This document shows, in pieces, positions 1 to 64,000 of a stretch of 64,000 nt of DNA. Source of the stretch: Sinomonas sp. P10A9 (lineage in GTDB: Bacteria > Actinomycetota > Actinomycetes > Actinomycetales > Micrococcaceae). The notes under the pieces were generated by a model. The model saw nothing but the letters and a program-made list of their open reading frames with translations, was not told the DNA's origin and did no database searches. Location of the stretch: the NCBI RefSeq assembly GCF_041022165.1, contig NZ_CP163302.1, positions 4,225,661 to 4,289,660 of the forward strand, read 5' to 3'. The position numbers and the translations under genes are program-made. Every line of letters starts with the position of its first letter. Position 1 is the stretch's first letter.

Positions 1-135
1 GCCGTTGGCGCCGGTGTCATCGGGGCTCACCGTGACGTGCGCGTTCGCGGCGGCCGCGCCGGCAACGATCAGCGCGGCGGTTGCGGTGACGGTGCCGATC
101 GCCGTGGCGGCGCGGCGGAGGGTGTTCTTCATCAT
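1..135 (-). CDS. YcnI-family copper-binding protein, N-terminal part
   Basis: Only the first 45 codons are in the window; the gene runs off the left edge. They encode a signal peptide with a basic start (MMKNTLRR), a hydrophobic core and an ANA cleavage site, followed by HVTVSPDDTGANG. YcnI/DUF1775 domains begin with this mature N-terminal His, which in characterised members helps bind copper, so H33 would become residue 1 after cleavage. A GAAGG ribosome site lies 9 nt before the ATG at 135; a second ATG at 132 is possible. The upstream membrane-protein gene on the same strand is 106 nt away and may share its transcript. Copper handling at the cell surface is inferred from the family. Confidence 0.8.
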   Translation of the reverse strand, partial: MMKNTLRRAATAIGTVTATAALIVAGAAAANAHVTVSPDDTGANG

Positions 136-241
136 GTGCTTGGCCTTCGGGTGTGGTCCCACCGGCGCGCTCGCGCGGGTGGGCAGGGGTGAGGGAGGCC
201 CGCGGTCTGCGGGGTGTCGTACTGTGCCTCGAGCGGTAGAC

Positions 242-829
242 TCAGGCGGCGCACGACGCCGGCGGGCCGCGCAGCGCTGGCAGCCGCAGGCCGCGCTGGG
301 GTCCAGGGGGGCTCTCTCGGGTGACGGCTGGCACCGTCGGCACCGGGTGGAGCAGGGGGAGGACGAGGACCCGCACCAGAGGGCGCAGCCAGTCGCGCAG
401 CGTCCAGAGGGCAGTCTCCCCCTTGGCCAGCAGCAGCGCCGTGGCCACCGTCGCGATGACGTGCGCAATGAGCATCGCCACGCTCTCGGCCTGCGCAGGG
501 CCTCCAGCGCCGTGCGCGGTCGCGGTGCCGAGTACATGGACGTGCCCGGCGGTCGGGGCGTAGAGAGGAACGGTCCCCGAGGACTCCGAGAGGGTGGAGA
601 ACGCCTCGTGGAGGAACAGCTGCCCAGAACCGAGCAGGGCCAGCATCGTCGTCGTCCGCACCCTGCGAGCACACAGCCAGACGGCTGGAAGGAGCGTCAG
701 CGCGAACAGCCCGGCGGCGATGAACGGATCGGGCAGGCGCCCGGCCGCCGCGGTATGGGCGGCGGCTGCGAGGACGAGGGTGGATCCGGCGACGAGCCCA
801 GCTCGGGAGAGCCTGAACAGCGCACGCAT
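242..829 (-). CDS. Hypothetical multi-pass membrane protein upstream of ycnI
   Basis: A 195-residue protein starting at the ATG at 829, with GGAAGG 10 nt upstream. The frame stays open farther upstream but that part looks non-coding. About four to five hydrophobic segments are visible (around residues 8-30, 34-52, 60-75, 105-130), then an Arg-rich, Cys-containing tail. A HVHVLGTATAHG stretch lies in a predicted loop and could bind metal, which is a guess. I do not recognise the family. Position directly before a YcnI-type gene suggests a metal-related membrane function. Confidence 0.6.
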   Translation of the reverse strand: MRALFRLSRAGLVAGSTLVLAAAAHTAAAGRLPDPFIAAGLFALTLLPAVWLCARRVRTTTMLALLGSGQLFLHEAFSTLSESSGTVPLYAPTAGHVHVLGTATAHGAGGPAQAESVAMLIAHVIATVATALLLAKGETALWTLRDWLRPLVRVLVLPLLHPVPTVPAVTRESPPGPQRGLRLPALRGPPASCAA

Positions 830-1089
830 CCCCGCACCGCCTTCCGTCCTGTGCCTCCGGGCCTGGGTCCCCTCCACTCTACGTACAGCCGGGCCTCTGC
901 GGGCATCCGCACACGGGGGTACTGGGCTTCGCTGGGAGTTTGCTGACAATATGTCCGTGAACCTTGATGCAGGCTGGGAGAACTGAGAGGCTCTCACCAG
1001 TCGGTTGACGGGTTTTGTAATCCAGTGTGAATCCCTCGCGATCCGACCGTACATGTCAGCGCTATTCTCCCCACCCAGGAGGGCACTTG

Positions 1090-2295
1090 ATGAGGAAGAT
1101 ACTCACCGCAGCGGCCGCAGGTCTGCTCCTCGCCGGCGTCGCCACCACGCCAGCGTGGGCAGCACCCGGCCCGAACCCGCAGTCGGACCACTCCATTCAA
1201 GTCTGCGCGACGCCCCGCGCCGGCGACGCTGCGTGCCATGCGCGGCAGGCGGTGGACGCAAACGGCCACCCGATCGCCAACGCGACCACGCCGCCGTCGT
1301 CCGGTCTGACCCCCTCCCAGCTCAGGGACGCATACAAGCTCACTAGCGCGGCCTCGGGCGGCAAGACCGTGGCGATCGTGGATGCGTACGGCTACCCGAA
1401 CCTTGAGGCGGACCTCGGCGTCTATCGAGCCCAATTCGGCCTGCCCGCGTGCACGACGGCCAACGGCTGCCTGAAGGTGATGAACCAGAACGGCGGCACG
1501 AGCCTCCCGCGGTTCAACACCGGCTGGGCGCAGGAGCAGTCGCTCGACGTCGACGCCGTCTCTGCCGCGTGCCCCGACTGCAAGATCGTGGTCCTCCAGG
1601 CCAATTCGGCGTCGTTCGCCGACCTTGGCACTGCGGTGCAGACGGCCGCGAAGCTCCCCGGCGTCGCAGCGATCTCGAACTCGTACGGCGGCTCGGACGC
1701 GGCCGACTCGACCTACGGCAACTACTACAACTTCCCGGGCATCGCTGTGACGGCGAGCGCCGGCGACAACGGCTACAAGGGCGCCTCCTACCCGGCATCC
1801 TCGAGCTACGTTGTGGCGGTGGGTGGAACCTCGCTCAACTCAGCGCCGGGTACCTCACGGGGCTGGAGCGAGTCGGTGTGGAGTGGGACCGGCTCGGGCT
1901 GCTCGAGCCTCAACGCGGCCCTTTCGGCGGCATCCTCGTCCAACACAGGCTGCGCCGGACGCGCGATGAACGATGTCTCCGCTGCCTCGGATCCGAGCAA
2001 TGGCGGGCTCGCCGTGTACTACCCGACCTCGAAGACTTCCTCGACCTGGGGCCAGTTCGGCGGCACGAGTGAGGCCTCGCCGATCATCGCCTCGGTCTAT
2101 GCGCAGAGCGGCAACACCGGCTCCGCCGCGACCGGAACGTACGCGAACTCGATCCCGTACGCCCACACGTCGAGCCTGTTCGACGTGGCTTCCGGCAACA
2201 ACGGCACCTGCCCGACCACCCAGTGGTGCACGGCCGGAGCCGGCTGGGACGGCCCCACCGGGGTCGGCACGCCGAACGGCACCGGGGGCTTCTAG
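1090..2295 (+). CDS. Secreted sedolisin-like (S53-type) serine peptidase
   Basis: A 401-residue exported protein. Residues 1-24 form a signal peptide ending PAWA. The sedolisin catalytic pattern is visible: E149 and D153 in QEQSLDVDAV, the oxyanion Asp D226 in SAGDNG, and the nucleophile S327 in GGTSEASP. Several Cys pairs (near 39/49, 121/127, 161/164, 271/288) suggest disulfides in the secreted enzyme. There is little room for the long S53 activation prodomain, only about 65 residues, so this is a short member. Start ATG 1090 is preceded by AGGAGGG. Likely an extracellular peptidase; substrate unknown. A subtilisin (S8) label is less likely because the ExxxD pair is present instead of a D-H pair. 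Confidence 0.78.
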   Translation: MRKILTAAAAGLLLAGVATTPAWAAPGPNPQSDHSIQVCATPRAGDAACHARQAVDANGHPIANATTPPSSGLTPSQLRDAYKLTSAASGGKTVAIVDAYGYPNLEADLGVYRAQFGLPACTTANGCLKVMNQNGGTSLPRFNTGWAQEQSLDVDAVSAACPDCKIVVLQANSASFADLGTAVQTAAKLPGVAAISNSYGGSDAADSTYGNYYNFPGIAVTASAGDNGYKGASYPASSSYVVAVGGTSLNSAPGTSRGWSESVWSGTGSGCSSLNAALSAASSSNTGCAGRAMNDVSAASDPSNGGLAVYYPTSKTSSTWGQFGGTSEASPIIASVYAQSGNTGSAATGTYANSIPYAHTSSLFDVASGNNGTCPTTQWCTAGAGWDGPTGVGTPNGTGGF

Positions 2296-2335
2296 CCCCA
2301 ACGATGCGGGGTCACGTCCCCCGGATGCGGGGGCT
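2294..2335 (+). terminator. Possible terminator hairpin after the sedolisin gene
   Basis: AGCCCC at 2294-2299 can pair with GGGGCT at 2330-2335, with an inner GGGG/CCCC stem. There is no T-run. It overlaps the stop codon of the protease gene. Confidence 0.35.
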
Positions 2336-2517
2336 ACAGTGCGGGATCGGGCACGACGCCGGCCGCTCGCCGCGCCGGGTGGTCGTCGGCAAGGCGCGGG
2401 CCGGCACCGAGGACCGTCTCAAAGCGGACGTGTCACGAATGTTCACAGGGCCTCAGGACTCAGCGCGCAGCCCGTCCTATCTGCTCCAAGGAGGACGCGC
2501 GCGCGGAGCAGAGCTCG

Positions 2518-3270
2518 TCAGAAGTCCGGGTTGCTCGGGATGATGAGCCCGGTCTCGTAGCCGTACACGACGGCCTGGACGCGGTCCCGCAGGTGCAGCT
2601 TGGTCAGGATCCGCCGCACGTGGCTCTTGACGGTCGCCTCGGAGAGGAAGAAGCGGTGCGCAATCTCGGCGTTGCTCAGGCCCTCGCAGATCGCCCGGAG
2701 CACCTCGAGCTCGCGCGGCGTGAGGTCCTTGAGGAGGGGGTCGAGCGCGGGGTCCGACTCGGCAGGCTGGCCGGGCGACGCGCCGCGCACGTAGGTCTCG
2801 AGCAGGCGCTGGGTCACGCGGGGGCTCACGACGGCGTCGCCGCTCGCCACGAGGCGCACTGCCTGGACGAGCTCGGCCGGAACAACGTCCTTGAGCAGGA
2901 ATGCGGAGGCGCCGGCCTGAAGGCCCGCGAAGGCGTACTCGTCGAGATCGAAGGTCGTGAGGATGATGATCCGCGCCGCGGAGTGCTCGGCCGCGATGCG
3001 CCGTGTGGCCTCGATGCCGTCCATGACGGGCATCCGCACGTCCATGAGCACCACGTCCGGCGCGAGCGAGCGCGTGAGGCGCACCGCCTCCTCGCCGTTG
3101 CCGGCCTCGCCGACCACCTCGATCCCGTCCTCGGATTCGAGCACGAGCCGGAAGCCCATCCTCAGCAGCGGCTGATCGTCGACGAGGAGCAGGCGCAGTG
3201 GCGCGCCGCCGTGCGCCACCTCATGCGGTCGTCCGGCAGGGTCGGCCTCCATCCGGTGCGCCTCGTCCAT
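2518..3270 (-). CDS. NarL/LuxR-family response regulator
   Basis: A 250-residue regulator. The receiver domain (about residues 25-140) has the acidic pair in LLLVDDQP and the phospho-acceptor D77 in VVLMDVRMP. The C-terminal LuxR helix-turn-helix (LTPRELEVL...SNAEIAHRFFLSEATVKSHV) occupies about 180-240. Its ATG overlaps the TGA of the upstream sensor kinase (ATGA), so the two are translationally coupled. Last gene of an ABC-transporter/two-component operon; it probably controls that exporter, as is common for this arrangement. Confidence 0.9.
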   Translation of the reverse strand: MDEAHRMEADPAGRPHEVAHGGAPLRLLLVDDQPLLRMGFRLVLESEDGIEVVGEAGNGEEAVRLTRSLAPDVVLMDVRMPVMDGIEATRRIAAEHSAARIIILTTFDLDEYAFAGLQAGASAFLLKDVVPAELVQAVRLVASGDAVVSPRVTQRLLETYVRGASPGQPAESDPALDPLLKDLTPRELEVLRAICEGLSNAEIAHRFFLSEATVKSHVRRILTKLHLRDRVQAVVYGYETGLIIPSNPDF

Positions 3271-4487
3271 CAGCGATCCCCCTCGATCCAGTGGAGTTCG
3301 GTCTCCACGACCCATCCTCCTCCAGGCCGCGGACCGGCGTGTAGTGTCCCCCCGTACAGGGCGGCCCGTTCGCGCATCCCGGCGAGTCCCCCGCCGGTCC
3401 CGAGGCGAGGCTCCGCGCCGTCGTGCGTCCCGCCGTCGTTCTCGACCCGGATCCGCACGCGACTGCCCTCCCGCTCCACCGTCACGTCGACCCTGCCGAC
3501 GCTGCGCCCGTACCGCAGGGCATTGGTGAGGGACTCCTGGACGATGCGGTAGATGGCCAGCTGGAAGGCCGGATCGGGCGGCGGCGGCGCGCCGGTGAGA
3601 GTCAGCACCGCCGGCAGCCCCGCCGTTCGGAAACCGGCCACGAGCGCGTGCAGGCTCTCCATCCCTGGCGTGGGCGCGAGGCTGGTCCCGGGGTTCTCCC
3701 GCAGGACGCCGAGCACGCGCCGCATATCCGCGAGTGCCGTCCGGCCGGTCCGGGACAGCTCGCCGAGCACCTCTTGGGCCCGTTCCACGTCCTTGGGCGC
3801 GACCTTCGCGGCGCCGTCGCTCAGGGTGACCATGACCGTGAGGGAGTGCGCGACGACGTCATGCATCTCCCGCGCGATCCGATTCCGCTCCTGGACCGAG
3901 GCGAGTTCGGCGCGGCGCATGGCCCAGGCCCTGACCTCGGCCTGGTGCTCGCGACTGCCCCGCACCCACGCGCCGAGACCGGCTGCGATGACGTCCATGA
4001 GCAGCACGGACACGGCCGCTACGAGGCCAACGTACCGGGCATTGGCAGAGATCTCGGGGCCGTGCGGCGTGTACACGAACGCGTAGTACACCGAGGCAGG
4101 CACGGAGGCGAGGAGGGCCGCGCCGAACGCGACCAGGGCCGGCGCCGCAACCGCCACGGAGTAGAGGGCGAAGAACATCGCCCCACTCATGACGGAGCTG
4201 TTCGGAGACTGGTACAGCAGGGCGGCATCGATCGCCACGGTGACGACAAGAACGGCCCAGGGCGAGCGCCGTCGGGCTCGCAGGGCGAGCTGCTGGACCG
4301 CGAGGAGCGCGAACCTCACCCAATGGCCCTGTATCGCGAATTCGGCGAAGAGTGGAAGCGTCAGGAGGGTCGCGGCCGCGACGACGATCCAGTCCATCGC
4401 CACCGGGTGGTCGGCCAGGTACGCGCGAAGGCGGCCCCGCCGGGGCGGGGCCGCGAGCACGAGGTTCTGCGCGGGCAGCGCTGGCAC
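3270..4487 (-). CDS. Sensor histidine kinase (HisKA_3/NarX type)
   Basis: A 405-residue membrane kinase starting at GTG 4487 with GGAGG 5 nt upstream. Residues about 30-175 hold five to six membrane segments with almost no extracellular domain, so it probably senses a membrane-located signal or its cognate transporter. The phospho-acceptor is H209 in REMHDVVAHSL. A C-terminal HATPase_c domain with the N-box region around QESLTNALRYG and a GGGLAGMRERA G-box follows. It is coupled to the response regulator downstream and lies 25 nt after the ABC permease. Confidence 0.9.
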   Translation of the reverse strand: MPALPAQNLVLAAPPRRGRLRAYLADHPVAMDWIVVAAATLLTLPLFAEFAIQGHWVRFALLAVQQLALRARRRSPWAVLVVTVAIDAALLYQSPNSSVMSGAMFFALYSVAVAAPALVAFGAALLASVPASVYYAFVYTPHGPEISANARYVGLVAAVSVLLMDVIAAGLGAWVRGSREHQAEVRAWAMRRAELASVQERNRIAREMHDVVAHSLTVMVTLSDGAAKVAPKDVERAQEVLGELSRTGRTALADMRRVLGVLRENPGTSLAPTPGMESLHALVAGFRTAGLPAVLTLTGAPPPPDPAFQLAIYRIVQESLTNALRYGRSVGRVDVTVEREGSRVRIRVENDGGTHDGAEPRLGTGGGLAGMRERAALYGGTLHAGPRPGGGWVVETELHWIEGDR

Positions 4488-4512
4488 TTTCCCTCCTGGC
4501 CTGTCCGGTCTC

Positions 4513-6723
<2,211 letters not shown>

Positions 6724-7236
6724 ATGCCTATCCTTCGTTCACCGCGGCTCCTCGCGGCCCTTGCAGCCTGCGCCCTCGTCACTGGAGCGTCTGCGGCCCC
6801 TGCCCTCGCCGACTCCGGACACACCGTCACCAACACCGTCACCCAGCACGGGACGTGGACGGAGTACGGAGACCACGACTTCTGCACCGGCGAGACCATC
6901 AACCCCACCATCACGGGCAACTCCGTCATGCACGTCACGTACTTCCCGGGCGGAGACGAAGCATGGGGAACGTTCACGACCGAGGGAACCGCGACCTTCG
7001 TCCAGCCCTCGACCCAGCTGGACTTCAGCGGCCGGGTCACGGTGTGGGGCAACTTCAACATGAACAACCGCAACTCGAACAGCACGTTCACCGCGAACTT
7101 CAAGGCCTCCGCAGTGGACTCGGCGGGCGTCACCCACTATGAGACGGGCCACGAGACGTTCCACATCGGCTTCAACGCGGTCGATCCCGGCACCCCGATC
7201 GTCATCGTCGACAAGATGAACGTGACCTGCAGCTGA
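6724..7236 (+). CDS. Secreted hypothetical protein
   Basis: A 170-residue protein with a clear Sec signal peptide (MPILRSPRLLAALAA...ALA, cleavage near residue 29). The mature part is rich in Thr, Asn and aromatic residues and looks like an all-beta fold; it carries two Cys (near 54 and 169) that could form a disulfide. I do not recognise a named domain. A GAAAGAAG stretch precedes the ATG. It stands alone between divergent ABC genes and a hairpin terminator. Confidence 0.7.
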   Translation: MPILRSPRLLAALAACALVTGASAAPALADSGHTVTNTVTQHGTWTEYGDHDFCTGETINPTITGNSVMHVTYFPGGDEAWGTFTTEGTATFVQPSTQLDFSGRVTVWGNFNMNNRNSNSTFTANFKASAVDSAGVTHYETGHETFHIGFNAVDPGTPIVIVDKMNVTCS

Positions 7237-7245
7237 CTCGCGGGT

Positions 7246-7273
7246 GGACGGCGGCGCCACGGGGCCGCCGTCC
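7246..7273 (+). terminator. Hairpin terminator after the secreted protein
   Basis: GGACGGCGG at 7246-7254 pairs perfectly with CCGCCGTCC at 7265-7273 around a 10-nt loop. No T-tract follows, which is usual in this GC-rich genome. Confidence 0.55.
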
Positions 7274-7334
7274 CACTGCCCGTCCCCGGGATTTGCACAG
7301 CCTCCGCATAGCCCGGGCCCATAGTCTTCTCCCC

Positions 7335-8927
7335 GTGAATCGCCGAACCCTCGTGATCAACAGCGCCCTCGGGGCCGCTGCCCTCCTCCTGAGCGGGGGA
7401 ATCTGGGCGACCGTGTCCGCAACCGCCCGTCCGGCGAGCACCGTGAGCAGCCGGACTACCCCCGTCGCACGCGCCTCGCTCCAGCAGACGGCAACCGCCT
7501 CGGGCAACGTCTCCTCGACCACGACCACAAGCGTCGGTGCAGGCAACTGCTCGGGCGCCGTCACCGCAGTGAAGGTCACGGTCGGACAGGCGGTCAAGGC
7601 CGGCGACGTCCTCGTTGACCTCGACCCCACCAACGCGCAGAACGCCGTGGACACGGCGCAGGCAGCGCTCGACGCCGCGAGCGCCCAGTCCGGCCAGCAG
7701 GCGTCCCAGCTCTCGAATGCGGTGGCCCAGGCCCAGCAGCAGCTCGTGAACGCGCGCCAGACCCAGTCGCTCGACTCCCAGCAGCAGGCCGCCGCGGTGG
7801 CCGCAGCGCAGAAGCAGGTCGACGCCGACCAGGCCACCGTCACCCAGGAGCAGGCCACAGCGTCCGCGAGCCCGACGAGCACGCAGGCCGCCAACGCGCT
7901 CACAGCGGCCCAGACCCAGCTCACCAAGGACCAGCAGTCCCTCACCCAGGCCCAGAACCAGCAGGCGTCCTCGGCCCTGAAGGACCAGCAGCAGACGGCC
8001 TCCGCGGGCGTCTCGCTCACGTCGGCGCAGAACTCGCAGGCCAACGCCGCCCCCGGGAACACGACGAGTGCCCAGATCGCCCTCACGACGGCCCAGAAGA
8101 ACCTCACGGACTGCACGGTCAAAGCGCCCTCCGATGGCACGGTGACGGCGGTCGGCGCGGTCGTGGGAGCCACAGCGGCCTCGGGCGGATCGTCCTCGTC
8201 CGGCTCCTCGGGAGGCTCCACGGGCTCCGGCGGTTCAGCAGGCTCCGGCTCGTCGGGATCGAGCGGTTCGAGCGCGTCGTCGTCCTCCGCGGGAGGGCTC
8301 GTGACGCTCACCGACAGCGGGCACCTCCAGGTGGTCGCGGCGTTCTCGGAATCGGATGTCGCGGCGATGAAGGCCGGCCAGACGGCCACGCTCACGTTCC
8401 CTGCGCTCAAGGCCGACGTCGGTGCCGCGCCCGTGACCGGCGCAGTCACCTCGATCGCTGCGACGTCGACGACGACGAACGGCGTCGTGACCTATGGCGT
8501 GACGGTCTCGATTGCCAACCCACCCGCCGCGGTCCGCCTCGGCGAGACGGCCAACGTTGCCGTCACGACTGCGTCCGCGGACAATGCGCTCGTGGTGCCC
8601 ACCCTCGCGATCACCACTACGGGCACCCGGCAGACCGTCACCGTCCAGCGCAACGGGACCGAGGCACCCGTGGTCGTGACGACGGGCGTCACCGCCAACG
8701 GCCGCACGCAGGTCCTCACGGGCCTCAGCGAGGGAGACGAGATCGTCCTTCCGAGCGTCACCGGCAGCACCGACACATCGACCCAGAACCCGCGCGGACT
8801 CCTCGGCGGCGGGACCGGCGGCGGTGGCACGGGCGGGTTCGGCGGGGCCGGGACCGGCGGTTCCGGGGGAAATGGCGGAACCCGAGGGGGCACGGGTGGC
8901 ACAGGCAACTCCAGCACGGGCAGGTAG
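7335..8927 (+). CDS. MacA-like membrane fusion (HlyD-family) protein
   Basis: A 530-residue protein starting at GTG 7335; no ribosome site is visible, so the mRNA may be leaderless. One N-terminal membrane anchor lies near residues 9-30. A lipoyl/barrel part (SVGAGNCSGAVTAVKVTVGQAVKAGDVL) brackets a long Ala/Gln-rich helical hairpin (about residues 105-250), the usual adaptor coiled coil. A Ser/Gly-only stretch (near 285-315) interrupts the second barrel half, and the C-terminus ends in a Gly-rich tail. In Gram-positives such adaptors work with MacB-type ABC transporters, as encoded directly downstream. Confidence 0.85.
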   Translation: MNRRTLVINSALGAAALLLSGGIWATVSATARPASTVSSRTTPVARASLQQTATASGNVSSTTTTSVGAGNCSGAVTAVKVTVGQAVKAGDVLVDLDPTNAQNAVDTAQAALDAASAQSGQQASQLSNAVAQAQQQLVNARQTQSLDSQQQAAAVAAAQKQVDADQATVTQEQATASASPTSTQAANALTAAQTQLTKDQQSLTQAQNQQASSALKDQQQTASAGVSLTSAQNSQANAAPGNTTSAQIALTTAQKNLTDCTVKAPSDGTVTAVGAVVGATAASGGSSSSGSSGGSTGSGGSAGSGSSGSSGSSASSSSAGGLVTLTDSGHLQVVAAFSESDVAAMKAGQTATLTFPALKADVGAAPVTGAVTSIAATSTTTNGVVTYGVTVSIANPPAAVRLGETANVAVTTASADNALVVPTLAITTTGTRQTVTVQRNGTEAPVVVTTGVTANGRTQVLTGLSEGDEIVLPSVTGSTDTSTQNPRGLLGGGTGGGGTGGFGGAGTGGSGGNGGTRGGTGGTGNSSTGR

Positions 8928-8934
8928 GCCGGGA

Positions 8935-9705
8935 GTGGGTTCCGACGCGGGTCAGCCCGGCTTCGCTCAGGCACCGGGACCCCGCCCGGTCATCGCCCTG
9001 AACAGCATCCGCAAGGTCTACGGCCAGGGCGAAGCGGAGGTCCGTGCGCTCGACGGCGTGAACCTGACCATCCAGCGCGGCGAGTTCGTGGCGATCGTGG
9101 GCGCCTCGGGCTCGGGGAAGTCGACGATGATGAACATCATCGGATGCCTCGACGCGCCGAGCACCGGCCAGTACCTCATGGACGCGATCCAGACCGGCGA
9201 GCTCGACGAATACCAGCTCGCACAGATCCGCAACCGCAAGATCGGCTTCGTGTTCCAGAGCTTCAACCTCATCCCCCGCACACGCGCCGTCGACAACGTG
9301 GCCATGCCGCTCGCGTACCGCAAGGTGCACCGCCGCGAACGCCACGAGCTCGCGCTCGAGGCCCTCGACGCCGTCGGCCTCTCCTCCCGCGCCGGGCACC
9401 TGCCCTCGCAGCTCTCGGGCGGGCAGCAGCAGCGCGTCGCGATCGCTCGTGCCCTCGTCGGGCAGCCGGTCCTCCTCCTCGCGGACGAGCCGACAGGCGC
9501 CCTCGACACCCGCTCCTCGCACGAGATCCTCGACCTGTTCGCGGAGCTGCACTCCCGCGGCCGCACGATCGTGATGATCACCCACGAGCCCGAAGTCGCT
9601 GCCCGCGCCGACCGAGTGGTGCGCATGCAGGACGGCCGCATCATCGAGGACTCCGTCTGGGCGTCCGTAGGACCGACGGAATCGGCAGTGGGCGGCGCCG
9701 CATGA
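8935..9705 (+). CDS. MacB-type ABC transporter ATP-binding protein
   Basis: A LolD/MacB-family ATPase of about 256 residues. It has Walker [11 protein letters not shown], a Q-loop in [17 protein letters not shown], signature [15 protein letters not shown] and Walker [14 protein letters not shown]. The start is uncertain: GTG 8935, 8 nt after the adaptor stop, is chosen; an in-frame ATG at 8872 would overlap the adaptor gene. The stop overlaps the permease ATG (ATGA). Together these genes form an adaptor-ATPase-permease efflux system, often for peptides or antibiotics. Confidence 0.88.
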
Positions 9706-10931
9706 TCGCCGAGTCCATCCGGTTCGCCCTCTCGGGCATCGCGGCGAACAAGATGCGCTCCGTCCTGACCACGCTGGGCATCGTGATCGGCATCAGCGCC
9801 GTCATCACCCTCCTCGCGGTCGGCGCCGGTACCTCGAACCTGATCAAGGACCAGATCGGCAAGCTCGGCACCAACGTGCTGACCGTCAATCGCGCCGTCG
9901 CCACCGGCGGCCGGACCACGGGCGGCAGTGCGACGGCGACCCGCACCCGCTCGACGTCGCTCACCATTGCAGACCAGCAGTCGCTCGGGGATCCCGTGCT
10001 TGCGCCGGACGTAGCGACTGCCGCACCGGTGGTCCAGGCGCAGTCCGTGACGGCCACGCTGGGCTCCTCGACGCACTCGATCTCCTCGACGCTGGGGACC
10101 TCGCCCTCGTACTTCGGGATCACGGCGTTCACGGCCGCGGCGGGCCGCGTGCTCGACGACGCCGATGCGGGCCAACGTGCCGTGGTGCTCGGCAACAGCG
10201 TGGCCGCGGACCTCGCGCAGAACGTCGCCTCCCTCGTGGGTCAGACCGTCTCCCTCAACAACCAGGACTTCACGGTGGTCGGTGTCCTCGCGCCGAAGGG
10301 CACGAGCGGCCTCAACGACCCCGACGACGTGGCCATGGTCCCGATCGACACCGCACAGGGCACCTTCACGGGCTACACGCAGAGCCTGTCCTCGATCGCC
10401 GTTCAGGCCAAGAGCGCCGACGTCATGACCGAGGCGCAGAACGAGATCCAGCAGATCCTCGATGCGCGGCACCAGGTCACGAGCGACACCCGCGACTATC
10501 AGGTCCGCAACCAGGCCCAGGTGCTCTCGACGGCCACGTCCACGACGCAGACCCTCACGATCCTGCTCAGCGCCGTGGCCGGCATCAGCCTCCTCGTCGG
10601 CGGGATCGGCGTCATGAACATCATGCTCGTGACCGTCACCGAGCGCACGCGCGAGATCGGCATCCGCAAGGCGATCGGAGCGACGCGGGGCAACATCGTC
10701 CTGCAGTTCCTCGTCGAGTCCCTCATCATCTCGACGCTCGGCGGCATCGTGGGGATCCTCATCGGCTTCGGCGCCTCGAGCTTCCAGCTCTTCGGCATCC
10801 GTCCCGAAGTCCAGTGGTGGACCGTGTGGCTGAGCGTGGCCGTGTCCGCCGGGATCGGCCTCGTGTTCGGGATCTACCCGGCCAACAAGGCCGCCAAGCT
10901 CCGCCCCATCGACGCCCTCCGCTACGAATAG
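9702..10931 (+). CDS. MacB-type ABC transporter permease
   Basis: A 409-residue FtsX/MacB-type permease: one N-terminal helix ([19 protein letters not shown]), a large extracytoplasmic MacB_PCD domain (about 45-280), then three C-terminal helices (near 285, 340 and 370). [16 protein letters not shown] is the characteristic coupling-helix motif of this family. It is coupled to the ATPase by ATGA overlap at 9702-9705. Confidence 0.9.
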
Positions 10932-10938
10932 AGCACCC

Positions 10939-11595
10939 ATGCGCGACCACACCCCAGACGCCACCGCCCCGACCGAGCGGATCACCACCGCGGGCCCCAC
11001 GTCCCCGGTTCCGACGTCCCCGGTTCCCGCGGCCGGCGTCCCCCAAGGCAACGCCCCGCTGGCGCCAGTCCCCCCAGCCATGGCCGCACCCGCCGCCGTG
11101 CCGTGGGGCAGCCCGGCACCCACTGAGCCGGTCGACCTCCTGGGCACCCGCGAGGATGCCGTGCCGTGGGGCAGCCCGATGGCGAACCGCCGTGGCGAGG
11201 TCCCCCACGAGGGGCCCGTCGCCGCGGACGGCCTGCTCCCGGCAGGACCGGCCTTTTCCGCGGACTCGGTCGACGAGCCGTTTGTCCCCGCTCCGCGCTG
11301 GCGCGCCGGCAGGCTCACGAAGGTGCTCGTGGCGGTGTGCCTCATCCTGGCTGGCGGGCTGGGCGGGGCGGCCCTGCAGAAGGCCGTGGATGTGCGCTCC
11401 GGGGTGAGCGGGCGCGTGGGCCAGACCCAGTTCGGCACGGGGACGCAGAACGGAACGGGCCCCGGACAGACGGGCACCGGCGAGAACGGCAGCGGGTTCG
11501 GCGGCAGGAACCGCTCCTCGCAGTCACCGGGCAGCGCGCCGTCCTCGCCGCCCACGGCGGCGTCGGGCACTCCGTCGGGCGCGCCGACACCCTAG
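10939..11595 (+). CDS. Hypothetical single-span membrane protein of the MacAB operon
   Basis: A 218-residue protein starting 8 nt after the permease. The first 120 residues are Pro/Ala-rich and carry the VPWGSP motif twice (near residues 54 and 75). One membrane helix (about 126-145, [18 protein letters not shown]) is followed by a Gly/Thr/Ser-rich, probably extracellular tail of about 70 residues. No domain is recognised. The tight linkage implies a role with the efflux complex, which is inference. Confidence 0.7.
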
Positions 11596-11670
11596 CCGCA
11601 CCGAGAGGCTACCGCCCCCCGGCCGCTCCCCTGCCGGCGAGTAGGCCGTCAGCGGCGCAAGGGGTCCACG

Positions 11671-12924
11671 CTAACCGCGGACCTCGGCGGGCGCGCCCTC
11701 CTTGCGGGTCACACCAGCGAGCGCGAGGGCCACCAGGATGGGCACGAGGATCACGAGGAGCGCGTGGCGCAGGCCCAATTGATCGCCGAGGAATCCGAGG
11801 AACGGCGGCCCTGCAAGGAAAGCAATGTAGCCGATGGTGGAGACCACCGCGACGCGTGCGGCCGCCTTCCGTGGGTCGTCCGCGGCTGCGGACATCCCCA
11901 TCGGGAACGCGAGCGCCGCTCCAAGGCCCCAGAGCACCGCGCCCACGGCCGAGAGCCAATATGTGCCTGCCAAGGAATATGTTGTGAGTCCGATCGCCGC
12001 GGAGACCATGCTGATCCGGAGGGCGGCGACCCTCCCGATCCGGTCGATCACGCGGCCGCCGAACCAGCGCGCGAGGGTCATTGCACCGACGAACACTGCG
12101 AACAGCCCGGCACCTGCGGACTCGCTCGAACCGAGCCCGTCCACCGCACCCTTGGAGATCCAGTCATTGCCCGCACCCTCGGTGAGGGTCGCGCCAAGCA
12201 CAACGACTCCGATCAGCACCGTGCGCGGGTGCCGCCAGGCGTCGAGCATGTTGGGCTTAGGCCCACTGGCCTCGGGAACAGGGATCGCAGCGCCGGCGAG
12301 CTGGTCAGGCGAGCCTCCAGCCTCAGGCGCGTGCCCAGCGTCGTGCGGAAGGAAGTACCGCGGAACCACCGCGATGATCACCACGACGACCACCATGATC
12401 CCGAACAGGTGCAGTGGCAGCGCCACACCCGCCGCGCTCAGGCCCGCACCGACGAGCGCTCCGAGCACGGCGCCGCCGCTGAACGCCGCGTGGAGCTTGG
12501 GCATGATCGTGCGGCCGAGCCGGTGCTCGACGTCCGCGCCCCCGATGTTCTGCGCGACGTCCCAGAACGCGACCCCCGAGCCGAAGAGCACCATCCCGAC
12601 CGTCACCACCCACACGGACTGGATCAGCAGGCCAGAGGCGATCACGGCTCCGGCCACGACTGCCATGGTCCCCCCGAACCGGACCGTGGCCTTGAGTCCG
12701 ATCCGGTCCACGACTGCCCCCGTCAGCGGAAGCGACACGAGCGAGCCGATGGCACCCACGAGGAGCACGGCCCCCATCTGCCCCGTCGAGAGCCCGAGCG
12801 TTTCCGTGACGGACGGGATACGCGCGGCCCAGCTGGCGAAGATGAAGCCGTTCGTGCCGAAGACGATGAAGATCGCAAGGGCCGCGACGCTGACGGCGTC
12901 GCGGGACATGATGCGGGTGCTCAT
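11671..12924 (-). CDS. MFS transporter (YbjJ-like)
   Basis: A 417-residue, 12-helix major facilitator protein. The N-terminus (FGTNGFIFASWAARIPSV) resembles the YbjJ/fucose-permease-like group, and DRIGR in the central loop fits the family's loop motif. Start ATG 12924 has only a weak GGCGG ribosome site. It is divergent from a MarR gene across 163 bp containing an inverted repeat, so the regulator probably controls this exporter. Substrate unknown. Confidence 0.85.
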   Translation of the reverse strand: MSTRIMSRDAVSVAALAIFIVFGTNGFIFASWAARIPSVTETLGLSTGQMGAVLLVGAIGSLVSLPLTGAVVDRIGLKATVRFGGTMAVVAGAVIASGLLIQSVWVVTVGMVLFGSGVAFWDVAQNIGGADVEHRLGRTIMPKLHAAFSGGAVLGALVGAGLSAAGVALPLHLFGIMVVVVVIIAVVPRYFLPHDAGHAPEAGGSPDQLAGAAIPVPEASGPKPNMLDAWRHPRTVLIGVVVLGATLTEGAGNDWISKGAVDGLGSSESAGAGLFAVFVGAMTLARWFGGRVIDRIGRVAALRISMVSAAIGLTTYSLAGTYWLSAVGAVLWGLGAALAFPMGMSAAADDPRKAAARVAVVSTIGYIAFLAGPPFLGFLGDQLGLRHALLVILVPILVALALAGVTRKEGAPAEVRG

Positions 12925-13053
12925 GGCGCCGCCACGCAGATCCCGTGGTGGGTGGAGGTGATGGTGGATCGCATGGGTCTACTCAATCACCATTTGGCGC
13001 GCCGCATCAGATCACGCCGCAAATCGATGGAGATAATCTCGCACAGCCAAAGT

Positions 13054-13081
13054 ACTTTTCTAGCTACTTATCTAGTAAAGT
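13054..13081. promoter_or_regulatory. Inverted-repeat operator in front of the MarR gene
   Basis: ACTTTTCTAG (13054-13063) faces CTAGTAAAGT (13072-13081) across 8 nt, 9 of 10 bases complementary. It ends 6 nt before the MarR ATG and overlaps any promoter there, fitting MarR autoregulation and control of the divergent MFS gene. Confidence 0.65.
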
Positions 13082-13087
13082 AGTTGC

Positions 13088-13609
13088 ATGCCCTCAGCCA
13101 GCCCCACCGCCCCCACGGACTACGTCGACGGCGTCCGCAGCCAGTGGAACCGACTCTTCCCGGGACTGGACACGGGCGCCGTGGACATCGTCGGGCGGAT
13201 CAACCGCATCTCCCAGATCATCCAGCTCCGCAGCGACGCCGTGCTGGCCGCCAACCGCATCACGAGGGCCGAGTTCGACATGCTCTCGCTGCTGGCCCGC
13301 GCCGCGAGGCCGATGGCCCCTACCGAGCTCGCCGCAGAGCTGCTCATCTCCGGACCCGGCACCACCAAGAGGATCAAGAAGCTCGTGGACGCCGGACTCG
13401 CGGAACGTGAGGCCAATCCGCTCGACGGCCGCGGCACCCTCATCCGCCTCACCCCTCACGCGGCCAGCGTGCTTCGGCCCATCCTGGAAGACGTCCTCAG
13501 GCTCGAGGAGAGCCTGATCTCCGCCTTGGACCCCGCGGCTGCCAGCGCCCTGGCTGGGCACCTGCGCGCCCTGCTCTCGAGCCTCGAGCCGCAGTCCGGC
13601 GGTTCCTGA
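13088..13609 (+). CDS. MarR-family transcriptional regulator
   Basis: A 173-residue regulator with a winged helix-turn-helix (RITRAEFDMLSLLARAA...MAPTELAAELLISGPGTTKRIKKLVDAGLAER) and the wing sequence NPLDGRGTLIRLT. Helices at both ends form the dimer interface. No clear ribosome site precedes the ATG and an operator-like palindrome ends 6 nt upstream, so the message may be leaderless. It likely represses the divergent MFS transporter. Confidence 0.88.
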   Translation: MPSASPTAPTDYVDGVRSQWNRLFPGLDTGAVDIVGRINRISQIIQLRSDAVLAANRITRAEFDMLSLLARAARPMAPTELAAELLISGPGTTKRIKKLVDAGLAEREANPLDGRGTLIRLTPHAASVLRPILEDVLRLEESLISALDPAAASALAGHLRALLSSLEPQSGGS

Positions 13610-13672
13610 AGCCGGCCGCACCGACCCTCATTTTCCCCATACCCAGCGACGCACAGGAGGCGCCCCTCAGCC

Positions 13673-14749
13673 GTGAAACAGCATGCCCGAGAGTTCTTCC
13701 ACCTTCCCCCCGCCCGCGGCCATCGCATCCCCGCACTCCGCGTCGCCGCAGGCATCGTCATCCCCCTGATCGCCCTCGTCCTCCTGGGCAGGGCGGATCT
13801 GACGATCTACGCGGTGTTCGGGGCGCTCACGGGCGTCTACGGGCGGATGGAGCCGCATTGGCTCAGGCTCAAGCACCAGACGTACGCAGGGATCCTCATG
13901 TGTGCCAGCGTGGCCGGCGGCGTCGCCCTCGCCGCGGCGCACGCGTCGGCGTGGGCCCTCACCGGGCTGGCCACGATCCTCGCCGGGGTGCTCTCGGTGG
14001 TCTCCGACCGCCTCAGCCTGCGCCCGAGCGGCCCGTTCTTCTATCTCTTCGCCTTCACCGCGAGCGCGTCCGTCCCGTTCGACGGCCAGCTCTGGGAGGC
14101 GGCCACGACGGCTGCGGCGAGCGTCGCCGTCGCGCTTCTCATCGGGTTCGCGGGTCGCCTGCGTGCGCACCGCCACCACCCCGACCGCGGACTGCTCGAG
14201 GACCCGCACGCCCCGTGGCCCAGAATGCTCCGGCACGCGGGCCGGTACGTTGCGGCCATGGGCCTCGCCGGTTCGCTCGCGACCGCGCTCGGGCTCGGCC
14301 ACTCCTACTGGGCCATGATCGCGGCGGCGGCCCCGATCGCCGCGGCGGACGCCACGCGCGGGCTGGTCCGGGCCGTGCACCGCGTGGTGGGCACCTACGG
14401 CGGGGTGGCGCTCACCGCTGGCCTGCTCACGCTGCACTGGGCCGCGCTGCCCTTGGCGGTGCTCCTCGCGGGCCTGCAGTTCATCGGCGAGGTCTTCGTG
14501 GTCCGCCACTACAGCATCGCCCTCGTGTTCATGACGCCGGTTGCCCTCATGATGACCGGGTTCGTTGCAGCGAGCCCCTCCCAAGGGCTCGTGGCCGACC
14601 GTGCCGTGGAAACCACGATCGGCGCGGCCATTGCCTTCGCCGTCATCCTGCTCACCACCAGCAGACGTCGCAGCGGGGCCGCCGGTGCCCCCGCCTCCCC
14701 CGCGCGCGTGCTGGCTGAGCACGGTCCAAGAGCCTCTGACGCTGGCTGA
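13673..14749 (+). CDS. FUSC-family aromatic-acid-exporter-like membrane protein
   Basis: A 358-residue protein from GTG 13673 with GGAGG about 13 nt upstream. Around ten hydrophobic helices occur in two blocks (residues about 20-165 and 195-330), the arrangement of FUSC/ArAE-type proteins. Motifs such as YAVFGALTGVYGR and the second-block sequence SYWAMIAAAAPIAAAD fit this group. A cytoplasmic linker holds several His and Arg. The specific substrate is unknown. It follows the MarR gene on the same strand and could be co-regulated. Confidence 0.75.
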   Translation: MKQHAREFFHLPPARGHRIPALRVAAGIVIPLIALVLLGRADLTIYAVFGALTGVYGRMEPHWLRLKHQTYAGILMCASVAGGVALAAAHASAWALTGLATILAGVLSVVSDRLSLRPSGPFFYLFAFTASASVPFDGQLWEAATTAAASVAVALLIGFAGRLRAHRHHPDRGLLEDPHAPWPRMLRHAGRYVAAMGLAGSLATALGLGHSYWAMIAAAAPIAAADATRGLVRAVHRVVGTYGGVALTAGLLTLHWAALPLAVLLAGLQFIGEVFVVRHYSIALVFMTPVALMMTGFVAASPSQGLVADRAVETTIGAAIAFAVILLTTSRRRSGAAGAPASPARVLAEHGPRASDAG

Positions 14750-14777
14750 CTCGCCATGTGACGAGAACCGCGGGTGC

Positions 14778-16835
14778 TCAGCCAGCCGCCTTCACGAGGA
14801 AGTTCTTCAGCAGTGGACCCGAGACCGTAGCGCCGAGACCGCCCTCGTCGACGAACACCGCGACCGCGAGGTCGCCGTGCGTGCCGATGATCCACGCGTG
14901 GGTCTTGAGCGGAGTGTCCGAGCCGAACTCCGCCGTGCCCGTCTTGGCGCCCACCGGAGCGCCTGGCACGTCGGCGAGGAACCCCGCGTGGCCGCTCGTC
15001 ACGACGGCACGCATCATGTCCTGCAGCGTCGCGGCCTCCGCGGCATTGAGCGGGGGGCCGGCCTGCGCCGTCGGGCTCGCGGACGCTGCGGGTGCGGACG
15101 ACGCCGCACCGCCGGTCGCGCTGGAAGCAGCCCCCGCCGTCGTGCTCCCGGCAGACGCCGAGGCGGCCGGTGATGCTGTCCCGGACGGCGATGCGCCCGC
15201 CGTCGTGCCCGCCTGGCCGTTGAGCACGAGCTGCACCGAGACCGGCGAGCCCTTCGCAACGGAGCCTGCCATGATCGCGGCGGCGAGGGGGGAGAAGAGG
15301 ATCTTGCCCTGGCCGATCATCGAGGCCGCGTGCTCGGTGCTGCCGGCGTCGCCGGGCACCGAGCCGAGGAACGCGGGGGCGCCGAGCCTCGGCGCGTCGA
15401 CGGCCACGCCGAGAGAGGTTGCCGCCGATTCGAGCTGGGCCTGGGAGAGCTTGTCCCGCAGCGAGATGAAGGCGGTGTTGCACGAGTGCGCGTAGGCGTC
15501 GCGCAGTGTGATGTTGCCGAGCGACGACTCGGGGTATCCCGTGGCGTTCTGGAACGTCTTGCCGTCCACGACGAGCGTGGAGGTGCAGTCCACGCGGGTA
15601 TCCACGGTGCCGCCTTGGCGGAGGAGCGCGAGGGAGTCTACGGTCTTGAAGATCGAGCCGGGCGCGTACTGGCCGAGCATCGCGGTGTTGTACCCGTTGC
15701 CGCCTGGGCCGGACACGACGGCGAGCAGGGCGCCGTCGGAGGGGCGCAGCGCGACGATCGCCGAGGCCGGAGTGACGCCCGCGAGCTCGTCTTCGGCGAT
15801 CTGCTGGAGCTTGGGGTCGATGGTGGTCTTGAGTGGCGTGCCGGGGACGGGCGCCTTGTCGAAGAGCGTGCGACGGGCGGCCGGGTTCGCCTTGAGCTTC
15901 TCGGCCGTGAGGTCCGCGGGCTGGGCGTAGACGGTGACACCGTCGAGGCCGCGCAGCTGGGAATCGTACTGGGCCTGGAGGCCGCTCGAACCGGTCGTGT
16001 CGCCGCCCTGCACCGCCCCGCCGGAGTTCTTGACCTGTTCCGCCGTGGCCGCTCCGACGGCGCCGAGGACGGGCCGGGCGAACGTCCGCGTCGGGGCCAA
16101 GGGCATCGTGTCCTTGACAGTGATGGCGCCGGGTACCGCGGCGATCTGCTCGTCGGTGGGCGTCCTGCCGGCCTCGTCGCGGAGCGTGATCGCCTCGACG
16201 AATGCCTTCTCGCCGGCGCCCGCGACCTGCTTCGCGTACTCACCGGGATCGGTCTTCACCAGGTCCGCGAGCTTCGCCGCCGAGTCCGCCTGCTGATCCG
16301 CGGCGACCTTCGTCTTGTCGATGCCCACGCGCACCACGGGTCGCGCTGTGACGAGCTTCGCGTCCCCCGCGCCGAGGATGTCCGCGCGCGGCGACGCCTG
16401 CGTCGCGAGGGTGAGGACCTCGGTCTCGGCGAGGTGCGGCGCGAGGAGGTCCGGCTTCCACTGGGTGAGCCATCGGTCCCCGCTCCTGATGAGCTGCGCC
16501 GTCGTGGTGTACGTCCAGTCCTGCCCGCCGAGCTTCCAGTCGAAGTTCAGGGCGACGTCAGCCTTGTCGCCGTCGAGCTTCGGCTCCCCGGCGGTGACGG
16601 CGGGCTTGACCTCGCCGATGCCCTTGAGGGCGGCCTCGAGCTGCTGCTGCGCGGCCGCCGGCTCCTTGCCCTGCATCGGCACGCCGCTGACGTCGCGTGC
16701 AGCGAAGGCAGAGGCGAGCTGGCTGCCGGCCTGCTTCGCGGCAGCTTGGCGGCCGTCATCGCACGAGGTGAGTGCCGCGCCCATGATGGCGGCGGCAAGG
16801 ACCAGAGAGACCACTCGGAATTTCCCCACGGGCAC
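14778..16835 (-). CDS. Class B penicillin-binding protein (MecA_N/PbpA-like lipoprotein)
   Basis: A 685-residue D,D-transpeptidase. The N-terminus is a lipoprotein signal with lipobox LTSC (C25). An NTF2-like MecA_N domain (about 30-150), a PBP dimer domain and the transpeptidase domain follow. Catalytic motifs are S394-x-x-K397 (GSIFK), S451-x-N453 (SCN) and K631-T-G. Between the second and third motifs lies an unusual insert of about 50 residues made almost only of Ala, Ser, Thr and Gly (about 541-593). The start is GTG 16835 or GTG 16829; neither has a strong ribosome site. Role: cell-wall cross-linking outside the membrane. Confidence 0.9.
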   Translation of the reverse strand: MPVGKFRVVSLVLAAAIMGAALTSCDDGRQAAAKQAGSQLASAFAARDVSGVPMQGKEPAAAQQQLEAALKGIGEVKPAVTAGEPKLDGDKADVALNFDWKLGGQDWTYTTTAQLIRSGDRWLTQWKPDLLAPHLAETEVLTLATQASPRADILGAGDAKLVTARPVVRVGIDKTKVAADQQADSAAKLADLVKTDPGEYAKQVAGAGEKAFVEAITLRDEAGRTPTDEQIAAVPGAITVKDTMPLAPTRTFARPVLGAVGAATAEQVKNSGGAVQGGDTTGSSGLQAQYDSQLRGLDGVTVYAQPADLTAEKLKANPAARRTLFDKAPVPGTPLKTTIDPKLQQIAEDELAGVTPASAIVALRPSDGALLAVVSGPGGNGYNTAMLGQYAPGSIFKTVDSLALLRQGGTVDTRVDCTSTLVVDGKTFQNATGYPESSLGNITLRDAYAHSCNTAFISLRDKLSQAQLESAATSLGVAVDAPRLGAPAFLGSVPGDAGSTEHAASMIGQGKILFSPLAAAIMAGSVAKGSPVSVQLVLNGQAGTTAGASPSGTASPAASASAGSTTAGAASSATGGAASSAPAASASPTAQAGPPLNAAEAATLQDMMRAVVTSGHAGFLADVPGAPVGAKTGTAEFGSDTPLKTHAWIIGTHGDLAVAVFVDEGGLGATVSGPLLKNFLVKAAG

Positions 16836-16978
16836 AGCCTATGCGGTCGCGGATGTGGGCTCGGACACAAGGACAGTGCATGTGCTCCCGCCCGGTTGAT
16901 GAGTTCCAAGCCCCCGTATGCACGGTGTGTCGCCGCGCGGCGCGGAGGCAAGGCCTCAGAAGTGGGCTGGCCCGAGCC

Positions 16979-17536
16979 TCAAAGCCGCAGCTCGAGCAGC
17001 ACAGTGTCCCGCCACGTCCCCGCTAGGCGGCCGTGGGCCATGAGCGCGATCCGCTCGCGGCGCCCGACCTCGCGGAACCCGAACCTGCGGTGCAGGGCGA
17101 GGCTCGCGGCGTTCTCGGGGAAGACCGTGGCCTGCACGGTCCAGATCCCGTGGGCTCGGGACTCGTCGAGCAGCGCACGCATGAGCAGGGTGCCGATGCC
17201 GCGGCCGCCGTCGGCCGGGTCCACGTATAGGGAGTGCTCGACGACGCCCCGGTACACCGCGCGCGCCGACACGCGGCCCGCTCCGGTCCAGCCGAGAACA
17301 CGCCCCGCGCCGCCCGCGCCCTCGCCGGTGTCCTCCGCGACCAGGACGAACTCCTTGGCCGCCGCGAAGGCCTCCCACGTGGCTGGCGGCGCCGACTCGA
17401 AGGTCGCATCGCCAGCCTCGATCCCGGCCGCGTAGATGTCGCGGATGCGCGGCCAGTCCGCCGCCGTGGCCGGGCGGGTGGCGAGTGTGGATTCGGGTGG
17501 GCGGGTGGGCTGCATCGGTCCGGCGGGAGCGTCCAT
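16979..17536 (-). CDS. GNAT acetyltransferase, phosphinothricin-acetyltransferase-like
   Basis: A 185-residue GNAT protein. The acetyl-CoA loop DGGRGIGTLLM, the preceding strand VEHSLYVDP and the C-terminal FPENAASLALHRRFGFREVGRRERIALMAHGRL follow the Pat/Bar family pattern. That family acetylates amino-acid analogues such as phosphinothricin or methionine sulfoximine; the natural substrate here is not known. Start ATG 17536 or 17515. Confidence 0.82.
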   Translation of the reverse strand: MDAPAGPMQPTRPPESTLATRPATAADWPRIRDIYAAGIEAGDATFESAPPATWEAFAAAKEFVLVAEDTGEGAGGAGRVLGWTGAGRVSARAVYRGVVEHSLYVDPADGGRGIGTLLMRALLDESRAHGIWTVQATVFPENAASLALHRRFGFREVGRRERIALMAHGRLAGTWRDTVLLELRL

Positions 17537-17578
17537 GGGGCGATGCTACGCGTCGGCCCATGGTCGCAGACCGGTCAC

Positions 17579-19261
17579 CTACCGCGCCCGTTCCACCCGC
17601 TCCTCGTCCCACACGGGCCCGGTCGTCTCGCGGACCTTGCCGTCGGAGCCGAACACGAGGAACCGGTCGAAGGACCGCGCGAACCAGCGGTCGTGGGTCA
17701 CGGCGAGGACGGTGCCCTCGAACGCGTCGATGGCCCGCTCGAGCGCCTCGCCCGAGTGCAGGTCGAGGTTGTCGGTGGGCTCGTCGAGGAGCAGGAGTGT
17801 GGCCCCCGAGAGCTGGAGCAGGAGGATCTGGAACCGGGCCTGCTGGCCGCCCGAGAGCGATTCGTACTTCTGTTCCGCCTGCCCGGCGAGCCCGTACCCG
17901 TCGAGGGCGCCTGCTGCGGCCTCGCGGGCCAGGCCGGAGCGGTGCTCGTCGCCCCGGTGCAGGATTTCGAGCAGCGTCCGGCCGGCGAGGTCGGGCCGCG
18001 AGTGGGTCTGGGCGAAGTACCCGGGCCGGATCCGGGCCCCCAGCTTGACGGTCCCCTCGTGTGGGACTGGCGCGATCACGACGTCGGAGACCGGCTGGTG
18101 CTCACGCTCCGGATCGGTCCCGCCGAGCGCGAGCAGCCGCAGGAAGTGGCTCTTCCCCGAACCGTTCGAGCCCAGCACGGCCACCCGGTCGCCGAACCAG
18201 ATCTCGGCGTCGAACGGCTTCATGAGCCCGGTGAGCCCGAGCTTCTCGGCCACGATCGCGCGCTTTCCGGTCCGCCCGCCGCGCAGCCGCATGTGCACGT
18301 TCTGCTCCACGGGCAGCGCTTCCGGTGGCCCGGCGGCGAGGAACTTCTCGAGTCGGGTCTGGGCCGCGTGGTAGCGGTTGGCCATGTCGGAGCGGAAGGC
18401 GGCCTTCGTCTTGTACATGGTCACGAGCTCCTTGAGCTTCGCGTGCTCCTCGTCCCAGCGCTTGCGAAGCTCCTCGAAGCGGACGTTCCGCTCTGCGCGC
18501 GCCTCGACGTAGGATGCAAAGCCGCCGCCGTGGATCCACGCGCTCGCGCCGTTGATGCCCGGCTCGAGCGTCACGATGCGCTGGGCGGCGTTGTTGAGCA
18601 ACTCGCGGTCGTGGCTGATGAAGAACACCGTCTTGCGGGACTCGTTGAGCTTCGCCTCGAGCCAGCGCTTGCCCGGGACGTCGAGGTAGTTGTCCGGCTC
18701 GTCGAGGAGCAGGAGGTCGTCGGGGCCCGCGAAGAGCGCCTCGAGCACGAGCCGCTTCTGCTCGCCGCCGGAGAGGGTCGACGCCGCGCGGTGCTGTGCC
18801 CGCTCGTACGGCATCCCGAGCGCGGCCATGGTGACCTCGTCCCAGACGGTCTCCCACTCATAGCCGCCGGCATCGCCCCATTCGGCGATCGCGTGCGCGT
18901 AGGCCATCTGGGTGGCCTCGCCGTCGTCTTCCATCATGGCCAGTTCGGCGGCGTCGAGCGCGCGGCCCGCAGTGGCGACGGACGACGGCGCGGCCCCCAG
19001 GAGGAGGTCCCGCACCGTCGATTCATCCCTGACCTGCCCGATGAACTGCCGCATGACACCCATCGAGCCGGACCGGCCCACCACGCCCTCGTCCGGGGTG
19101 AGATCCCCGGCGATGATCTTGAACAGCGTCGTCTTGCCCGTGCCGTTCGGCCCGATGAGGGCGGTCTTTGAGCCCTCTGGGACCTTGAACGTGACGCCGT
19201 TCAGGAGCGGGGTGCCGTCGGAGAGGACATAGTCAATGCCGGAGAGGTCGAGGTGGGCCAC
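17579..19261 (-). CDS. ABC-F family ATPase
   Basis: A 560-residue soluble protein with two ABC cassettes and no membrane part. The first has GPNGTGKTT, LSGGEQKRL and LLLLDEPDNYLD; the second has GSNGSGKSH, LSGGQQARFQ and LLLLDEPTDNLD. A charged linker of about 90 residues (near 240-330, rich in Arg and Lys) separates them. ABC-F proteins act on the ribosome in translation or antibiotic protection. The second Walker A ends in Ser-His rather than Ser-Thr. Start is GTG 19261. Confidence 0.87.
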   Translation of the reverse strand: MAHLDLSGIDYVLSDGTPLLNGVTFKVPEGSKTALIGPNGTGKTTLFKIIAGDLTPDEGVVGRSGSMGVMRQFIGQVRDESTVRDLLLGAAPSSVATAGRALDAAELAMMEDDGEATQMAYAHAIAEWGDAGGYEWETVWDEVTMAALGMPYERAQHRAASTLSGGEQKRLVLEALFAGPDDLLLLDEPDNYLDVPGKRWLEAKLNESRKTVFFISHDRELLNNAAQRIVTLEPGINGASAWIHGGGFASYVEARAERNVRFEELRKRWDEEHAKLKELVTMYKTKAAFRSDMANRYHAAQTRLEKFLAAGPPEALPVEQNVHMRLRGGRTGKRAIVAEKLGLTGLMKPFDAEIWFGDRVAVLGSNGSGKSHFLRLLALGGTDPEREHQPVSDVVIAPVPHEGTVKLGARIRPGYFAQTHSRPDLAGRTLLEILHRGDEHRSGLAREAAAGALDGYGLAGQAEQKYESLSGGQQARFQILLLQLSGATLLLLDEPTDNLDLHSGEALERAIDAFEGTVLAVTHDRWFARSFDRFLVFGSDGKVRETTGPVWDEERVERAR

Positions 19262-19278
19262 CCGTCAAGCGTAGTGGT

Positions 19279-20769
19279 TCACACACTCGCGGCTTCAGCG
19301 GCGGGTGCGTCGACCACGGCGGAGGGAGCGCCGTCGTCGTGCGGCGCGAGCCTCTTGACGAAGAGCGAGACGAGGATCGCCGCGAGGGACACCATGCCGC
19401 CGAGGATGAAGGCGCCGTGCGTGCCGTTGGCGAGCGCCTCGGCGACGCCCGTGCCGGCGGCAGCGGCGGCCGCGCCGACGCTCAGCGCGGTCACGAACAG
19501 GGCGGTGCCGGCCGCGCCGGCAAGCTGCTGCATCGTGTTGACGATCGCGCTGCCGTGGCCATAGAGCTCACGGGGCAGCGAGCCGAGGGAGACGGTCCTG
19601 AGCGGGGTCATGACCATGGCCATGCCGACGGAGAACAGCACGTGCATCGCAACGACCGCGGCGAGGGCGGTGCTCTCGCCCATCGTGGTGAACCACCACT
19701 GGCCTGCGGCCATGAGGACGGCGCCCGGGATCACGAGCGGGCGCGGGCCGATGCGGTCGTAGACGCGGCCGATGATCGGCGAGATGATGCCCTGGATGAG
19801 GCCACCCGGGAGCAGGAGCAGGCCCGTGGTGAGCACGCTGACCGCGAGGCCGTCCTGGAGGTAGATCGGCAGGACGACGACGGTCCCAAGCATCATGCCC
19901 ATGGCCATCATGATGACGACGAGCGAGACCCGGAAGTTCTTCACGCGGAACGGGCGAAGGTCCAGGAGCGCCCCACCGCTCTCGCGGGTGAGTCGGCCCT
20001 GGCGGCGGATGAACACGGTGAGGGCCATGACGCCGACGACGAACGCGACCACGGGTGCCCAGCTGCCCTCGAAGAGGGTCTCGATGGTCGCGAGGCTGTA
20101 CACGAGGCCGCCGAAGCCGAAGGCGGAAAGCACCACGGAGAGCGCGTCGAGGCGCGGTGACTGCGCCGCGTGGGGCATGCGGATCACGGAGACGCCGAGG
20201 ATCCAGAGGATCACGATGAGAGGGAGCAAGAGGCCGAAGATCCAGCGCCAGTTGAGGCTGTGCATGACCACGCCGGCGAGGGTCGGGCCGATGGCCGGAG
20301 CGACGGAGATCACCACTGAGTTGAGGCCCATCACCGTGCCGCGGTGCGAGGGGGCGACCCAGTGGAGCGTCGTCGTCATCAGCAGCGGCAGGATGATCGC
20401 CGTGCCGAAGGCCTGGACGACGCGGGCCACGAGCATGACGCCGAACGTCGGGGCGAAGGCCGCGATGGCCGTGCCGGCGAGGAAGAAGAGGATCGCGGTG
20501 GCGAAGAGGCCGCGCGTGCTGAAGCGCTGGAGCAGGTAGCCGGTGGTCGGGATGACCACGGCCATGGTGAGCATGAAGCCCGTGGTGAGCCACTGGGCGG
20601 TGGCCGCGCTGACGGCGAAGTCGGTCATGAGCTGCGGGAGCGCAACGCTCAGCACGGTCTCGTTGAGGATCATCACGAGGGCCGCGAGGACCAGGACGGT
20701 GATGGCGACGGTGATCGAGCGGGTGGCGGGTGTCTTCTGGGCGGAAGCGGGCGGCGGGGCAGCAGACAT
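19279..20769 (-). CDS. MFS drug transporter (DHA2/EmrB type)
   Basis: A 496-residue, probably 14-helix transporter. LNETVLSVALPQLMTDF in helix 1 and WLTTGFMLTMAVVIP are hallmark DHA2 motifs. Start ATG 20769 has GGAAAGG 6 nt upstream. It is divergent from a TetR gene, the usual drug-exporter/repressor pair, with two palindromes between them. Substrate unknown; LmrB/EmrB relatives export antibiotics and dyes. Confidence 0.88.
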   Translation of the reverse strand: MSAAPPPASAQKTPATRSITVAITVLVLAALVMILNETVLSVALPQLMTDFAVSAATAQWLTTGFMLTMAVVIPTTGYLLQRFSTRGLFATAILFFLAGTAIAAFAPTFGVMLVARVVQAFGTAIILPLLMTTTLHWVAPSHRGTVMGLNSVVISVAPAIGPTLAGVVMHSLNWRWIFGLLLPLIVILWILGVSVIRMPHAAQSPRLDALSVVLSAFGFGGLVYSLATIETLFEGSWAPVVAFVVGVMALTVFIRRQGRLTRESGGALLDLRPFRVKNFRVSLVVIMMAMGMMLGTVVVLPIYLQDGLAVSVLTTGLLLLPGGLIQGIISPIIGRVYDRIGPRPLVIPGAVLMAAGQWWFTTMGESTALAAVVAMHVLFSVGMAMVMTPLRTVSLGSLPRELYGHGSAIVNTMQQLAGAAGTALFVTALSVGAAAAAAGTGVAEALANGTHGAFILGGMVSLAAILVSLFVKRLAPHDDGAPSAVVDAPAAEAASV

Positions 20770-20805
20770 TGAGGCCTTTCCAGGGGCAGGGTGGGATTTC
20801 ACTCC

Positions 20806-20863
20806 ACTATGGCACGTTGTGACAAGTTGTCGTAAGCTGACATGAACGTGAGCGTTCTCACGT
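20806..20863. promoter_or_regulatory. Promoter and two palindromic operators between MFS and TetR genes
   Basis: For the minus-strand MFS gene, TTACGA (20835-20830) and CATAGT (20811-20806) are 18 bp apart and form a plausible promoter. A perfect palindrome GACAA-G-TTGTC (20821-20831) lies in its spacer. A second, ACGTGAG-CGTT-CTCACGT (20846-20863), lies nearer the TetR gene. These are likely binding sites of the TetR repressor. Confidence 0.55.
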
Positions 20864-20900
20864 CCCGCCCACCCGATCCAGCCGTGATACACAGGTGTCC

Positions 20901-21560
20901 ATGCACGAGCCATCCCGCCCTGGCCTCCGCGAGCGACGCCGTCGCGACACCCAGCAGGACGTCCATGAGGCGGCGCTCGCCCTCTTCGAGGCCCAGGGCG
21001 TGCGCGGGACCACGGTCCAGCAGATCGCCGAGCGCGCAGGCATCTCATCGCGCACGTTCTTCCGCTATTTCTCCTCCAAGGAGCAGGCGGCCATCCCCGG
21101 CCAGCGACGCCTGCTCGAGGCGATCGAGGGGCACACGGTGTCCGAGCAGGCCCGGGCTGCAGGCCTCGGCGCCGTGCTGCGCGAGGTCGGGTCCGCCGTG
21201 GAGGCCGTGATCGCGGGCGAGGGCGGCCCGGACCTCGAGGACCACCGCCGCGTCACGCGCCTTCTCGCGAGCGAGCCCGACCTCGCGCTCCTCGCGGCGG
21301 CCCAGGAGCAGGAGCTCGTGGTGCGCCTGCGGGAGCGGCTCACCCCCCAGCTGCCCAACGCCGAACGCCTGGCCATCCGCGTTCTGGCCGAGGTCGCCGT
21401 GGTCCTGTGGAGGAGTTCGTGGGAAGAATGGGCCGAGACTGTGCGGGACGGGGACGCGCCGGACCCCCTCGAGGTCTTCCGCCGCTCGCGCGAGACCCTG
21501 CTCGCCGTCGTCGGCTCCGGGGACATCACCCAAGGGCTCAACCTGAGGAGAACGATGTGA
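20901..21560 (+). CDS. TetR-family transcriptional regulator
   Basis: A 219-residue regulator. The N-terminal helix-turn-helix (ALFEAQGVRGTTVQQIAERAGISSRTFFRYFSSKEQ) is standard TetR; the C-terminal domain resembles the MftR/TetR_C group. Start ATG 20901 is preferred; GTG 20895 is an alternative. Its stop overlaps the start of the aminopeptidase gene (21557-21560), so the two are co-translated. It most likely represses the divergent MFS exporter. Confidence 0.87.
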   Translation: MHEPSRPGLRERRRRDTQQDVHEAALALFEAQGVRGTTVQQIAERAGISSRTFFRYFSSKEQAAIPGQRRLLEAIEGHTVSEQARAAGLGAVLREVGSAVEAVIAGEGGPDLEDHRRVTRLLASEPDLALLAAAQEQELVVRLRERLTPQLPNAERLAIRVLAEVAVVLWRSSWEEWAETVRDGDAPDPLEVFRRSRETLLAVVGSGDITQGLNLRRTM

Positions 21561-22339
21561 TCGAGATCCTGACCGCAGCCGAACTGGCCCAGGCGCGGGA
21601 GACGGGTGCGCTCGTCGCCGACATCCTGCAGACCCTCAAGCGTCGCAGCGCCCCCGGAGTCAACCTCCTGGACATCGACAGCTGGGCGCGAACCATGATT
21701 ATCGAGGACGGGGCGATGTCCTGCTATGTGGATTATGAGCCGTCCTTCGGCCGGGGCGCGTTCGGGCACTACATCTGCACGTCCGTCAACGACGCCGTGC
21801 TCCACGGGCTGCCGCGCGACTACCTGCTGGCAGACGGCGACCTGCTGACGCTAGATCTCGCCGTCAGCAAGGGCGGTGTCGCCGCGGACTCTGCCATCAG
21901 CTTCATCGTGGGCGACTCACGGCCCCCCGAGAGCGTGGCTTTGATCGCCGCGACCGAACGCGCGCTGGACGCGGGCATCGCCGCGGCCCGCCCCGGGGCC
22001 CAGATCGGCGACATCTCCGCGGCCATCGGCTCGATCCTGAGCGAGGCGGGGTACCCGGTCAACACCCTGTTCGGGGGCCACGGCATCGGATCGACCATGC
22101 ATCAGGACCCGCACATTCCGAACACCGGACGCCCCGGCCGCGGCTACCGGCTGCGCCCCGGGCTGCTGCTCGCCCTGGAGCCGTGGGTCATGGCGGACAC
22201 CGCCGAGCTCGTCACCGATGCCGACGGGTGGACGCTCCGGAGCGCAACGGGCTGCCGGACGGCGCACAGCGAGCACACGATCGCCATCACGGAGGACGGG
22301 GCCGAGATCATCACCCTGCCGCGGCAGGCTCACGGCTGA
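21557..22339 (+). CDS. map: Type I methionine aminopeptidase
   Basis: A 260-residue M24 metallopeptidase that removes the initiator Met. All five dimetal ligands are present: D100 (LLTLDLAV), D111 (VAADSAIS), H175 (GGHGIG), E208 (LALEPW) and E239 (HSEHTI), with H83 in the substrate site. Start GTG 21557 has GAGGAG 6 nt upstream and overlaps the TetR stop. Lacking a ribosomal-protein context, this is probably an accessory copy; linkage to an efflux repressor is unusual but could simply be read-through. Confidence 0.88.
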   Translation: MIEILTAAELAQARETGALVADILQTLKRRSAPGVNLLDIDSWARTMIIEDGAMSCYVDYEPSFGRGAFGHYICTSVNDAVLHGLPRDYLLADGDLLTLDLAVSKGGVAADSAISFIVGDSRPPESVALIAATERALDAGIAAARPGAQIGDISAAIGSILSEAGYPVNTLFGGHGIGSTMHQDPHIPNTGRPGRGYRLRPGLLLALEPWVMADTAELVTDADGWTLRSATGCRTAHSEHTIAITEDGAEIITLPRQAHG

Positions 22340-22368
22340 GACCACCCGGCGTCCCCCACCCACGGAAG

Positions 22369-22412
22369 GGCGGCGTACGACGTCGGGTGCCCACCCGCCG
22401 TCGTACGCCGCC
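22369..22412. terminator. Bidirectional terminator between map and the CocE gene
   Basis: A 14-bp perfect stem (GGCGGCGTACGACG at 22369-22382 with its complement at 22399-22412) with a 16-nt loop lies between convergent genes. Confidence 0.75.
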
Positions 22413-22430
22413 TTGCGCCGAGACCCGGCC

Positions 22431-24155
22431 CTACTCCGCCGTGCGCGTGGTGAACGGCAGCACGAGCCGGGACGGGTGCGTCGCGTCGCGGTACACCTTG
22501 TGGGTGACGGGCCGGCCCACGGGGAGGTGGAACGCGTCCGGGGGCAGGAGCGAGTTGTGCTCGTCCACGAGGGGCTCATCGTTGGAGAGCTCCACGGTGA
22601 GCCGATGCCCGGGCAGGAACGTGTTCGCGAACGGGTACAGCCGCACCACGTACTCCTCGATCTTCCCCGGCTCCACGGGCACGGTGCGCGTGTGCGGGTG
22701 GTACGGGCTGCCCTCGGTGGTGCGCTCGTCGAGCTCGCGGTGCGAGGCCTTGAGGTAGCCCGTGGTGATGAGCTGCCGCTTGCCGTTCGGGGCCGTGTCC
22801 CATAGGCGCAGGATGAAGTTCGTGTCGTCTTGGTCGATCTCGGCGAACAGGTGCGCGGCGCCGGTGCCCATCATCTCGGTGCGCTCGTCGAACACCTCTG
22901 TGGTCCAGGAGAGGACCTCGACCTTGTCCGTGACGGTGAGCGGGGCCTGGTAGAACCCGTCCGGTGCGGCGTGGGCGGTGCCCATGGGCTCGGGCTCGGC
23001 CGAGAGCTTGCGGCGCGGGCGGAGGTACAGCGGGCGGTACTCGATGTCCTTGGGCGGGAACGCGGTGCCGGTGACGTGCTCACGGGAGCCCTCGACGAAC
23101 ACCGAGACCGCGGGCTCGTCCATGATGCCGTTGTCGATGCCCTTGATCCAGTAGTCGTACCAGCGGAACATCTTCTCGTGCTCCTCGATGAAGGGGCGCG
23201 ACTGCATGGGCGGGTACGGGCCGATGTCCAGCTTCTTGGGGCCCTTGAGGGTGTTGAACAGCTCGATCGTGCCGTCCAGCGTCCAGCCTCGGCCCTGGTC
23301 GAGCTGGAGGTAGACCGGGATGTCGATGTTCTTGGCGAGGTTGACCGGGTTGCGCTCCTCGTACCACTCGCCGTCGAGCTCGTTCATGACGATGTCGAAC
23401 CACGCTTCGTGGTTCTTCGGGTAGTTCAGCGTGTGGACCAGGTTCGGCCACGCGGCCGCGTCCGGATCCGCGAGCCGCTCCGCGACGAGCTTCTTGATCT
23501 CCTCCGGCGAATGCTGCTCGAGCATGCGGGACTTCACCCGGTCCGTGAACGCCCACCCGGAGTCGCCGCCGCGGCCTTCGCGCGCGGCACGCGGCATGAA
23601 CCACATGACGCCGCCGTGGTACGTGGTCTCGTAGAAGTCGTAGTGGCCGCCGGAGACGAAGATCGCCTTGAGGTGCGGGGGCCGCTCGGCCGCGGCGAGG
23701 ATCTGCATGGACCCGAAGTAGGAGATGCCGATCATGCCCACGTTGCCGTCGCACCACGGCTGCTCGGCGACCCACTCGATGAAGTCGTAGGCGTCCTGGC
23801 CCAGAGATACGCCGCCGGCGTTGTAGTTGCCGATGTGCTCCCCGCCCGAATCGCCGGAGCCGCGCAGGTCCCCGATCACGTGGGCGTACCCCTCGCCGAC
23901 CACCCGGGCGATGTCCCCGGCCTCGATGCAGCCGTCCCACATGGGGCTCGGCCGCCGCTGCGGCGGCATGGTCAGGGCGAGGGCCTGCAGCTCCTTGCCG
24001 TACGGGCTCAGCGCCACGAGCGCCGGCCGCGGCGCATCATCGGTGCCGTGGTACACGTCGAGCGCGAGCTCAACGCCGTCCCGCATCGGGGCGCGGAGGT
24101 GCTTGCGGACGGTGATGCTGTGGCCTCCCGCGTCGATGTTCTCGTACTCAGCCAT
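22431..24155 (-). CDS. CocE/NonD-type (X-Pro dipeptidyl-peptidase-like) hydrolase
   Basis: A 574-residue serine hydrolase of the S15/CocE family, which cleaves esters or acyl amides. The nucleophile is S145 in GISYFGS; DLRGSGDSGG near residue 100 is the conserved loop before it. The C-terminal jelly-roll domain (about 390-570) is the X-Pro dipeptidyl-peptidase C-domain. Start ATG 24155 overlaps the MBL gene end by 8 nt. It is the last gene of the minus-strand catabolic operon. Substrate unknown; the family includes cocaine esterase and glutaryl acylases. Confidence 0.87.
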   Translation of the reverse strand: MAEYENIDAGGHSITVRKHLRAPMRDGVELALDVYHGTDDAPRPALVALSPYGKELQALALTMPPQRRPSPMWDGCIEAGDIARVVGEGYAHVIGDLRGSGDSGGEHIGNYNAGGVSLGQDAYDFIEWVAEQPWCDGNVGMIGISYFGSMQILAAAERPPHLKAIFVSGGHYDFYETTYHGGVMWFMPRAAREGRGGDSGWAFTDRVKSRMLEQHSPEEIKKLVAERLADPDAAAWPNLVHTLNYPKNHEAWFDIVMNELDGEWYEERNPVNLAKNIDIPVYLQLDQGRGWTLDGTIELFNTLKGPKKLDIGPYPPMQSRPFIEEHEKMFRWYDYWIKGIDNGIMDEPAVSVFVEGSREHVTGTAFPPKDIEYRPLYLRPRRKLSAEPEPMGTAHAAPDGFYQAPLTVTDKVEVLSWTTEVFDERTEMMGTGAAHLFAEIDQDDTNFILRLWDTAPNGKRQLITTGYLKASHRELDERTTEGSPYHPHTRTVPVEPGKIEEYVVRLYPFANTFLPGHRLTVELSNDEPLVDEHNSLLPPDAFHLPVGRPVTHKVYRDATHPSRLVLPFTTRTAE

Positions 24156-25122
24156 GGATGGAATGCTCCTGGTTCTGAAGGGCACGGGTCAGGTAGCCGT
24201 CGAGGGTCGTGAAGAACGGGGACGGCTCGAGGGTCGGGTCGCCGTCGTACCCGAGCTCCCGGGCGACCCGCTCGAACGGCGAGTAGACCGACTCGGTCGG
24301 GACCACGCCGTCGTGCACATAGCGTTCGACGACGCCGCGGATGCGCGCCTCGAGCGCGAGGCTCTCCTCGAGCGCGCGGTGGGCCTGCGCGGCGTCGAGT
24401 TCGACGCCGAACGGCTCGCCGTCCGCGCCGCGGTAGGGGTGCCCGAGGTACAGGCGCTCGGGGCGCACCTCGTCCCGGAGGTGCTCAAGGCTCGAGCGGT
24501 AGGCGTCCGGGTCGGTGTAGCCGGGGAACCGGTTGGCCGCTCCGTGGATCTGGACGGCGTCGCCCACGAAAACGGCGTTCTGCCCGCTGAGATTCTGCGT
24601 GGCGAGGCGGTAGGCCACCGAGCCGGGGGTGTGGCCGGGCACGGGGTGCACCGAGAGGGTCACGTCCCCGCCGAGGGAGATGGTCTCGCCGCCGTGCACG
24701 AGGACGGTCGGCTCCATCTCGCCGGAGATAGCCGACGCCGCGGTCTGGGCCTGCTGCTGCACGCCGTCAGGGTTCTTGAGGTACTTCTGGCGACCCGCGG
24801 CGTACTCCTCGACGTGCCCGTCACGCGAGCGGAGCATGTGCGCGTCGGCCTCGTGGATCACGACCTTGGCGCGGCCTCCGGTGAGCTCCCAGAGGGCCTT
24901 CGCGCCACCGAGGTGGTCGATGTGCCCGTGGGTGAGGAAGATCCACTTGATCTCGTCGATGCTGCGGCCGAGCTGCTCGAGTGCGGGGATCATGCCCTCC
25001 CGGGGGGAGGAGGCGATGCCCGTGTCGACGATCGCCGGCTCGGGCGCATCGATGAAGTAGCTGTAGAGGCCGAATCGGCCCCACGGCGAGACGAGCGGGT
25101 GGACGGTGGCGGTGCCGTTCAT
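24148..25122 (-). CDS. MBL-fold metallo-hydrolase, lactonase-like
   Basis: A 324-residue metallo-beta-lactamase-fold enzyme. The metal motif is H65-x-H67-x-D69-H70 (LTHGHIDHLGG), followed by VPGHTPGS, FVGDAVQ and YLGHPYRG, giving a full dinuclear site. This class contains acyl-homoserine-lactone lactonases and other ester or thioester hydrolases. The start ATG overlaps the stop of the esterase gene (ATGA). In this operon, cleavage of a pathway lactone or thioester is as likely as quorum quenching. Confidence 0.85.
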   Translation of the reverse strand: MNGTATVHPLVSPWGRFGLYSYFIDAPEPAIVDTGIASSPREGMIPALEQLGRSIDEIKWIFLTHGHIDHLGGAKALWELTGGRAKVVIHEADAHMLRSRDGHVEEYAAGRQKYLKNPDGVQQQAQTAASAISGEMEPTVLVHGGETISLGGDVTLSVHPVPGHTPGSVAYRLATQNLSGQNAVFVGDAVQIHGAANRFPGYTDPDAYRSSLEHLRDEVRPERLYLGHPYRGADGEPFGVELDAAQAHRALEESLALEARIRGVVERYVHDGVVPTESVYSPFERVARELGYDGDPTLEPSPFFTTLDGYLTRALQNQEHSIHG

Positions 25123-26066
25123 CGTCCGCTCGCCTTCTCAGCCAAGGCGCCGGCGAGGAAGTCCCGGGTCTGGGCGAAGGCCGCGGCGTACTCCGGGATC
25201 CAGCCGAAGTTCGCCACGAAGCCGTGATTCGCGCCGCTATACCGCGTGACGGTCGCGTCGACGCCCACCTCCGCGAGGCGCCGGCCGTAGAGCTCGCCCT
25301 CGTCCCGCAGCGGGTCGAACTCCGCGGTGAGGATGAGGGCCGCCGGAAGGCCGGTAAGGTCCTCGCGTTTGATCGGGGAAACGAGCGGGTCGGCGGGATC
25401 GGCGCCGCTGTCGAGGTAGAACGCGTTGAACGGCTTCAGGCCCGCGGTCTCGAGACCGTAGCCCGTCGCATTCTCCCGCAGCGAGGCATAGCGGGCCTCG
25501 TCGAAGTCGAGGTCCAGAGACGGGTAGTAGAGGATCTGGTGGGTGATCCGGTCGAACCCGTCGTCGTGCGCCATGGCAGCGACGGCGGCGGCGAACGTGC
25601 CGCCGGAGCTGTCGCCGGCCACGGCGAGCGTGGTCCTGTCCCACGTGAGGTCCTCGCCGTGCTCGGCGACCCAGCGGACCACGCCGTAGCAGTCGGTCAG
25701 GCCTGCGGGGAAGGCGGCCTCCGGGGCCCTGCGGTACCCGACTGATATGACCTTGACGCCGGTCTCCTTGGCCAGCGCACGGGCCACGTGGTCGTGGGTG
25801 TCGAGGCTTCCGAGGAAGAACGCGCCGCCGTGAAAGTACACGATGACCCCATACGAGTCGGCCTCGGCGGGCGTGTAGATCCGGACCGGGACGTCGCCCG
25901 ACGGCGTGGCGGCGACGGCGTCGTCGACCGCGTGCAGCGGGAGGCGGTCGTCGGGGGCGGGGACGTGCGACTCCTCGTCGGCACGGAGCACGGCAGGGTC
26001 GATCGGGCCCGGCGGCGGGGCGGGGAGACTGGCGACGATACGGGCGATCTCCGGATGCAGCGCCAT
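25119..26066 (-). CDS. HSL-family alpha/beta hydrolase (esterase)
   Basis: A 315-residue carboxylesterase of the hormone-sensitive-lipase family. The oxyanion motif HGGAFF (H79-G-G), nucleophile S153 in GDSSGG, D251 in AEFDPLRD and H281 in GANHGF complete the triad. It starts 4 nt after the flavin monooxygenase stop and is coupled to the MBL gene. It probably hydrolyses a short-chain ester formed in the pathway. Confidence 0.9.
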   Translation of the reverse strand: MALHPEIARIVASLPAPPPGPIDPAVLRADEESHVPAPDDRLPLHAVDDAVAATPSGDVPVRIYTPAEADSYGVIVYFHGGAFFLGSLDTHDHVARALAKETGVKVISVGYRRAPEAAFPAGLTDCYGVVRWVAEHGEDLTWDRTTLAVAGDSSGGTFAAAVAAMAHDDGFDRITHQILYYPSLDLDFDEARYASLRENATGYGLETAGLKPFNAFYLDSGADPADPLVSPIKREDLTGLPAALILTAEFDPLRDEGELYGRRLAEVGVDATVTRYSGANHGFVANFGWIPEYAAAFAQTRDFLAGALAEKASGR

Positions 26067-26070
26067 GGGC

Positions 26071-27219
26071 TCAGGCCTCGACGGTCTCGGCCGGTGCCGA
26101 CTGCTGCTGGGACTCGGGCTTCTGGCCGGGGAAGACGGAGTTGACCTCGTCTTCGCTCCAGCCCTGGCGCGAGATGCGCTGCAGCTCGTCGGTGACCGGC
26201 TTGCGGGTGGCCTGGTACTGCGCGAGCGCCTCCTTGACCGTGTCGGCCTCGGCGAGGGCGTCGGCGAGGGCACCAGCGTCGAGGATCGCGGAGTTGGCGC
26301 CCTGCCCCTGGTGGTGGAGCATCGAGTGGGCGGCGTCGCCGACGAGGACCACGGAGTCGGAGTGCCAGACGTCGACGGGGTCGATGTCGTAGACCGCGCG
26401 GACATTCACAGTGTCCATGTCGAGCTCGCGGGTGATGTCCACGATGCGCTGGTCGAAGCCCTCGACGGTCTTGAGGAGGTCCTCCTTCGTGATGGACGGC
26501 GCCCACGTGCTCTCCGGGTTCAGGACCGTGATGTCGAAGGAGACCTGATTGCGGTGGCGCAGCGGCAGGAAGTAGACCTTCGTGCCGTGGCCGATGTACA
26601 TGCGCAGGTTGTCATCGATGGTCAGGCCGTGCGTGGCGTCGGAGTCGATGACGGCGCGGTAGGCGTGCTCGCCGGAGAAGACCGGGCCCTTGTCGCTGAA
26701 GAGCTGCTCGCGCACCACGGACTTGATGCCGTCGGCGCCGACCACGAGGTCGGCCTCGACGACGGCGCCGTTGGTGAAGGTCAGGACGGACTTGTCCCTG
26801 TCATTGCCTTCGGCGGCCTCGATCTTCTCGAGCTTGTGGCCCAGCTTGACCATGCCTTCGGGGAGCACGCCGATGAGGGCCTCGATGAAGTCGCCGCGGT
26901 GGATGAGGTGCGTGGGGCCGTACTTCTCGATCTCGGGCCAGGAGTCCTTCATGATCGGCTCGCCGGTGGCGGTCAGGATCTCGAAGTAGTCGCTCGGGGA
27001 GGAGACGGCGGCGATCGCGTCACGGATCCCCCACTCGCGGAAGCGCTCCATGGAGTTGGGGCGGAGGCCGATGCCGGCGCCGACCTCGCGGGTCTGGCCG
27101 GCCTGCTCGTAGACGGTGACGTTCGCGCCCAGCAGGCTCAGGGCCTTGGCCGAGGCGGCTCCGGCGTAGCCGGCCCCGATGATGGCGATGTTCAGGTTCT
27201 TCAGCATTGAAGAGTTCAT
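26071..27219 (-). CDS. FAD-dependent group A monooxygenase (aromatic hydroxylase-like)
   Basis: A 382-residue flavoprotein. The N-terminal dinucleotide motif is AIIGAGYAGAASA (GxGxxG) and the late FAD ribityl motif is VGDAAHSMLHHQGQGAN. A central beta-sheet region is typical of salicylate- or 6-hydroxynicotinate-hydroxylase-type enzymes, which use NAD(P)H and oxygen. ATG 27219 is chosen; ATG 27207 is possible. It suggests the island oxidises a ring compound in addition to the P450 step. Exact substrate unknown. Confidence 0.87.
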   Translation of the reverse strand: MNSSMLKNLNIAIIGAGYAGAASAKALSLLGANVTVYEQAGQTREVGAGIGLRPNSMERFREWGIRDAIAAVSSPSDYFEILTATGEPIMKDSWPEIEKYGPTHLIHRGDFIEALIGVLPEGMVKLGHKLEKIEAAEGNDRDKSVLTFTNGAVVEADLVVGADGIKSVVREQLFSDKGPVFSGEHAYRAVIDSDATHGLTIDDNLRMYIGHGTKVYFLPLRHRNQVSFDITVLNPESTWAPSITKEDLLKTVEGFDQRIVDITRELDMDTVNVRAVYDIDPVDVWHSDSVVLVGDAAHSMLHHQGQGANSAILDAGALADALAEADTVKEALAQYQATRKPVTDELQRISRQGWSEDEVNSVFPGQKPESQQQSAPAETVEA

Positions 27220-27241
27220 GGCTGGGTCTCTTTCTGGGAAG

Positions 27242-28195
27242 TCAGTTCTTGATGCTCAGGAAGTCGGCGGGGCTCTCGACGAAGATCTTGGTGATGGTCT
27301 CCTCGTCGACGCCGGCCTTGCGCAGGTCGGGGATGAGCTGCTCGAAGATGTAGTTCACGGTGTGGCCCTTGACGCCGGGCCAGCCCAGCGGGCTGCAGTT
27401 CGCGTCGGCAGAGGCGAGGACCTGGTCGGCGTGGCCGCCCTGGACGAAGCGCAGGAAGTGCTCGAGCCGCTTGTTGCGCGGCCGGGCCCAGAAGGGCGGG
27501 TCGGGCAGCTCGGTCTCGTAGCCGAACGTGTCGAAGCCGAGGCGGCCGCCCTGCTCGACGATCCAGGTGTCCTGGGTCTTCTCCGCATTGACGCCGTCGT
27601 CCACGTGGCCGAAGAGCACGCGGTCCAGCGGCAGGCCCTCCTCGCGGAAGATCGCGATGGCGGGTTCGGCGTCGATCGCGAGGTGGGTCAGGATCGGTAC
27701 GCCGGTCTGCACGGCGGCGCGGGCGGCGGCGCGGTAGATGCGCTTGTCCAGTTCGGTCATGCGCCCGCCGCGGCTCACGCCGACCTTGATGACGCCGGCT
27801 TTGGCCCCCGTGGCGCCGATGCCCACGGTGATCTCGTGGATGAACTGGGCCGCGAGGTACTCGACGGGCGCGTTCGCGAAGTGCGGCAGCGCCGTGTCGC
27901 CGCCCACGAACCCGGTGCACGCGACGATGTGCACGCCGGTCTTGGCGGAGAGGGACTTGTAGTAGTCCACGTCGCGGCCGTTGCAGATGCCGGTCGCGTC
28001 CACGAACGTCCCGCCGCCGTTCTCATGGAAGGCGCGCAGCTTCGGCACCGTCTCCTCGTACCGCTGCTCGGGGGTTTTCCACCACGTCGTGTCCAGCTCG
28101 GAGCCCGGCATGCCGTAGCCGATGTGCTCGTGGATGGCCACGAGGCCGAGTTCTTCCGCGGGGATGGTTCCCAGGACCGTGTTCACCTTGGACAT
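27242..28195 (-). CDS. Phosphotriesterase-family metal hydrolase, complete active site
   Basis: A 317-residue TIM-barrel hydrolase. All expected binuclear metal ligands are present: H22-x-H24 (IHEHIG), carbamylatable K137 (GVIKVG), H171 (LTHLA), H197 (FGHVDD) and D264 (SADANC). The opening VNTVLGTIPAEELG is typical of the family. Members include lactonases and promiscuous organophosphatases, so hydrolysis of a lactone or ester intermediate is likely. It begins 4 nt after the adjacent paralogue stop, implying joint expression in equal amounts. Confidence 0.87.
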   Translation of the reverse strand: MSKVNTVLGTIPAEELGLVAIHEHIGYGMPGSELDTTWWKTPEQRYEETVPKLRAFHENGGGTFVDATGICNGRDVDYYKSLSAKTGVHIVACTGFVGGDTALPHFANAPVEYLAAQFIHEITVGIGATGAKAGVIKVGVSRGGRMTELDKRIYRAAARAAVQTGVPILTHLAIDAEPAIAIFREEGLPLDRVLFGHVDDGVNAEKTQDTWIVEQGGRLGFDTFGYETELPDPPFWARPRNKRLEHFLRFVQGGHADQVLASADANCSPLGWPGVKGHTVNYIFEQLIPDLRKAGVDEETITKIFVESPADFLSIKN

Positions 28196-28199
28196 GGGG

Positions 28200-29237
28200 T
28201 CACGCAGCCTTTGCGATCGAGAGGGCCAGGAGGTTGCGCGGGTTGTCCACGAGGATGCGCTGGGCGTCCTCGTCGGCCAGGCCCTGCGCCGCCAGGAGGG
28301 GCATGAAGGCTGAGAGGAGGTAGCTGAACGGCACGTCCGAATCCGGCTGGCCCTTCGCGACGCCGATCGCGTTGGACGAGAGCAGGATCCGGTCCGCGTG
28401 CCCCTCCCTGACGAGCTCGAGCACCGCGGCAACCCGCTCGGCGTCGGTGAGGTGGTCGGCGTCGTCGTCCAGGCCCACATGGTCGAACGCGACGAAGGCG
28501 CCCCGACGGGCGACCTCCAGCGGCGCGCCCGCAGCGACCGCATCCTTGCGGTCGAGACCGCCGACGACGACGCGGGCGGCCGGGAGCTCCTCGTCCAGGA
28601 CGACCTCGAGCTCGGCGACGGCATCCTTGCCGTAGCGGATCGAGAGCGGGACCCCCGTGGCGAGGGCGGTCCGGGCCGCGCCGCGGAACAGGCTCTCGTC
28701 CGTGGGCGTCATGCCCGCGCGGGTGGCAGCGGTGGCCACCAGCCCAGCGGCGCCGCGCCGCTCGACGCGCGGCACCACCATGCCCTCCGTGACCTCCTTG
28801 GTGAAGAGGACAGCGAACTTCTCGGCCGGCCACGGCGTGGGCGGATTGGTCTGCGGCGTGAGGAAGTAGCCCCCGAGCATCTCCTCCGGGCCCATGCCCG
28901 TCGAGGCGACGATGTGCACGCCGGTGCTGCGCGAGAGCGCTTCGAGGAGCAGGACGTCGCGGCCGTGGAACATGCCCGTGCTGTCAACGATGGCCGTTCC
29001 GCCGTGCTCGCGGAAGTCCGCGAGCTTGGCCGCCAGGGCCTCGAAGATCTCGGCGCGGTCCATCGTGACGTCGAACGCGTACTCGGCGCCCGGGACCACC
29101 GAGAGCAGCGCCTCGTGGACCGCGACCACCCCCAGCTCGTCGGCGGGGATCGGGCCCAGAACAGTATTGACGGACGTGCCGGAGCGCGGCTCGTCCGTGT
29201 GGATATCGCCGAGGGCGATGGCTGTGGGGTGACTCAA
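28200..29237 (-). CDS. Phosphotriesterase-like paralogue lacking metal ligands
   Basis: A 345-residue protein with the same opening (VNTVLGPIPADELG) and overall layout as the next gene, so homology is clear. Aligning by neighbouring motifs, five of six metal ligands are replaced: the second His of HxH is A43, the Lys position is A168, the two following His are R201 and G227, and the Asp is N289; only H41 remains. It is intact and first in the operon, so this looks like a pseudoenzyme or an enzyme with a different chemistry, possibly a partner of its paralogue. Start TTG 29237 follows a strong AAAGGAG; no ATG fits. Confidence 0.8.
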   Translation of the reverse strand: MSHPTAIALGDIHTDEPRSGTSVNTVLGPIPADELGVVAVHEALLSVVPGAEYAFDVTMDRAEIFEALAAKLADFREHGGTAIVDSTGMFHGRDVLLLEALSRSTGVHIVASTGMGPEEMLGGYFLTPQTNPPTPWPAEKFAVLFTKEVTEGMVVPRVERRGAAGLVATAATRAGMTPTDESLFRGAARTALATGVPLSIRYGKDAVAELEVVLDEELPAARVVVGGLDRKDAVAAGAPLEVARRGAFVAFDHVGLDDDADHLTDAERVAAVLELVREGHADRILLSSNAIGVAKGQPDSDVPFSYLLSAFMPLLAAQGLADEDAQRILVDNPRNLLALSIAKAA

Positions 29238-29326
29238 GGCCTCTCCTTTGGAGCTTGGGGACGGGGGCTTGGCGAAGGGGAAACACCCGGCGAGAGCCCG
29301 GCGTACTGTGCCTAGCATCACACTCT

Positions 29327-29343
29327 CTTTACATGATGTCAAG
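29327..29343 (-). promoter_or_regulatory. Operator O1 with -35 element of the hydrolase operon
   Basis: On the minus strand the site reads CTTGACATCATGTAAAG, an imperfect palindrome containing a consensus TTGACA -35. It matches operator O2 at 15 of 17 bases in opposite orientation. A weak -10 (GATGCT) lies 17 bp downstream. It is a likely TetR-family binding site that would block RNA polymerase. Confidence 0.7.
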
Positions 29344-29400
29344 AAACTTTCCATCGCGTTTCTATCGTCACGTCCGCGAATCATGCATCACGTTGTGACT

Positions 29401-29417
29401 CTTGACACTATGTAAAG
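29401..29417 (+). promoter_or_regulatory. Operator O2 with -35 element of the MFS/P450 operon
   Basis: CTTGACACTATGTAAAG mirrors O1, 74 bp away centre to centre, and again contains TTGACA (29402-29407). A weak -10 (CAAACT, 29425-29430) follows after 17 bp. A GCATCAC motif also occurs at 29315 and 29385 and inverted at 29431, flanking both operators. Confidence 0.7.
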
Positions 29418-29480
29418 ATACAGGCAAACTGTGATGCAGCACACCCCTCTTCCTCACTTGGAAACGAAGGAGTTTCATCG

Positions 29481-31238
29481 ATGAGTCAGGTCAGCACGAC
29501 GCCGGGCGGAGGCTCGGCACGTGCCACGTTCGTGGCCGCCTACAGCGCAGTCACCCTCGCCCAGATCACCAACGCCCTGCCCGGCGCCCTCAACGGCACG
29601 TTCGCCAACGACTTCCATACGTCGGGTGCGGGCCTGACTTGGATCGCGGGCATGTTCATGATGGGCATCGTCGTCTTCGAGCTCAGCTGGGGGCTCCTCG
29701 GCGACCTGTTCGGACGGAAGAAGCTCATCTACGCGGGGGCCGTGGCCACCGCCGTCGGCTCTGTCCTCGCCGCGCTCGCGCCGACCACCGGGATGATGAT
29801 CTTCGCCCAGGCGATCGGCGGCATCGGCGCCGGCATCCTCTTCCCCATCTCGCTGTCGATGATCGCCGCCATCACACCGGATCACCGGGCGCGAGCGCGG
29901 GCCATCGCCACGTGGGCGGGCTTCCTCTCGCTCGGCGCAGTCATCTCCCCCGTCCTCGCGGGCCTCACCGCGCAGATCTTCACGGTTCCCAGCGCGGCCG
30001 GAGCTCCGGGAGGCGCTACGGCCGTGTTTCACGGCTGGCGCGTCGCCTACTACGTCGCGGCCGCACTCGCCGTCGTCGTCCTCGTCGTTGCGGTCCGCGC
30101 CACTGACTCCGCCGCCCCCCAGGGACGGAAGCTCGACCTCCCGGGGCAGTCCACCCTCGCGCTCGGCCTCATCGCCGTCCTCTTCGCGACGGTCCAGGCT
30201 GTCGATGCGGGCTTCGGCTCGCCCGAGGTCATCGCGAGCTACGTCGTGGGCGGCATCCTGCTCGTCCTCTTCGTGGTCATCGAGTCGCGGACCCGCCAGC
30301 CGCTCATCCACCTCTCGCTGTTCAAGAACAGCGCCTACTCGATCACCGGAATCGTCGCTGTCACCGGCATGTTCGCGTTCCTCGCGATCGCCTTCAGCAC
30401 CAGCGTCGCCGTCGGCGGGCTCGCGCTGGCAGACACCTGGAAGGTGGGCGTGCTGTTCGTCTTCATCCAGGGTCCCGCCTTCCTCCTGATCCCCGTGGTG
30501 GGGTGGCTCATCCACCACGTTGCGCCGCGCTGGGCGCTCACCGCCGGCTTCGCCTTCATGGCCTTGTCCGGCTACTGGCTCTCCACGTTCTCCCTCGGCG
30601 TCCCGGAGCAGTTCGGCGGCACCCCGTGGACGGCCTTCATCCTTCCCCTCCTGTTCCTCGGCATCGGCTTCGCACTCACGATCGGTTCCATCACCGCCGT
30701 CGCGATCAACACCGTCCAGCCGAAGGACATCGGCATGGCCTCGGCCACGACGAACCTCCTGCGCGACCTCGGGTTCGCCCTCGGTCCGGTGATCGGCTCC
30801 GCCATCGCGTTCAGCATCGGCGCGTCGGTCTTCGCGGGCCCCCTCGCCGGCATCCTCAACGGGGCCGGGCTGCCCGCGGACGCCGTCGCCGGGCTGTCCC
30901 AGATACCGCCGCTCGGATTCCTCTCGGGCTGGGATGGCGTCATCGCGCAGTTCTCAGGTCAAGCGCTTGCCGGGGGCGCGCCCCAGCAGGCAGTCAGCGG
31001 CATGGTCGGCGCCCTCGGCGCAGTCCAGCACCAGATCCAAGGTGTAGCCGGCACATCGCTGGGCCAGGGCTTCCAGATGGTGTACCTCGTGGCCGCCGTC
31101 GCGGCGACGATCTCCGCCCTCCTGACCCTCTTCATCTCCGGGCGCTCGACGGCACCCTCCGCTGATGCGATCGCAGAGACCACCGAGGCCAACGCCGAGG
31201 CTGCGGCCGATGCGGCCGCCGTGACCTGCAGGGACTGA
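29481..31238 (+). CDS. MFS transporter (DHA2-like) of the catabolic island
   Basis: A 585-residue membrane protein with about 14 helices. ANALPGALNGTFANDF in helix 1 and GDLFGRKKLIYAG after helix 2 are MFS motifs. Residues about 460-520, between the last two helices, form a larger soluble loop with Gln- and Gly-rich stretches. AAGGAG precedes the ATG. As first gene of the P450 operon it probably imports the substrate or exports a product. Confidence 0.85.
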   Translation: MSQVSTTPGGGSARATFVAAYSAVTLAQITNALPGALNGTFANDFHTSGAGLTWIAGMFMMGIVVFELSWGLLGDLFGRKKLIYAGAVATAVGSVLAALAPTTGMMIFAQAIGGIGAGILFPISLSMIAAITPDHRARARAIATWAGFLSLGAVISPVLAGLTAQIFTVPSAAGAPGGATAVFHGWRVAYYVAAALAVVVLVVAVRATDSAAPQGRKLDLPGQSTLALGLIAVLFATVQAVDAGFGSPEVIASYVVGGILLVLFVVIESRTRQPLIHLSLFKNSAYSITGIVAVTGMFAFLAIAFSTSVAVGGLALADTWKVGVLFVFIQGPAFLLIPVVGWLIHHVAPRWALTAGFAFMALSGYWLSTFSLGVPEQFGGTPWTAFILPLLFLGIGFALTIGSITAVAINTVQPKDIGMASATTNLLRDLGFALGPVIGSAIAFSIGASVFAGPLAGILNGAGLPADAVAGLSQIPPLGFLSGWDGVIAQFSGQALAGGAPQQAVSGMVGALGAVQHQIQGVAGTSLGQGFQMVYLVAAVAATISALLTLFISGRSTAPSADAIAETTEANAEAAADAAAVTCRD

Positions 31239-31291
31239 CCGGCCCTCGACGCCCCCAGACCAATTCCAACTTCCCACAGAGAGCACCACCA

Positions 31292-32464
31292 ATGAGCACT
31301 CCACTCGAATCAGACATCGACATCTGGTCCGACGAGATCGTCGTCGACCCCTACCCCGCCTACGCCGAACTGCGCGAGCAGGCCGGCGTGGTCCACCTCC
31401 CCAAGAACGACCTCTACGTCCTCACCCGCTATGACGTCATCCGCGACGCCCTCGGTGATCCGGCGACGTTCTCGTCGACCACGCTCGGCTTCAACCCGAT
31501 GGTCAACGAGGCGCTGCAGGGGACCTCGCTCGCATCCGACCCGCCGATGCACACGCAGCTGCGGGCCACGCTGTCGGAGAACCTCACACCGCGCGCACTT
31601 CGTGGGCTCAAGGTCGTCATCGACGAGAAGGCAGAGAAGCTCGTCGCCGAACTCGTCGCCGCGGGCAGCTTCGAAGCCATCGACTCGCTCGCACGGGCCT
31701 TCCCGCTCGAGATCGTCGCCGACCTCATCGGCTTCAGCGGGCACGTCAAGGACAACATGCTGCGTTGGGGCCAGGCCGCCATGCAGGTGCTCGGCCCGAT
31801 GAACCAGCGCACGCAGGAGAGCTTCCCCATCGCGGGCGAGCTCTACGGCTGGTGCTCCTCCGTCAAGGCCGAGGACCTCACTCCGGGCTCGATCGGCCGG
31901 GGCATCTTCGACGCCGAGGCCCGCGGCGACATCCCCGAGGGCACGGCCGGCCACATCATCCACCAGTACCTCGGCGCCGGCGTGGATACGACTATCGCCT
32001 CTATCGGGAACATCGTGGCCCTCTTCGGTCGCCACCCCGAGCAGCTCGAGATCGTCTGCGAGAACCCGGACCTCGTGCCTGCGGCCTTCGCCGAGGTGCT
32101 GCGCTACTGGGTGCCGATCCACATCTGGGGCCGCACCACGACCCGCGAGGTCGAGATCGACGGCTACACCGTCCCGAAGGGCGCCCAGATCGGACTCCTC
32201 ATCGGCGCGGGCAACCGCGACCCGCGCCACTACGAGAACCCGGACACCTTCGATGTCCGACGCAACCCGACCGACCACCTCTCGTTCGGCTACGGCCCGC
32301 ACGGGTGCGCCGGCCAGGGCCTCGCACGGCTCGAAGGACACGCGATCGTCAGCGCGCTGGCCCGCCAGGTCCAGTCGATCACGATCTCGGAGCCGGTCCG
32401 GGTCCCGAGCAACATGACCCGCAGCATTGAGTCCCTCCGCGTCCTCGAGGTGGTCGCAGCATGA
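31292..32464 (+). CDS. Cytochrome P450
   Basis: A 390-residue soluble bacterial P450. The I-helix oxygen-activation motif is AGVDTT (D232-T233), and the K-helix ExxR is in EVLRYW (E268, R271). The heme loop FGYGPHGCAG supplies the thiolate C339. Length and lack of a membrane anchor are standard for class I enzymes that take electrons from a ferredoxin. The next two genes, overlapping by ATGA, encode exactly that ferredoxin and its reductase. It likely hydroxylates a small hydrophobic compound as the first step of this pathway; the substrate is unknown. Confidence 0.95.
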   Translation: MSTPLESDIDIWSDEIVVDPYPAYAELREQAGVVHLPKNDLYVLTRYDVIRDALGDPATFSSTTLGFNPMVNEALQGTSLASDPPMHTQLRATLSENLTPRALRGLKVVIDEKAEKLVAELVAAGSFEAIDSLARAFPLEIVADLIGFSGHVKDNMLRWGQAAMQVLGPMNQRTQESFPIAGELYGWCSSVKAEDLTPGSIGRGIFDAEARGDIPEGTAGHIIHQYLGAGVDTTIASIGNIVALFGRHPEQLEIVCENPDLVPAAFAEVLRYWVPIHIWGRTTTREVEIDGYTVPKGAQIGLLIGAGNRDPRHYENPDTFDVRRNPTDHLSFGYGPHGCAGQGLARLEGHAIVSALARQVQSITISEPVRVPSNMTRSIESLRVLEVVAA

Positions 32465-32661
32465 GCGGCCGGATCGAACTCGACCGCCCCCGCTGCGAGG
32501 GCCACGGCCTCTGCGAGGAGGCCGCACCCCGGCTCATGCACCTCGACGACGACGGCGATCTGGTGATCGATGTGGAGGAGGTCGACGGCGCGGATCTCGA
32601 GGCCGCCAAGGCGGCCGTCCGCGTATGTCCAGTCGCCGCCCTCCGCCTGGTCTCGGCATGA
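32461..32661 (+). CDS. 3Fe-4S ferredoxin, P450 partner
   Basis: A 66-residue ferredoxin. The cluster ligands are C12 and C18 (CEGHGLC) and C56 (VCPVAA); His at position 15 replaces the fourth Cys, the signature of P450-linked 3Fe-4S ferredoxins. Both ends overlap neighbours by ATGA, so P450, ferredoxin and reductase are translated together. Confidence 0.93.
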   Translation: MSGRIELDRPRCEGHGLCEEAAPRLMHLDDDGDLVIDVEEVDGADLEAAKAAVRVCPVAALRLVSA

Positions 32662-33869
32662 CGGCACCTCTCCGGCGCATCGTCGTCGTCGGCAACGGCA
32701 TCGCCGGGCTCACCGCCTGCGACTCGCTACGCTCCGGCGGGTTCGACGGCGAGCTAACGGTCGTCGGCGCCGAAACGCACCACCCGTACAGCCGCCCGGC
32801 TCTGTCGAAGGCGCTCCTGCACGGCGATGATGACCTGAACGCGCACCAGCTGCCCGAGCCGACGCACGAGGCATCGGTGCTGCTCGGCGTCGGTGCCGCC
32901 GGTCTGGACGTCGAGGCGCGCGTCGTCAAGCTCGACGACGGCGGCGAGGTTCCGTACGACGGCCTGGTCATCGCGTCGGGCTCGCGGGCGCGGCGCCTCG
33001 CTCCCGAGGCCGGCCGGTCCCCTGACGGGGCCGGAGCGCAGGACGTCACCCTCCGCACGATCGAGGATGCGATCCTGCTCAAGCAGCGCGTCGAGTCCCG
33101 GCCCTCCGTCGTCGTCGTCGTCGGCGGCGGGCCCCTCGGCATGGAGGTCGCCTCCGGCTGCCTTCACGCCGGCTGCGAGGTCACGCTCGTCACGGACGGC
33201 CAGCCTCTCGCGCGCCAGCTCGGAGGCTACCTGTCCGAGGTCTTCACCTCTGCAGCCGCGCGGCGCGGGCTCCGGTTCGTCCAGGGCGGCACGGCCCGTC
33301 TGGCCGGATCCGGCGCGGACGCGCGGGTGGCCCTCGCCGACGGAACGGTGCTGGAGGCGGACCTGATCGTCGCGGCGGTGGGAGATGAGCCGAACACGGG
33401 CTGGCTCGCGGGCTCCGGGATCCTTGCCGGGGACGGCTCGCTGCGCGTCGACTCGCGGGGCCGCGTCCGCCCCGACATCGTGGCGGCCGGGGACGTGGCG
33501 CACTTCCCGACCCGGCGGGGCATGGGCCGCGTGCCGCTGTGGACGAGCGCGATCGATCAGGCCAAGTCCGCGGCGGCGGGCCTGCTCGAGGGCGACTCGG
33601 CACCCGAGTTCGACTTCGAGCCATACTTCTGGACCGAAGCCTTCGGCCTTTCTCTCAAGGCGGTCGGCTTCACGCCGATGGTCGGCGTCCCGGACTACCT
33701 CGAAGAGGGCGCCGCTGCCGAATCGAAGCTGCTGCGATGGCAGCACGGGGACGGGTCCGGGACGGCCGCGGCGATCAACTACCGGATCGCCATCCCGAAG
33801 CTGCGGCGCCTGGCCGGTTCCGGCCCGGAGGCGCTCGCGCGCCCATCGCTCACCGCACTCCAGCATTAG
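32658..33869 (+). CDS. FAD-dependent ferredoxin reductase
   Basis: A 403-residue pyridine-nucleotide-disulfide-oxidoreductase-family reductase. The FAD motif is VVVGNGIAGLTAC, the NAD(P)H motif VVVVGGGPLGMEVA, and the second FAD motif AAGDVAHF. The C-terminal reductase domain (about 315-403) is present. It passes electrons from NAD(P)H to the neighbouring 3Fe-4S ferredoxin. Confidence 0.93.
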   Translation: MTAPLRRIVVVGNGIAGLTACDSLRSGGFDGELTVVGAETHHPYSRPALSKALLHGDDDLNAHQLPEPTHEASVLLGVGAAGLDVEARVVKLDDGGEVPYDGLVIASGSRARRLAPEAGRSPDGAGAQDVTLRTIEDAILLKQRVESRPSVVVVVGGGPLGMEVASGCLHAGCEVTLVTDGQPLARQLGGYLSEVFTSAAARRGLRFVQGGTARLAGSGADARVALADGTVLEADLIVAAVGDEPNTGWLAGSGILAGDGSLRVDSRGRVRPDIVAAGDVAHFPTRRGMGRVPLWTSAIDQAKSAAAGLLEGDSAPEFDFEPYFWTEAFGLSLKAVGFTPMVGVPDYLEEGAAAESKLLRWQHGDGSGTAAAINYRIAIPKLRRLAGSGPEALARPSLTALQH

Positions 33870-33878
33870 GATCAATCC

Positions 33879-34511
33879 ATGCCTTCATTGCGGGAAGCCC
33901 AGAAGCAGCTGACTCGCGACAGGATCGTGCAGCGGGCCCTCGAGCTGTTCGTCGAGAAGGGGTACTCCGCGACGACGATCGACGAGATCGCCGCCGCGGC
34001 GGGCACCACGCGGGTCACGTTCTACGCCTATTACCCGTCCCGCACGGACCTCATGAAGGACTTCATGGCGCGTGTCAACGAGATGCTCGACCGCGCCTAC
34101 GGACCCAACAGCGCCTCGACGGCGGCAGAGCTCGTGGACGTGGTCCACGAGGGCGCGCTCGAGGGGGTCCTCGCGTGGCTCGAGTCCCGCGCCGCGCTGT
34201 GGCCGGTGTTCCGTCCGTACCTCGACGTCCTCGACGAGGCCGCCGCCGTCGATGCCGAGGTGCGGGACATGGTCGAGTCCTGGCACGAGGAGGTCATCTC
34301 GGACATCGTCCGGGGGATGGATCTGGCGGGCCGCTTCCAGGAGGAGACCCGCCACATCCGCGGGACGCTGGCCTTCACACAGCTCGACTACGTCGCGACG
34401 CTGTGGACCCGGCGCAAGTACGAGCCGAACCGCGAACATGCGATCGAGGTGCTCGCCGACAGCTGGTACCACCTGCTCTGCGACGAACCCCGGCCGATCG
34501 AGGGCCCGTAG
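33879..34511 (+). CDS. TetR-family regulator of the catabolic island
   Basis: A 210-residue repressor 9 nt after the reductase stop, hence in the same operon. The DNA-binding domain is ALELFVEKGYSATTIDEIAAAAGTTRVTFYAYYPSR. The ligand domain is not recognisable beyond the family. It is the obvious candidate to bind the twin 17-bp operators at 29.33 and 29.41 kb, giving negative autoregulation and joint control of both arms; that link is inferred. Confidence 0.88.
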   Translation: MPSLREAQKQLTRDRIVQRALELFVEKGYSATTIDEIAAAAGTTRVTFYAYYPSRTDLMKDFMARVNEMLDRAYGPNSASTAAELVDVVHEGALEGVLAWLESRAALWPVFRPYLDVLDEAAAVDAEVRDMVESWHEEVISDIVRGMDLAGRFQEETRHIRGTLAFTQLDYVATLWTRRKYEPNREHAIEVLADSWYHLLCDEPRPIEGP

Positions 34512-34518
34512 GCCTAGG

Positions 34519-37359
34519 TCAGCCCTCCATCCGCCGCTTCGTCCTCGCTGTCGCCACCGCGCTCCACGGGTCCTCGGGCCACGGGTGCTTGGGGTAGCGC
34601 CCGCGCATCTCGGCGCGCACCTGGGCGTACGGCCCCGACCAGAACGACGCGAGGTCGCCTGTGATGGCCAGCGGGCGACCAGCCGGGGAGAGCAGCTGGA
34701 AGACAACGGGCACCCGCCCGTCCACGAGCCGGGGCGTCTCGGCCCAGCCGAAGCACTCCTGGAGCTTCACGGCGACCACCGGCCGAGGGCTTGAAGCTGC
34801 GGGTACGTCGTCGGCCACCGTCGAGCCCGAACCGTCGGGAACTGCCGGGTACTCGATCCGGACCCGGGATCCGCTGGGCACCTCGAGCCGCTCGGGCGCG
34901 AGTTCGTCGAAACGCGCCGCCTCGGGCCAGGGCAGGAGCCGCCGCAGGGGTTGGGAGAGGTTCACGGATCGAACTGACGCGCCGCCAGCCAGCGCGTCGA
35001 GCTCGGGGGCGAGCCAGTCCTCGAGCCGGGACAGCAGACCGGTCTCCGTCACGTCCGGCCACGGGTCGCCCAGCTCGCGGCGCACGAGGGCGAGCCGACG
35101 GCGCAGCGCGTCCGCGGCGTCGGACCAGCCGATCATCCCGAGCCCCTCCGCCGCGAGCGCACGCACGACGGCGCCGTGCCCTTCCTCGCGCGTCGGCCTC
35201 ACCGGGGTCGACACGAGGACAATCGCGCCGAGCCGCCGTTCCCGCCTCGCCGCGACCCTGCCGTTCTCGAATCGGGCCTCGACCCTGTCGGTGAGCAGGT
35301 GCGCCGCGGCGCGCTCGGCCGCTTGCTGGCTGATCGGAGCGGCCGCACGCACGACGGCGCCGGTCCCCGCGGCGTCCCGGCCCGCCGCCCGCGCGGCGTC
35401 GGCAACGGCGAGCCATTCGTGACCCGCGAGCGAGCTGCCCGCCGGCAGGCCGGCCCGCGTGCCAGAGGCCAGAAGGTACTGCTCGCGGCCCCCACCGGAG
35501 CCCGCGACGCGGCGAGCCACGAAGCTGGGGAACGCCAGCGCGATCACCGTCCCCACCCCCGATGCGGGGTCACCTCCCACCGATGCGGAGTCACCTCCCA
35601 CCGATGCGGAGTCACCTTTCGCGGATGAGGAGTCACCTTTCGCGGATGAGGAGTCGCCTCCCACCGATGCGGGGTCACCACCCGCGGATGCGGGGTCACC
35701 CGCGCGAGGCCTCGTCCCGCGCCGGGCTACCTGGCTAGAGATCTCCCGGGCGAGGCGCTCGAAGCGCCCCACCTCCTGCGCCCAGGCCCTCGCCTGCGGG
35801 TCCGGGCCTGACCGCAGCGACCCGAGCAGCCGGCCCAGGTCGGCACCGGGAGGCCGGAGATCTCGGGCCACCATCGCCACGGCCTCGGCGGCCAGCCTTG
35901 GGCTGACGAGCGCGGCGCCGTCGAGCAGCGCCCGCCCAAGCCGGGGGTCGGCAGGAATGCGCGCAAGGGTCCTGCCCAGTTCGGTCGCATGGCCCAGATG
36001 ATCGATCGCACCGATGGCGGAGAGCACGGCGAGGGCGTCCGCCAGCGCTGCCCGCGGCGGCGGATCCGGCAGCGCGAGCCCCTCCCCGCCCGGCGCGCCC
36101 CAGCATGCAAGCACCAGCGCGGCCTCGGTCAGGTCCGCGGAGGCGATCTCGGGCGTCGAATGGGCGGGAGCGGCGGCATACGCGCGTTCGTCGTAGCACC
36201 GCACCACGCGTCCAGGTCCTTGGCGTGCCGCGCGTCCGGCGCGCTGCTCGGCCGAGGCCCGCGAACACGAGACCGTCACCAGGCCCGACATCCCGCGCGA
36301 CGCATCGCGCCGAGGCTCCCGAGAGAGCCCCGAGTCGACCACGAGGCGCACGCCCGGGACCGTCAGGGAGGATTCCGCGAGAGCCGTCGAGACGACGATT
36401 CGGGGCAGATCCCCGGGCGCACGGCCCGACACGGCCCGGTCCTGTTCGGCGGCCGGCGCCTGGCCGTGCAGCTCGAGGACCTCGACCCCGGCTCCGCGGA
36501 CCAGCCCCTGCAGTCGCTGAGCCACCACATTGACCTCGCGCGCGCCGGGCACGAACACGAGTGCGTCGATATCGCGCCCCGCGGAGAGCGCCGCGGCGTG
36601 CTCGGCAAATGCCACGTCCGCGACATGGTCGAGGAACGCGCGCGTCACCCCACGCTCATCGAGCCTTGGAGCGGACGACGGCGCCCACCCCACCTCGAGC
36701 GGGTACAGCGCCGACGGCGAGTCGACCACGGGAGCCGGGCCGCCGCCGTCGTGCGTGCCGGGCTCGTCCGCGAGGAGGGCCGCGAACCGCGGGGCGTCGA
36801 CGGTAGCGGACATCGCGACGACCGTGAGATCCGCGCGCAGCTGCCGCACCTCGGCGAGCATCCCGACGAGGAGGTCGGTCTCGAGGCCGCGCTCGTGGAC
36901 CTCGTCGAGGACCACGGCGGCGGTGCCCTCGAGCCCGGGATCCGCGAGGAGGCGGCGCAGGAGGATGCCCGGGGTCACGAACTCGACGACCGTCCCGGGA
37001 CCGGCCTTCCGCTCGCCGCGGACCGTGTACCCAACGCGGCCGCCCACGGCCGTGCCATCGAGCGCGGCCAGTCGGCGGGCGGCCGCCCGCACGGCGACCC
37101 GCCGGGGCTGCGTGACGACGACACGCGGCGCGGCGACGACACGCGGCGCGGCCGCGCGGTCGTCTGCCCACCTAGCGAAGGCGAGATTCGCCACGAGCGG
37201 CGGGACGAGGGTCGTCTTGCCCGTGCCGGGAGGGGCCTGCACGACGGCGGCCGGCCCGGGCCCCGCCGCCAGCACGCCTTCGAGCGCGGGGAGCGAGCCG
37301 GCGAACGTCAGGCCGCGGCCGATCCGGTCGAGGTCGAAGGGCTGACGCGCGGAGGTCAC
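34519..37359 (-). CDS. hrpB: HrpB-type ATP-dependent RNA helicase
   Basis: A 946-residue DEAH-family helicase. Motif I is APPGTGKTT, motif II is LDEVHERG (a DEVH variant of DExH), and motif III is MSAT; the HrpB C-terminal domain includes LQECFGWAETPRLVDG. HrpB proteins are usually about 820 residues. Part of the extra length is a seven-unit heptapeptide repeat (GDxxSxx, about residues 552-600) encoded by 21-bp DNA repeats. Start GTG 37359 is the only reasonable one; the ribosome site is weak. Role in RNA metabolism is poorly defined in the family. Confidence 0.9.
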   Translation of the reverse strand: MTSARQPFDLDRIGRGLTFAGSLPALEGVLAAGPGPAAVVQAPPGTGKTTLVPPLVANLAFARWADDRAAAPRVVAAPRVVVTQPRRVAVRAAARRLAALDGTAVGGRVGYTVRGERKAGPGTVVEFVTPGILLRRLLADPGLEGTAAVVLDEVHERGLETDLLVGMLAEVRQLRADLTVVAMSATVDAPRFAALLADEPGTHDGGGPAPVVDSPSALYPLEVGWAPSSAPRLDERGVTRAFLDHVADVAFAEHAAALSAGRDIDALVFVPGAREVNVVAQRLQGLVRGAGVEVLELHGQAPAAEQDRAVSGRAPGDLPRIVVSTALAESSLTVPGVRLVVDSGLSREPRRDASRGMSGLVTVSCSRASAEQRAGRAARQGPGRVVRCYDERAYAAAPAHSTPEIASADLTEAALVLACWGAPGGEGLALPDPPPRAALADALAVLSAIGAIDHLGHATELGRTLARIPADPRLGRALLDGAALVSPRLAAEAVAMVARDLRPPGADLGRLLGSLRSGPDPQARAWAQEVGRFERLAREISSQVARRGTRPRAGDPASAGGDPASVGGDSSSAKGDSSSAKGDSASVGGDSASVGGDPASGVGTVIALAFPSFVARRVAGSGGGREQYLLASGTRAGLPAGSSLAGHEWLAVADAARAAGRDAAGTGAVVRAAAPISQQAAERAAAHLLTDRVEARFENGRVAARRERRLGAIVLVSTPVRPTREEGHGAVVRALAAEGLGMIGWSDAADALRRRLALVRRELGDPWPDVTETGLLSRLEDWLAPELDALAGGASVRSVNLSQPLRRLLPWPEAARFDELAPERLEVPSGSRVRIEYPAVPDGSGSTVADDVPAASSPRPVVAVKLQECFGWAETPRLVDGRVPVVFQLLSPAGRPLAITGDLASFWSGPYAQVRAEMRGRYPKHPWPEDPWSAVATARTKRRMEG
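35560..35706. repeat. Seven 21-bp tandem repeats inside hrpB
   Basis: Units begin at 35560, 35581, 35602, 35623, 35644, 35665 and 35686. All resemble CGATGCGGGGTCACC plus six bases, with neighbouring units nearly identical. In protein they give seven 7-residue units of the form GDxxSxx. The length is a multiple of 21, so changes in copy number keep the frame. Confidence 0.9.
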
Positions 37360-37491
37360 CGGTCCATTGTGCCGGGATCCGCAACGGTCGCTACGCGCCT
37401 CAGCCCGACTTCCCGCCCTGGACCCGGCCACGGGGCTCATCCGGCTATGAGCCGAACCGGGCTGGAGCGCACCCTCGGACGGAAACCCCGC

Positions 37492-38121
37492 CTACTTCCG
37501 GATGATCCGGCGCCGCCGCGCCTCGGCGATCGCAGCGGTCCGGTTGTCCACGCCGAGCTTCGCGTAGATGTGCACGAGGTGCGTCTTGACGGTCGCCTCG
37601 GAGATGAAGAGCGTCCTGGCGAGCTGCCGGTTGCTCGCGCCGCCGGCGAGCCGCTCGAGGAGCTCGAGCTCGCGGTCCGAGAGGGCGTCCTCGGCCCGGG
37701 TCCGCTCAATTCGCGCCTCGACCCCGGGCGCGAGCACTCGGGACCCGGCGGCGGCCGCGAGGACTGCCCTGCGGATGTCCTCGGGTGGTGCGTCCTTGAG
37801 CATGTATCCGGCGGCCCCGGCCGCAAGGGCGGCGCGGATGTCCGCGTCGGTGTCGTAGGTCGTGAGGATGAGGACCGGCGGCGCGGCGTCGAGCGCACGC
37901 ATCATTCCGGTGGCCGTGACGCCGTCCATGCCGGCCATCTGGAGATCCATGAGCACCAAGTCGATCGGCTCGCCGAGCGTGCGGGCCTTCTCGAGCTCGG
38001 CGAGGGCGGCCGCGCCGTCGGACGCCTCGGCACCGACCTCGACCTCCTCGAAATCCGAGAGCATCGCGCGCAGCCCCGCGCGCACCACGGGGTGGTCGTC
38101 GACCAGCAGCACCCGGATCAT
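37492..38121 (-). CDS. NarL/LuxR-family response regulator (second system)
   Basis: A 209-residue regulator. The receiver domain has LLVDDHPVVR and phospho-acceptor D59 (VLMDLQM); the LuxR helix-turn-helix (LSDRELELLERLAGGASNRQLARTLFISEATVKTHLVHIYAKL) fills the C-terminus. Its ATG overlaps the stop of the kinase gene (ATGA at 38118-38121). Confidence 0.92.
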   Translation of the reverse strand: MIRVLLVDDHPVVRAGLRAMLSDFEEVEVGAEASDGAAALAELEKARTLGEPIDLVLMDLQMAGMDGVTATGMMRALDAAPPVLILTTYDTDADIRAALAAGAAGYMLKDAPPEDIRRAVLAAAAGSRVLAPGVEARIERTRAEDALSDRELELLERLAGGASNRQLARTLFISEATVKTHLVHIYAKLGVDNRTAAIAEARRRRIIRK

Positions 38122-39554
38122 GCGTCCCCTTGTCCTGTGCCCGCCGCTCCGAAGACTCCTCCGCCAGGCGCCGGAAGCCGCACCGCCACGACCGTTCCCT
38201 CGCCCGGAGCCGATTCGATCGCGAGGGTTCCGCCGATCCCCTCGACGCGCTCGCGCAGCCCACGCAGCCCGTACCCGGTCCCGTCGGGGCGCGGCGCCTC
38301 GGGCAGCGCGGCCGGGTCGAACCCGGCGCCGTCGTCGAACACGTCGAGCATCACCTCGCCGTCGAGGTAGGCCAGGCTCACGACGGCGGTGCGCGCCGCC
38401 GCGTGCGCCCACACGTTCGCGAGGCTCGCCTGGGCAGCCCGCAGGAGCACCTCCTCCGCTGCGGTGGTGAGCGGGCGAGGCTCTCCGTCGAGGTCGAAGC
38501 GGCACTCGAGCCCGTTGCCGCGGGCGGACGACTCGGCGGCAGTGCGGACGCAGAGCCCGCGCAGCGCGTCCGGGAGCCGGCCCCGGGGGTTGAGCGGAGT
38601 CGAAACCCCGGGGCCGGCGTCGCCCCGCTCCCCGGCCGCAGGCGCGAGCGCCGGCGAGGAGAGCCCCCGGACAAACGCCCGCGCCTCCGCGAGGGAGTCG
38701 GCGGCGGTGGCCTGCACGATCCCGAGCCGCTCGCGCGCGGCGGGTGCATCGCCCTCGTCGAGGGCCTTGGCCACAGACCGGCCCATGAGCACGATCGAGG
38801 AGAAGCCCTGCGCGAGCGTGTCGTGGATCTCTCGCGCGAGCCGCTCCCGCTCGGCCAGGACACCTGCGCGGTGCTGGCTCTCGGCGAGTGCCGCCCGGGT
38901 GCGGCGCAGCTCGTCGGCGGCGGCGCGCTGCGCCTCGGCCTCCGTATAGAGCGCGCGGTACGCGAACGAGGTCACGACGGCGAACGCAGCGCCGAACAGC
39001 GGCCCGAGCAGTGTCGCGGGGGCGATGGGGCCGCCTCCGCCGTGCCGCCAGAGGGCCAGGACCACGAGCTCGGCGGTGACGACCACCGCGATGACGCCCC
39101 ACCACCGCGCAAGCAGATGCAGCTGCAGGAAGAAGAGCGCGAACGCAACCCAGGCGAATTCGGCGCTGGACGCCACGAGCACGAGCCACAGCCCGCAGAC
39201 CACCCCGAGCCACGGCAGCACGTACCGCGCGGGATCGAAGGTCGCCCCCTGGGCGTGCCGCTTCTCGGCCACGGTCCCCGCGAGGTAGACGGCCGCGAGG
39301 AGCGCCGCGGCGGGAAGCACGACGCCGAGAGGTGCTGGCGCGCGCATGGCACCGTCCGTCGTCGTGCCCGCCAGCGACGGGGAGGGAAGCACGGATCGGA
39401 CCGTCCCCACCAGGAGGAGGGCCGCGAAGCCTACGTGAAGGGCGACGCGCAACCAGCGCAGGACCTGCTCGGTGCTCGTCGTCGTGGCGTCCACAGCGTT
39501 CGCGGCCATGTCCCCGGACTCTGGCACCGCGCTGCCTGCGGTGGCGTCAGGCAC
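38118..39554 (-). CDS. Sensor histidine kinase (NarX-like, second system)
   Basis: A protein of about 478 residues. Five or six membrane helices (residues about 35-200) are followed by a short coiled region and the HisKA_3 site H244 in REIHDTLAQGF. The HATPase domain ends with GYGLRGLRERV and GEGTVVAVRLP. Start GTG 39554 overlaps the end of the GT87-like gene by 8 nt; ATG 39509 is an alternative. Forms a pair with the following regulator. Confidence 0.88.
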   Translation of the reverse strand: MPDATAGSAVPESGDMAANAVDATTTSTEQVLRWLRVALHVGFAALLLVGTVRSVLPSPSLAGTTTDGAMRAPAPLGVVLPAAALLAAVYLAGTVAEKRHAQGATFDPARYVLPWLGVVCGLWLVLVASSAEFAWVAFALFFLQLHLLARWWGVIAVVVTAELVVLALWRHGGGGPIAPATLLGPLFGAAFAVVTSFAYRALYTEAEAQRAAADELRRTRAALAESQHRAGVLAERERLAREIHDTLAQGFSSIVLMGRSVAKALDEGDAPAARERLGIVQATAADSLAEARAFVRGLSSPALAPAAGERGDAGPGVSTPLNPRGRLPDALRGLCVRTAAESSARGNGLECRFDLDGEPRPLTTAAEEVLLRAAQASLANVWAHAAARTAVVSLAYLDGEVMLDVFDDGAGFDPAALPEAPRPDGTGYGLRGLRERVEGIGGTLAIESAPGEGTVVAVRLPAPGGGVFGAAGTGQGDA

Positions 39555-41010
39555 GGCCCGCCCGCAGTCCGGCACTGACCTTCCGGCGGAGATCGGCCCA
39601 CGTGAGCGCATCCGGCGCGCCGTCGAACGCGCCGCCCTGCGGATCGTCCTGCCGGGAGAGGCGGATCGGGTCACCGGAGGGCTCGTAGATGTCCATGAGC
39701 ACGCGCGCACACAGGTAGCCGACCGCGATCATGTGCAGGAGGATCGCGCCCACGTAGTAGGGCGAATCGATGTTGTTCGTCGACGGACCCCCGCTCGTCG
39801 TGGCCCCCAGGTACATCCACACCGCCCACCAGTGCAGCGCCTCGGCGAGCATCCAGAGGAGGAAGTCCCGCCAGCGCGGCCGCGCGAGGGCCAGGAGCGG
39901 GATGAGCCAGAGGACATACTGCGGCGAGTAGACCTTGTTGGTGAGGATGAACGCGGCGACGATGAGGAACGTCAGCTGGGCCAACCGCGGCCGCCGCGGC
40001 GCGTGCAGGGCCACGAACGCGATCGCGAGGCACGCGAGGCTGAAGGACACGGTCGCGATGACGTTGACGGCAGGCGTCTCGAGCGGTGCGCCGTAGCGGA
40101 TGCGTTCCACGACGAGGTTCCACGCGAAGTAGATGGACGAGAATCCGGCGGTGCGGTCGCGGGCGAAGTCGAAGAAGTACACCCAGCCACGCGGGTCGAG
40201 GAGCATCGCCGGGAGGTTCGCGGCGAGCCACGTCACCCCTGCGGCCGCGGCCGTGAGCCACAGCGGCCTGTACCGTCCGGTGCGCACTGCGAGCAGCACG
40301 ATGGCCCCGAGCACGAGCACCGGGTACAGCTTCGTGGCCGCGCCGAGGCCGATGAGCACGCCCGCCCACACGGGCTGGTTCCGGGCGAACAGGTACATGC
40401 CCACCGCGAGCAGCGCCACCGACCACAGGTCCCAGTTGATGAACCCTGCCAGGATGGCGCCGGGGGCAATGGCGAGCATGGCCGCGTCCCACGGGCGCCG
40501 CCGGTTGGAGCGCGCGGTCGCGACCACCGCCACGATCCACATGACCGCGAGGAGCACGGCGTTGACGTCGAAGTATCCCGTGGCGCGCGCCTCGGTGGTC
40601 CCGGTCCCGGGCACGACCAGCGCAGTGAGGCCCGCGATGAGGCTCGTGAGCACTGGGTACTCGAAGGGCGCGCCCTGGCCCAGGAGCGGCAGGATGCCGT
40701 CGGCGAAGCCCCGCTCCTTGAACAGGACGGGCAGGTCCGAGTAGCAGGCCGCATAGAAATGCTGTGGCGTCGTCCAGCCGTTGACGCGGCAGTAGCCCTT
40801 GATCACGACGCCGAGCACGGCAGCCAGGGCGGTGAGGATCACGAGCACGCGCTCGGGCGTCCAGAATCCACTGCGGACTATGCCGGGGGCCGCGTGGTCG
40901 CCGAGGGGCCCTCCGATAGCCTCGGAAAGCGTGTGCAGGAGGGGGTCATTGCGGGTCGGCGAGATGACCGCCTGCCGTGCATCGGGCTTCTCGTCGGGGC
41001 TCGGCTGCAT
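39547..41010 (-). CDS. GT87/DUF2029-like integral membrane glycosyltransferase
   Basis: A 487-residue protein with about ten to twelve helices. The first extracellular loop (after helix 1, CRVNGWTTPQHFYAACYSDLPVLFKERG) and FEYPVL, then INWDLWSVALL and KLYPVLVLGAI, are typical of actinobacterial DUF2029/GT87 proteins, polyprenyl-phosphate-mannose-dependent transferases. A loop Asp acts as catalytic base in this fold. It is coupled to the two-component genes, an arrangement whose purpose is unclear. Confidence 0.78.
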   Translation of the reverse strand: MQPSPDEKPDARQAVISPTRNDPLLHTLSEAIGGPLGDHAAPGIVRSGFWTPERVLVILTALAAVLGVVIKGYCRVNGWTTPQHFYAACYSDLPVLFKERGFADGILPLLGQGAPFEYPVLTSLIAGLTALVVPGTGTTEARATGYFDVNAVLLAVMWIVAVVATARSNRRRPWDAAMLAIAPGAILAGFINWDLWSVALLAVGMYLFARNQPVWAGVLIGLGAATKLYPVLVLGAIVLLAVRTGRYRPLWLTAAAAGVTWLAANLPAMLLDPRGWVYFFDFARDRTAGFSSIYFAWNLVVERIRYGAPLETPAVNVIATVSFSLACLAIAFVALHAPRRPRLAQLTFLIVAAFILTNKVYSPQYVLWLIPLLALARPRWRDFLLWMLAEALHWWAVWMYLGATTSGGPSTNNIDSPYYVGAILLHMIAVGYLCARVLMDIYEPSGDPIRLSRQDDPQGGAFDGAPDALTWADLRRKVSAGLRAGRA

Positions 41011-41129
41011 GCGTCGAGCCTACCGCCCGACGTCGCGGGCCCCCTCCAGCTTTCGACGTCCACGGTCCGGCAGGCCGCCCCACAGGAGGACGGCCCGCCG
41101 GATGACCCGCGGCATCGGGAGGCCGGAGG

Positions 41130-41978
41130 TCAGGGAGTGACGCCGAACCCCGCGAGCCAGGTCTGGGAGCTCGGGATGTCCACGCGCTGGTAGCCATCGG
41201 TACCCCGGCAGTTCGCGGTGCGTCCGAAACTCGTCACGCCGACGATCACCCCGTCGAGGAAGACCGGCCCCCCGGAGTCTCCGAAGCAGGTCCCGCCGGT
41301 GTCCTGTGGGGTATTGACGTTGGCGTGGGTCTGGAAGACCTGGGTGTCGAGCTTCTGGAACCGCATGTCCACGGAGCGGCGGATGAGGGGGTAGCTCATG
41401 GGTGCCGGCTTCTGCGGTCCGGAGTCCGGCTTGCGCACCTCCGTCCCGTAGCCCACAGCCGTCACGACCGTCTGGGCCAGGTCACCGGGACGGATCGCAT
41501 CGAGCGTCCCCGCCGCGGCGATCGGGTAGGTGGGCCTGTCAGTCACCGGGCTGTCGAGCACGACGACGCCGAGATCGTTCCAGTTCCGCAGGTCGGTGAA
41601 GCCGGAGTAGTCCGGATGGGCCTGCGCGGTGCCGGTGATCCTGCCCGCGAGATCAGTCGCCGTGTAGCCCGCACTCGGGTGCGCGGCCGTGGGGAGCCCG
41701 GACGGCGGCGCCTCGGCGACCACAGGCCTGAAGTCCACGAGGACCTTGCCCACCGTGTCCGAGGTGCAGTGGGCGGCGGTGAGGAGCACGGTGGGCGAAA
41801 CGAGCGCCGCCGAGCAGCGGAAACGCCCGTCGGGTGAGTAGAACGCAATCATCGCGACCCCCGGGTGGGCGTCACCATCGGCGGTGCCGCCGGTGCTCGC
41901 CTGGGCGGGGGCCGCGATGAAGGCCAGACTGCAGACTGTCGTGAGAGCCGCGAGGATGGCGGCCAGTTTCGTGCGCAT
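41130..41978 (-). CDS. Secreted trypsin-like (S1) serine protease
   Basis: A 282-residue exported protease with a Sec signal (residues 1-27, ending AQA). The triad is H70 (LTAAHC), D135 (NWNDLGVVVLD) and S235 (CFGDSGGPV), with the His-adjacent C71 and C231 near the Ser available for disulfides. Start ATG 41978 has GGAAGGAG 6 nt upstream; an upstream in-frame ATG at 42029 would spoil the signal peptide. It follows a group of possible small genes on the same strand. Confidence 0.9.
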   Translation of the reverse strand: MRTKLAAILAALTTVCSLAFIAAPAQASTGGTADGDAHPGVAMIAFYSPDGRFRCSAALVSPTVLLTAAHCTSDTVGKVLVDFRPVVAEAPPSGLPTAAHPSAGYTATDLAGRITGTAQAHPDYSGFTDLRNWNDLGVVVLDSPVTDRPTYPIAAAGTLDAIRPGDLAQTVVTAVGYGTEVRKPDSGPQKPAPMSYPLIRRSVDMRFQKLDTQVFQTHANVNTPQDTGGTCFGDSGGPVFLDGVIVGVTSFGRTANCRGTDGYQRVDIPSSQTWLAGFGVTP

Positions 41979-42084
41979 CGATTCTCCTTCCGGTGCACGG
42001 GTGCAGTGCACGTGAAGGAGATTCTTCACGAATTGTCCTTGTCTGGGAAGAGGCTGCGCATTCTCTGAACAGAGACTGACAGCT

Positions 42085-42207
42085 TCAGAGGATCGGCCGG
42101 GACAGTCCGAGCTCGCGCTCCACGGTGTCCCGGTGCGCGTCGATGCGCACGCTGTCGATGCGGGCTGAGCCGATCGCGGACAGGACGCGACGGATGCGGC
42201 GGCCCAT
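42085..42207 (-). CDS. Possible 40-residue basic protein
   Basis: A short frame starting at ATG 42207 with a very good ribosome site (GGAGGTGA, about 5 nt spacing). The product begins MGRRIRRVLSAIGSARI and is Arg-rich in its first half, with an amphipathic helical look. An in-frame ATG at 42339 with GGAGAT upstream would give 84 residues. No family recognised. It could be a small regulator or peptide. Confidence 0.45.
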   Translation of the reverse strand: MGRRIRRVLSAIGSARIDSVRIDAHRDTVERELGLSRPIL

Positions 42208-42422
42208 GGTGGTCACCTCCTCGGAGGGTCTCGGACGTGCGGTGCCGGATCCGGCGGACGACGGCGTGTTGGCCGCCTGAGTGTTGGCGGCCGGCTGTGG
42301 CTGGGTGTTGGGCAAATGCAGGGTCTGACGCGAGGACATGGTGATCTCCGTGCGGAGGACAGCGCAGGATGGCGCGGCCGGGGAGTGGACCGATCGACGA
42401 GCCGATCAGAGGACAAGCGCCA

Positions 42423-42533
42423 TCAGGGAATGAGCGGCGCGGAATTCGCACATCCGATCAACTCAAAGGCACGCTGAAATAGCCCGAGCGAATTGATCGG
42501 GGCAAAATGACCCAGGAAATACCAGAAATCCAT
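42423..42533 (-). CDS. Candidate 36-residue hydrophobic peptide
   Basis: The frame from ATG 42533 encodes a peptide beginning MDFWYFLGHFAPINSLG, aromatic-rich, with one Cys near residue 28 and a C-terminal ...SAPLIP. There is no clear ribosome site. Codon use is mixed and unlike the neighbouring genes, so it may be chance. Confidence 0.22.
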   Translation of the reverse strand: MDFWYFLGHFAPINSLGLFQRAFELIGCANSAPLIP

Positions 42534-42747
42534 GGGACGTGCCGCCAGCACGAGGAGCAGCATCAAGGCACTGCCTTGGTGGGCGCTGCCTCAGTAGGCG
42601 GGGAAGAGGAGGGCGGCTCAGCAGGCGGGCTTCACAACGCTCTGCGTGCGAGGCCCGTACCCTAGGCGCGAGGCGAACAGGCCACAAGAGTCGGCGGTCA
42701 GGCCGCGCAGGTGATGTGGCGTCGCAGGAGATTCGCTGCCGTGAGGG

Positions 42748-42843
42748 TCAGGCGCCCGTGGCGCCAAAGACCGGAACGAGGCCGCGTCGACCGCACTCAA
42801 AGATATCGGTCCAACCCTGCTTGAGGACTCCGGTCATCGTCAT
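42748..42843 (-). CDS. Candidate 31-residue peptide with strong ribosome site
   Basis: ATG 42843 is preceded by GAAGGAGG at 8 nt spacing. The peptide starts MTMTGVLKQGWTDIFECG and ends FGATGA, with one Cys. It overlaps, in another frame, a possible 51-residue frame (42797-42952); at most one is likely real. Confidence 0.35.
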   Translation of the reverse strand: MTMTGVLKQGWTDIFECGRRGLVPVFGATGA

Positions 42844-42952
42844 CGGTCCAGCCTCCTTCGCTGTCGTTCGGTCTTGGTGCTTGAGCCGGCTGATCGGTGA
42901 TCGACTCGATAATCGGATCGGTAATCGGGCCCGTAATCAACTCGGCAATCAC
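42797..42952 (-). CDS. Candidate 51-residue acidic protein (alternative frame)
   Basis: From GTG 42952 this frame encodes a product whose first 20 residues come from 12-bp DNA repeats (units like PITDPIIE) and whose second half contains a WTDDDD acidic run. An in-frame stop lies just upstream, and the ribosome site is poor. It competes with the 42748-42843 frame. Confidence 0.25.
   Translation of the reverse strand: MIAELITGPITDPIIESITDQPAQAPRPNDSEGGWTDDDDRSPQAGLDRYL
42893..42952. repeat. Five diverged 12-bp tandem repeats
   Basis: Units ATCGGTGATCGA, CTCGATAATCGG, ATCGGTAATCGG, GCCCGTAATCAA and CTCGGCAATCAC follow one another exactly, with approximate consensus NTCGGTAATCGG. They could be protein-binding iterons or a coding repeat. 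Confidence 0.6.
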
Positions 42953-42999
42953 AGGCCGTCAGCTCATAACAAAAGGTAGACCACTCTCTGGATAAACCG

Positions 43000-43034
43000 C
43001 AAGAGAATGCAGAGAAATTCTCTGGAGATTCTTG
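43000..43034. promoter_or_regulatory. Nested dyad, possible operator
   Basis: CAGAGAA-A-TTCTCTG (43010-43024) is a perfect palindrome. Outer arms CAAGA (43000-43004) and TCTTG (43030-43034) are also complementary, each 5 nt away. Such symmetric spacing suggests a dimer or tetramer binding site upstream of the small minus-strand frames. Confidence 0.45.
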
Positions 43035-43101
43035 GCGGACGGCCGCGGGAACTCGCTGCTGTGCGCCGATTGAGCTCAGATTAGCCCCGGGAGGACCAGC
43101 C

Positions 43102-43701
43102 CTACAGTCCCCAGGCCTCGATCGCGGGCGTCTTCTTGTCCCACCCGAGCCGGCAGGCCTCGGCTGTCCCGAGGATGAAGTGCCGGCCCGAGGCCGCTGG
43201 CAGGCCGAGCCAGCGTGCGGCGAGGATCCGGCAGAAGTGCCCGTGCGCCACGACGAGGGCGTGCTCGACTCCCGCAGTCCGCACCCGCGCAACGATCCGG
43301 TCTGCCCGCTCCCCGACGTGTTCGAGCGTCTCGCCGTGGGGCACCCCGTCATTCCAGATGAGGTAGTCCGGGTTTTCCTTACGGATGTCGGCAGAGCGCA
43401 CCCCCTCGTAGTCGCCGTAGTCCCACTCGACCGCGTTCGGCTCGGGCTGCGCGTCGGGGAAGCCCGCAAGCTCCGCGGTGCGCCGGGCACGCTGCAGGGG
43501 CGAGGTGAGCACGAGACCGAACTCCACGCCGTCGAACGTCTTCCGGGCCGAGCGCGCCTGCTCCTCGCCCTCCGCAGTGAGCGGAAGATCCGTGAGCCCC
43601 GTGTACTGGCCGCTCCTGGACCACTCCGTCTCACCGTGGCGCAGGAGCCACAGCCTCGTGAGCCCGAAGTCCTCCATGCCGGGAAGCCCCATGCCGTCCA
43701 T
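43102..43701 (-). CDS. Histidine phosphatase family protein
   Basis: A 199-residue phosphoglycerate-mutase-like enzyme. The catalytic motif is LLRHGETEW (H22 is the phospho-acceptor), with the second His in VVAHGHF and Arg in SPLQRARRTAEL. Its ATG overlaps the stop of the cca gene (43699-43703), so the two are coupled. Small-molecule phosphatase; substrate unknown. Confidence 0.88.
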   Translation of the reverse strand: MDGMGLPGMEDFGLTRLWLLRHGETEWSRSGQYTGLTDLPLTAEGEEQARSARKTFDGVEFGLVLTSPLQRARRTAELAGFPDAQPEPNAVEWDYGDYEGVRSADIRKENPDYLIWNDGVPHGETLEHVGERADRIVARVRTAGVEHALVVAHGHFCRILAARWLGLPAASGRHFILGTAEACRLGWDKKTPAIEAWGL

Positions 43702-45173
43702 CACGCGTTCTCGCTCTCGTCGGTCCGATCGGTGCACACGGCAGATTCAGGCTGCGCTGCCCACCATTCAAGCAGCCGTTCCCGCGCCTCGTCCTCGGAC
43801 ACGGGCCCATTGTCCATCCGCTCGTTGAGGAGGAACTTGTACGCGCGGCCCACCACGGGGCCCGGGCGAACTCCCAGAATCGCCATGATCTGCTCGCCGT
43901 CGAGGTCCGGGCGGATGGCCGCGAGCTCCTCCTGCGAGGCGAGCTCGGCGATGCGGTGCTCAAGGTCGTCGTAGGCGAACGAGAGCCGGTCGGCCTTGCG
44001 CTGGTTCCGCGTCGTGACGTCCGAGCGCGTGAGCCGGTGCAGCCGTTCCAGGAGCGGACCCGCGTCCGTCACGTAGCGCCGCACTGCCGAGTCCGTCCAC
44101 CCCGCATCGCCGTACCCGTAGAAGCGCATGTGGAGCTCGACGAGGCGGGCGACCGCCTTGATGGTGTCGTTGTCGAAGCGGAGCGCCTTCATGCGCTTCT
44201 TCACGAGCTTCGCCCCGACGGCGTCGTGGTGGCGGAAACTGACCCCGCCGCCAGGTTCGAATCGACGCGTTGCCGGCTTGCCGACGTCGTGCATGAGCGC
44301 GGCGAACCGCAGTACGAAGTCCGGTCCCGGCACCGGGCCCTCCGGACCGGTCTCGAGGCTGGCTGCCTGCTCGAGGACCTGGAGCGAGTGCTGGTAGACG
44401 TCCTTGTGCCGGTGGTGCTCATCGGCCTCGAGGCGCAGCGCCGGGACCTCGGGGAGCACGCGGTCCGCGAGGCCGGTCTCCACGAGCAGGTCGATTCCGG
44501 CGCGCGGAGCCGCTCCCTTGATGAGCTTCACGAGTTCGTCACGGACGCGCTCGGCGGAGATGATCTCGATCCGCTCCGCCATGTCCGTCATGGCCGCCCT
44601 GACTTCGGGCGCGACGCCGACGCCCAGCTGAGACGCGAACCTCGCCGCCCGCATCATCCGCAACGGATCGTCGGAAAAGGACAGTTCGGGGGTTCCGGGC
44701 GTGCGGAGGATCCCCGCGTGGAGGTCCGTCAGCCCGCCGAACGGATCGACGAGCTCAAGGGACGGCAGCCGGAGGGCCATCGCATTCATGCTGAAGTCGC
44801 GGCGCTCGAGGTCCGCCACGAGGTCCTTGCCGAACGCGACGGCAGGCTTGCGCGACTCGGGGTCATAGGCGTCGGCGCGGTACGTCGTGATCTCAATCTG
44901 GTGCCGGCCCTTGCGCAGGCCGATCGTGCCGTACTCCCGGCCGATGTCCCAGTGCGCATCCGCCCAGCCTTTGATGACGGCCAGCGTCTGGTCGGGCCCG
45001 GCGGACGTGGTGAAGTCCAGATCCGGCGAGGTGCGCCCGAGGAAGATGTCCCGCACGGGTCCGCCCACGAGGGAGAGCTCGAATCCCGCGTCCACGAATC
45101 GCTGCCCCACCTCTAGGACCACGGGGTCCACTGCGAACTGGGGGTCCTGCACTGCCGTCTCATCTGTTGCCAT
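43701..45173 (-). CDS. cca: CCA tRNA nucleotidyltransferase
   Basis: A 490-residue enzyme that adds or repairs the 3'-CCA end of tRNA. The nucleotidyltransferase head has LVGGPVRDIFLGR and the metal motif LDFTTS (DxD-like), the RRDFSMNAMAL motif recognises nucleotide, and DDPLRMMRAARFASQLG follows. An HD domain (near 250-370, LMHDVGKP) is fused, as in actinobacterial members (called pcnA in Mycobacterium). It is divergent from the NUDIX gene, as in other actinobacteria. Confidence 0.93.
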   Translation of the reverse strand: MATDETAVQDPQFAVDPVVLEVGQRFVDAGFELSLVGGPVRDIFLGRTSPDLDFTTSAGPDQTLAVIKGWADAHWDIGREYGTIGLRKGRHQIEITTYRADAYDPESRKPAVAFGKDLVADLERRDFSMNAMALRLPSLELVDPFGGLTDLHAGILRTPGTPELSFSDDPLRMMRAARFASQLGVGVAPEVRAAMTDMAERIEIISAERVRDELVKLIKGAAPRAGIDLLVETGLADRVLPEVPALRLEADEHHRHKDVYQHSLQVLEQAASLETGPEGPVPGPDFVLRFAALMHDVGKPATRRFEPGGGVSFRHHDAVGAKLVKKRMKALRFDNDTIKAVARLVELHMRFYGYGDAGWTDSAVRRYVTDAGPLLERLHRLTRSDVTTRNQRKADRLSFAYDDLEHRIAELASQEELAAIRPDLDGEQIMAILGVRPGPVVGRAYKFLLNERMDNGPVSEDEARERLLEWWAAQPESAVCTDRTDESENA

Positions 45174-45261
45174 AGTCCTTTAAGCTTGGCAGATCCCGGC
45201 GCGGGCGCCTTCCACGCCCCGATGCAGTCCGGGGTTGGGCTCTTTCGTTAGAGTGGACTGC

Positions 45262-45816
45262 ATGGTCATCCCGTTGCCGAGCGATCCTCAGAGGAGGAAG
45301 AGTGCGCCCCTGCCGTCGGCTGTCGGGCCGCACATCGCCCCGGCCGGCCAGGCCTACCCGTCGTCGCTGCCGACCGTAGAAGAGGTCTCGGCGGGCGGCG
45401 TCGTCGTCGACACTACCGATCCGAACCTGCCCGTCGCGATCATCGCCCGCATCAACCGCGGCGGCCGCCTCGAGTGGTGCCTGCCCAAGGGCCACCCCGA
45501 GGGCCGCGAGTCGAACGAGCTCGCCGCGATCCGCGAAATCGGCGAGGAGACGGGCATCATGGGTAACATCCTCGCCCCGCTCGGCAGCATCGACTACTGG
45601 TTCACGGTCACGGGCCACCGCGTCCACAAGACGGTGCACCACTACCTCCTGCGAGCCGTGGGCGGGAACCTGACCATCGAGAACGATCCGGACCACGAGG
45701 CGGTGGACGTCGCGTGGGTCCCGATCTCGGAGCTCGCGCGGCGCCTGTCCTTCCCGAACGAGCGCCGCATCGCGGATCTGGCCCGCGAGGTGCTGCCCGA
45801 GCACCTCCTCTCGTGA
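45262..45816 (+). CDS. NUDIX hydrolase (MutT4-like)
   Basis: A 184-residue NUDIX protein. The Nudix box runs from GHPEGRESNEL to AAIREIGEETGI, matching Gx5Ex7REUxEExGU. No ribosome site precedes ATG 45262, and a TAGAGT hexamer ends 7 nt upstream of it, so the message is probably leaderless. The position next to cca and murJ matches mutT4 of Mycobacterium. It likely hydrolyses a nucleotide or nucleoside diphosphate derivative. Confidence 0.9.
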   Translation: MVIPLPSDPQRRKSAPLPSAVGPHIAPAGQAYPSSLPTVEEVSAGGVVVDTTDPNLPVAIIARINRGGRLEWCLPKGHPEGRESNELAAIREIGEETGIMGNILAPLGSIDYWFTVTGHRVHKTVHHYLLRAVGGNLTIENDPDHEAVDVAWVPISELARRLSFPNERRIADLAREVLPEHLLS

Positions 45817-45823
45817 GGTAGCC

Positions 45824-47767
45824 GTGGCAGCGACCAGATCCGCACCTGCCTCTGAGGCCCGCTCGAGCGCGATCATGGCCGTCGGCACCCTGGTCTCGCG
45901 GGCGCTGGGCTTCATCCGCTCGTGGCTGCTCATCCTCGCGCTCGGCCTCGGCTCGACCGTCGCCGATACGTTCGTCAACGCGAACAACCTGCCAAACCTC
46001 ATCTTCCTGCTCGTTGCCGGCGGCGTGTTCAACTCCGTGCTCGTGCCGCAGATCATCAAGGCGAGCAAGGCGCGGGACGGCGGCGCGGACTACATCAGCC
46101 GCCTCCTGACACTCGGCGTCCTCGTCATGCTGGTCCTCACGGCCGCCGTGACGCTCGCCGCGCCCTGGGTCATGCAGCTCACGACGTCCGGCTACAGTCC
46201 CCCTCAGCTCGCCATCGCGACGGTCTTCGCCTTCTGGTGCCTCCCGCAGATCTTCTTCTACGGCCTCTACGCGCTCTTGACCCAGGTGCTCAATGCGCAT
46301 GGGGCCTTCGGGCCGGCGATGTGGGCCCCGATCGTGAACAACGTCGTCGCGATCGCGGGGTTGGGCATGTTCGTGTGGATCTTCGGAGCGAACCGGACCA
46401 ATCCCCACAGCCTGGACAACTGGACCGGCGGCCACACGTTCATGATCGCCGGGATGTCCACGCTCGGCGTCGTCATCCAGACAGCGCTCCTGATGCTCCC
46501 CGTGCTGCGGCTGAGGCTCGGGCTCTCCCCGCGGTTCGGGTGGCGGGGCGTGGGCCTCGGGGCCGCAGCGCGCCTCGGCGCGTGGACCCTCGCAACCACC
46601 GCGGTGGGCCAGCTGACGTTCCTCTATGTCATGAAGGTCGCCTCCCAGCCCGGCGCCGAGCGCGAGCGGCTGCAGGAGGCCGGCAATCCGCTGTGGCAGC
46701 AGGTCCCGGGCAACACCGTCCTCGAGATCGCGTCCCAGCTCTATCTCCTGCCCCACTCAATCATTGCGCTCTCGCTCGCGACGGTCCTCTTCAACCGCAT
46801 GACGGAGGCGTCCCAGGCGGGCGACCGCGCTGGCGTCCGCGAAGCGCTCTCGCACGGACTCCGCACTATGGCGGTGGCGACGGTGTTCGCAGCGTTGGCG
46901 CTGTTCGCACTCGCCGCGCCGCTGGGCATGTTCTTCTCGGGCGGCCGCGCATCCGACGGCGTCATGCTCGCCCAGACGTTGAGCATCCTCGCGCTGAGCA
47001 CGCCGTTCATGAGCGCCAACTTCATGATGGCGCGCGTCTTCTACGCGAAGGAGGACGCGCGCACCCCGTTCAAGATCCAGCTGTGGCTCGCGATCCTCAA
47101 CGTAGTCGGCGCCTTCGTCATCCAGTACCTGCCCGCGCGCTACATCATCTTCGCCATCGCCGGCCTGTACACAGTGGGGAACGTCCTCTCGGTGGTCCTG
47201 AGCAGCCACTACCTTCGCCGCCAGCTCGGCCACCTCGATGGCGCGCACGTGGCGCGCTCGTACATCCGCATGGGCTACGCCGCGACGGGATCCGCAATCG
47301 TGGGAGCGGTCGCGGTCGGGCTCCTCGGCGGCTACAACCCCAGCGGGTTCATCTGGAGCTCGAACTTCGCCGCGCTGGCCGCCATCGTGATCATTGCCGT
47401 GCCGATGCTCATCGCGTACTTCGTTCTCCTGCGGGTCTTCCACGTCACCGAGGTACGCGATCTCCTCCGTCCGATCCTCGGCCGGGTCGGTGGGCGTCTC
47501 GGCCTTGGTGACGCCGCGCCGTCGCCCGCGCGGTCGACGCACGACGCCGGTGCTGCCGCCGGCTCACGCGGCGAGCCCAGCGAGCCTCCCATCACCGCCG
47601 CGATCACCACGATCTCGAACGACACGGGCATCATCCCGCGCATTTCCGGGCAGTTCGATCCGGTGATGTACCGCGCGCGTCCCACCAGTCCGACACCCGA
47701 GCGGCTCCCTGGACGGCGCTCGTTCCAAGGGCCGCCGGGAGAGAACCCGAATTTTCCCGAGGACTGA
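45824..47767 (+). CDS. murJ: Lipid II flippase MurJ (MviN)
   Basis: A 647-residue membrane protein with about 14 helices. The opening (VGTLVSRALGFIRSWLL), NANNLPNLIFLLVAGGVFNSVLVP and RVFYAKEDARTPFKIQ are MurJ hallmarks. It moves the peptidoglycan precursor lipid II across the membrane. Start GTG 45824 has GAGGT upstream and lies 7 nt after the NUDIX gene. In M. tuberculosis the same protein carries a fused pseudokinase and an extracellular domain; here the protein ends after a cytosolic tail of about 90 residues, and those parts seem to be encoded by the next gene. Confidence 0.93.
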   Translation: MAATRSAPASEARSSAIMAVGTLVSRALGFIRSWLLILALGLGSTVADTFVNANNLPNLIFLLVAGGVFNSVLVPQIIKASKARDGGADYISRLLTLGVLVMLVLTAAVTLAAPWVMQLTTSGYSPPQLAIATVFAFWCLPQIFFYGLYALLTQVLNAHGAFGPAMWAPIVNNVVAIAGLGMFVWIFGANRTNPHSLDNWTGGHTFMIAGMSTLGVVIQTALLMLPVLRLRLGLSPRFGWRGVGLGAAARLGAWTLATTAVGQLTFLYVMKVASQPGAERERLQEAGNPLWQQVPGNTVLEIASQLYLLPHSIIALSLATVLFNRMTEASQAGDRAGVREALSHGLRTMAVATVFAALALFALAAPLGMFFSGGRASDGVMLAQTLSILALSTPFMSANFMMARVFYAKEDARTPFKIQLWLAILNVVGAFVIQYLPARYIIFAIAGLYTVGNVLSVVLSSHYLRRQLGHLDGAHVARSYIRMGYAATGSAIVGAVAVGLLGGYNPSGFIWSSNFAALAAIVIIAVPMLIAYFVLLRVFHVTEVRDLLRPILGRVGGRLGLGDAAPSPARSTHDAGAAAGSRGEPSEPPITAAITTISNDTGIIPRISGQFDPVMYRARPTSPTPERLPGRRSFQGPPGENPNFPED

Positions 47768-47869
47768 GCCCGAGCGCTCCCGAAGGCCCGAGACGCCCTT
47801 CCGCTAGGATCACTAGCAGCACAAGGTGCGGCCACCGGTCGTGCCCGCGCCCGCGACCAGGAGGTTTCC

Positions 47870-49591
47870 GTGTCCCAGTCCATCGACGTCGGCACCGTGC
47901 TCGGGGGACGGTACAAAGTCACGTCTTCGATCGTGACATCCCGTGAGGGTGATCTGGTCCTTGACGGCGTGGACCAGGTCCTGAACAGGCCCGTCAGCAT
48001 TCTCGTGGCCGGCGCCTCCAACTCGGACCAGCTGGCGCAGAGCGCACGCGAGGTCGCAATGGGCGAGCGTCACGGTGCCGTCCAGGTCCTCGACCTCGGC
48101 ATCAGCCACGGGGCCACGTACCTCATCACGAACCATACATCTCCCGCCGATCTGCTCGACCTGATCGTTGCGCAGGAGACTCCGTATGTGGAGCCGTTCT
48201 TCACCGACACTCTCGGCAGCGAAATCTTCGGCGAATCGCGCTCACACGAGCCGGAGACGTACGACGGAACGGTCAGTCCCGGCAGGCCAGACAACTACAT
48301 CCGCTATAACGAACGCGGGGAGCCCATGCCCCATGGGCCGGGGGCCGGGGGCGCCGCGCCCCGCGGCGCGGCAGGTGCCGCGGCCGCCGCGGCTGCTGCA
48401 GCGGCCGCGGCACGCCAGAATCGCGCGCCAGGCACATACCCACCCGCGCCTTCCCGTCCCACGCAGCCTGGCCAACAGGGCGGGCCCCAGACGGCTGACT
48501 ACCCTGCGGCGCCCGGCGGTCCGGCGTCCTATAACGGCGGCCCCGCCGCATCGATTCCGCCCCCACCAGCAGCGCCCCCGCAGTCCGCACCGTCGGGAAC
48601 CCAGCCCCAGCGCTCAGACGAACCATCTCCTCGAGGTCGGGAGGAACTGACCTCCGGTGGAGCTTCGGCCGGATACGGAGCCGCCGGAGGAGCAGCGGCT
48701 GCTGCCGCAGCAGGTGCCGCACGTCCCGGCACTCCGCGAGTCACCCCGTGGCAGGCTCCGCAGAATGCGGGGGGCACCGAGCCCACGCCTACGGCTGCCT
48801 CACCGGTTCAGGGCCACGCTCCCGCCGAACCACGTCAGCACTGGCCTTCCCAGCGCCCCGCCGCCGTGATGCCCGAGGCGGCCAGACCGTCGTCGTCCGC
48901 CCCATACGAAGACTACGAAGACGATGAGAGGACCAAACCGCGTTCCATGCCGTGGCTCGTGGGGGGCATCCTCGCTGTCGTTCTCATCGCGGCGCTGATT
49001 TTCGCCTTCACGACCCTCGGCAACCTGTTCCAGCCCCAGGCGGCGAGCACCGCGAGTTCCACACCGCACCCGTCGCAGGGCCAGAGCGGAAGCTCCGCCG
49101 CGAGTTCGTCATCGTCAGGGACCGCCCCCGCCCCGACGGCCGCACCAGCCATCGATTCGGTGACTCGGATCAATCCCGACGAACTGAGTTTTGCCAACGA
49201 CTTCGACAGCAAGCTCCCTCTGACGTTTGACGGAAACCCGGCAACCTACTGGTCCGATATGGAGTTCGCCCGTGAGGACTGGGGCGGATTCACCAAGAGC
49301 GTCGCCCTCGCCGTGAAGCTCAAGGATCAGGCCCAAATCAAGCAGGTTACGCTGCTGCAGTCCGGTGGTTCGGGCGGTAACTTCAGCGTCTACACGAATG
49401 ATCAGCCGAGCCTGACGGGTGCCACGCTCGCCGGGACGAGCTCCTTCACCGGGCCGCAGGTGGTTGTCCCCGTCACCGGAACTCCGACGGCAAAGTACGT
49501 CATCATTCAGATCAACTCGCTCCCGCGGCTGTCAGCCCCGAAGACCCAGTACCCGTTCGGTCTGCGTCTCGCCGAGATCAAGGTGGACTAG
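47870..49591 (+). CDS. Pseudokinase-like membrane protein, split partner of MurJ
   Basis: A 573-residue protein from GTG 47870 with a perfect AGGAGG at 5 nt. Residues 1-100 resemble the N-lobe of a serine/threonine kinase (VLGGRYKVTSSI, NRPVSILV), but no glycine-rich loop, catalytic HRD or DFG is seen and the C-lobe is missing. A Pro/Ala-rich linker with a poly-Ala run (about 160-360), one helix (PWLVGGILAVVLIAALIFAF) and an extracellular C-terminal beta domain follow. That domain resembles the galactose-binding-like module at the end of mycobacterial MviN. It may tether or regulate MurJ. Confidence 0.75.
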   Translation: MSQSIDVGTVLGGRYKVTSSIVTSREGDLVLDGVDQVLNRPVSILVAGASNSDQLAQSAREVAMGERHGAVQVLDLGISHGATYLITNHTSPADLLDLIVAQETPYVEPFFTDTLGSEIFGESRSHEPETYDGTVSPGRPDNYIRYNERGEPMPHGPGAGGAAPRGAAGAAAAAAAAAAAARQNRAPGTYPPAPSRPTQPGQQGGPQTADYPAAPGGPASYNGGPAASIPPPPAAPPQSAPSGTQPQRSDEPSPRGREELTSGGASAGYGAAGGAAAAAAAGAARPGTPRVTPWQAPQNAGGTEPTPTAASPVQGHAPAEPRQHWPSQRPAAVMPEAARPSSSAPYEDYEDDERTKPRSMPWLVGGILAVVLIAALIFAFTTLGNLFQPQAASTASSTPHPSQGQSGSSAASSSSSGTAPAPTAAPAIDSVTRINPDELSFANDFDSKLPLTFDGNPATYWSDMEFAREDWGGFTKSVALAVKLKDQAQIKQVTLLQSGGSGGNFSVYTNDQPSLTGATLAGTSSFTGPQVVVPVTGTPTAKYVIIQINSLPRLSAPKTQYPFGLRLAEIKVD

Positions 49592-49616
49592 CGGCGCGCG
49601 TCGCTGCATTGCGAGA

Positions 49617-49641
49617 GGGGCTCCGGTCTGACCGGGGCCCC
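49617..49641 (+). terminator. Terminator hairpin after the MurJ partner gene
   Basis: GGGGC-T-CCGGT pairs with ACCGG-G-GCCCC around a 3-nt loop. No T-tract. Just downstream, TGTGAAGGGTTC occurs twice (near 49650 and 49667). Confidence 0.7.
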
Positions 49642-49726
49642 TTCCCATGTGTGAAGGGTTCCATCTGTGAAGGGTTCTCGACGCCTCGCGCCTCCCCTTG
49701 GGTACGCTTGTACGGGAGAGCTCCAT

Positions 49727-49752
49727 GGAATATCGATACCTATCGATGTGTT
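49727..49752 (+). promoter_or_regulatory. Sigma-R (SigH/SigR)-type promoter of trxBA
   Basis: GGAAT (49727-49731) and GTT (49750-49752) are exactly 18 nt apart, matching the thiol-stress ECF sigma factor consensus GGAAT-N18-GTT known upstream of trxBA in Streptomyces and relatives. The predicted start near 49758 gives a leader of about 45 nt before trxB. Confidence 0.75.
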
Positions 49753-49804
49753 GTGGCTGCTGACACCGTTATCGTTCGATCGCCCAAAGAAGAGGTATAC
49801 ACCT

Positions 49805-50779
49805 GTGAGCACTGCTGAGACTGCCGCAGACGTGCGCGACGTCATCGTCGTCGGTTCCGGTCCCGCGGGGTACACCGCAGGCATCTACACAGCACGCGCC
49901 AACCTGAATCCGTTGATTATCGCGGGGTCGGTCACTGCCGGCGGTGAGCTCATGAACACCACCGAGGTCGAGAACTACCCGGGATTCCCCTCAGGAGTTC
50001 AGGGGCCGGAGCTCATGGACATGTTCGAGCAGCAGGCGTCCAAGTTCGGGGCACAGATCGAATTCGAGGACGTCGAGTCCGTGGAGCTCGACGGCGAGAT
50101 CAAGTCGGTCACCCTCGCGAGCGGTGAGACCTATAAAGCCCGAGCGATCATTCTTGCCACAGGCTCGGCCTACCGGGAACTCGGTCTCCCCAACGAGAAG
50201 CGCCTGTCCGGCCACGGCGTCAGCTGGTGTGCCACCTGTGATGGTTTCTTCTTCAAGGACCAGGACATCGCCGTTATCGGCGGCGGCGACTCCGCAATGG
50301 AGGAAGCCCTGTTCCTGACCCGGTTCGCCCGCTCCGTGACGGTCGTCCACCGCCGTGACAGCCTCCGCGCCTCCAAGATCATGGCCGATCGCGCCCTCTC
50401 CCACGAGAAGATCAAGTTTGCCTGGAACTCCGAGGTCGCCGACGTCGTCGGTGGTGAGAAGGTCACCGGTCTTCGTCTCCGCAACCTCCTCGACGGCACC
50501 GAAACCGAGCTCGCCGTGACGGGTATCTTCGTGGCCATCGGCAACGATCCGCGCACGAGCCTGGTCAAGGGCGTTCTCGAACTCACCGCCGAGGGCACCA
50601 TCGCCGTTGAAGGACGCTCCTCGAAGACCAGTCTTCCCGGCGTCTTCGCGGCTGGCGACGTTGTTGACCCCACCTACCGTCAGGCCATCACCGCAGCCGG
50701 TTCCGGGTGCGTGGCGGCGCTCGACGTCGAACACTATCTGGCCGACGTCGAATCCCGTTCCCTCGCAGCCCAGGCCTAG
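49805..50779 (+). CDS. trxB: Thioredoxin reductase
   Basis: A 324-residue FAD/NADPH enzyme that reduces thioredoxin. The FAD motif is [12 protein letters not shown], the redox-active pair is C142/C145 (WCATCDG), the NADPH motif is [10 protein letters not shown], and FAAGDVVD closes the FAD site. Start GTG 49805; an AGAGG site lies upstream. It forms an operon with trxA, 27 nt downstream, behind a sigma-R-type promoter. Confidence 0.96.
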
Positions 50780-50806
50780 TTCCTTCCAACAGATCGGATC
50801 ATCCAG

Positions 50807-51136
50807 ATGAGCAACGCCAAGAACGTCACTGACGCCGAGTTCACCGACGAGGTCCTCATGTCCGAGAAGCCTGTAATCGTGGACTTCTGGGCCGAATGGT
50901 GCGGCCCTTGCCGCAAGGTTGGCCCCATCCTCGACGACATCTCCGTCGAGTACGCCGACCGTGTCGATGTGGTCAAGGTCGATGTGGACAACAATCCAAA
51001 TATCGCGGCTGAGTATGGCATCACCTCCATTCCTGCTGTGTACCTGTTCGAGAAGGGTAGGGTCACCGGAACGGTGATCGGCGCCCGCCCGAAGCAGTAC
51101 TTCGAGAAGGAGTGGAGCGAGGTTCTCGTCAAGTAG
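50807..51136 (+). CDS. trxA: Thioredoxin
   Basis: A 109-residue thioredoxin with the active site WCGPC (C32/C35) and cis-Pro motif SIPAVYLF. It provides dithiol reducing power in the cytoplasm. The hairpin terminator at 51159-51188 ends the operon. Confidence 0.96.
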   Translation: MSNAKNVTDAEFTDEVLMSEKPVIVDFWAEWCGPCRKVGPILDDISVEYADRVDVVKVDVDNNPNIAAEYGITSIPAVYLFEKGRVTGTVIGARPKQYFEKEWSEVLVK

Positions 51137-51158
51137 ACACTTGGGCGAGTCCCCCCGC

Positions 51159-51188
51159 GGGGAGGTGCGGCGCATGCCGTGCCTCCCC
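51159..51188 (+). terminator. Terminator of trxBA
   Basis: GGGGAGG (51159-51165) pairs with CCTCCCC (51182-51188); an inner CGGC/GCCG stem extends it. TTCTTC follows. Confidence 0.75.
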
Positions 51189-51256
51189 TTCTTCATGGCC
51201 GCGGCTCTACTTGACCCGGCGCTACCTTCGGTCGTGCCCGGCCCCGAGCGCCAGCC

Positions 51257-51272
51257 TGTTTCACGTGAAACC
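51257..51272. other. parS: parS site 1
   Basis: TGTTTCACGTGAAACC: perfect 14-bp parS core with one outer mismatch. It lies 121 bp after trxA. Confidence 0.93.
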
Positions 51273-51779
51273 GGCCACCATTTGAGTTCGCCCTCGGCTC
51301 GCTACGCCCGCCGCCAGTCGGAATTTTGGCTTCGCTGACCCTCGGCACACATGTCCTATCAGTTGAACCGCACGGCACCTTCAAGTCTCGATCCACAACG
51401 CGGATCGGGTGGTTAGACGGATGGTGACCGCACAGGTTGCAGGAATGCGACGGACAGATAGTTCGGGCACGTGGTGCGCCAATTCCTCCAGGAGCATCCA
51501 GCTCCGCGCCGCTAAGGTGGCACGGCGGATGACTTGAAGGGGCTTCAGTGCTCATGGGTTTCCTATACGCCAGCGCACTGGTCGCGCAGCACCAAGTTTC
51601 GGCCGCCTCCAGCTGAACTCAAGCCCGCTAGCTTGGTGCAGCGACATCGAAGCGGAGCATGGAAATGACTCGACAAGTCGACTCCGCCGTCTCGATCCAG
51701 CCCCTGAATCGCCCCCTCGACCTAGCTGTTCCCTGATTCGGAGGGATGATCTCCACCCCTACTATCGACCAGGGCCTCT

Positions 51780-51795
51780 TGTTTCACGTGAAACA
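51780..51795. other. parS: parS site 2
   Basis: TGTTTCACGTGAAACA, exact 16-bp parS consensus. ParB-CTP loading site. Confidence 0.96.
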
Positions 51796-52844
51796 GCGCT
51801 GTCGGTCTCTCATCAGGCTCGGAAGTTGCGCATTCGGCCTTCTGAAAACCGGCCGTACACGAGATCCAGCTGACCAACCCGACATCTCATACGTGGGCCG
51901 CTTTCACGGCCGATGACCCGTTGAATCAACTCAAGAGGGTGTATCGGCCGGCGGAGGCAGTAGTCTTCCGTAGTGACTCAACGCTCAGGAAAGAGTGAAG
52001 CCAACGACTTTCACTACCACTCCCTCATCTCGCCTGTGGGCCATTGCCAATCTTCTGTCTCGCGCCCGAGCGCGACAAGCGGGACGTTCACATACCCCGT
52101 GACTGTCGATCCTGACTAGATTCGCGAACCAGTCCGAGCCCAGACGATAGCGGTCTGCTGAGCACCAAGCTGTTCATCATGACCATCAGGGGCAATCAAC
52201 GTCCTAGCATTGCCCGATCCGGCTCCTCGAGCAGGTATCGGCCCGACAACTCTTTGGTCGATAGTGCCACTGCGCGACATATCCCTGTCGCGCAACCGAC
52301 CATCGTCACACGCTCCCCAAGTCTCAAGAAACTAAATACTCAGGTTCAAGATCTCCAGGACTGCGCACTCCAAGTTTCGGCTCCTCCGGGCAAGCGTGCG
52401 CCCAGCAATGCCGCGACCATGCCCGATCGCGACGCTCCCATCGTTCCCACCAGCACTCAAGTCGGGATCGCGCCGAGGTAGTCAGGCCCATCAGCGTTCG
52501 TGCGCCCAGTGATGGACACACCACAGCTGATGCGCGGAAGCGCCTTGTGGTGACCCTCAGACCGTCAAGTTGCAGGTAATGGTGTCGCGATCGCCTCGGC
52601 ATCATGGCTTCCCGTAGTCATCGGGAAGCCTTCGATAATCAAGCCACGGGTCCACGAACCACCCATGACGCGTGTGTGTTGATCGTTGCGGTGAGACCTA
52701 CGAGCGTCGGTAACGAGTCGGACGCGAGCCGCCGACAATCTATCCCAAGTGTCCTGGCGCGCGTGTCCTGCGGGTCATCGGTGTCTCCTGAACGGTCGGA
52801 GTCAGAGGATGGTTACAGTGACCATGAGTTCACACGGTAATAGG

Positions 52845-53510
52845 CGACGCGTTTGGCGTAGCGGGTGGCGAGGTCGGAGCTGCTCAAGGCGGTTAAGGCA
52901 GTCGTAGACAACATTTGGTGCGGCAGTCCTCGTGGGGTCGAATGCTAACGGTCGCCCGCCCGACGTCCCTTGCCCTTGGTCACGCGGCAGGGTCCTCCGG
53001 TCGGCTCGCTCGCGCCCATGGAGCGGATTCTGCGCCTGCGCGGCGCTACCGAGATCGAGGGGTGAGAGTAGATCTTGCCAGCCAGGACGGCTGCAATCGT
53101 GCTATGCGGTCTGCCGGGGCCAAGCCAGAGCCGATGCGTTGGCCGCTACCCGTCTCGCGCAGGGCCTCGGCTGAGGGCGCGTTCCGCGTCCTGAACCGAG
53201 TGTCGGATCACTCATCGGTAGCCCCCTCCCGTCGACCGCGAGGTGGATCCTGCAGCTCAGTTCGTGCGGAGAGTTTCGATGCCGTCACTATCCGTTGCGA
53301 TGGGCTCGACCGCGGGCTGACAGCCCTCTGATTCTAGGTCCAGGCGGCGTGCTGGTGAACCCCGAACGACGGTGGAGTCGATGCTGAAGACCCATTCGGC
53401 TTCCCCAACGGCGTCGCCCTTTGACGGCGGGATCAGCCATTCTCCGATGGTCCGTCCAGAGAACACTTCCGCAGTCGCTCGCGCGCGGTCTCCCACGGGC
53501 CGTCGGAAAG
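52845..53510 (-). pseudogene. Decayed IS5-family transposase
   Basis: Translating the minus strand in changing frames gives a series of pieces of an IS5-type DDE transposase in the correct order: GPWETARERLRKCSLDG (near 53500), GEAEWVFSIDSTVVR with VHQHAA in the next frame (near 53400), LSCRIHLAVDGRG (near 53240) and NVVYDCLNRLEQLR (near 52900). Several frameshifts and stops separate them, so it cannot be active. I could not locate terminal inverted repeats. Confidence 0.72.
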
Positions 53511-53689
53511 CTCCCGTCATGGGACCCCGGTGCACAGCATGAATTGGTATCGCTCTTGTCAGGTGCCCGTGATCGCACCAAGGTCCGAGACGGGAGGCGC
53601 CGGTTCGCTTCCGCCCCGCGCCCTGTCACTGAACCCGCCTCTGCCAACCACCCGCCGGACCCAACACTGCCCCCAGCACCAGCCCCCAT

Positions 53690-53825
53690 TCACAGGAAAC
53701 CTTTGCCAGCCGGCGTCGAGAGCGGCGTTGATGTTCTGGCGGAAGACGTTGGCAGGGTCCCACCCGCACTTGTGCGCCGACAGCTGAGCCACTGCGCATC
53801 TCTCCAGCCCGCAGGCCACAGCCAC
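53690..53825 (-). pseudogene. Possible remnant of a BBE-type FAD oxidase C-terminus
   Basis: The minus strand encodes WDPANVFRQNIN, close to the WDPDNVFRxNxNI ending of berberine-bridge-like oxidases. The match is short and lacks the rest of the enzyme. Confidence 0.3.
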
Positions 53826-53876
53826 CGTTCTGGCCTCACCTCACCGATCTCACTGGCGCCCCCTCTTCAACCAAAT

Positions 53877-53892
53877 GGTTTCACGTGAAACA
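53877..53892. other. parS: parS site 3
   Basis: GGTTTCACGTGAAACA: perfect 14-bp core (53878-53891), one outer mismatch. Confidence 0.93.
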
Positions 53893-54357
53893 TGAGCGCC
53901 TCGCTACCCGCTACCCAGAGGGCCACTCATGGTTTGACATGCCTTCTATCGACTTCACTCCTTCCACAGCGAGAATCCATGGCGCACCGGCTCGATAGCC
54001 GCTTGATGGGTTATGGTGCTCGACCATCCGACGCATCATTCAACCCGCGTACCAATCGAAGGCGGAGTCAATCGTCGGGCACACCATCAGCGCAGTCGGG
54101 GTCGGGCAGACCCCGTGACGACAGACCATGCCTCGAGCATCCGTTCCTTGGGACAGCCGAGAGGCCTCCCACACAGCCGAACCCATACTCGCGCATATTT
54201 GATCTTTCACGTTGGTTAGGTATTCGTCCATCGCTCGCACTCCAGGGAGTGTCGTCACTCGAAGCCGGATATAGGTGGGCAGGAAGGCCTCTCACCTCTA
54301 GCCGGAAAGGTGATGCGGTGGTGCCCACTCCCCGCGCAGCCCAGTCGCGCTCCAGGG

Positions 54358-54829
54358 CTATCCACACTCTTATCCACAGGTTCCATCCAGGGGCTTGCAC
54401 ATCGGAGTGACGGGATGACCGAAGACGAACGGGGACCCTGTGGATAGCGTTTCGGATCACGCTGCCAATAGGTTCTGCTTTGGTGATGGTCCGCAAGGAT
54501 GATGACAGGGAGCGGGGAGCACCAATGTGTCTGGTTCGCGTGGTGAGGCTACTTGCCAGGGATGCTGGTTGTCAGCGCACTTCGGTAGATATCGACGCTA
54601 GAACACCATATTGCAGACGACCCGCGACTCGAAGACTTCGGGTAGTGCGCCATGGCAGCAGAGCACGATGTCAACGCTCCCGGAGGCTACCCTCCGGTCA
54701 TGGCTAACCTATGGATCGGTCTGCGATGTAGAGCGTGCGACCTCCGCACATTATCGACAGGACTTATCAATACGGTTATCCACAGGGACCCCTCCGCGGC
54801 TGCAACGCCAGGGTTCGAAGTTGTCCACA
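54358..54829. other. Cluster of six DnaA-box-like sequences
   Basis: Two exact TTATCCACA boxes occur at 54370-54378 and 54776-54784. One-mismatch boxes occur at 54358-54366 (CTATCCACA), 54439-54447 (minus strand CTATCCACA), 54751-54759 (TTATCGACA) and 54821-54829 (TTGTCCACA). Five face right and one faces left. Boxes fall in two groups, 54358-54447 and 54751-54829. The density is like an origin or a DnaA titration site. The usual actinobacterial oriC is at dnaA, beyond the right edge, so function is uncertain. Confidence 0.7.
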
Positions 54830-55299
54830 GGTAGCCGAAGGATACCGGCCCTAACTTTTGAGCTCCGACCGCTGGTCCATGTCGGTTCATTTGGAACCAA
54901 GTCTCAGATTCGTCTTCCGGAGTCTCGAACAACTCGGCGACGCCAAGTTCAGGTCCACCGTGCGTTCAGTCTCCTGGCTCGTCAGTCCTCCCGTCGGCCG
55001 TCGCCATCTGAGACTGAAGAGCGGTCATCGGGCGGGTCCGAATCCAAGGTAGACGCGGAACTGCGTCATGCGAGAAGGCGTTGACTGCGGCAAACCCATG
55101 CCGGGGCGAAGACGAGACAACGCTCGAGGAGGTGCGGAGGTGGCGTCAGCTGGACACGCTAAGTCGTAGGCCGCACCCGTCACCTTCCGCAAGCTACGCG
55201 CCAGCTTCGGCAGGCCATTACGACAAGCTCAATGTGAAAGCCGCGCGCGGAAGGCCCCCGCTCACCTCCCACTGAGAGCAAGGCCAGATGGTCCATGGA

Positions 55300-55315
55300 T
55301 GTTTCACGTGAAACA
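55300..55315. other. parS: parS site 4
   Basis: TGTTTCACGTGAAACA, exact 16-bp consensus. Confidence 0.96.
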
Positions 55316-57172
55316 ACCGCCCTAACCACTGCAGACACCTTGGCCCCCGTGCGTATATCCCTCTGCCCCAACGATCGCAGCCCGCTGGTCATCGGTGCCA
55401 GATGGATACGAGCAAAGAGAAGAAGCAATCCCAGCATCCGCTGCAACACGGCATCACGGCTCCGATCGGGGGCAAATCCGGTGATGCCATTCCAGCCGAC
55501 CCATGGGAGCGCGCGCTCACGGCCATCAATGCCCGCCCTTCACTTCCATCCGGTTCCTGGAATGCCACTGAGCCACATGCAGTGTGGGAGATTCGGATCA
55601 CCAACCAAGAGACTCACACGACCTCAACCATGTCCGGTCTGAGACGACCCCCGCTCAATGTGCCTCTAGGCCCGCCAGTCCCCTCTGCCTGCACCAAGGT
55701 CAGGTGTCAGTCGCGCTCCCTCGTCTTGCGCGTACTCCCCGTGCGAGCCAACCCGAACATCTTGGCGGCTCCCGGGACGCGGACGCAACTGAGCCAAGAC
55801 GCGTAGCTAGCTGAGCCACCACGTTCTCCTCCAGATGCATCGCGGGAGTTCCGGGGTGCCGCCCGACAAGGAAAGGCTTCAGTTGAGATGGCTGGCAACA
55901 GGCCCGCTCAAAGTCGTCATCGGGTCGAACTCATAGCGATCCCCCCGTTGCCCCGCGCGAGGGAGTGCCGCAGACCCCCACACCGGAAAGCCAGATCGTC
56001 GAGTTCGATGGGCGCTCCACATTCCGTCGGGTCGGTGCTCGCCGCGGCGTCATCGCCATTGAATCCGGTCCGCTACTCGCACCTGCCCACAGCTTGGTCG
56101 AATCTAGACCGATCACTGAGTAAGCCGCGAAAGACCGGCGAGGCTCTGCGTGCACCTCACACCCCGCGTCTCCCGCCGGCATGCGCCAGCCAGCCCAAGC
56201 AACCCGGCGAGGACTGATGGTCAAGCCGGCAAAGACTCTGGATTCGCGCTCGTTAGTCCCCTAAGTCCTCTGTCCAGCTATACCGAACCCCAACTACAGC
56301 GACGATCATCTGCAAGCTGCCGCCATGCGGCACCGAGGGAACGTCCGCAGCCATGAGCCGGTGTCCGGTTAGCCGGCAGACGGCTATCACACACCTCCGT
56401 CGCGTAGTCAGTTGGAAATCGCGGCTGCTCACTACCGCGAAGGAGACCCATTCCGTGGAGTCGGCATTGAAGAACCTCGAAATCTGCCTCCAAGACGAGC
56501 TGGTTGTTCGTGTGAATCGCTGGGCGCGGCTAGGTCGCGGTGTGCTCAGACAGATAGTGCACTGAGACGGGCTGCAAGCTCGCGCAGCGGCGCACTCATC
56601 TTCTGCTGTTCAAAGAACAACTGCCTTCAGCGAAGGATGGCCGGCCAGGTCTCGGACGACGACAGGAACATGCGCCGCTCCGCATTCCGGAAGATCATTG
56701 GAGCATCGCCATCGACCGTCTCCTCTACGCATCGAGGCCCCAAGGATCACCCAGATTTGATGAGCCACACTCACCGTAGCCATTCACATCGCTCGGGCTG
56801 AAACTCCTCGTGCCACCCACACCGGAACCGTCCGTCTCGTCCTGACCCGGATGTTCTGCCACAAACGGTCCACAGCACCACATGATTCAAGACATACCTT
56901 GGCGACACCGGTCCGTCGAAGGCCCGCGCCGCGACCCAGCAGCTCGTGTCTACCGATCTCGATTGGTATATGTGGACTAGAAAGCCCCGTCGTAACCGAG
57001 TCACACATCAGGCTCAGCGGACGTAGCTTCCCCGACGACTGTGTACCTAGCGGACAAGCCGATCGCCGCCCACGCATAAGCGATCGAAGGTTAGTTGAGA
57101 GACGAAATCGGGCTCTGAACTCGGCGATCCACTTCGCTCGACACTCCCTCGGTCCAGTCCGGTTCGTCCTGG

Positions 57173-57188
57173 TGTTTCACGTGAAACA
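57173..57188. other. parS: parS site 5
   Basis: TGTTTCACGTGAAACA, exact 16-bp consensus. Confidence 0.96.
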
Positions 57189-57586
57189 GATGATTCCGCC
57201 GAATCCTCTCTCTTACTCCCCAGACCGCGATCCAGACCGCGATTACTCCAGATTGCGATCCGTCGTCCGCGACAGCACCAACGTCGGCCCGCGTCATCGG
57301 CCGAACAGACTACCGAGCATGACGCCTCCCAAGTTGAGCACGGACTGACGATCCCACCGAACTGAGTCGGGAAGCCAGCTTCCCCAAAGGCCTCGCCCGG
57401 AGAACGGCAAATGACCCTCGCCCCCTCGTCGGCCGGACAATGGGGCATACGCACTCAACACTCACGGATCCACGGCGTAGTAACAGAGAGCGAACGAGAG
57501 AAATCACCCGCGGACTAAGAAACCGACGAAGCCACCGACGAGGGCGCTTCTGAACTATCCACCAATGTCCAGCAAGACAGCAAAGC

Positions 57587-57616
57587 GGGGGTCCGTTTCA
57601 CGTGAAACGGACCCCC
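57587..57616. other. parS: parS site 6 within a 30-bp perfect palindrome
   Basis: The core GTTTCACGTGAAAC (57595-57608) is extended by GGGGGTCC on the left and its complement GGACCCCC on the right, giving a 30-bp perfect palindrome. It lies 46 bp after the parB stop, so the transcript could also fold into a terminator hairpin. Confidence 0.92.
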
Positions 57617-57662
57617 ACTTGCGAGCATTGAGAACTACGAGACTTCGTCGTGCGAAGGAATG

Positions 57663-58838
57663 CTATTCCTCTTCGGGGCTGATAAGCGTCATGATCCGGT
57701 TGAGATCCTCAACCGAAGCGAACTCGATGCTGACCTTGCCCTTCCTCGCGCCAAGAGTGATCTTCACATTGGTGTCGAGTCGATCCGAAAGAGAGGAGGC
57801 CAGGAAGTCGAGTCGTTCGTGCCGCGCGTTGTTGCGCGTCGAAGCTCGTCGAGCCTCCTGCGGCTCCTGATAGAGCGCCACGGCTTCCTCGGTTGCTCGA
57901 ACCGAAAGTCCCTCTGACACAATCTTCTGTGCCATGCGCTCAATCGAAACATCGTCTGGAAGCGACAACAAGGCGCGGGCGTGGCCCGCCGAGAGGACCC
58001 CCGCCGCAACCCGACGCTGAACCAACGGAGGAAGCCGAAGCAGGCGAATCGTATTGGACACTTGAGGCCGCGACCTGCCGATCCGGTCCGCAAGCTCCTC
58101 ATGGGTGGTCCCAAAGTCCTCGAGAAGCTGCTGGTACGCAGCGGCTTCTTCGAGCGGATTCAGCTGACTCCGGTGAAGGTTCTCAAGAAGGGCATCACGC
58201 AGCAGAGCATCATCGCCAGTGTCGCGGATAATGGCCGGAATGGCCTCCAGCCCGGCTTCCTTCGCGGCACGCCATCGCCGCTCACCCATGACCAGCTCAA
58301 ATGATTCACTACCCGATTCGGTTGATTTCCGAACCACGATGGGCTGGAGGATCCCGATCTCGCGAACCGAGTGGACCAGCTCGGCCATTTCCTCCTCATT
58401 GAAGACAGAACGAGGCTGCTTGCGATTCGGATGGATCTTCTCGACGGGGAGTTCGGCGAACTGAGCACCCGGAACCTCAACCAGGTCGAGATCATCGGTG
58501 TCCCGCTGCTTTGCCTTGGAGCGAGTGGACCTCACAGGCGGCCGCTTGCCTCCATCAACCGACGGCTCGTCAGCCTCAGGAGATGCCGTGACGGGAGTCT
58601 GTGCACCGTGGGACTCCTCCTTCTGCCCCGCCACAACCGGCTTCTCAGCTGGCACCCCCTCAGCCGAAGACTGGTCAGTCCTGGTCGTCTCCTCGGACTC
58701 GTCCTCGGTCCGCCGCCCCGAATCCGGGAAGAAGAGGTCCACAGGGCGCGCAGGCGCCGTCGAGCCACTGGCTGCCGGAGGTGCACTGGGAATGAGGGCT
58801 CCCAGGCCCCGGCCCAGTCCTCGGCGCTTCTCGCTCAT
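57663..58838 (-). CDS. parB: Chromosome-partitioning protein ParB
   Basis: A 391-residue CTPase/DNA-binding protein. The N-terminus RRGLGRGLGALIP contacts ParA. The CTP-binding part includes NRKQPRSVF and MGERRWRAAKEAG; the parS-reading helix-turn-helix is in THEELADRIGRSRPQVSNTIRLLRLP. The C-terminal dimer domain ends the protein. About 100 acidic or Ser-rich residues separate the tip from the CTPase domain. Start ATG 58838 has GGGAGGA 7 nt upstream. Six parS sites lie just downstream. Confidence 0.96.
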   Translation of the reverse strand: MSEKRRGLGRGLGALIPSAPPAASGSTAPARPVDLFFPDSGRRTEDESEETTRTDQSSAEGVPAEKPVVAGQKEESHGAQTPVTASPEADEPSVDGGKRPPVRSTRSKAKQRDTDDLDLVEVPGAQFAELPVEKIHPNRKQPRSVFNEEEMAELVHSVREIGILQPIVVRKSTESGSESFELVMGERRWRAAKEAGLEAIPAIIRDTGDDALLRDALLENLHRSQLNPLEEAAAYQQLLEDFGTTHEELADRIGRSRPQVSNTIRLLRLPPLVQRRVAAGVLSAGHARALLSLPDDVSIERMAQKIVSEGLSVRATEEAVALYQEPQEARRASTRNNARHERLDFLASSLSDRLDTNVKITLGARKGKVSIEFASVEDLNRIMTLISPEEE

Positions 58839-58913
58839 GCGGTTATCCTCCCTCACGCCCGGTAGCCGGGCACCTGACTGTTCGAGTCGTCTGCAACGGC
58901 ATGCGCCGTCGTC

Positions 58914-59891
58914 CTAGCCCTCAGCGATCTCCGCGGCTGCCTCGAGATACGAGAGCGCCCCCGTCGAGGTCGGGTCGTAGGTCATCACGGTCTGCTGGTA
59001 GCTCGGCGCCTCGGAGATCCGCACGGACCGCGGAACCACGGCCTCGAGCACCTGCTCAGGGAAATGCTCGCGCACCTCGGCTGCCACCTGGGCGGCAAGG
59101 TTTGTCCGACCGTCGTACATCGTCAGGAGGATCGTCGACACTCGAAGATCGGCATTGAGGTGCTTCTGGATCATCTCGATGTTCTTCAGCAGCTGGCTCA
59201 GTCCCTCGAGCGCGTAGTACTCGCACTGGATCGGGATCAGCACTTCGCTCGCGGCGCAGAAGGCGTTGACTGTCAGGAGGCCGAGGCTCGGCGGGCAGTC
59301 GATCAAGATGTAGTCGAGCCGCGGAAGACCCTCTTCAGCGCGCGTCACGGCGTAGTTCTCGATCGCCCGGCGGAGCCGCTGCTCACGAGCCACGAGCGAA
59401 ACCAGCTCGATCTCAGCGCCGGCCAGATGGATGGTCGCGGGGGCGCAGACGAGATTCTCGACGTCGGGGCACTGGGCGATGACGTCAGCGAGGGGTTCGT
59501 CGTTGATGAGGACGTCGTAGATGCTCTCGACCTCGGCATGATGCTCGATCCCGAGCGCCGTCGACGCATTGCCCTGAGGATCGATGTCAATCACGAGCAC
59601 CTGGAGGCCCGCAGAGGCCAGAGCAGCGGCGATGTTCACCGTTGTGGTCGTCTTTCCGACCCCGCCCTTCTGGTTGGACACCGTGAACACCCGAGTTGAG
59701 TCGGGCCTGCGGAACCTGCGCCCCTGAAGCCGCTCGCGGCGTCGTGCCTCATTTGCCAGCTGGGAGGCGATGGGGCTGCCCTCGTCAAGGGTCTTCAGGA
59801 GGGACTGGTCATCGCGCGGTAGGCTTCCCGGCATCCCGTCGGCTCCCTCCCGAGCCGGATGCGGAGCAGTATCCATGTCGCCGTCCGCCAT
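58914..59891 (-). CDS. parA: Chromosome-partitioning ATPase ParA
   Basis: A ParA/Soj ATPase of about 325 residues that moves ParB-parS complexes along the nucleoid. The deviant Walker A is KGGVGKTTT, the switch region DIDPQGNAS, and Walker B LIDCPPSLG. An N-terminal extension of about 65 residues precedes the ATPase. ATG 59891 is preferred; ATG 59876 and GTG 59993 are alternatives with no better ribosome site. parB follows after 75 bp. Confidence 0.94.
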   Translation of the reverse strand: MADGDMDTAPHPAREGADGMPGSLPRDDQSLLKTLDEGSPIASQLANEARRRERLQGRRFRRPDSTRVFTVSNQKGGVGKTTTTVNIAAALASAGLQVLVIDIDPQGNASTALGIEHHAEVESIYDVLINDEPLADVIAQCPDVENLVCAPATIHLAGAEIELVSLVAREQRLRRAIENYAVTRAEEGLPRLDYILIDCPPSLGLLTVNAFCAASEVLIPIQCEYYALEGLSQLLKNIEMIQKHLNADLRVSTILLTMYDGRTNLAAQVAAEVREHFPEQVLEAVVPRSVRISEAPSYQQTVMTYDPTSTGALSYLEAAAEIAEG

Positions 59892-60030
59892 GGCGCGCGC
59901 AGATCCGAGCGTCAGGAAAGGAGGGATCCGCTGGGCCGACGTATCGCCACTGCTCACTGTCAACTCACTCTCGATTCGCGTCAATTGCCTCACACCAGAC
60001 TAGCGTCTGCGCACGCACTACCGAGGGAGA

Positions 60031-60708
60031 TCAGGATCCCCCGACGACGATCCGCACCACGGTGGTAGGCTCCTCGAGCAGCCCTTCCCCCACTGTGTGA
60101 ACCTCGGCCGAGTGCCCCTTGAACTTGCGGATGGCCTTGGCAGCCTTCTCCACTTCCTCCGCGGCGCTGCGGCCCTTGATGGCCACGAGCGTCCCCGATC
60201 CACCAAGCAGCGGAAGCGTCAAGGGAATGAGCGTCGCCAAGGCGGACACAGCCCGGGCAGTGACAAAATCGACGTCGACCGTCCCGGCCACCTGCTCGGC
60301 GCGCCCCCGGACCACCGAGACATTGGTCAGGCCGAGATCCGCGACCACTTCCTCAAGCCAGACCACTCGCCGCTCTAGGGGCTCCACGAGCGTGAGCCGG
60401 AGATCCGGCCGAGCGATCGCCAGGCAGAGGCCGGGCAGACCCGCGCCGCTCCCGACATCAGCAAGCGTTGCGCCCTCGGGGAATTCAGACTCGATGACGG
60501 CGCAGTTCAGGACGTGCCGGCTCCAGAGCCGCGGCACCTCCCTGGGCCCGATCAGCCCTCGCTCGAGGCCGGAGGTTGCCAGGTGGCCCACATACCGCCT
60601 TGCGAGATCGAGCCGGTCGCCGAAGAGGCGTTCAGCGGCGATCTGTTCGGGCTGCGTCAGTCCTGGTGCCGTCCCCACGGCCTGGCTGGGCGACGACTCC
60701 TCGGCCAT
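60031..60708 (-). CDS. rsmG: 16S rRNA (guanine-527-N7)-methyltransferase RsmG
   Basis: A 225-residue SAM-dependent methyltransferase (GidB). The SAM motif is ADVGSGAGLPGL; LVEPLERRVVWLEEV and TARAVSAL are family signatures. It modifies G527 in 16S rRNA; loss confers low-level streptomycin resistance in several bacteria. It starts 3 nt after khpB. Confidence 0.95.
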   Translation of the reverse strand: MAEESSPSQAVGTAPGLTQPEQIAAERLFGDRLDLARRYVGHLATSGLERGLIGPREVPRLWSRHVLNCAVIESEFPEGATLADVGSGAGLPGLCLAIARPDLRLTLVEPLERRVVWLEEVVADLGLTNVSVVRGRAEQVAGTVDVDFVTARAVSALATLIPLTLPLLGGSGTLVAIKGRSAAEEVEKAAKAIRKFKGHSAEVHTVGEGLLEEPTTVVRIVVGGS

Positions 60709-60711
60709 GGG

Positions 60712-61392
60712 TCAGTCCGCCGAGACGACGATGTGACGGCCCGCGCCCTCACCCTCAGACTCGCTGCCGAATCCGAGCTCGGCAACCGAGTCGTGCACGA
60801 TCTTCCGCTCATACGAGCTCATGGGCTCCAGATGAACGGACCTCTCGCCCGCCTTGACTCGTTCGACTGCTTTCTCGGCGATCTCCTGAAGACGCACGGA
60901 CCGTTCGCCACGGTAGCCGCTGATGTCCAGGACGAGTCGGGATCGATTGCCCGTGGCGGCCAGAACGGAGAGTCGGGTGAGCTCCTGAAGAGCCTCGAGG
61001 ACTTCACCGTCGTTGCCCACGAGTATGTCCAGGCCCTCGGCCTCATCATCGCCGACCACCGAGAGGTAGGAGCGGCCGTTGCGGACCTCGATGTCGATGT
61101 CGCCGTCGATGTCCGCGATATCAAGCAGTTCCTCGAGGTAGTCGGCGGCGACGTCGCCCTCCTCCTCGAGCCGGCTCAGCGGCGTCTCCTCGGCCGCGTC
61201 GTCGGCGTCCTCGCCGTCCGAGACCGTCTCGTCGGCGGCGTCGTCGCCGTTCGAGACCGTCTCGTCGGCGGCGTCGTCGCCGTTCGCGATGTGCTCGGCA
61301 ACTGCGCCCTCAGCGTTCGAGGCGTTCTCATCCGGGTGCTCGACGGCGTCCTCGCCACTGGGCAGGTTGACGGCAGTGCTCTCGGAGGTCAT
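60712..61392 (-). CDS. khpB: KhpB/Jag RNA-binding protein
   Basis: A 226-residue protein with a KH-II domain (about residues 75-150, DILVGNDGEVLEALQELTRLSV) and an R3H domain (VHLEPMSSYERKIVHDSV). The first 75 residues are very acidic and contain an 11-residue unit (DETVSNGDDAA) twice from a 33-bp duplication. KhpB-type proteins bind RNA, often with KhpA, and influence cell division. The start ATG overlaps the yidC stop (ATGA). Confidence 0.92.
   Translation of the reverse strand: MTSESTAVNLPSGEDAVEHPDENASNAEGAVAEHIANGDDAADETVSNGDDAADETVSDGEDADDAAEETPLSRLEEEGDVAADYLEELLDIADIDGDIDIEVRNGRSYLSVVGDDEAEGLDILVGNDGEVLEALQELTRLSVLAATGNRSRLVLDISGYRGERSVRLQEIAEKAVERVKAGERSVHLEPMSSYERKIVHDSVAELGFGSESEGEGAGRHIVVSAD
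61220..61285. repeat. Two identical 33-bp repeats in khpB
   Basis: Units 61220-61252 and 61253-61285 are identical and keep the frame, duplicating an 11-residue acidic segment. Confidence 0.85.
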
Positions 61393-62354
61393 GACTTCTT
61401 CTTCCTGTTCTTCCGCACCGGCTGCTGACGCTGGGCCTTCGGCTCGGGCGGGGGCGGCATGTCCTCGGGCTTCATGGCCTTGCCGGTGGTCACGTCGATC
61501 GGCGCTAAGCCTCTGGCAATGCGACGCTCGTTGAGGGCTTTCGCGGCTGGCGAGCCGGGGGAAGGCATACGGCGGATCACGTAGAACTGCTGGCCCATGG
61601 TCCACAGGTTGGAGATGGTCCAGTAGATGAGCACGCCGATGGGGAAGTTGATGCCGCCGATGCCGAAGACGAGCGGCAGGATGTACAGCAGGATCTTCTG
61701 CTGGCGCATGAACGGGCTGGCCATGGCCGCCTCGGACATGTTCTTCGCCATGATCTGCTTCTGCGTGATGAACTGCGACGCGGTCATCGCAATGATCATG
61801 AGGATCGACAGCACGGCAACCACCACCGCGTCGCCGCCGCCGCCGTGGAGGAGCGAGGCCGAGAGCGGGGCACCGAAGATGCTCGAGTTGTGGAACTGAT
61901 CCACCTGGTCATGGTTCAACGCACCGATGCCAGTGTTGTTCGACTGGGCGTTGCTGATCCCGGAGAGCACACGGAAGAGGCCGAAGAAGAACGGCATCTG
62001 GATCAGCATGGGCAGACACGCGGAGAACGGGTTGGTCCCGTGCTGCTTGTACAGAGCCATCTGCTCCTGTGCCATGGCCTGGCGGGAGAGCTGGTCCGAC
62101 TTGCCCTTGTACTTCGCCTGAAGCTTCTGCAGATCCGGCTGGAGCAGCTGCATGCCGCGCTGCGCCTTGATCTGCCGCACGAAGACGGGAATGAGCGCGC
62201 CGCGGATCACGAGGACGAGGCCGATGATCGAGAACGTCCAGGTCCAGCCGCTCGCGGCGGGAAGGCCGATGAAGGAGAGGGCGTCGTGGAAGGCCACCAT
62301 GACGAAGGAGACCAGCCACTCGAAGGGCAGAAGTATTGTCCCTAGAGGGTCCAT
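61389..62354 (-). CDS. yidC: Membrane protein insertase YidC
   Basis: A 321-residue Oxa1/YidC insertase with five core helices: WLVSFVMVAFHDAL, WTFSIIGLVLVIRGALIPVF, PMLIQMPFFFGLFRVL, and two further C-terminal ones. The conserved hydrophilic-groove Arg is in the second (VIRGALIP). A Lys/Arg-rich cytosolic tail (RKNRKKKS) may bind ribosomes. It is coupled to khpB downstream. Confidence 0.95.
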   Translation of the reverse strand: MDPLGTILLPFEWLVSFVMVAFHDALSFIGLPAASGWTWTFSIIGLVLVIRGALIPVFVRQIKAQRGMQLLQPDLQKLQAKYKGKSDQLSRQAMAQEQMALYKQHGTNPFSACLPMLIQMPFFFGLFRVLSGISNAQSNNTGIGALNHDQVDQFHNSSIFGAPLSASLLHGGGGDAVVVAVLSILMIIAMTASQFITQKQIMAKNMSEAAMASPFMRQQKILLYILPLVFGIGGINFPIGVLIYWTISNLWTMGQQFYVIRRMPSPGSPAAKALNERRIARGLAPIDVTTGKAMKPEDMPPPPEPKAQRQQPVRKNRKKKS

Positions 62355-62374
62355 GCGTTTTCCCTGTTTCCTTG

Positions 62375-62785
62375 TTATTTTCTCGTGTCGTCAGGCTGCG
62401 GGCCGTCTTGACCCGCATCATCAGTCCAGAAGCGATCGGGGTGGTTCAGCACCACGATCCTCGGGATGTGGTCCTCCGGCCAGTGCCGATGCCCTTCCGG
62501 AACAGGATCGATTCCTCCTGAGTTCCAGGGATGGCATCGGACCAGCCGGTGCACTGCCAGATACGATCCTCGCACAGCCCCGTGCACTGTGACGGCCTCG
62601 AGCGCGTAAGCGGAGCACGACGGGAAGAACCGGCACACCTGCCCGTACAGGGGGGACACAGCGAGCCGGTACGCCTTGAGGAGAAGGATGAGGATCTGCT
62701 GCGGCAGCGTCCACACGAAGCGCACGACGACGGTGGCCCACCTCGCCGCGGTTGTTCGGCGCGGCGACCCGCTCACCTCAGCCAT
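62375..62785 (-). CDS. yidD: Membrane protein insertion efficiency factor YidD
   Basis: A 136-residue protein with the family core [27 protein letters not shown] and [17 protein letters not shown]. It is longer than the usual 70-90 residues because of extra residues at both ends. The start ATG 62785 overlaps rnpA by 8 nt. Confidence 0.92.
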
Positions 62786-63218
62786 CCGTGGTCCTCTCCC
62801 GGTCGGTCGGCTCCACGCTGCTCCCGCGCGCGCTCTTCTTGTCGCTCTCGCCAGAGCCCCTGTCTGGGGCGCTGTTTCGCTCAAGACGGCGCAGGACTAT
62901 GCCCAACGCCGACTCGTAGTCCTCACTGAGTTCGGACCAGCTCGCCCCTGACGACGCGGGAAGCGCACGCACAACGACGTCGAGTCCCACAGGCCGGAGA
63001 CGGACGGTGATGGCCGCGGCCTCCCTCAGCCTCCGTTTAACGAGGTTGCGGGCGACTGCGTTCCCCACTGCCTTGGACACGATGAATCCGAAGCGCGAGG
63101 GCTGTCCCTCTGAACGGACCGCATACAGCACGACGTTCCGGCGCCCTTGGCGGACGCCGGAACGAACGGTATGCGTGAAGTCGGCGCCGGAACGCAGGCG
63201 GTGGGTCGCAGCGAGCAT
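62778..63218 (-). CDS. rnpA: Ribonuclease P protein component
   Basis: A 146-residue basic protein that assists RNase P RNA in tRNA 5' processing. The RNR motif is in [14 protein letters not shown]-terminal acidic/Ser-rich tail of about 30 residues extends beyond the family core. It follows rpmH by 49 bp. Confidence 0.94.
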
Positions 63219-63267
63219 CAGTTCAGCATCAGCGCGGGCCTGCGGCCGGAGCCGTCCCGGTCAGTAC

Positions 63268-63405
63268 TCAGGCCGAGAGCTCAGTGCGGCCCTTGGACCG
63301 GCGGGCCGCCAGGATGGCACGGCCTGCACGGGTGCGCATACGAAGGCGGAAACCATGCTTCTTGGCACGGCGGCGGTTGTTCGGCTGAAAAGTCCGCTTG
63401 CTCAC
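63268..63405 (-). CDS. rpmH: Ribosomal protein L34
   Basis: A 45-residue basic protein ([18 protein letters not shown] at the start). GTG 63405 has GGAG 8 nt upstream. First gene of the rpmH-rnpA-yidD-yidC-khpB-rsmG cluster, reading away from dnaA. Confidence 0.97.
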
Positions 63406-64000
63406 TTCTCTCACTCCAGTAGATTGAGCGCGTCTGCCGGACGGGTCGAAGTGCAGGCGGACGCTATGTTCTTGGGGATCTGCCATCCCGCCGCGCCTCA
63501 TGCCGGCCGCCATAGCGTTCGGTCCCCAAATCAGGGAGCTTCGCGTGGCGTCCGAGGGCATGCGACAGGACCAGTAGGCAGACACAATGGACTTAACGAC
63601 GTTAGGTCACGAGGGCACGCAGCGTCAATTCGACGGCGCAGCGGAACACACCCCACCGTGGGCGCGACCGCGGTCTCGGGATGTCCCCAGCCTGTGTCCA
63701 ACTCCACTCACAGGCCTGTGGACAGCGGCTCTGCAAGGGAGGCCGTGCGAACTTCACCAGTGTAATTCATTGGGGCCCAGACCCCAGCTATCTTCCGGGT
63801 TGTCGGATCCTCTAGGCTGTCTCAGTGCCTTCCTCCACGCCTGTGGGTATCCCTGTGGATGAAAACTGGCGGTTCAGAGGATGAAGGCGCACCGGAAGAC
63901 CGCGGCCTCCCTGCCCGGACTCGGATTTCCTCGAGTCACAAACGCGTCATAGATGCCAGGCAGCCGGCGTGGTCGAGGAAGCAGTCAGGTAGAGGAGCAC
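63406..64000. other. rpmH-dnaA intergenic region, beginning of the origin area
   Basis: No gene is seen; dnaA should begin beyond the right edge. Weak DnaA-box-like sequences occur at 63717-63725 (minus strand CTGTCCACA) and 63854-63862 (minus strand TCATCCACA). The rpmH promoter should lie here but I cannot assign it. Confidence 0.55.

Follow-up and report, generated by a model that had tools for sequence, protein, structure and literature searches.

The locus described here is flanked by trxA and parB, two convergent genes of Sinomonas sp. P10A9, in a window of 64,000 nucleotides (the whole stretch of DNA analysed; NZ_CP163302.1, positions 4,225,661 to 4,289,660). Both genes read towards an intergenic field that harbors exact parS sites, two arrays of DnaA boxes, and a decayed insertion sequence. 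The features, in window coordinates, are as follows.

49667..50779, + strand: trxB, thioredoxin reductase (NCBIfam TIGR01292, above cut-off)
50807..51136, + strand: trxA, thioredoxin, reading towards the field (NCBIfam TIGR01068, above cut-off)
51137..57662: intergenic field between trxA (+) and parB (-), 6,526 bp from stop to stop
51159..51188, + strand: terminator-like hairpin 3' of trxA (13 pairs, then TTCTTC; terminator scan)
51258..51271: parS 1, exact (14-bp core search, as for parS 2 to 5)
51781..51794: parS 2, exact
52796..53580: decayed insertion sequence, IS4/5-type transposase remnant
53878..53891: parS 3, exact
54358..54447: DnaA-box array A, with boxes at 54358 (+), 54370 (+, exact), and 54439 (-) (box scan; equivalent array in clade fields)
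54751..54829, + strand: DnaA-box array B, with boxes at 54751, 54776 (exact), and 54821, all + (box scan; equivalent array in clade fields)
55301..55314: parS 4, exact
57174..57187: parS 5, exact
57595..57608: parS 6, exact; it tips a perfect hairpin (arms 57587-57616) and lies 54 bp from the parB stop
57663..58856, - strand: parB, reading towards the field (NCBIfam TIGR00180, above cut-off)
58914..59993, - strand: parA, adjoining parB (ParA/RepA-type NCBIfam matches below equivalog cut-offs)

Apart from the remnant of an IS4/5-family element, the field is without a recognisable gene, as a sequence-only reading of this DNA had held. Of the 23 ORFs with 80 aa or more that lie wholly inside it, none reaches a Pfam cut-off (two matches stay below threshold, at E 0.36 and 0.023), the longest field ORF, at 172 aa, is shorter than the mean of 12 shuffles (269), and three-base periodicity is 0.075 in the field versus 0.336 outside. 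The 424 kb around the origin contain one other similarly long stretch without periodicity, with an rRNA operon inside it. Rfam and ARAGORN searches of the window returned no matches; a promoter-like scan stayed at shuffle level, which neither shows nor excludes transcription, and the terminator scan alone is no proof because it found 4 sites against a shuffle mean of 4.4. Conserved ORFs in close relatives, which would have counted against the sequence-only reading, were also sought: among 116 field frames of at least 40 aa compared with 14 genus fields, three had a single weak match apiece (25-49 aa at E 0.002-0.004), which is chance level given 116 queries. Two fields of the wider clade described below hold an ORF exceeding all 12 shuffles (L111, transposase-like by eye, and L022), as do several fields outside that clade.

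The IS5 remnant suspected from the letters is real. Positions 52796-53580 share about 67% DNA identity with an element that is repeated in two of 80 family genomes (L145 and L146), and the ORFs of the L145 copy match PF13340 and PF01609, identifying IS4/5-type DDE transposases; a six-frame Pfam search of the remnant itself gave no match. Any match to the remnant was confined to 11 genomes, namely the two family genomes, its own genome, and eight with short matches only, and no second copy was found among the 40 of 53 candidates scored in its own genome. The earlier suggestion that genes have decayed here is borne out for this 0.8-kb remnant only: an Amidase_3 gene occupies the same gap in relatives L027 and L031 and in outgroup L080, but Pfam found no Amidase_3 match among field ORFs of at least 80 aa in the present gap.

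All six perfect parS cores of the sequence-only reading were recovered, against a shuffle mean of 0.04 and a largest shuffle of 1; allowing up to two mismatches adds no further site in the window, and the whole genome (4,289,660 bp) has no exact parS beyond these six. They lie about 8-14 kb from dnaA-dnaN, assuming that the single contig is circular, so that multiple exact parS occur near oriC with parA and parB adjoining, as in a ParABS centromere. Across 15 genus genomes, 85 of 91 exact parS fall in the field, and each of the remaining six lies on the parA side, at a distance of 2.2-2.3 kb from the parB stop. The 14 other genus species have a gap of 3-7 kb with 4-7 exact parS, and in the 35 clade fields studied the gap spans 3.1-9.1 kb. 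In 34 fields (180,458 bp), each with 4-11 exact parS, we counted 232 exact, 21 one-mismatch, 1 two-mismatch, and 11 three-mismatch sites, versus 0, 0, 0, and 6 in one shuffle.

These sites persist in DNA that has otherwise turned over. The median blastn-alignable fraction between fields is 0.000 for 210 genus pairs and 0.006 for 306 Arthrobacter-group pairs; for the dnaA-dnaN spacer it is 0.63 and 0.81, respectively. In top-30 word lists, every word exceeding the shuffle maximum is a fragment, flank, or near-copy of either parS or the DnaA box. A comparison with a genome of the same species (G011) found 125 substitutions, none of them in sites, but proves nothing about the sites because so few changes were expected there (about 1.7 in parS and 1.1 in boxes). 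Between species, the exact parS counted over 34 fields, in DNA that blastn cannot align, lend good support to the proposals that selection acts on the sites and that the field is a compact bacterial centromere region.

The sequence-only reading was incomplete in that it overlooked both the terminator-like hairpin at parS 6 and a module of DnaA boxes at mid-field. Within its 472 bp the module (54358-54829) holds 6 boxes with no more than one mismatch, while the genome's own dnaA-dnaN spacer has 2; the module is a box cluster outside a separate oriC, as in datA-like loci. Equivalent modules, largely unalignable between species and with 290-390 bp from array A to array B, were found in one clade comprising Sinomonas, Pseudarthrobacter, and many Arthrobacter and Paenarthrobacter. 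On a tree of 70 of the 95 loci, module-bearing rows fall in a single 36-row clade (33 with the module, L007 scored without, and 2 truncated); 6 truncated rows were uncounted, and 24 loci, mostly outgroups, were left out together with L107, a genome of the same species excluded from most counts. The tree provides the fairer count, the 19 Arthrobacter-group fields having been chosen for showing DnaA boxes. The Sinomonas sp. P10A9 genome carries a further DnaA-box group 16.6-20.4 kb to the right of dnaA.

The 33 modules contain 176 boxes at up to one mismatch, 169 of them on the + strand, versus just 9 in the 166,722 bp of field outside modules, and 56 of 103 successive close-set pairs of + boxes are spaced 12-13 bp apart. 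In 34 of 35 fields the module lies at 0.44-0.66 of the field's length; L007 departs from this, a transposase-like ORF separating two doublets that are 1.85 kb apart. The numbers of parS on the two sides of the module differ by at most one in all 15 genus fields and in 13 of 18 Arthrobacter-group fields. In 15 of those 18, but in 0 of 15 genus fields, a parS falls between the arrays, at 80-131 bp from array B. Because both the central placement and the balance of parS may be inherited, the genomes are not independent in these respects.

The canonical oriC between dnaA and dnaN is conserved and separate from the module, and it keeps its boxes and AT-rich motifs in lineages with or without one (11 listed). 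Mean GC skew is negative on either side of the module (-0.071/-0.069 in 15 fields, -0.052/-0.040 in 19), with no significant difference between sides and hence no switch across the 34 fields. Cumulative skew over 424 kb is uninformative, its minimum (198906 in window coordinates) falling far from both origin candidates. The module as main origin was considered and is unsupported by GC skew, by the third-position skew of the flanking genes, and by dnaA-dnaN conservation; the separate, conserved oriC and the missing skew switch indicate that it is probably not the main origin.

With the anatomy of the locus, its conservation, its distribution in a single clade, and the separate oriC established, we propose, at a probability of roughly 60%, that the field is a ParB centromere with little transcription and, at its centre, a control locus that binds DnaA; we infer the binding of ParB and DnaA, the low transcription, and the control role from sequence. 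ParB would load at the six parS of the 6.5-kb field and spread to form the ParABS partition complex, and the field would probably also be an SMC loading platform. Since the two flanking genes stop at its edges, little transcription is expected to cross it. Its sequence appears to drift almost freely, while selection would keep the short sites and, seemingly, enough DNA. The two central arrays, about 11 kb from oriC, would make up a locus for DnaA binding. Its likeliest role would be to bind DnaA beside the partition complex and thereby set, at the origin just copied, either the availability of DnaA or its control by ParA/ParB. Either would link initiation with segregation.

Other explanations can be weighed against this centromere with a control locus. 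That the module is no more than a DnaA-box cluster outside oriC of the Bacillus type strikes us as unlikely. Loss of six such clusters leads to early initiation in Bacillus (PMC5295017), and another box group lies to the right of dnaA in this genome; against this reading stand the mid-field position in 34 of 35 fields, the parS balance, and the parS between the arrays in 15 of 18 Arthrobacter-group fields, even if shared descent could explain some of it. We consider it improbable that the module is an active or auxiliary origin, firing with or instead of dnaA-dnaN in a fused origin and centromere. Two arrays around a slightly AT-richer middle do recall bipartite origins; the module has more boxes than the dnaA-dnaN spacer; AT content rises there, but only from about 0.38 to about 0.44-0.47, with weak peaks at the arrays and centre; and AT skew differs between the module sides (p 0.041 and 1.9e-5), for which we have no explanation. 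Third-position GC skew of parA and parB is likewise somewhat more negative in module groups (for parA, -0.045 and -0.120, versus -0.030 in Micrococcaceae without the module), yet trxA and trxB remain more negative than parA and parB whether the module is present or absent, dnaA is not less negative in lineages with it, mean GC skew does not switch at it in 34 fields, and dnaA-dnaN is far more conserved and keeps its boxes where the module is absent.

Least credible, with very little probability in our estimation, is that the field is neutral debris of Amidase_3 gene loss and IS insertion, its sites being leftovers of a normal parS cluster. The Amidase_3 gene in the gap of L027, L031, and L080 and the IS remnant would fit such a history, but the DNA has turned over past alignment while each of 34 fields retains 4-11 exact parS, the DnaA arrays are kept in 33 of the 34 (and split in the last), and the gap holds at 3-9 kb across the clade. 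Bacteria usually lose unneeded DNA.

Several known systems offer partial parallels. Corynebacterium glutamicum has ten parS over 35 kb, 73 kb from oriC, nine of them intergenic (PMC7083940); they are the same kind of palindrome, clustered on one side of oriC, whereas here all parS lie next to parB in a single 6.5-kb gap that has no genes, with a DnaA-box module in their midst. DnaA boxes clustered outside oriC and able to modulate initiation are found near oriC in Bacillus subtilis (PMC5295017) and as datA/DARS in Escherichia coli (PMC4585315); unlike these, the present boxes sit centrally in a parS array. According to the Bacillus review, early initiation was strong only with all six clusters gone, and clusters with significant roles are not identified in that organism. 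Bipartite oriC, as outlined in that review, likewise has two box arrays with a spacer, but the module is without a GC-skew switch, a clear AT-rich element, or conserved sequence, and the conserved oriC is dnaA-dnaN.

The field bears on how bacteria couple replication initiation to origin segregation, an open question, and it places both kinds of site together, without genes, in DNA that is about as uncluttered as a synthetic construct. Because almost nothing is conserved outside parS and the DnaA boxes, sites, spacing, and length can be changed and tested separately in soil bacteria. It also seems to exemplify bacterial DNA whose amount and sites, not its sequence, are what is maintained.

Finally, the parS directly 3' of parB tips a co-varying, terminator-like hairpin in many Micrococcaceae. 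Its arms are paired in 345 of 385 cells (35 genomes), versus a mean of 190 and a maximum of 235 in 2000 reshuffles, and the mean T fraction following it is 0.40, compared with 0.16 after other parS and 0.24 on the opposite strand. As in intrinsic terminators, a long near-perfect hairpin precedes a tract that is on average T-rich, 3' of parB in many Micrococcaceae; unlike in them, an exact parS makes up the loop and upper stem, and the window's own hairpin, at parS 6, has a weak T tract and was not called by the terminator scan. Among the literature titles and abstract openings listed, which took in few subscription papers, neither a DnaA-box module inside a parS field nor a parS inside a parB terminator was found. 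More tentatively than the centromere reading, we suggest a joint organ: a length-selected, sequence-free, transcription-poor centromere, symmetric around a DnaA array, in which a ParB complex might lie beside a DnaA filament and segregation of the copied origin might gate the next initiation, with one parS possibly also serving as the parB terminator in many Micrococcaceae. If so, ParB would read a single palindrome as DNA, and RNA polymerase would read it as RNA.

The genome is a single contig of 4,289,660 bp, of which the window is the final 64 kb. Along the window run trxB (+), trxA (+), the field (the trxA-parB gap, 51137-57662), parB (-), parA (-) and more minus-strand genes up to the contig end, whose names past parA we take to follow the usual gene order. 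The contig begins with dnaA and dnaN and is assumed here to close into a circle; in genome G006 a single contig (L113) carries parB together with dnaA-dnaN. Because its ParB is nearest, among named relatives, to that of Sinomonas cellulolyticus (73% identity), the host is, as judged from this protein, a Sinomonas-like member of the Micrococcaceae.

The sequence-only reading described the field as lacking any intact gene, and 51137-57662 indeed yielded no protein family at the cut-off in 23 of 23 ORFs. None of these ORFs exceeds chance length, and three-base periodicity is absent from the field. Within 424 kb around the origin, only one other stretch of comparable length lacks periodicity, and an rRNA operon lies in it. 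The six exact parS sites reported earlier were all recovered, with no further exact copies genome-wide, as was an insertion-sequence remnant (52796-53580).

For comparison, the parB-trxA gap was collected from 14 further genomes of the genus, one of which belongs to the window's species, and from 80 loci located via ParB, some incomplete. The genus gaps, including that of Sinomonas cellulolyticus, span 3,052-6,742 bp and carry four to seven exact parS. Between species, the blastn-alignable fraction of fields has a median of 0.000 in 210 ordered pairs and never exceeds 0.047; the dnaA-dnaN spacer is 63% alignable by blastn in the between-species comparison. Across 34 fields, 232 parS are exact and only 22 have one or two mismatches; the sites are therefore kept almost unchanged in otherwise replaced DNA. 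Within the 15 genus genomes, 85 of 91 exact parS lie in the field, and the remaining six occur one per genome on the parA side, 2.2-2.3 kb from the parB stop. The same-species field (L107) is 94.7% identical to the window's in its first 4 kb and 99.6% beyond. Near 53.4 kb the divergence changes abruptly: about 105 substitutions fall in the 2.25 kb before this point and about 20 in the other 4.3 kb, a pattern resembling a recombination boundary. The field of L111 holds an intact-looking transposase-like ORF (field coordinates 159-1811; family by eye).

Word counts in the fields were run without a prior motif, and the top-30 words exceeding the shuffle maximum all correspond to parS or the DnaA box, as fragments, flanking sequence or close copies. 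The boxes form a DnaA module of two mostly co-directional arrays (169 of 176 boxes on the plus strand; window array A, 54358-54447, also includes one minus-strand box), with 56 of 103 close-set successive pairs 12-13 bp apart and 289-389 bp between arrays, start to start, from the last box of one to the first of the other. The module lies mid-field in 34 of 35 fields, the exception being L007, where two DnaA-box doublets flank an intact-looking transposase-like ORF (field coordinates 2884-3879; family by eye). Numbers of parS to the left and right of it differ by at most one in 15/15 genus fields and in 13/18 Arthrobacter-group fields, counts given without a probability because the genomes share descent. 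A parS lies between the two arrays in 15/18 Arthrobacter-group fields versus 0/15 genus fields.

The module is probably not the main origin, since the dnaA-dnaN spacer keeps conserved boxes and AT-rich motifs whether or not a lineage has the module, and mean GC skew holds the same sign across it. GC skew does not differ significantly between module sides in clade fields. However, the parB side of the module has the higher AT skew in clade fields, compared with the trxA side (p 0.041 and 1.9e-5), and parA and parB third positions are slightly more C-rich in module groups. More DnaA boxes occur 16.6-20.4 kb right of dnaA (L005:16587-17874 and L124:357-452; genome 16587-20452), and a box group in G006 (L144) has near-identical internal spacings (13, 107 and 65 bp) to the group right of dnaA; no equivalent boxes at up to one mismatch appeared in the 5-25 kb fetched from G002 and G005.

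In a quick tree from ParA, DnaA and ParB, the module is restricted to one 36-row clade (33 with the module, L007 split, two incomplete rows; supported at SH-aLRT 99, no bootstrap; branches in other parts of the tree are long). Two of the three complete Paenarthrobacter-titled records fall within it and carry the module; the third, L028, is placed elsewhere in the tree and has no module. An Amidase_3 gene occupies this gap in some relatives (L027, L031) and in the outgroup L080; no Amidase_3 match was found in the window. It is plausible that the Amidase_3 gene was lost first, that parS then spread, and that the module was acquired later.

Mechanistically, ParB would be loaded at the parS sites and then slide along DNA whose transcription no gene requires, and DnaA bound to the central arrays would lie within the partition complex. 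DnaA in Bacillus is under the control of ParA (Soj), and ParB is reported to contact DnaA directly in Deinococcus and Vibrio (PMC7022226). A DnaA store at the centromere may suit control of this kind.

One parS of the window lies in a hairpin:

57587-57616, directly after parB: perfect hairpin tipped by a parS, co-varying in many Micrococcaceae

Of 94 loci, 35 have a parS no more than 65 bp from the parB stop. To judge by record titles or by belonging to the genus, all 35 are Micrococcaceae, the family in which these genera are placed. Arms of at least six pairs (at most one mismatch) extend 31/35 of these sites versus 29/267 other parS. The arms vary among genomes and remain complementary, with 345 of 385 cells paired versus at most 235 in any of 2000 reshuffles; the related genomes in this count are not independent. 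On average a T-rich tract follows, weak in the window's own copy. The hairpin is possibly a parB terminator built on a parS, to judge by its sequence; other relatives have, by eye, a separate hairpin ahead of parS.
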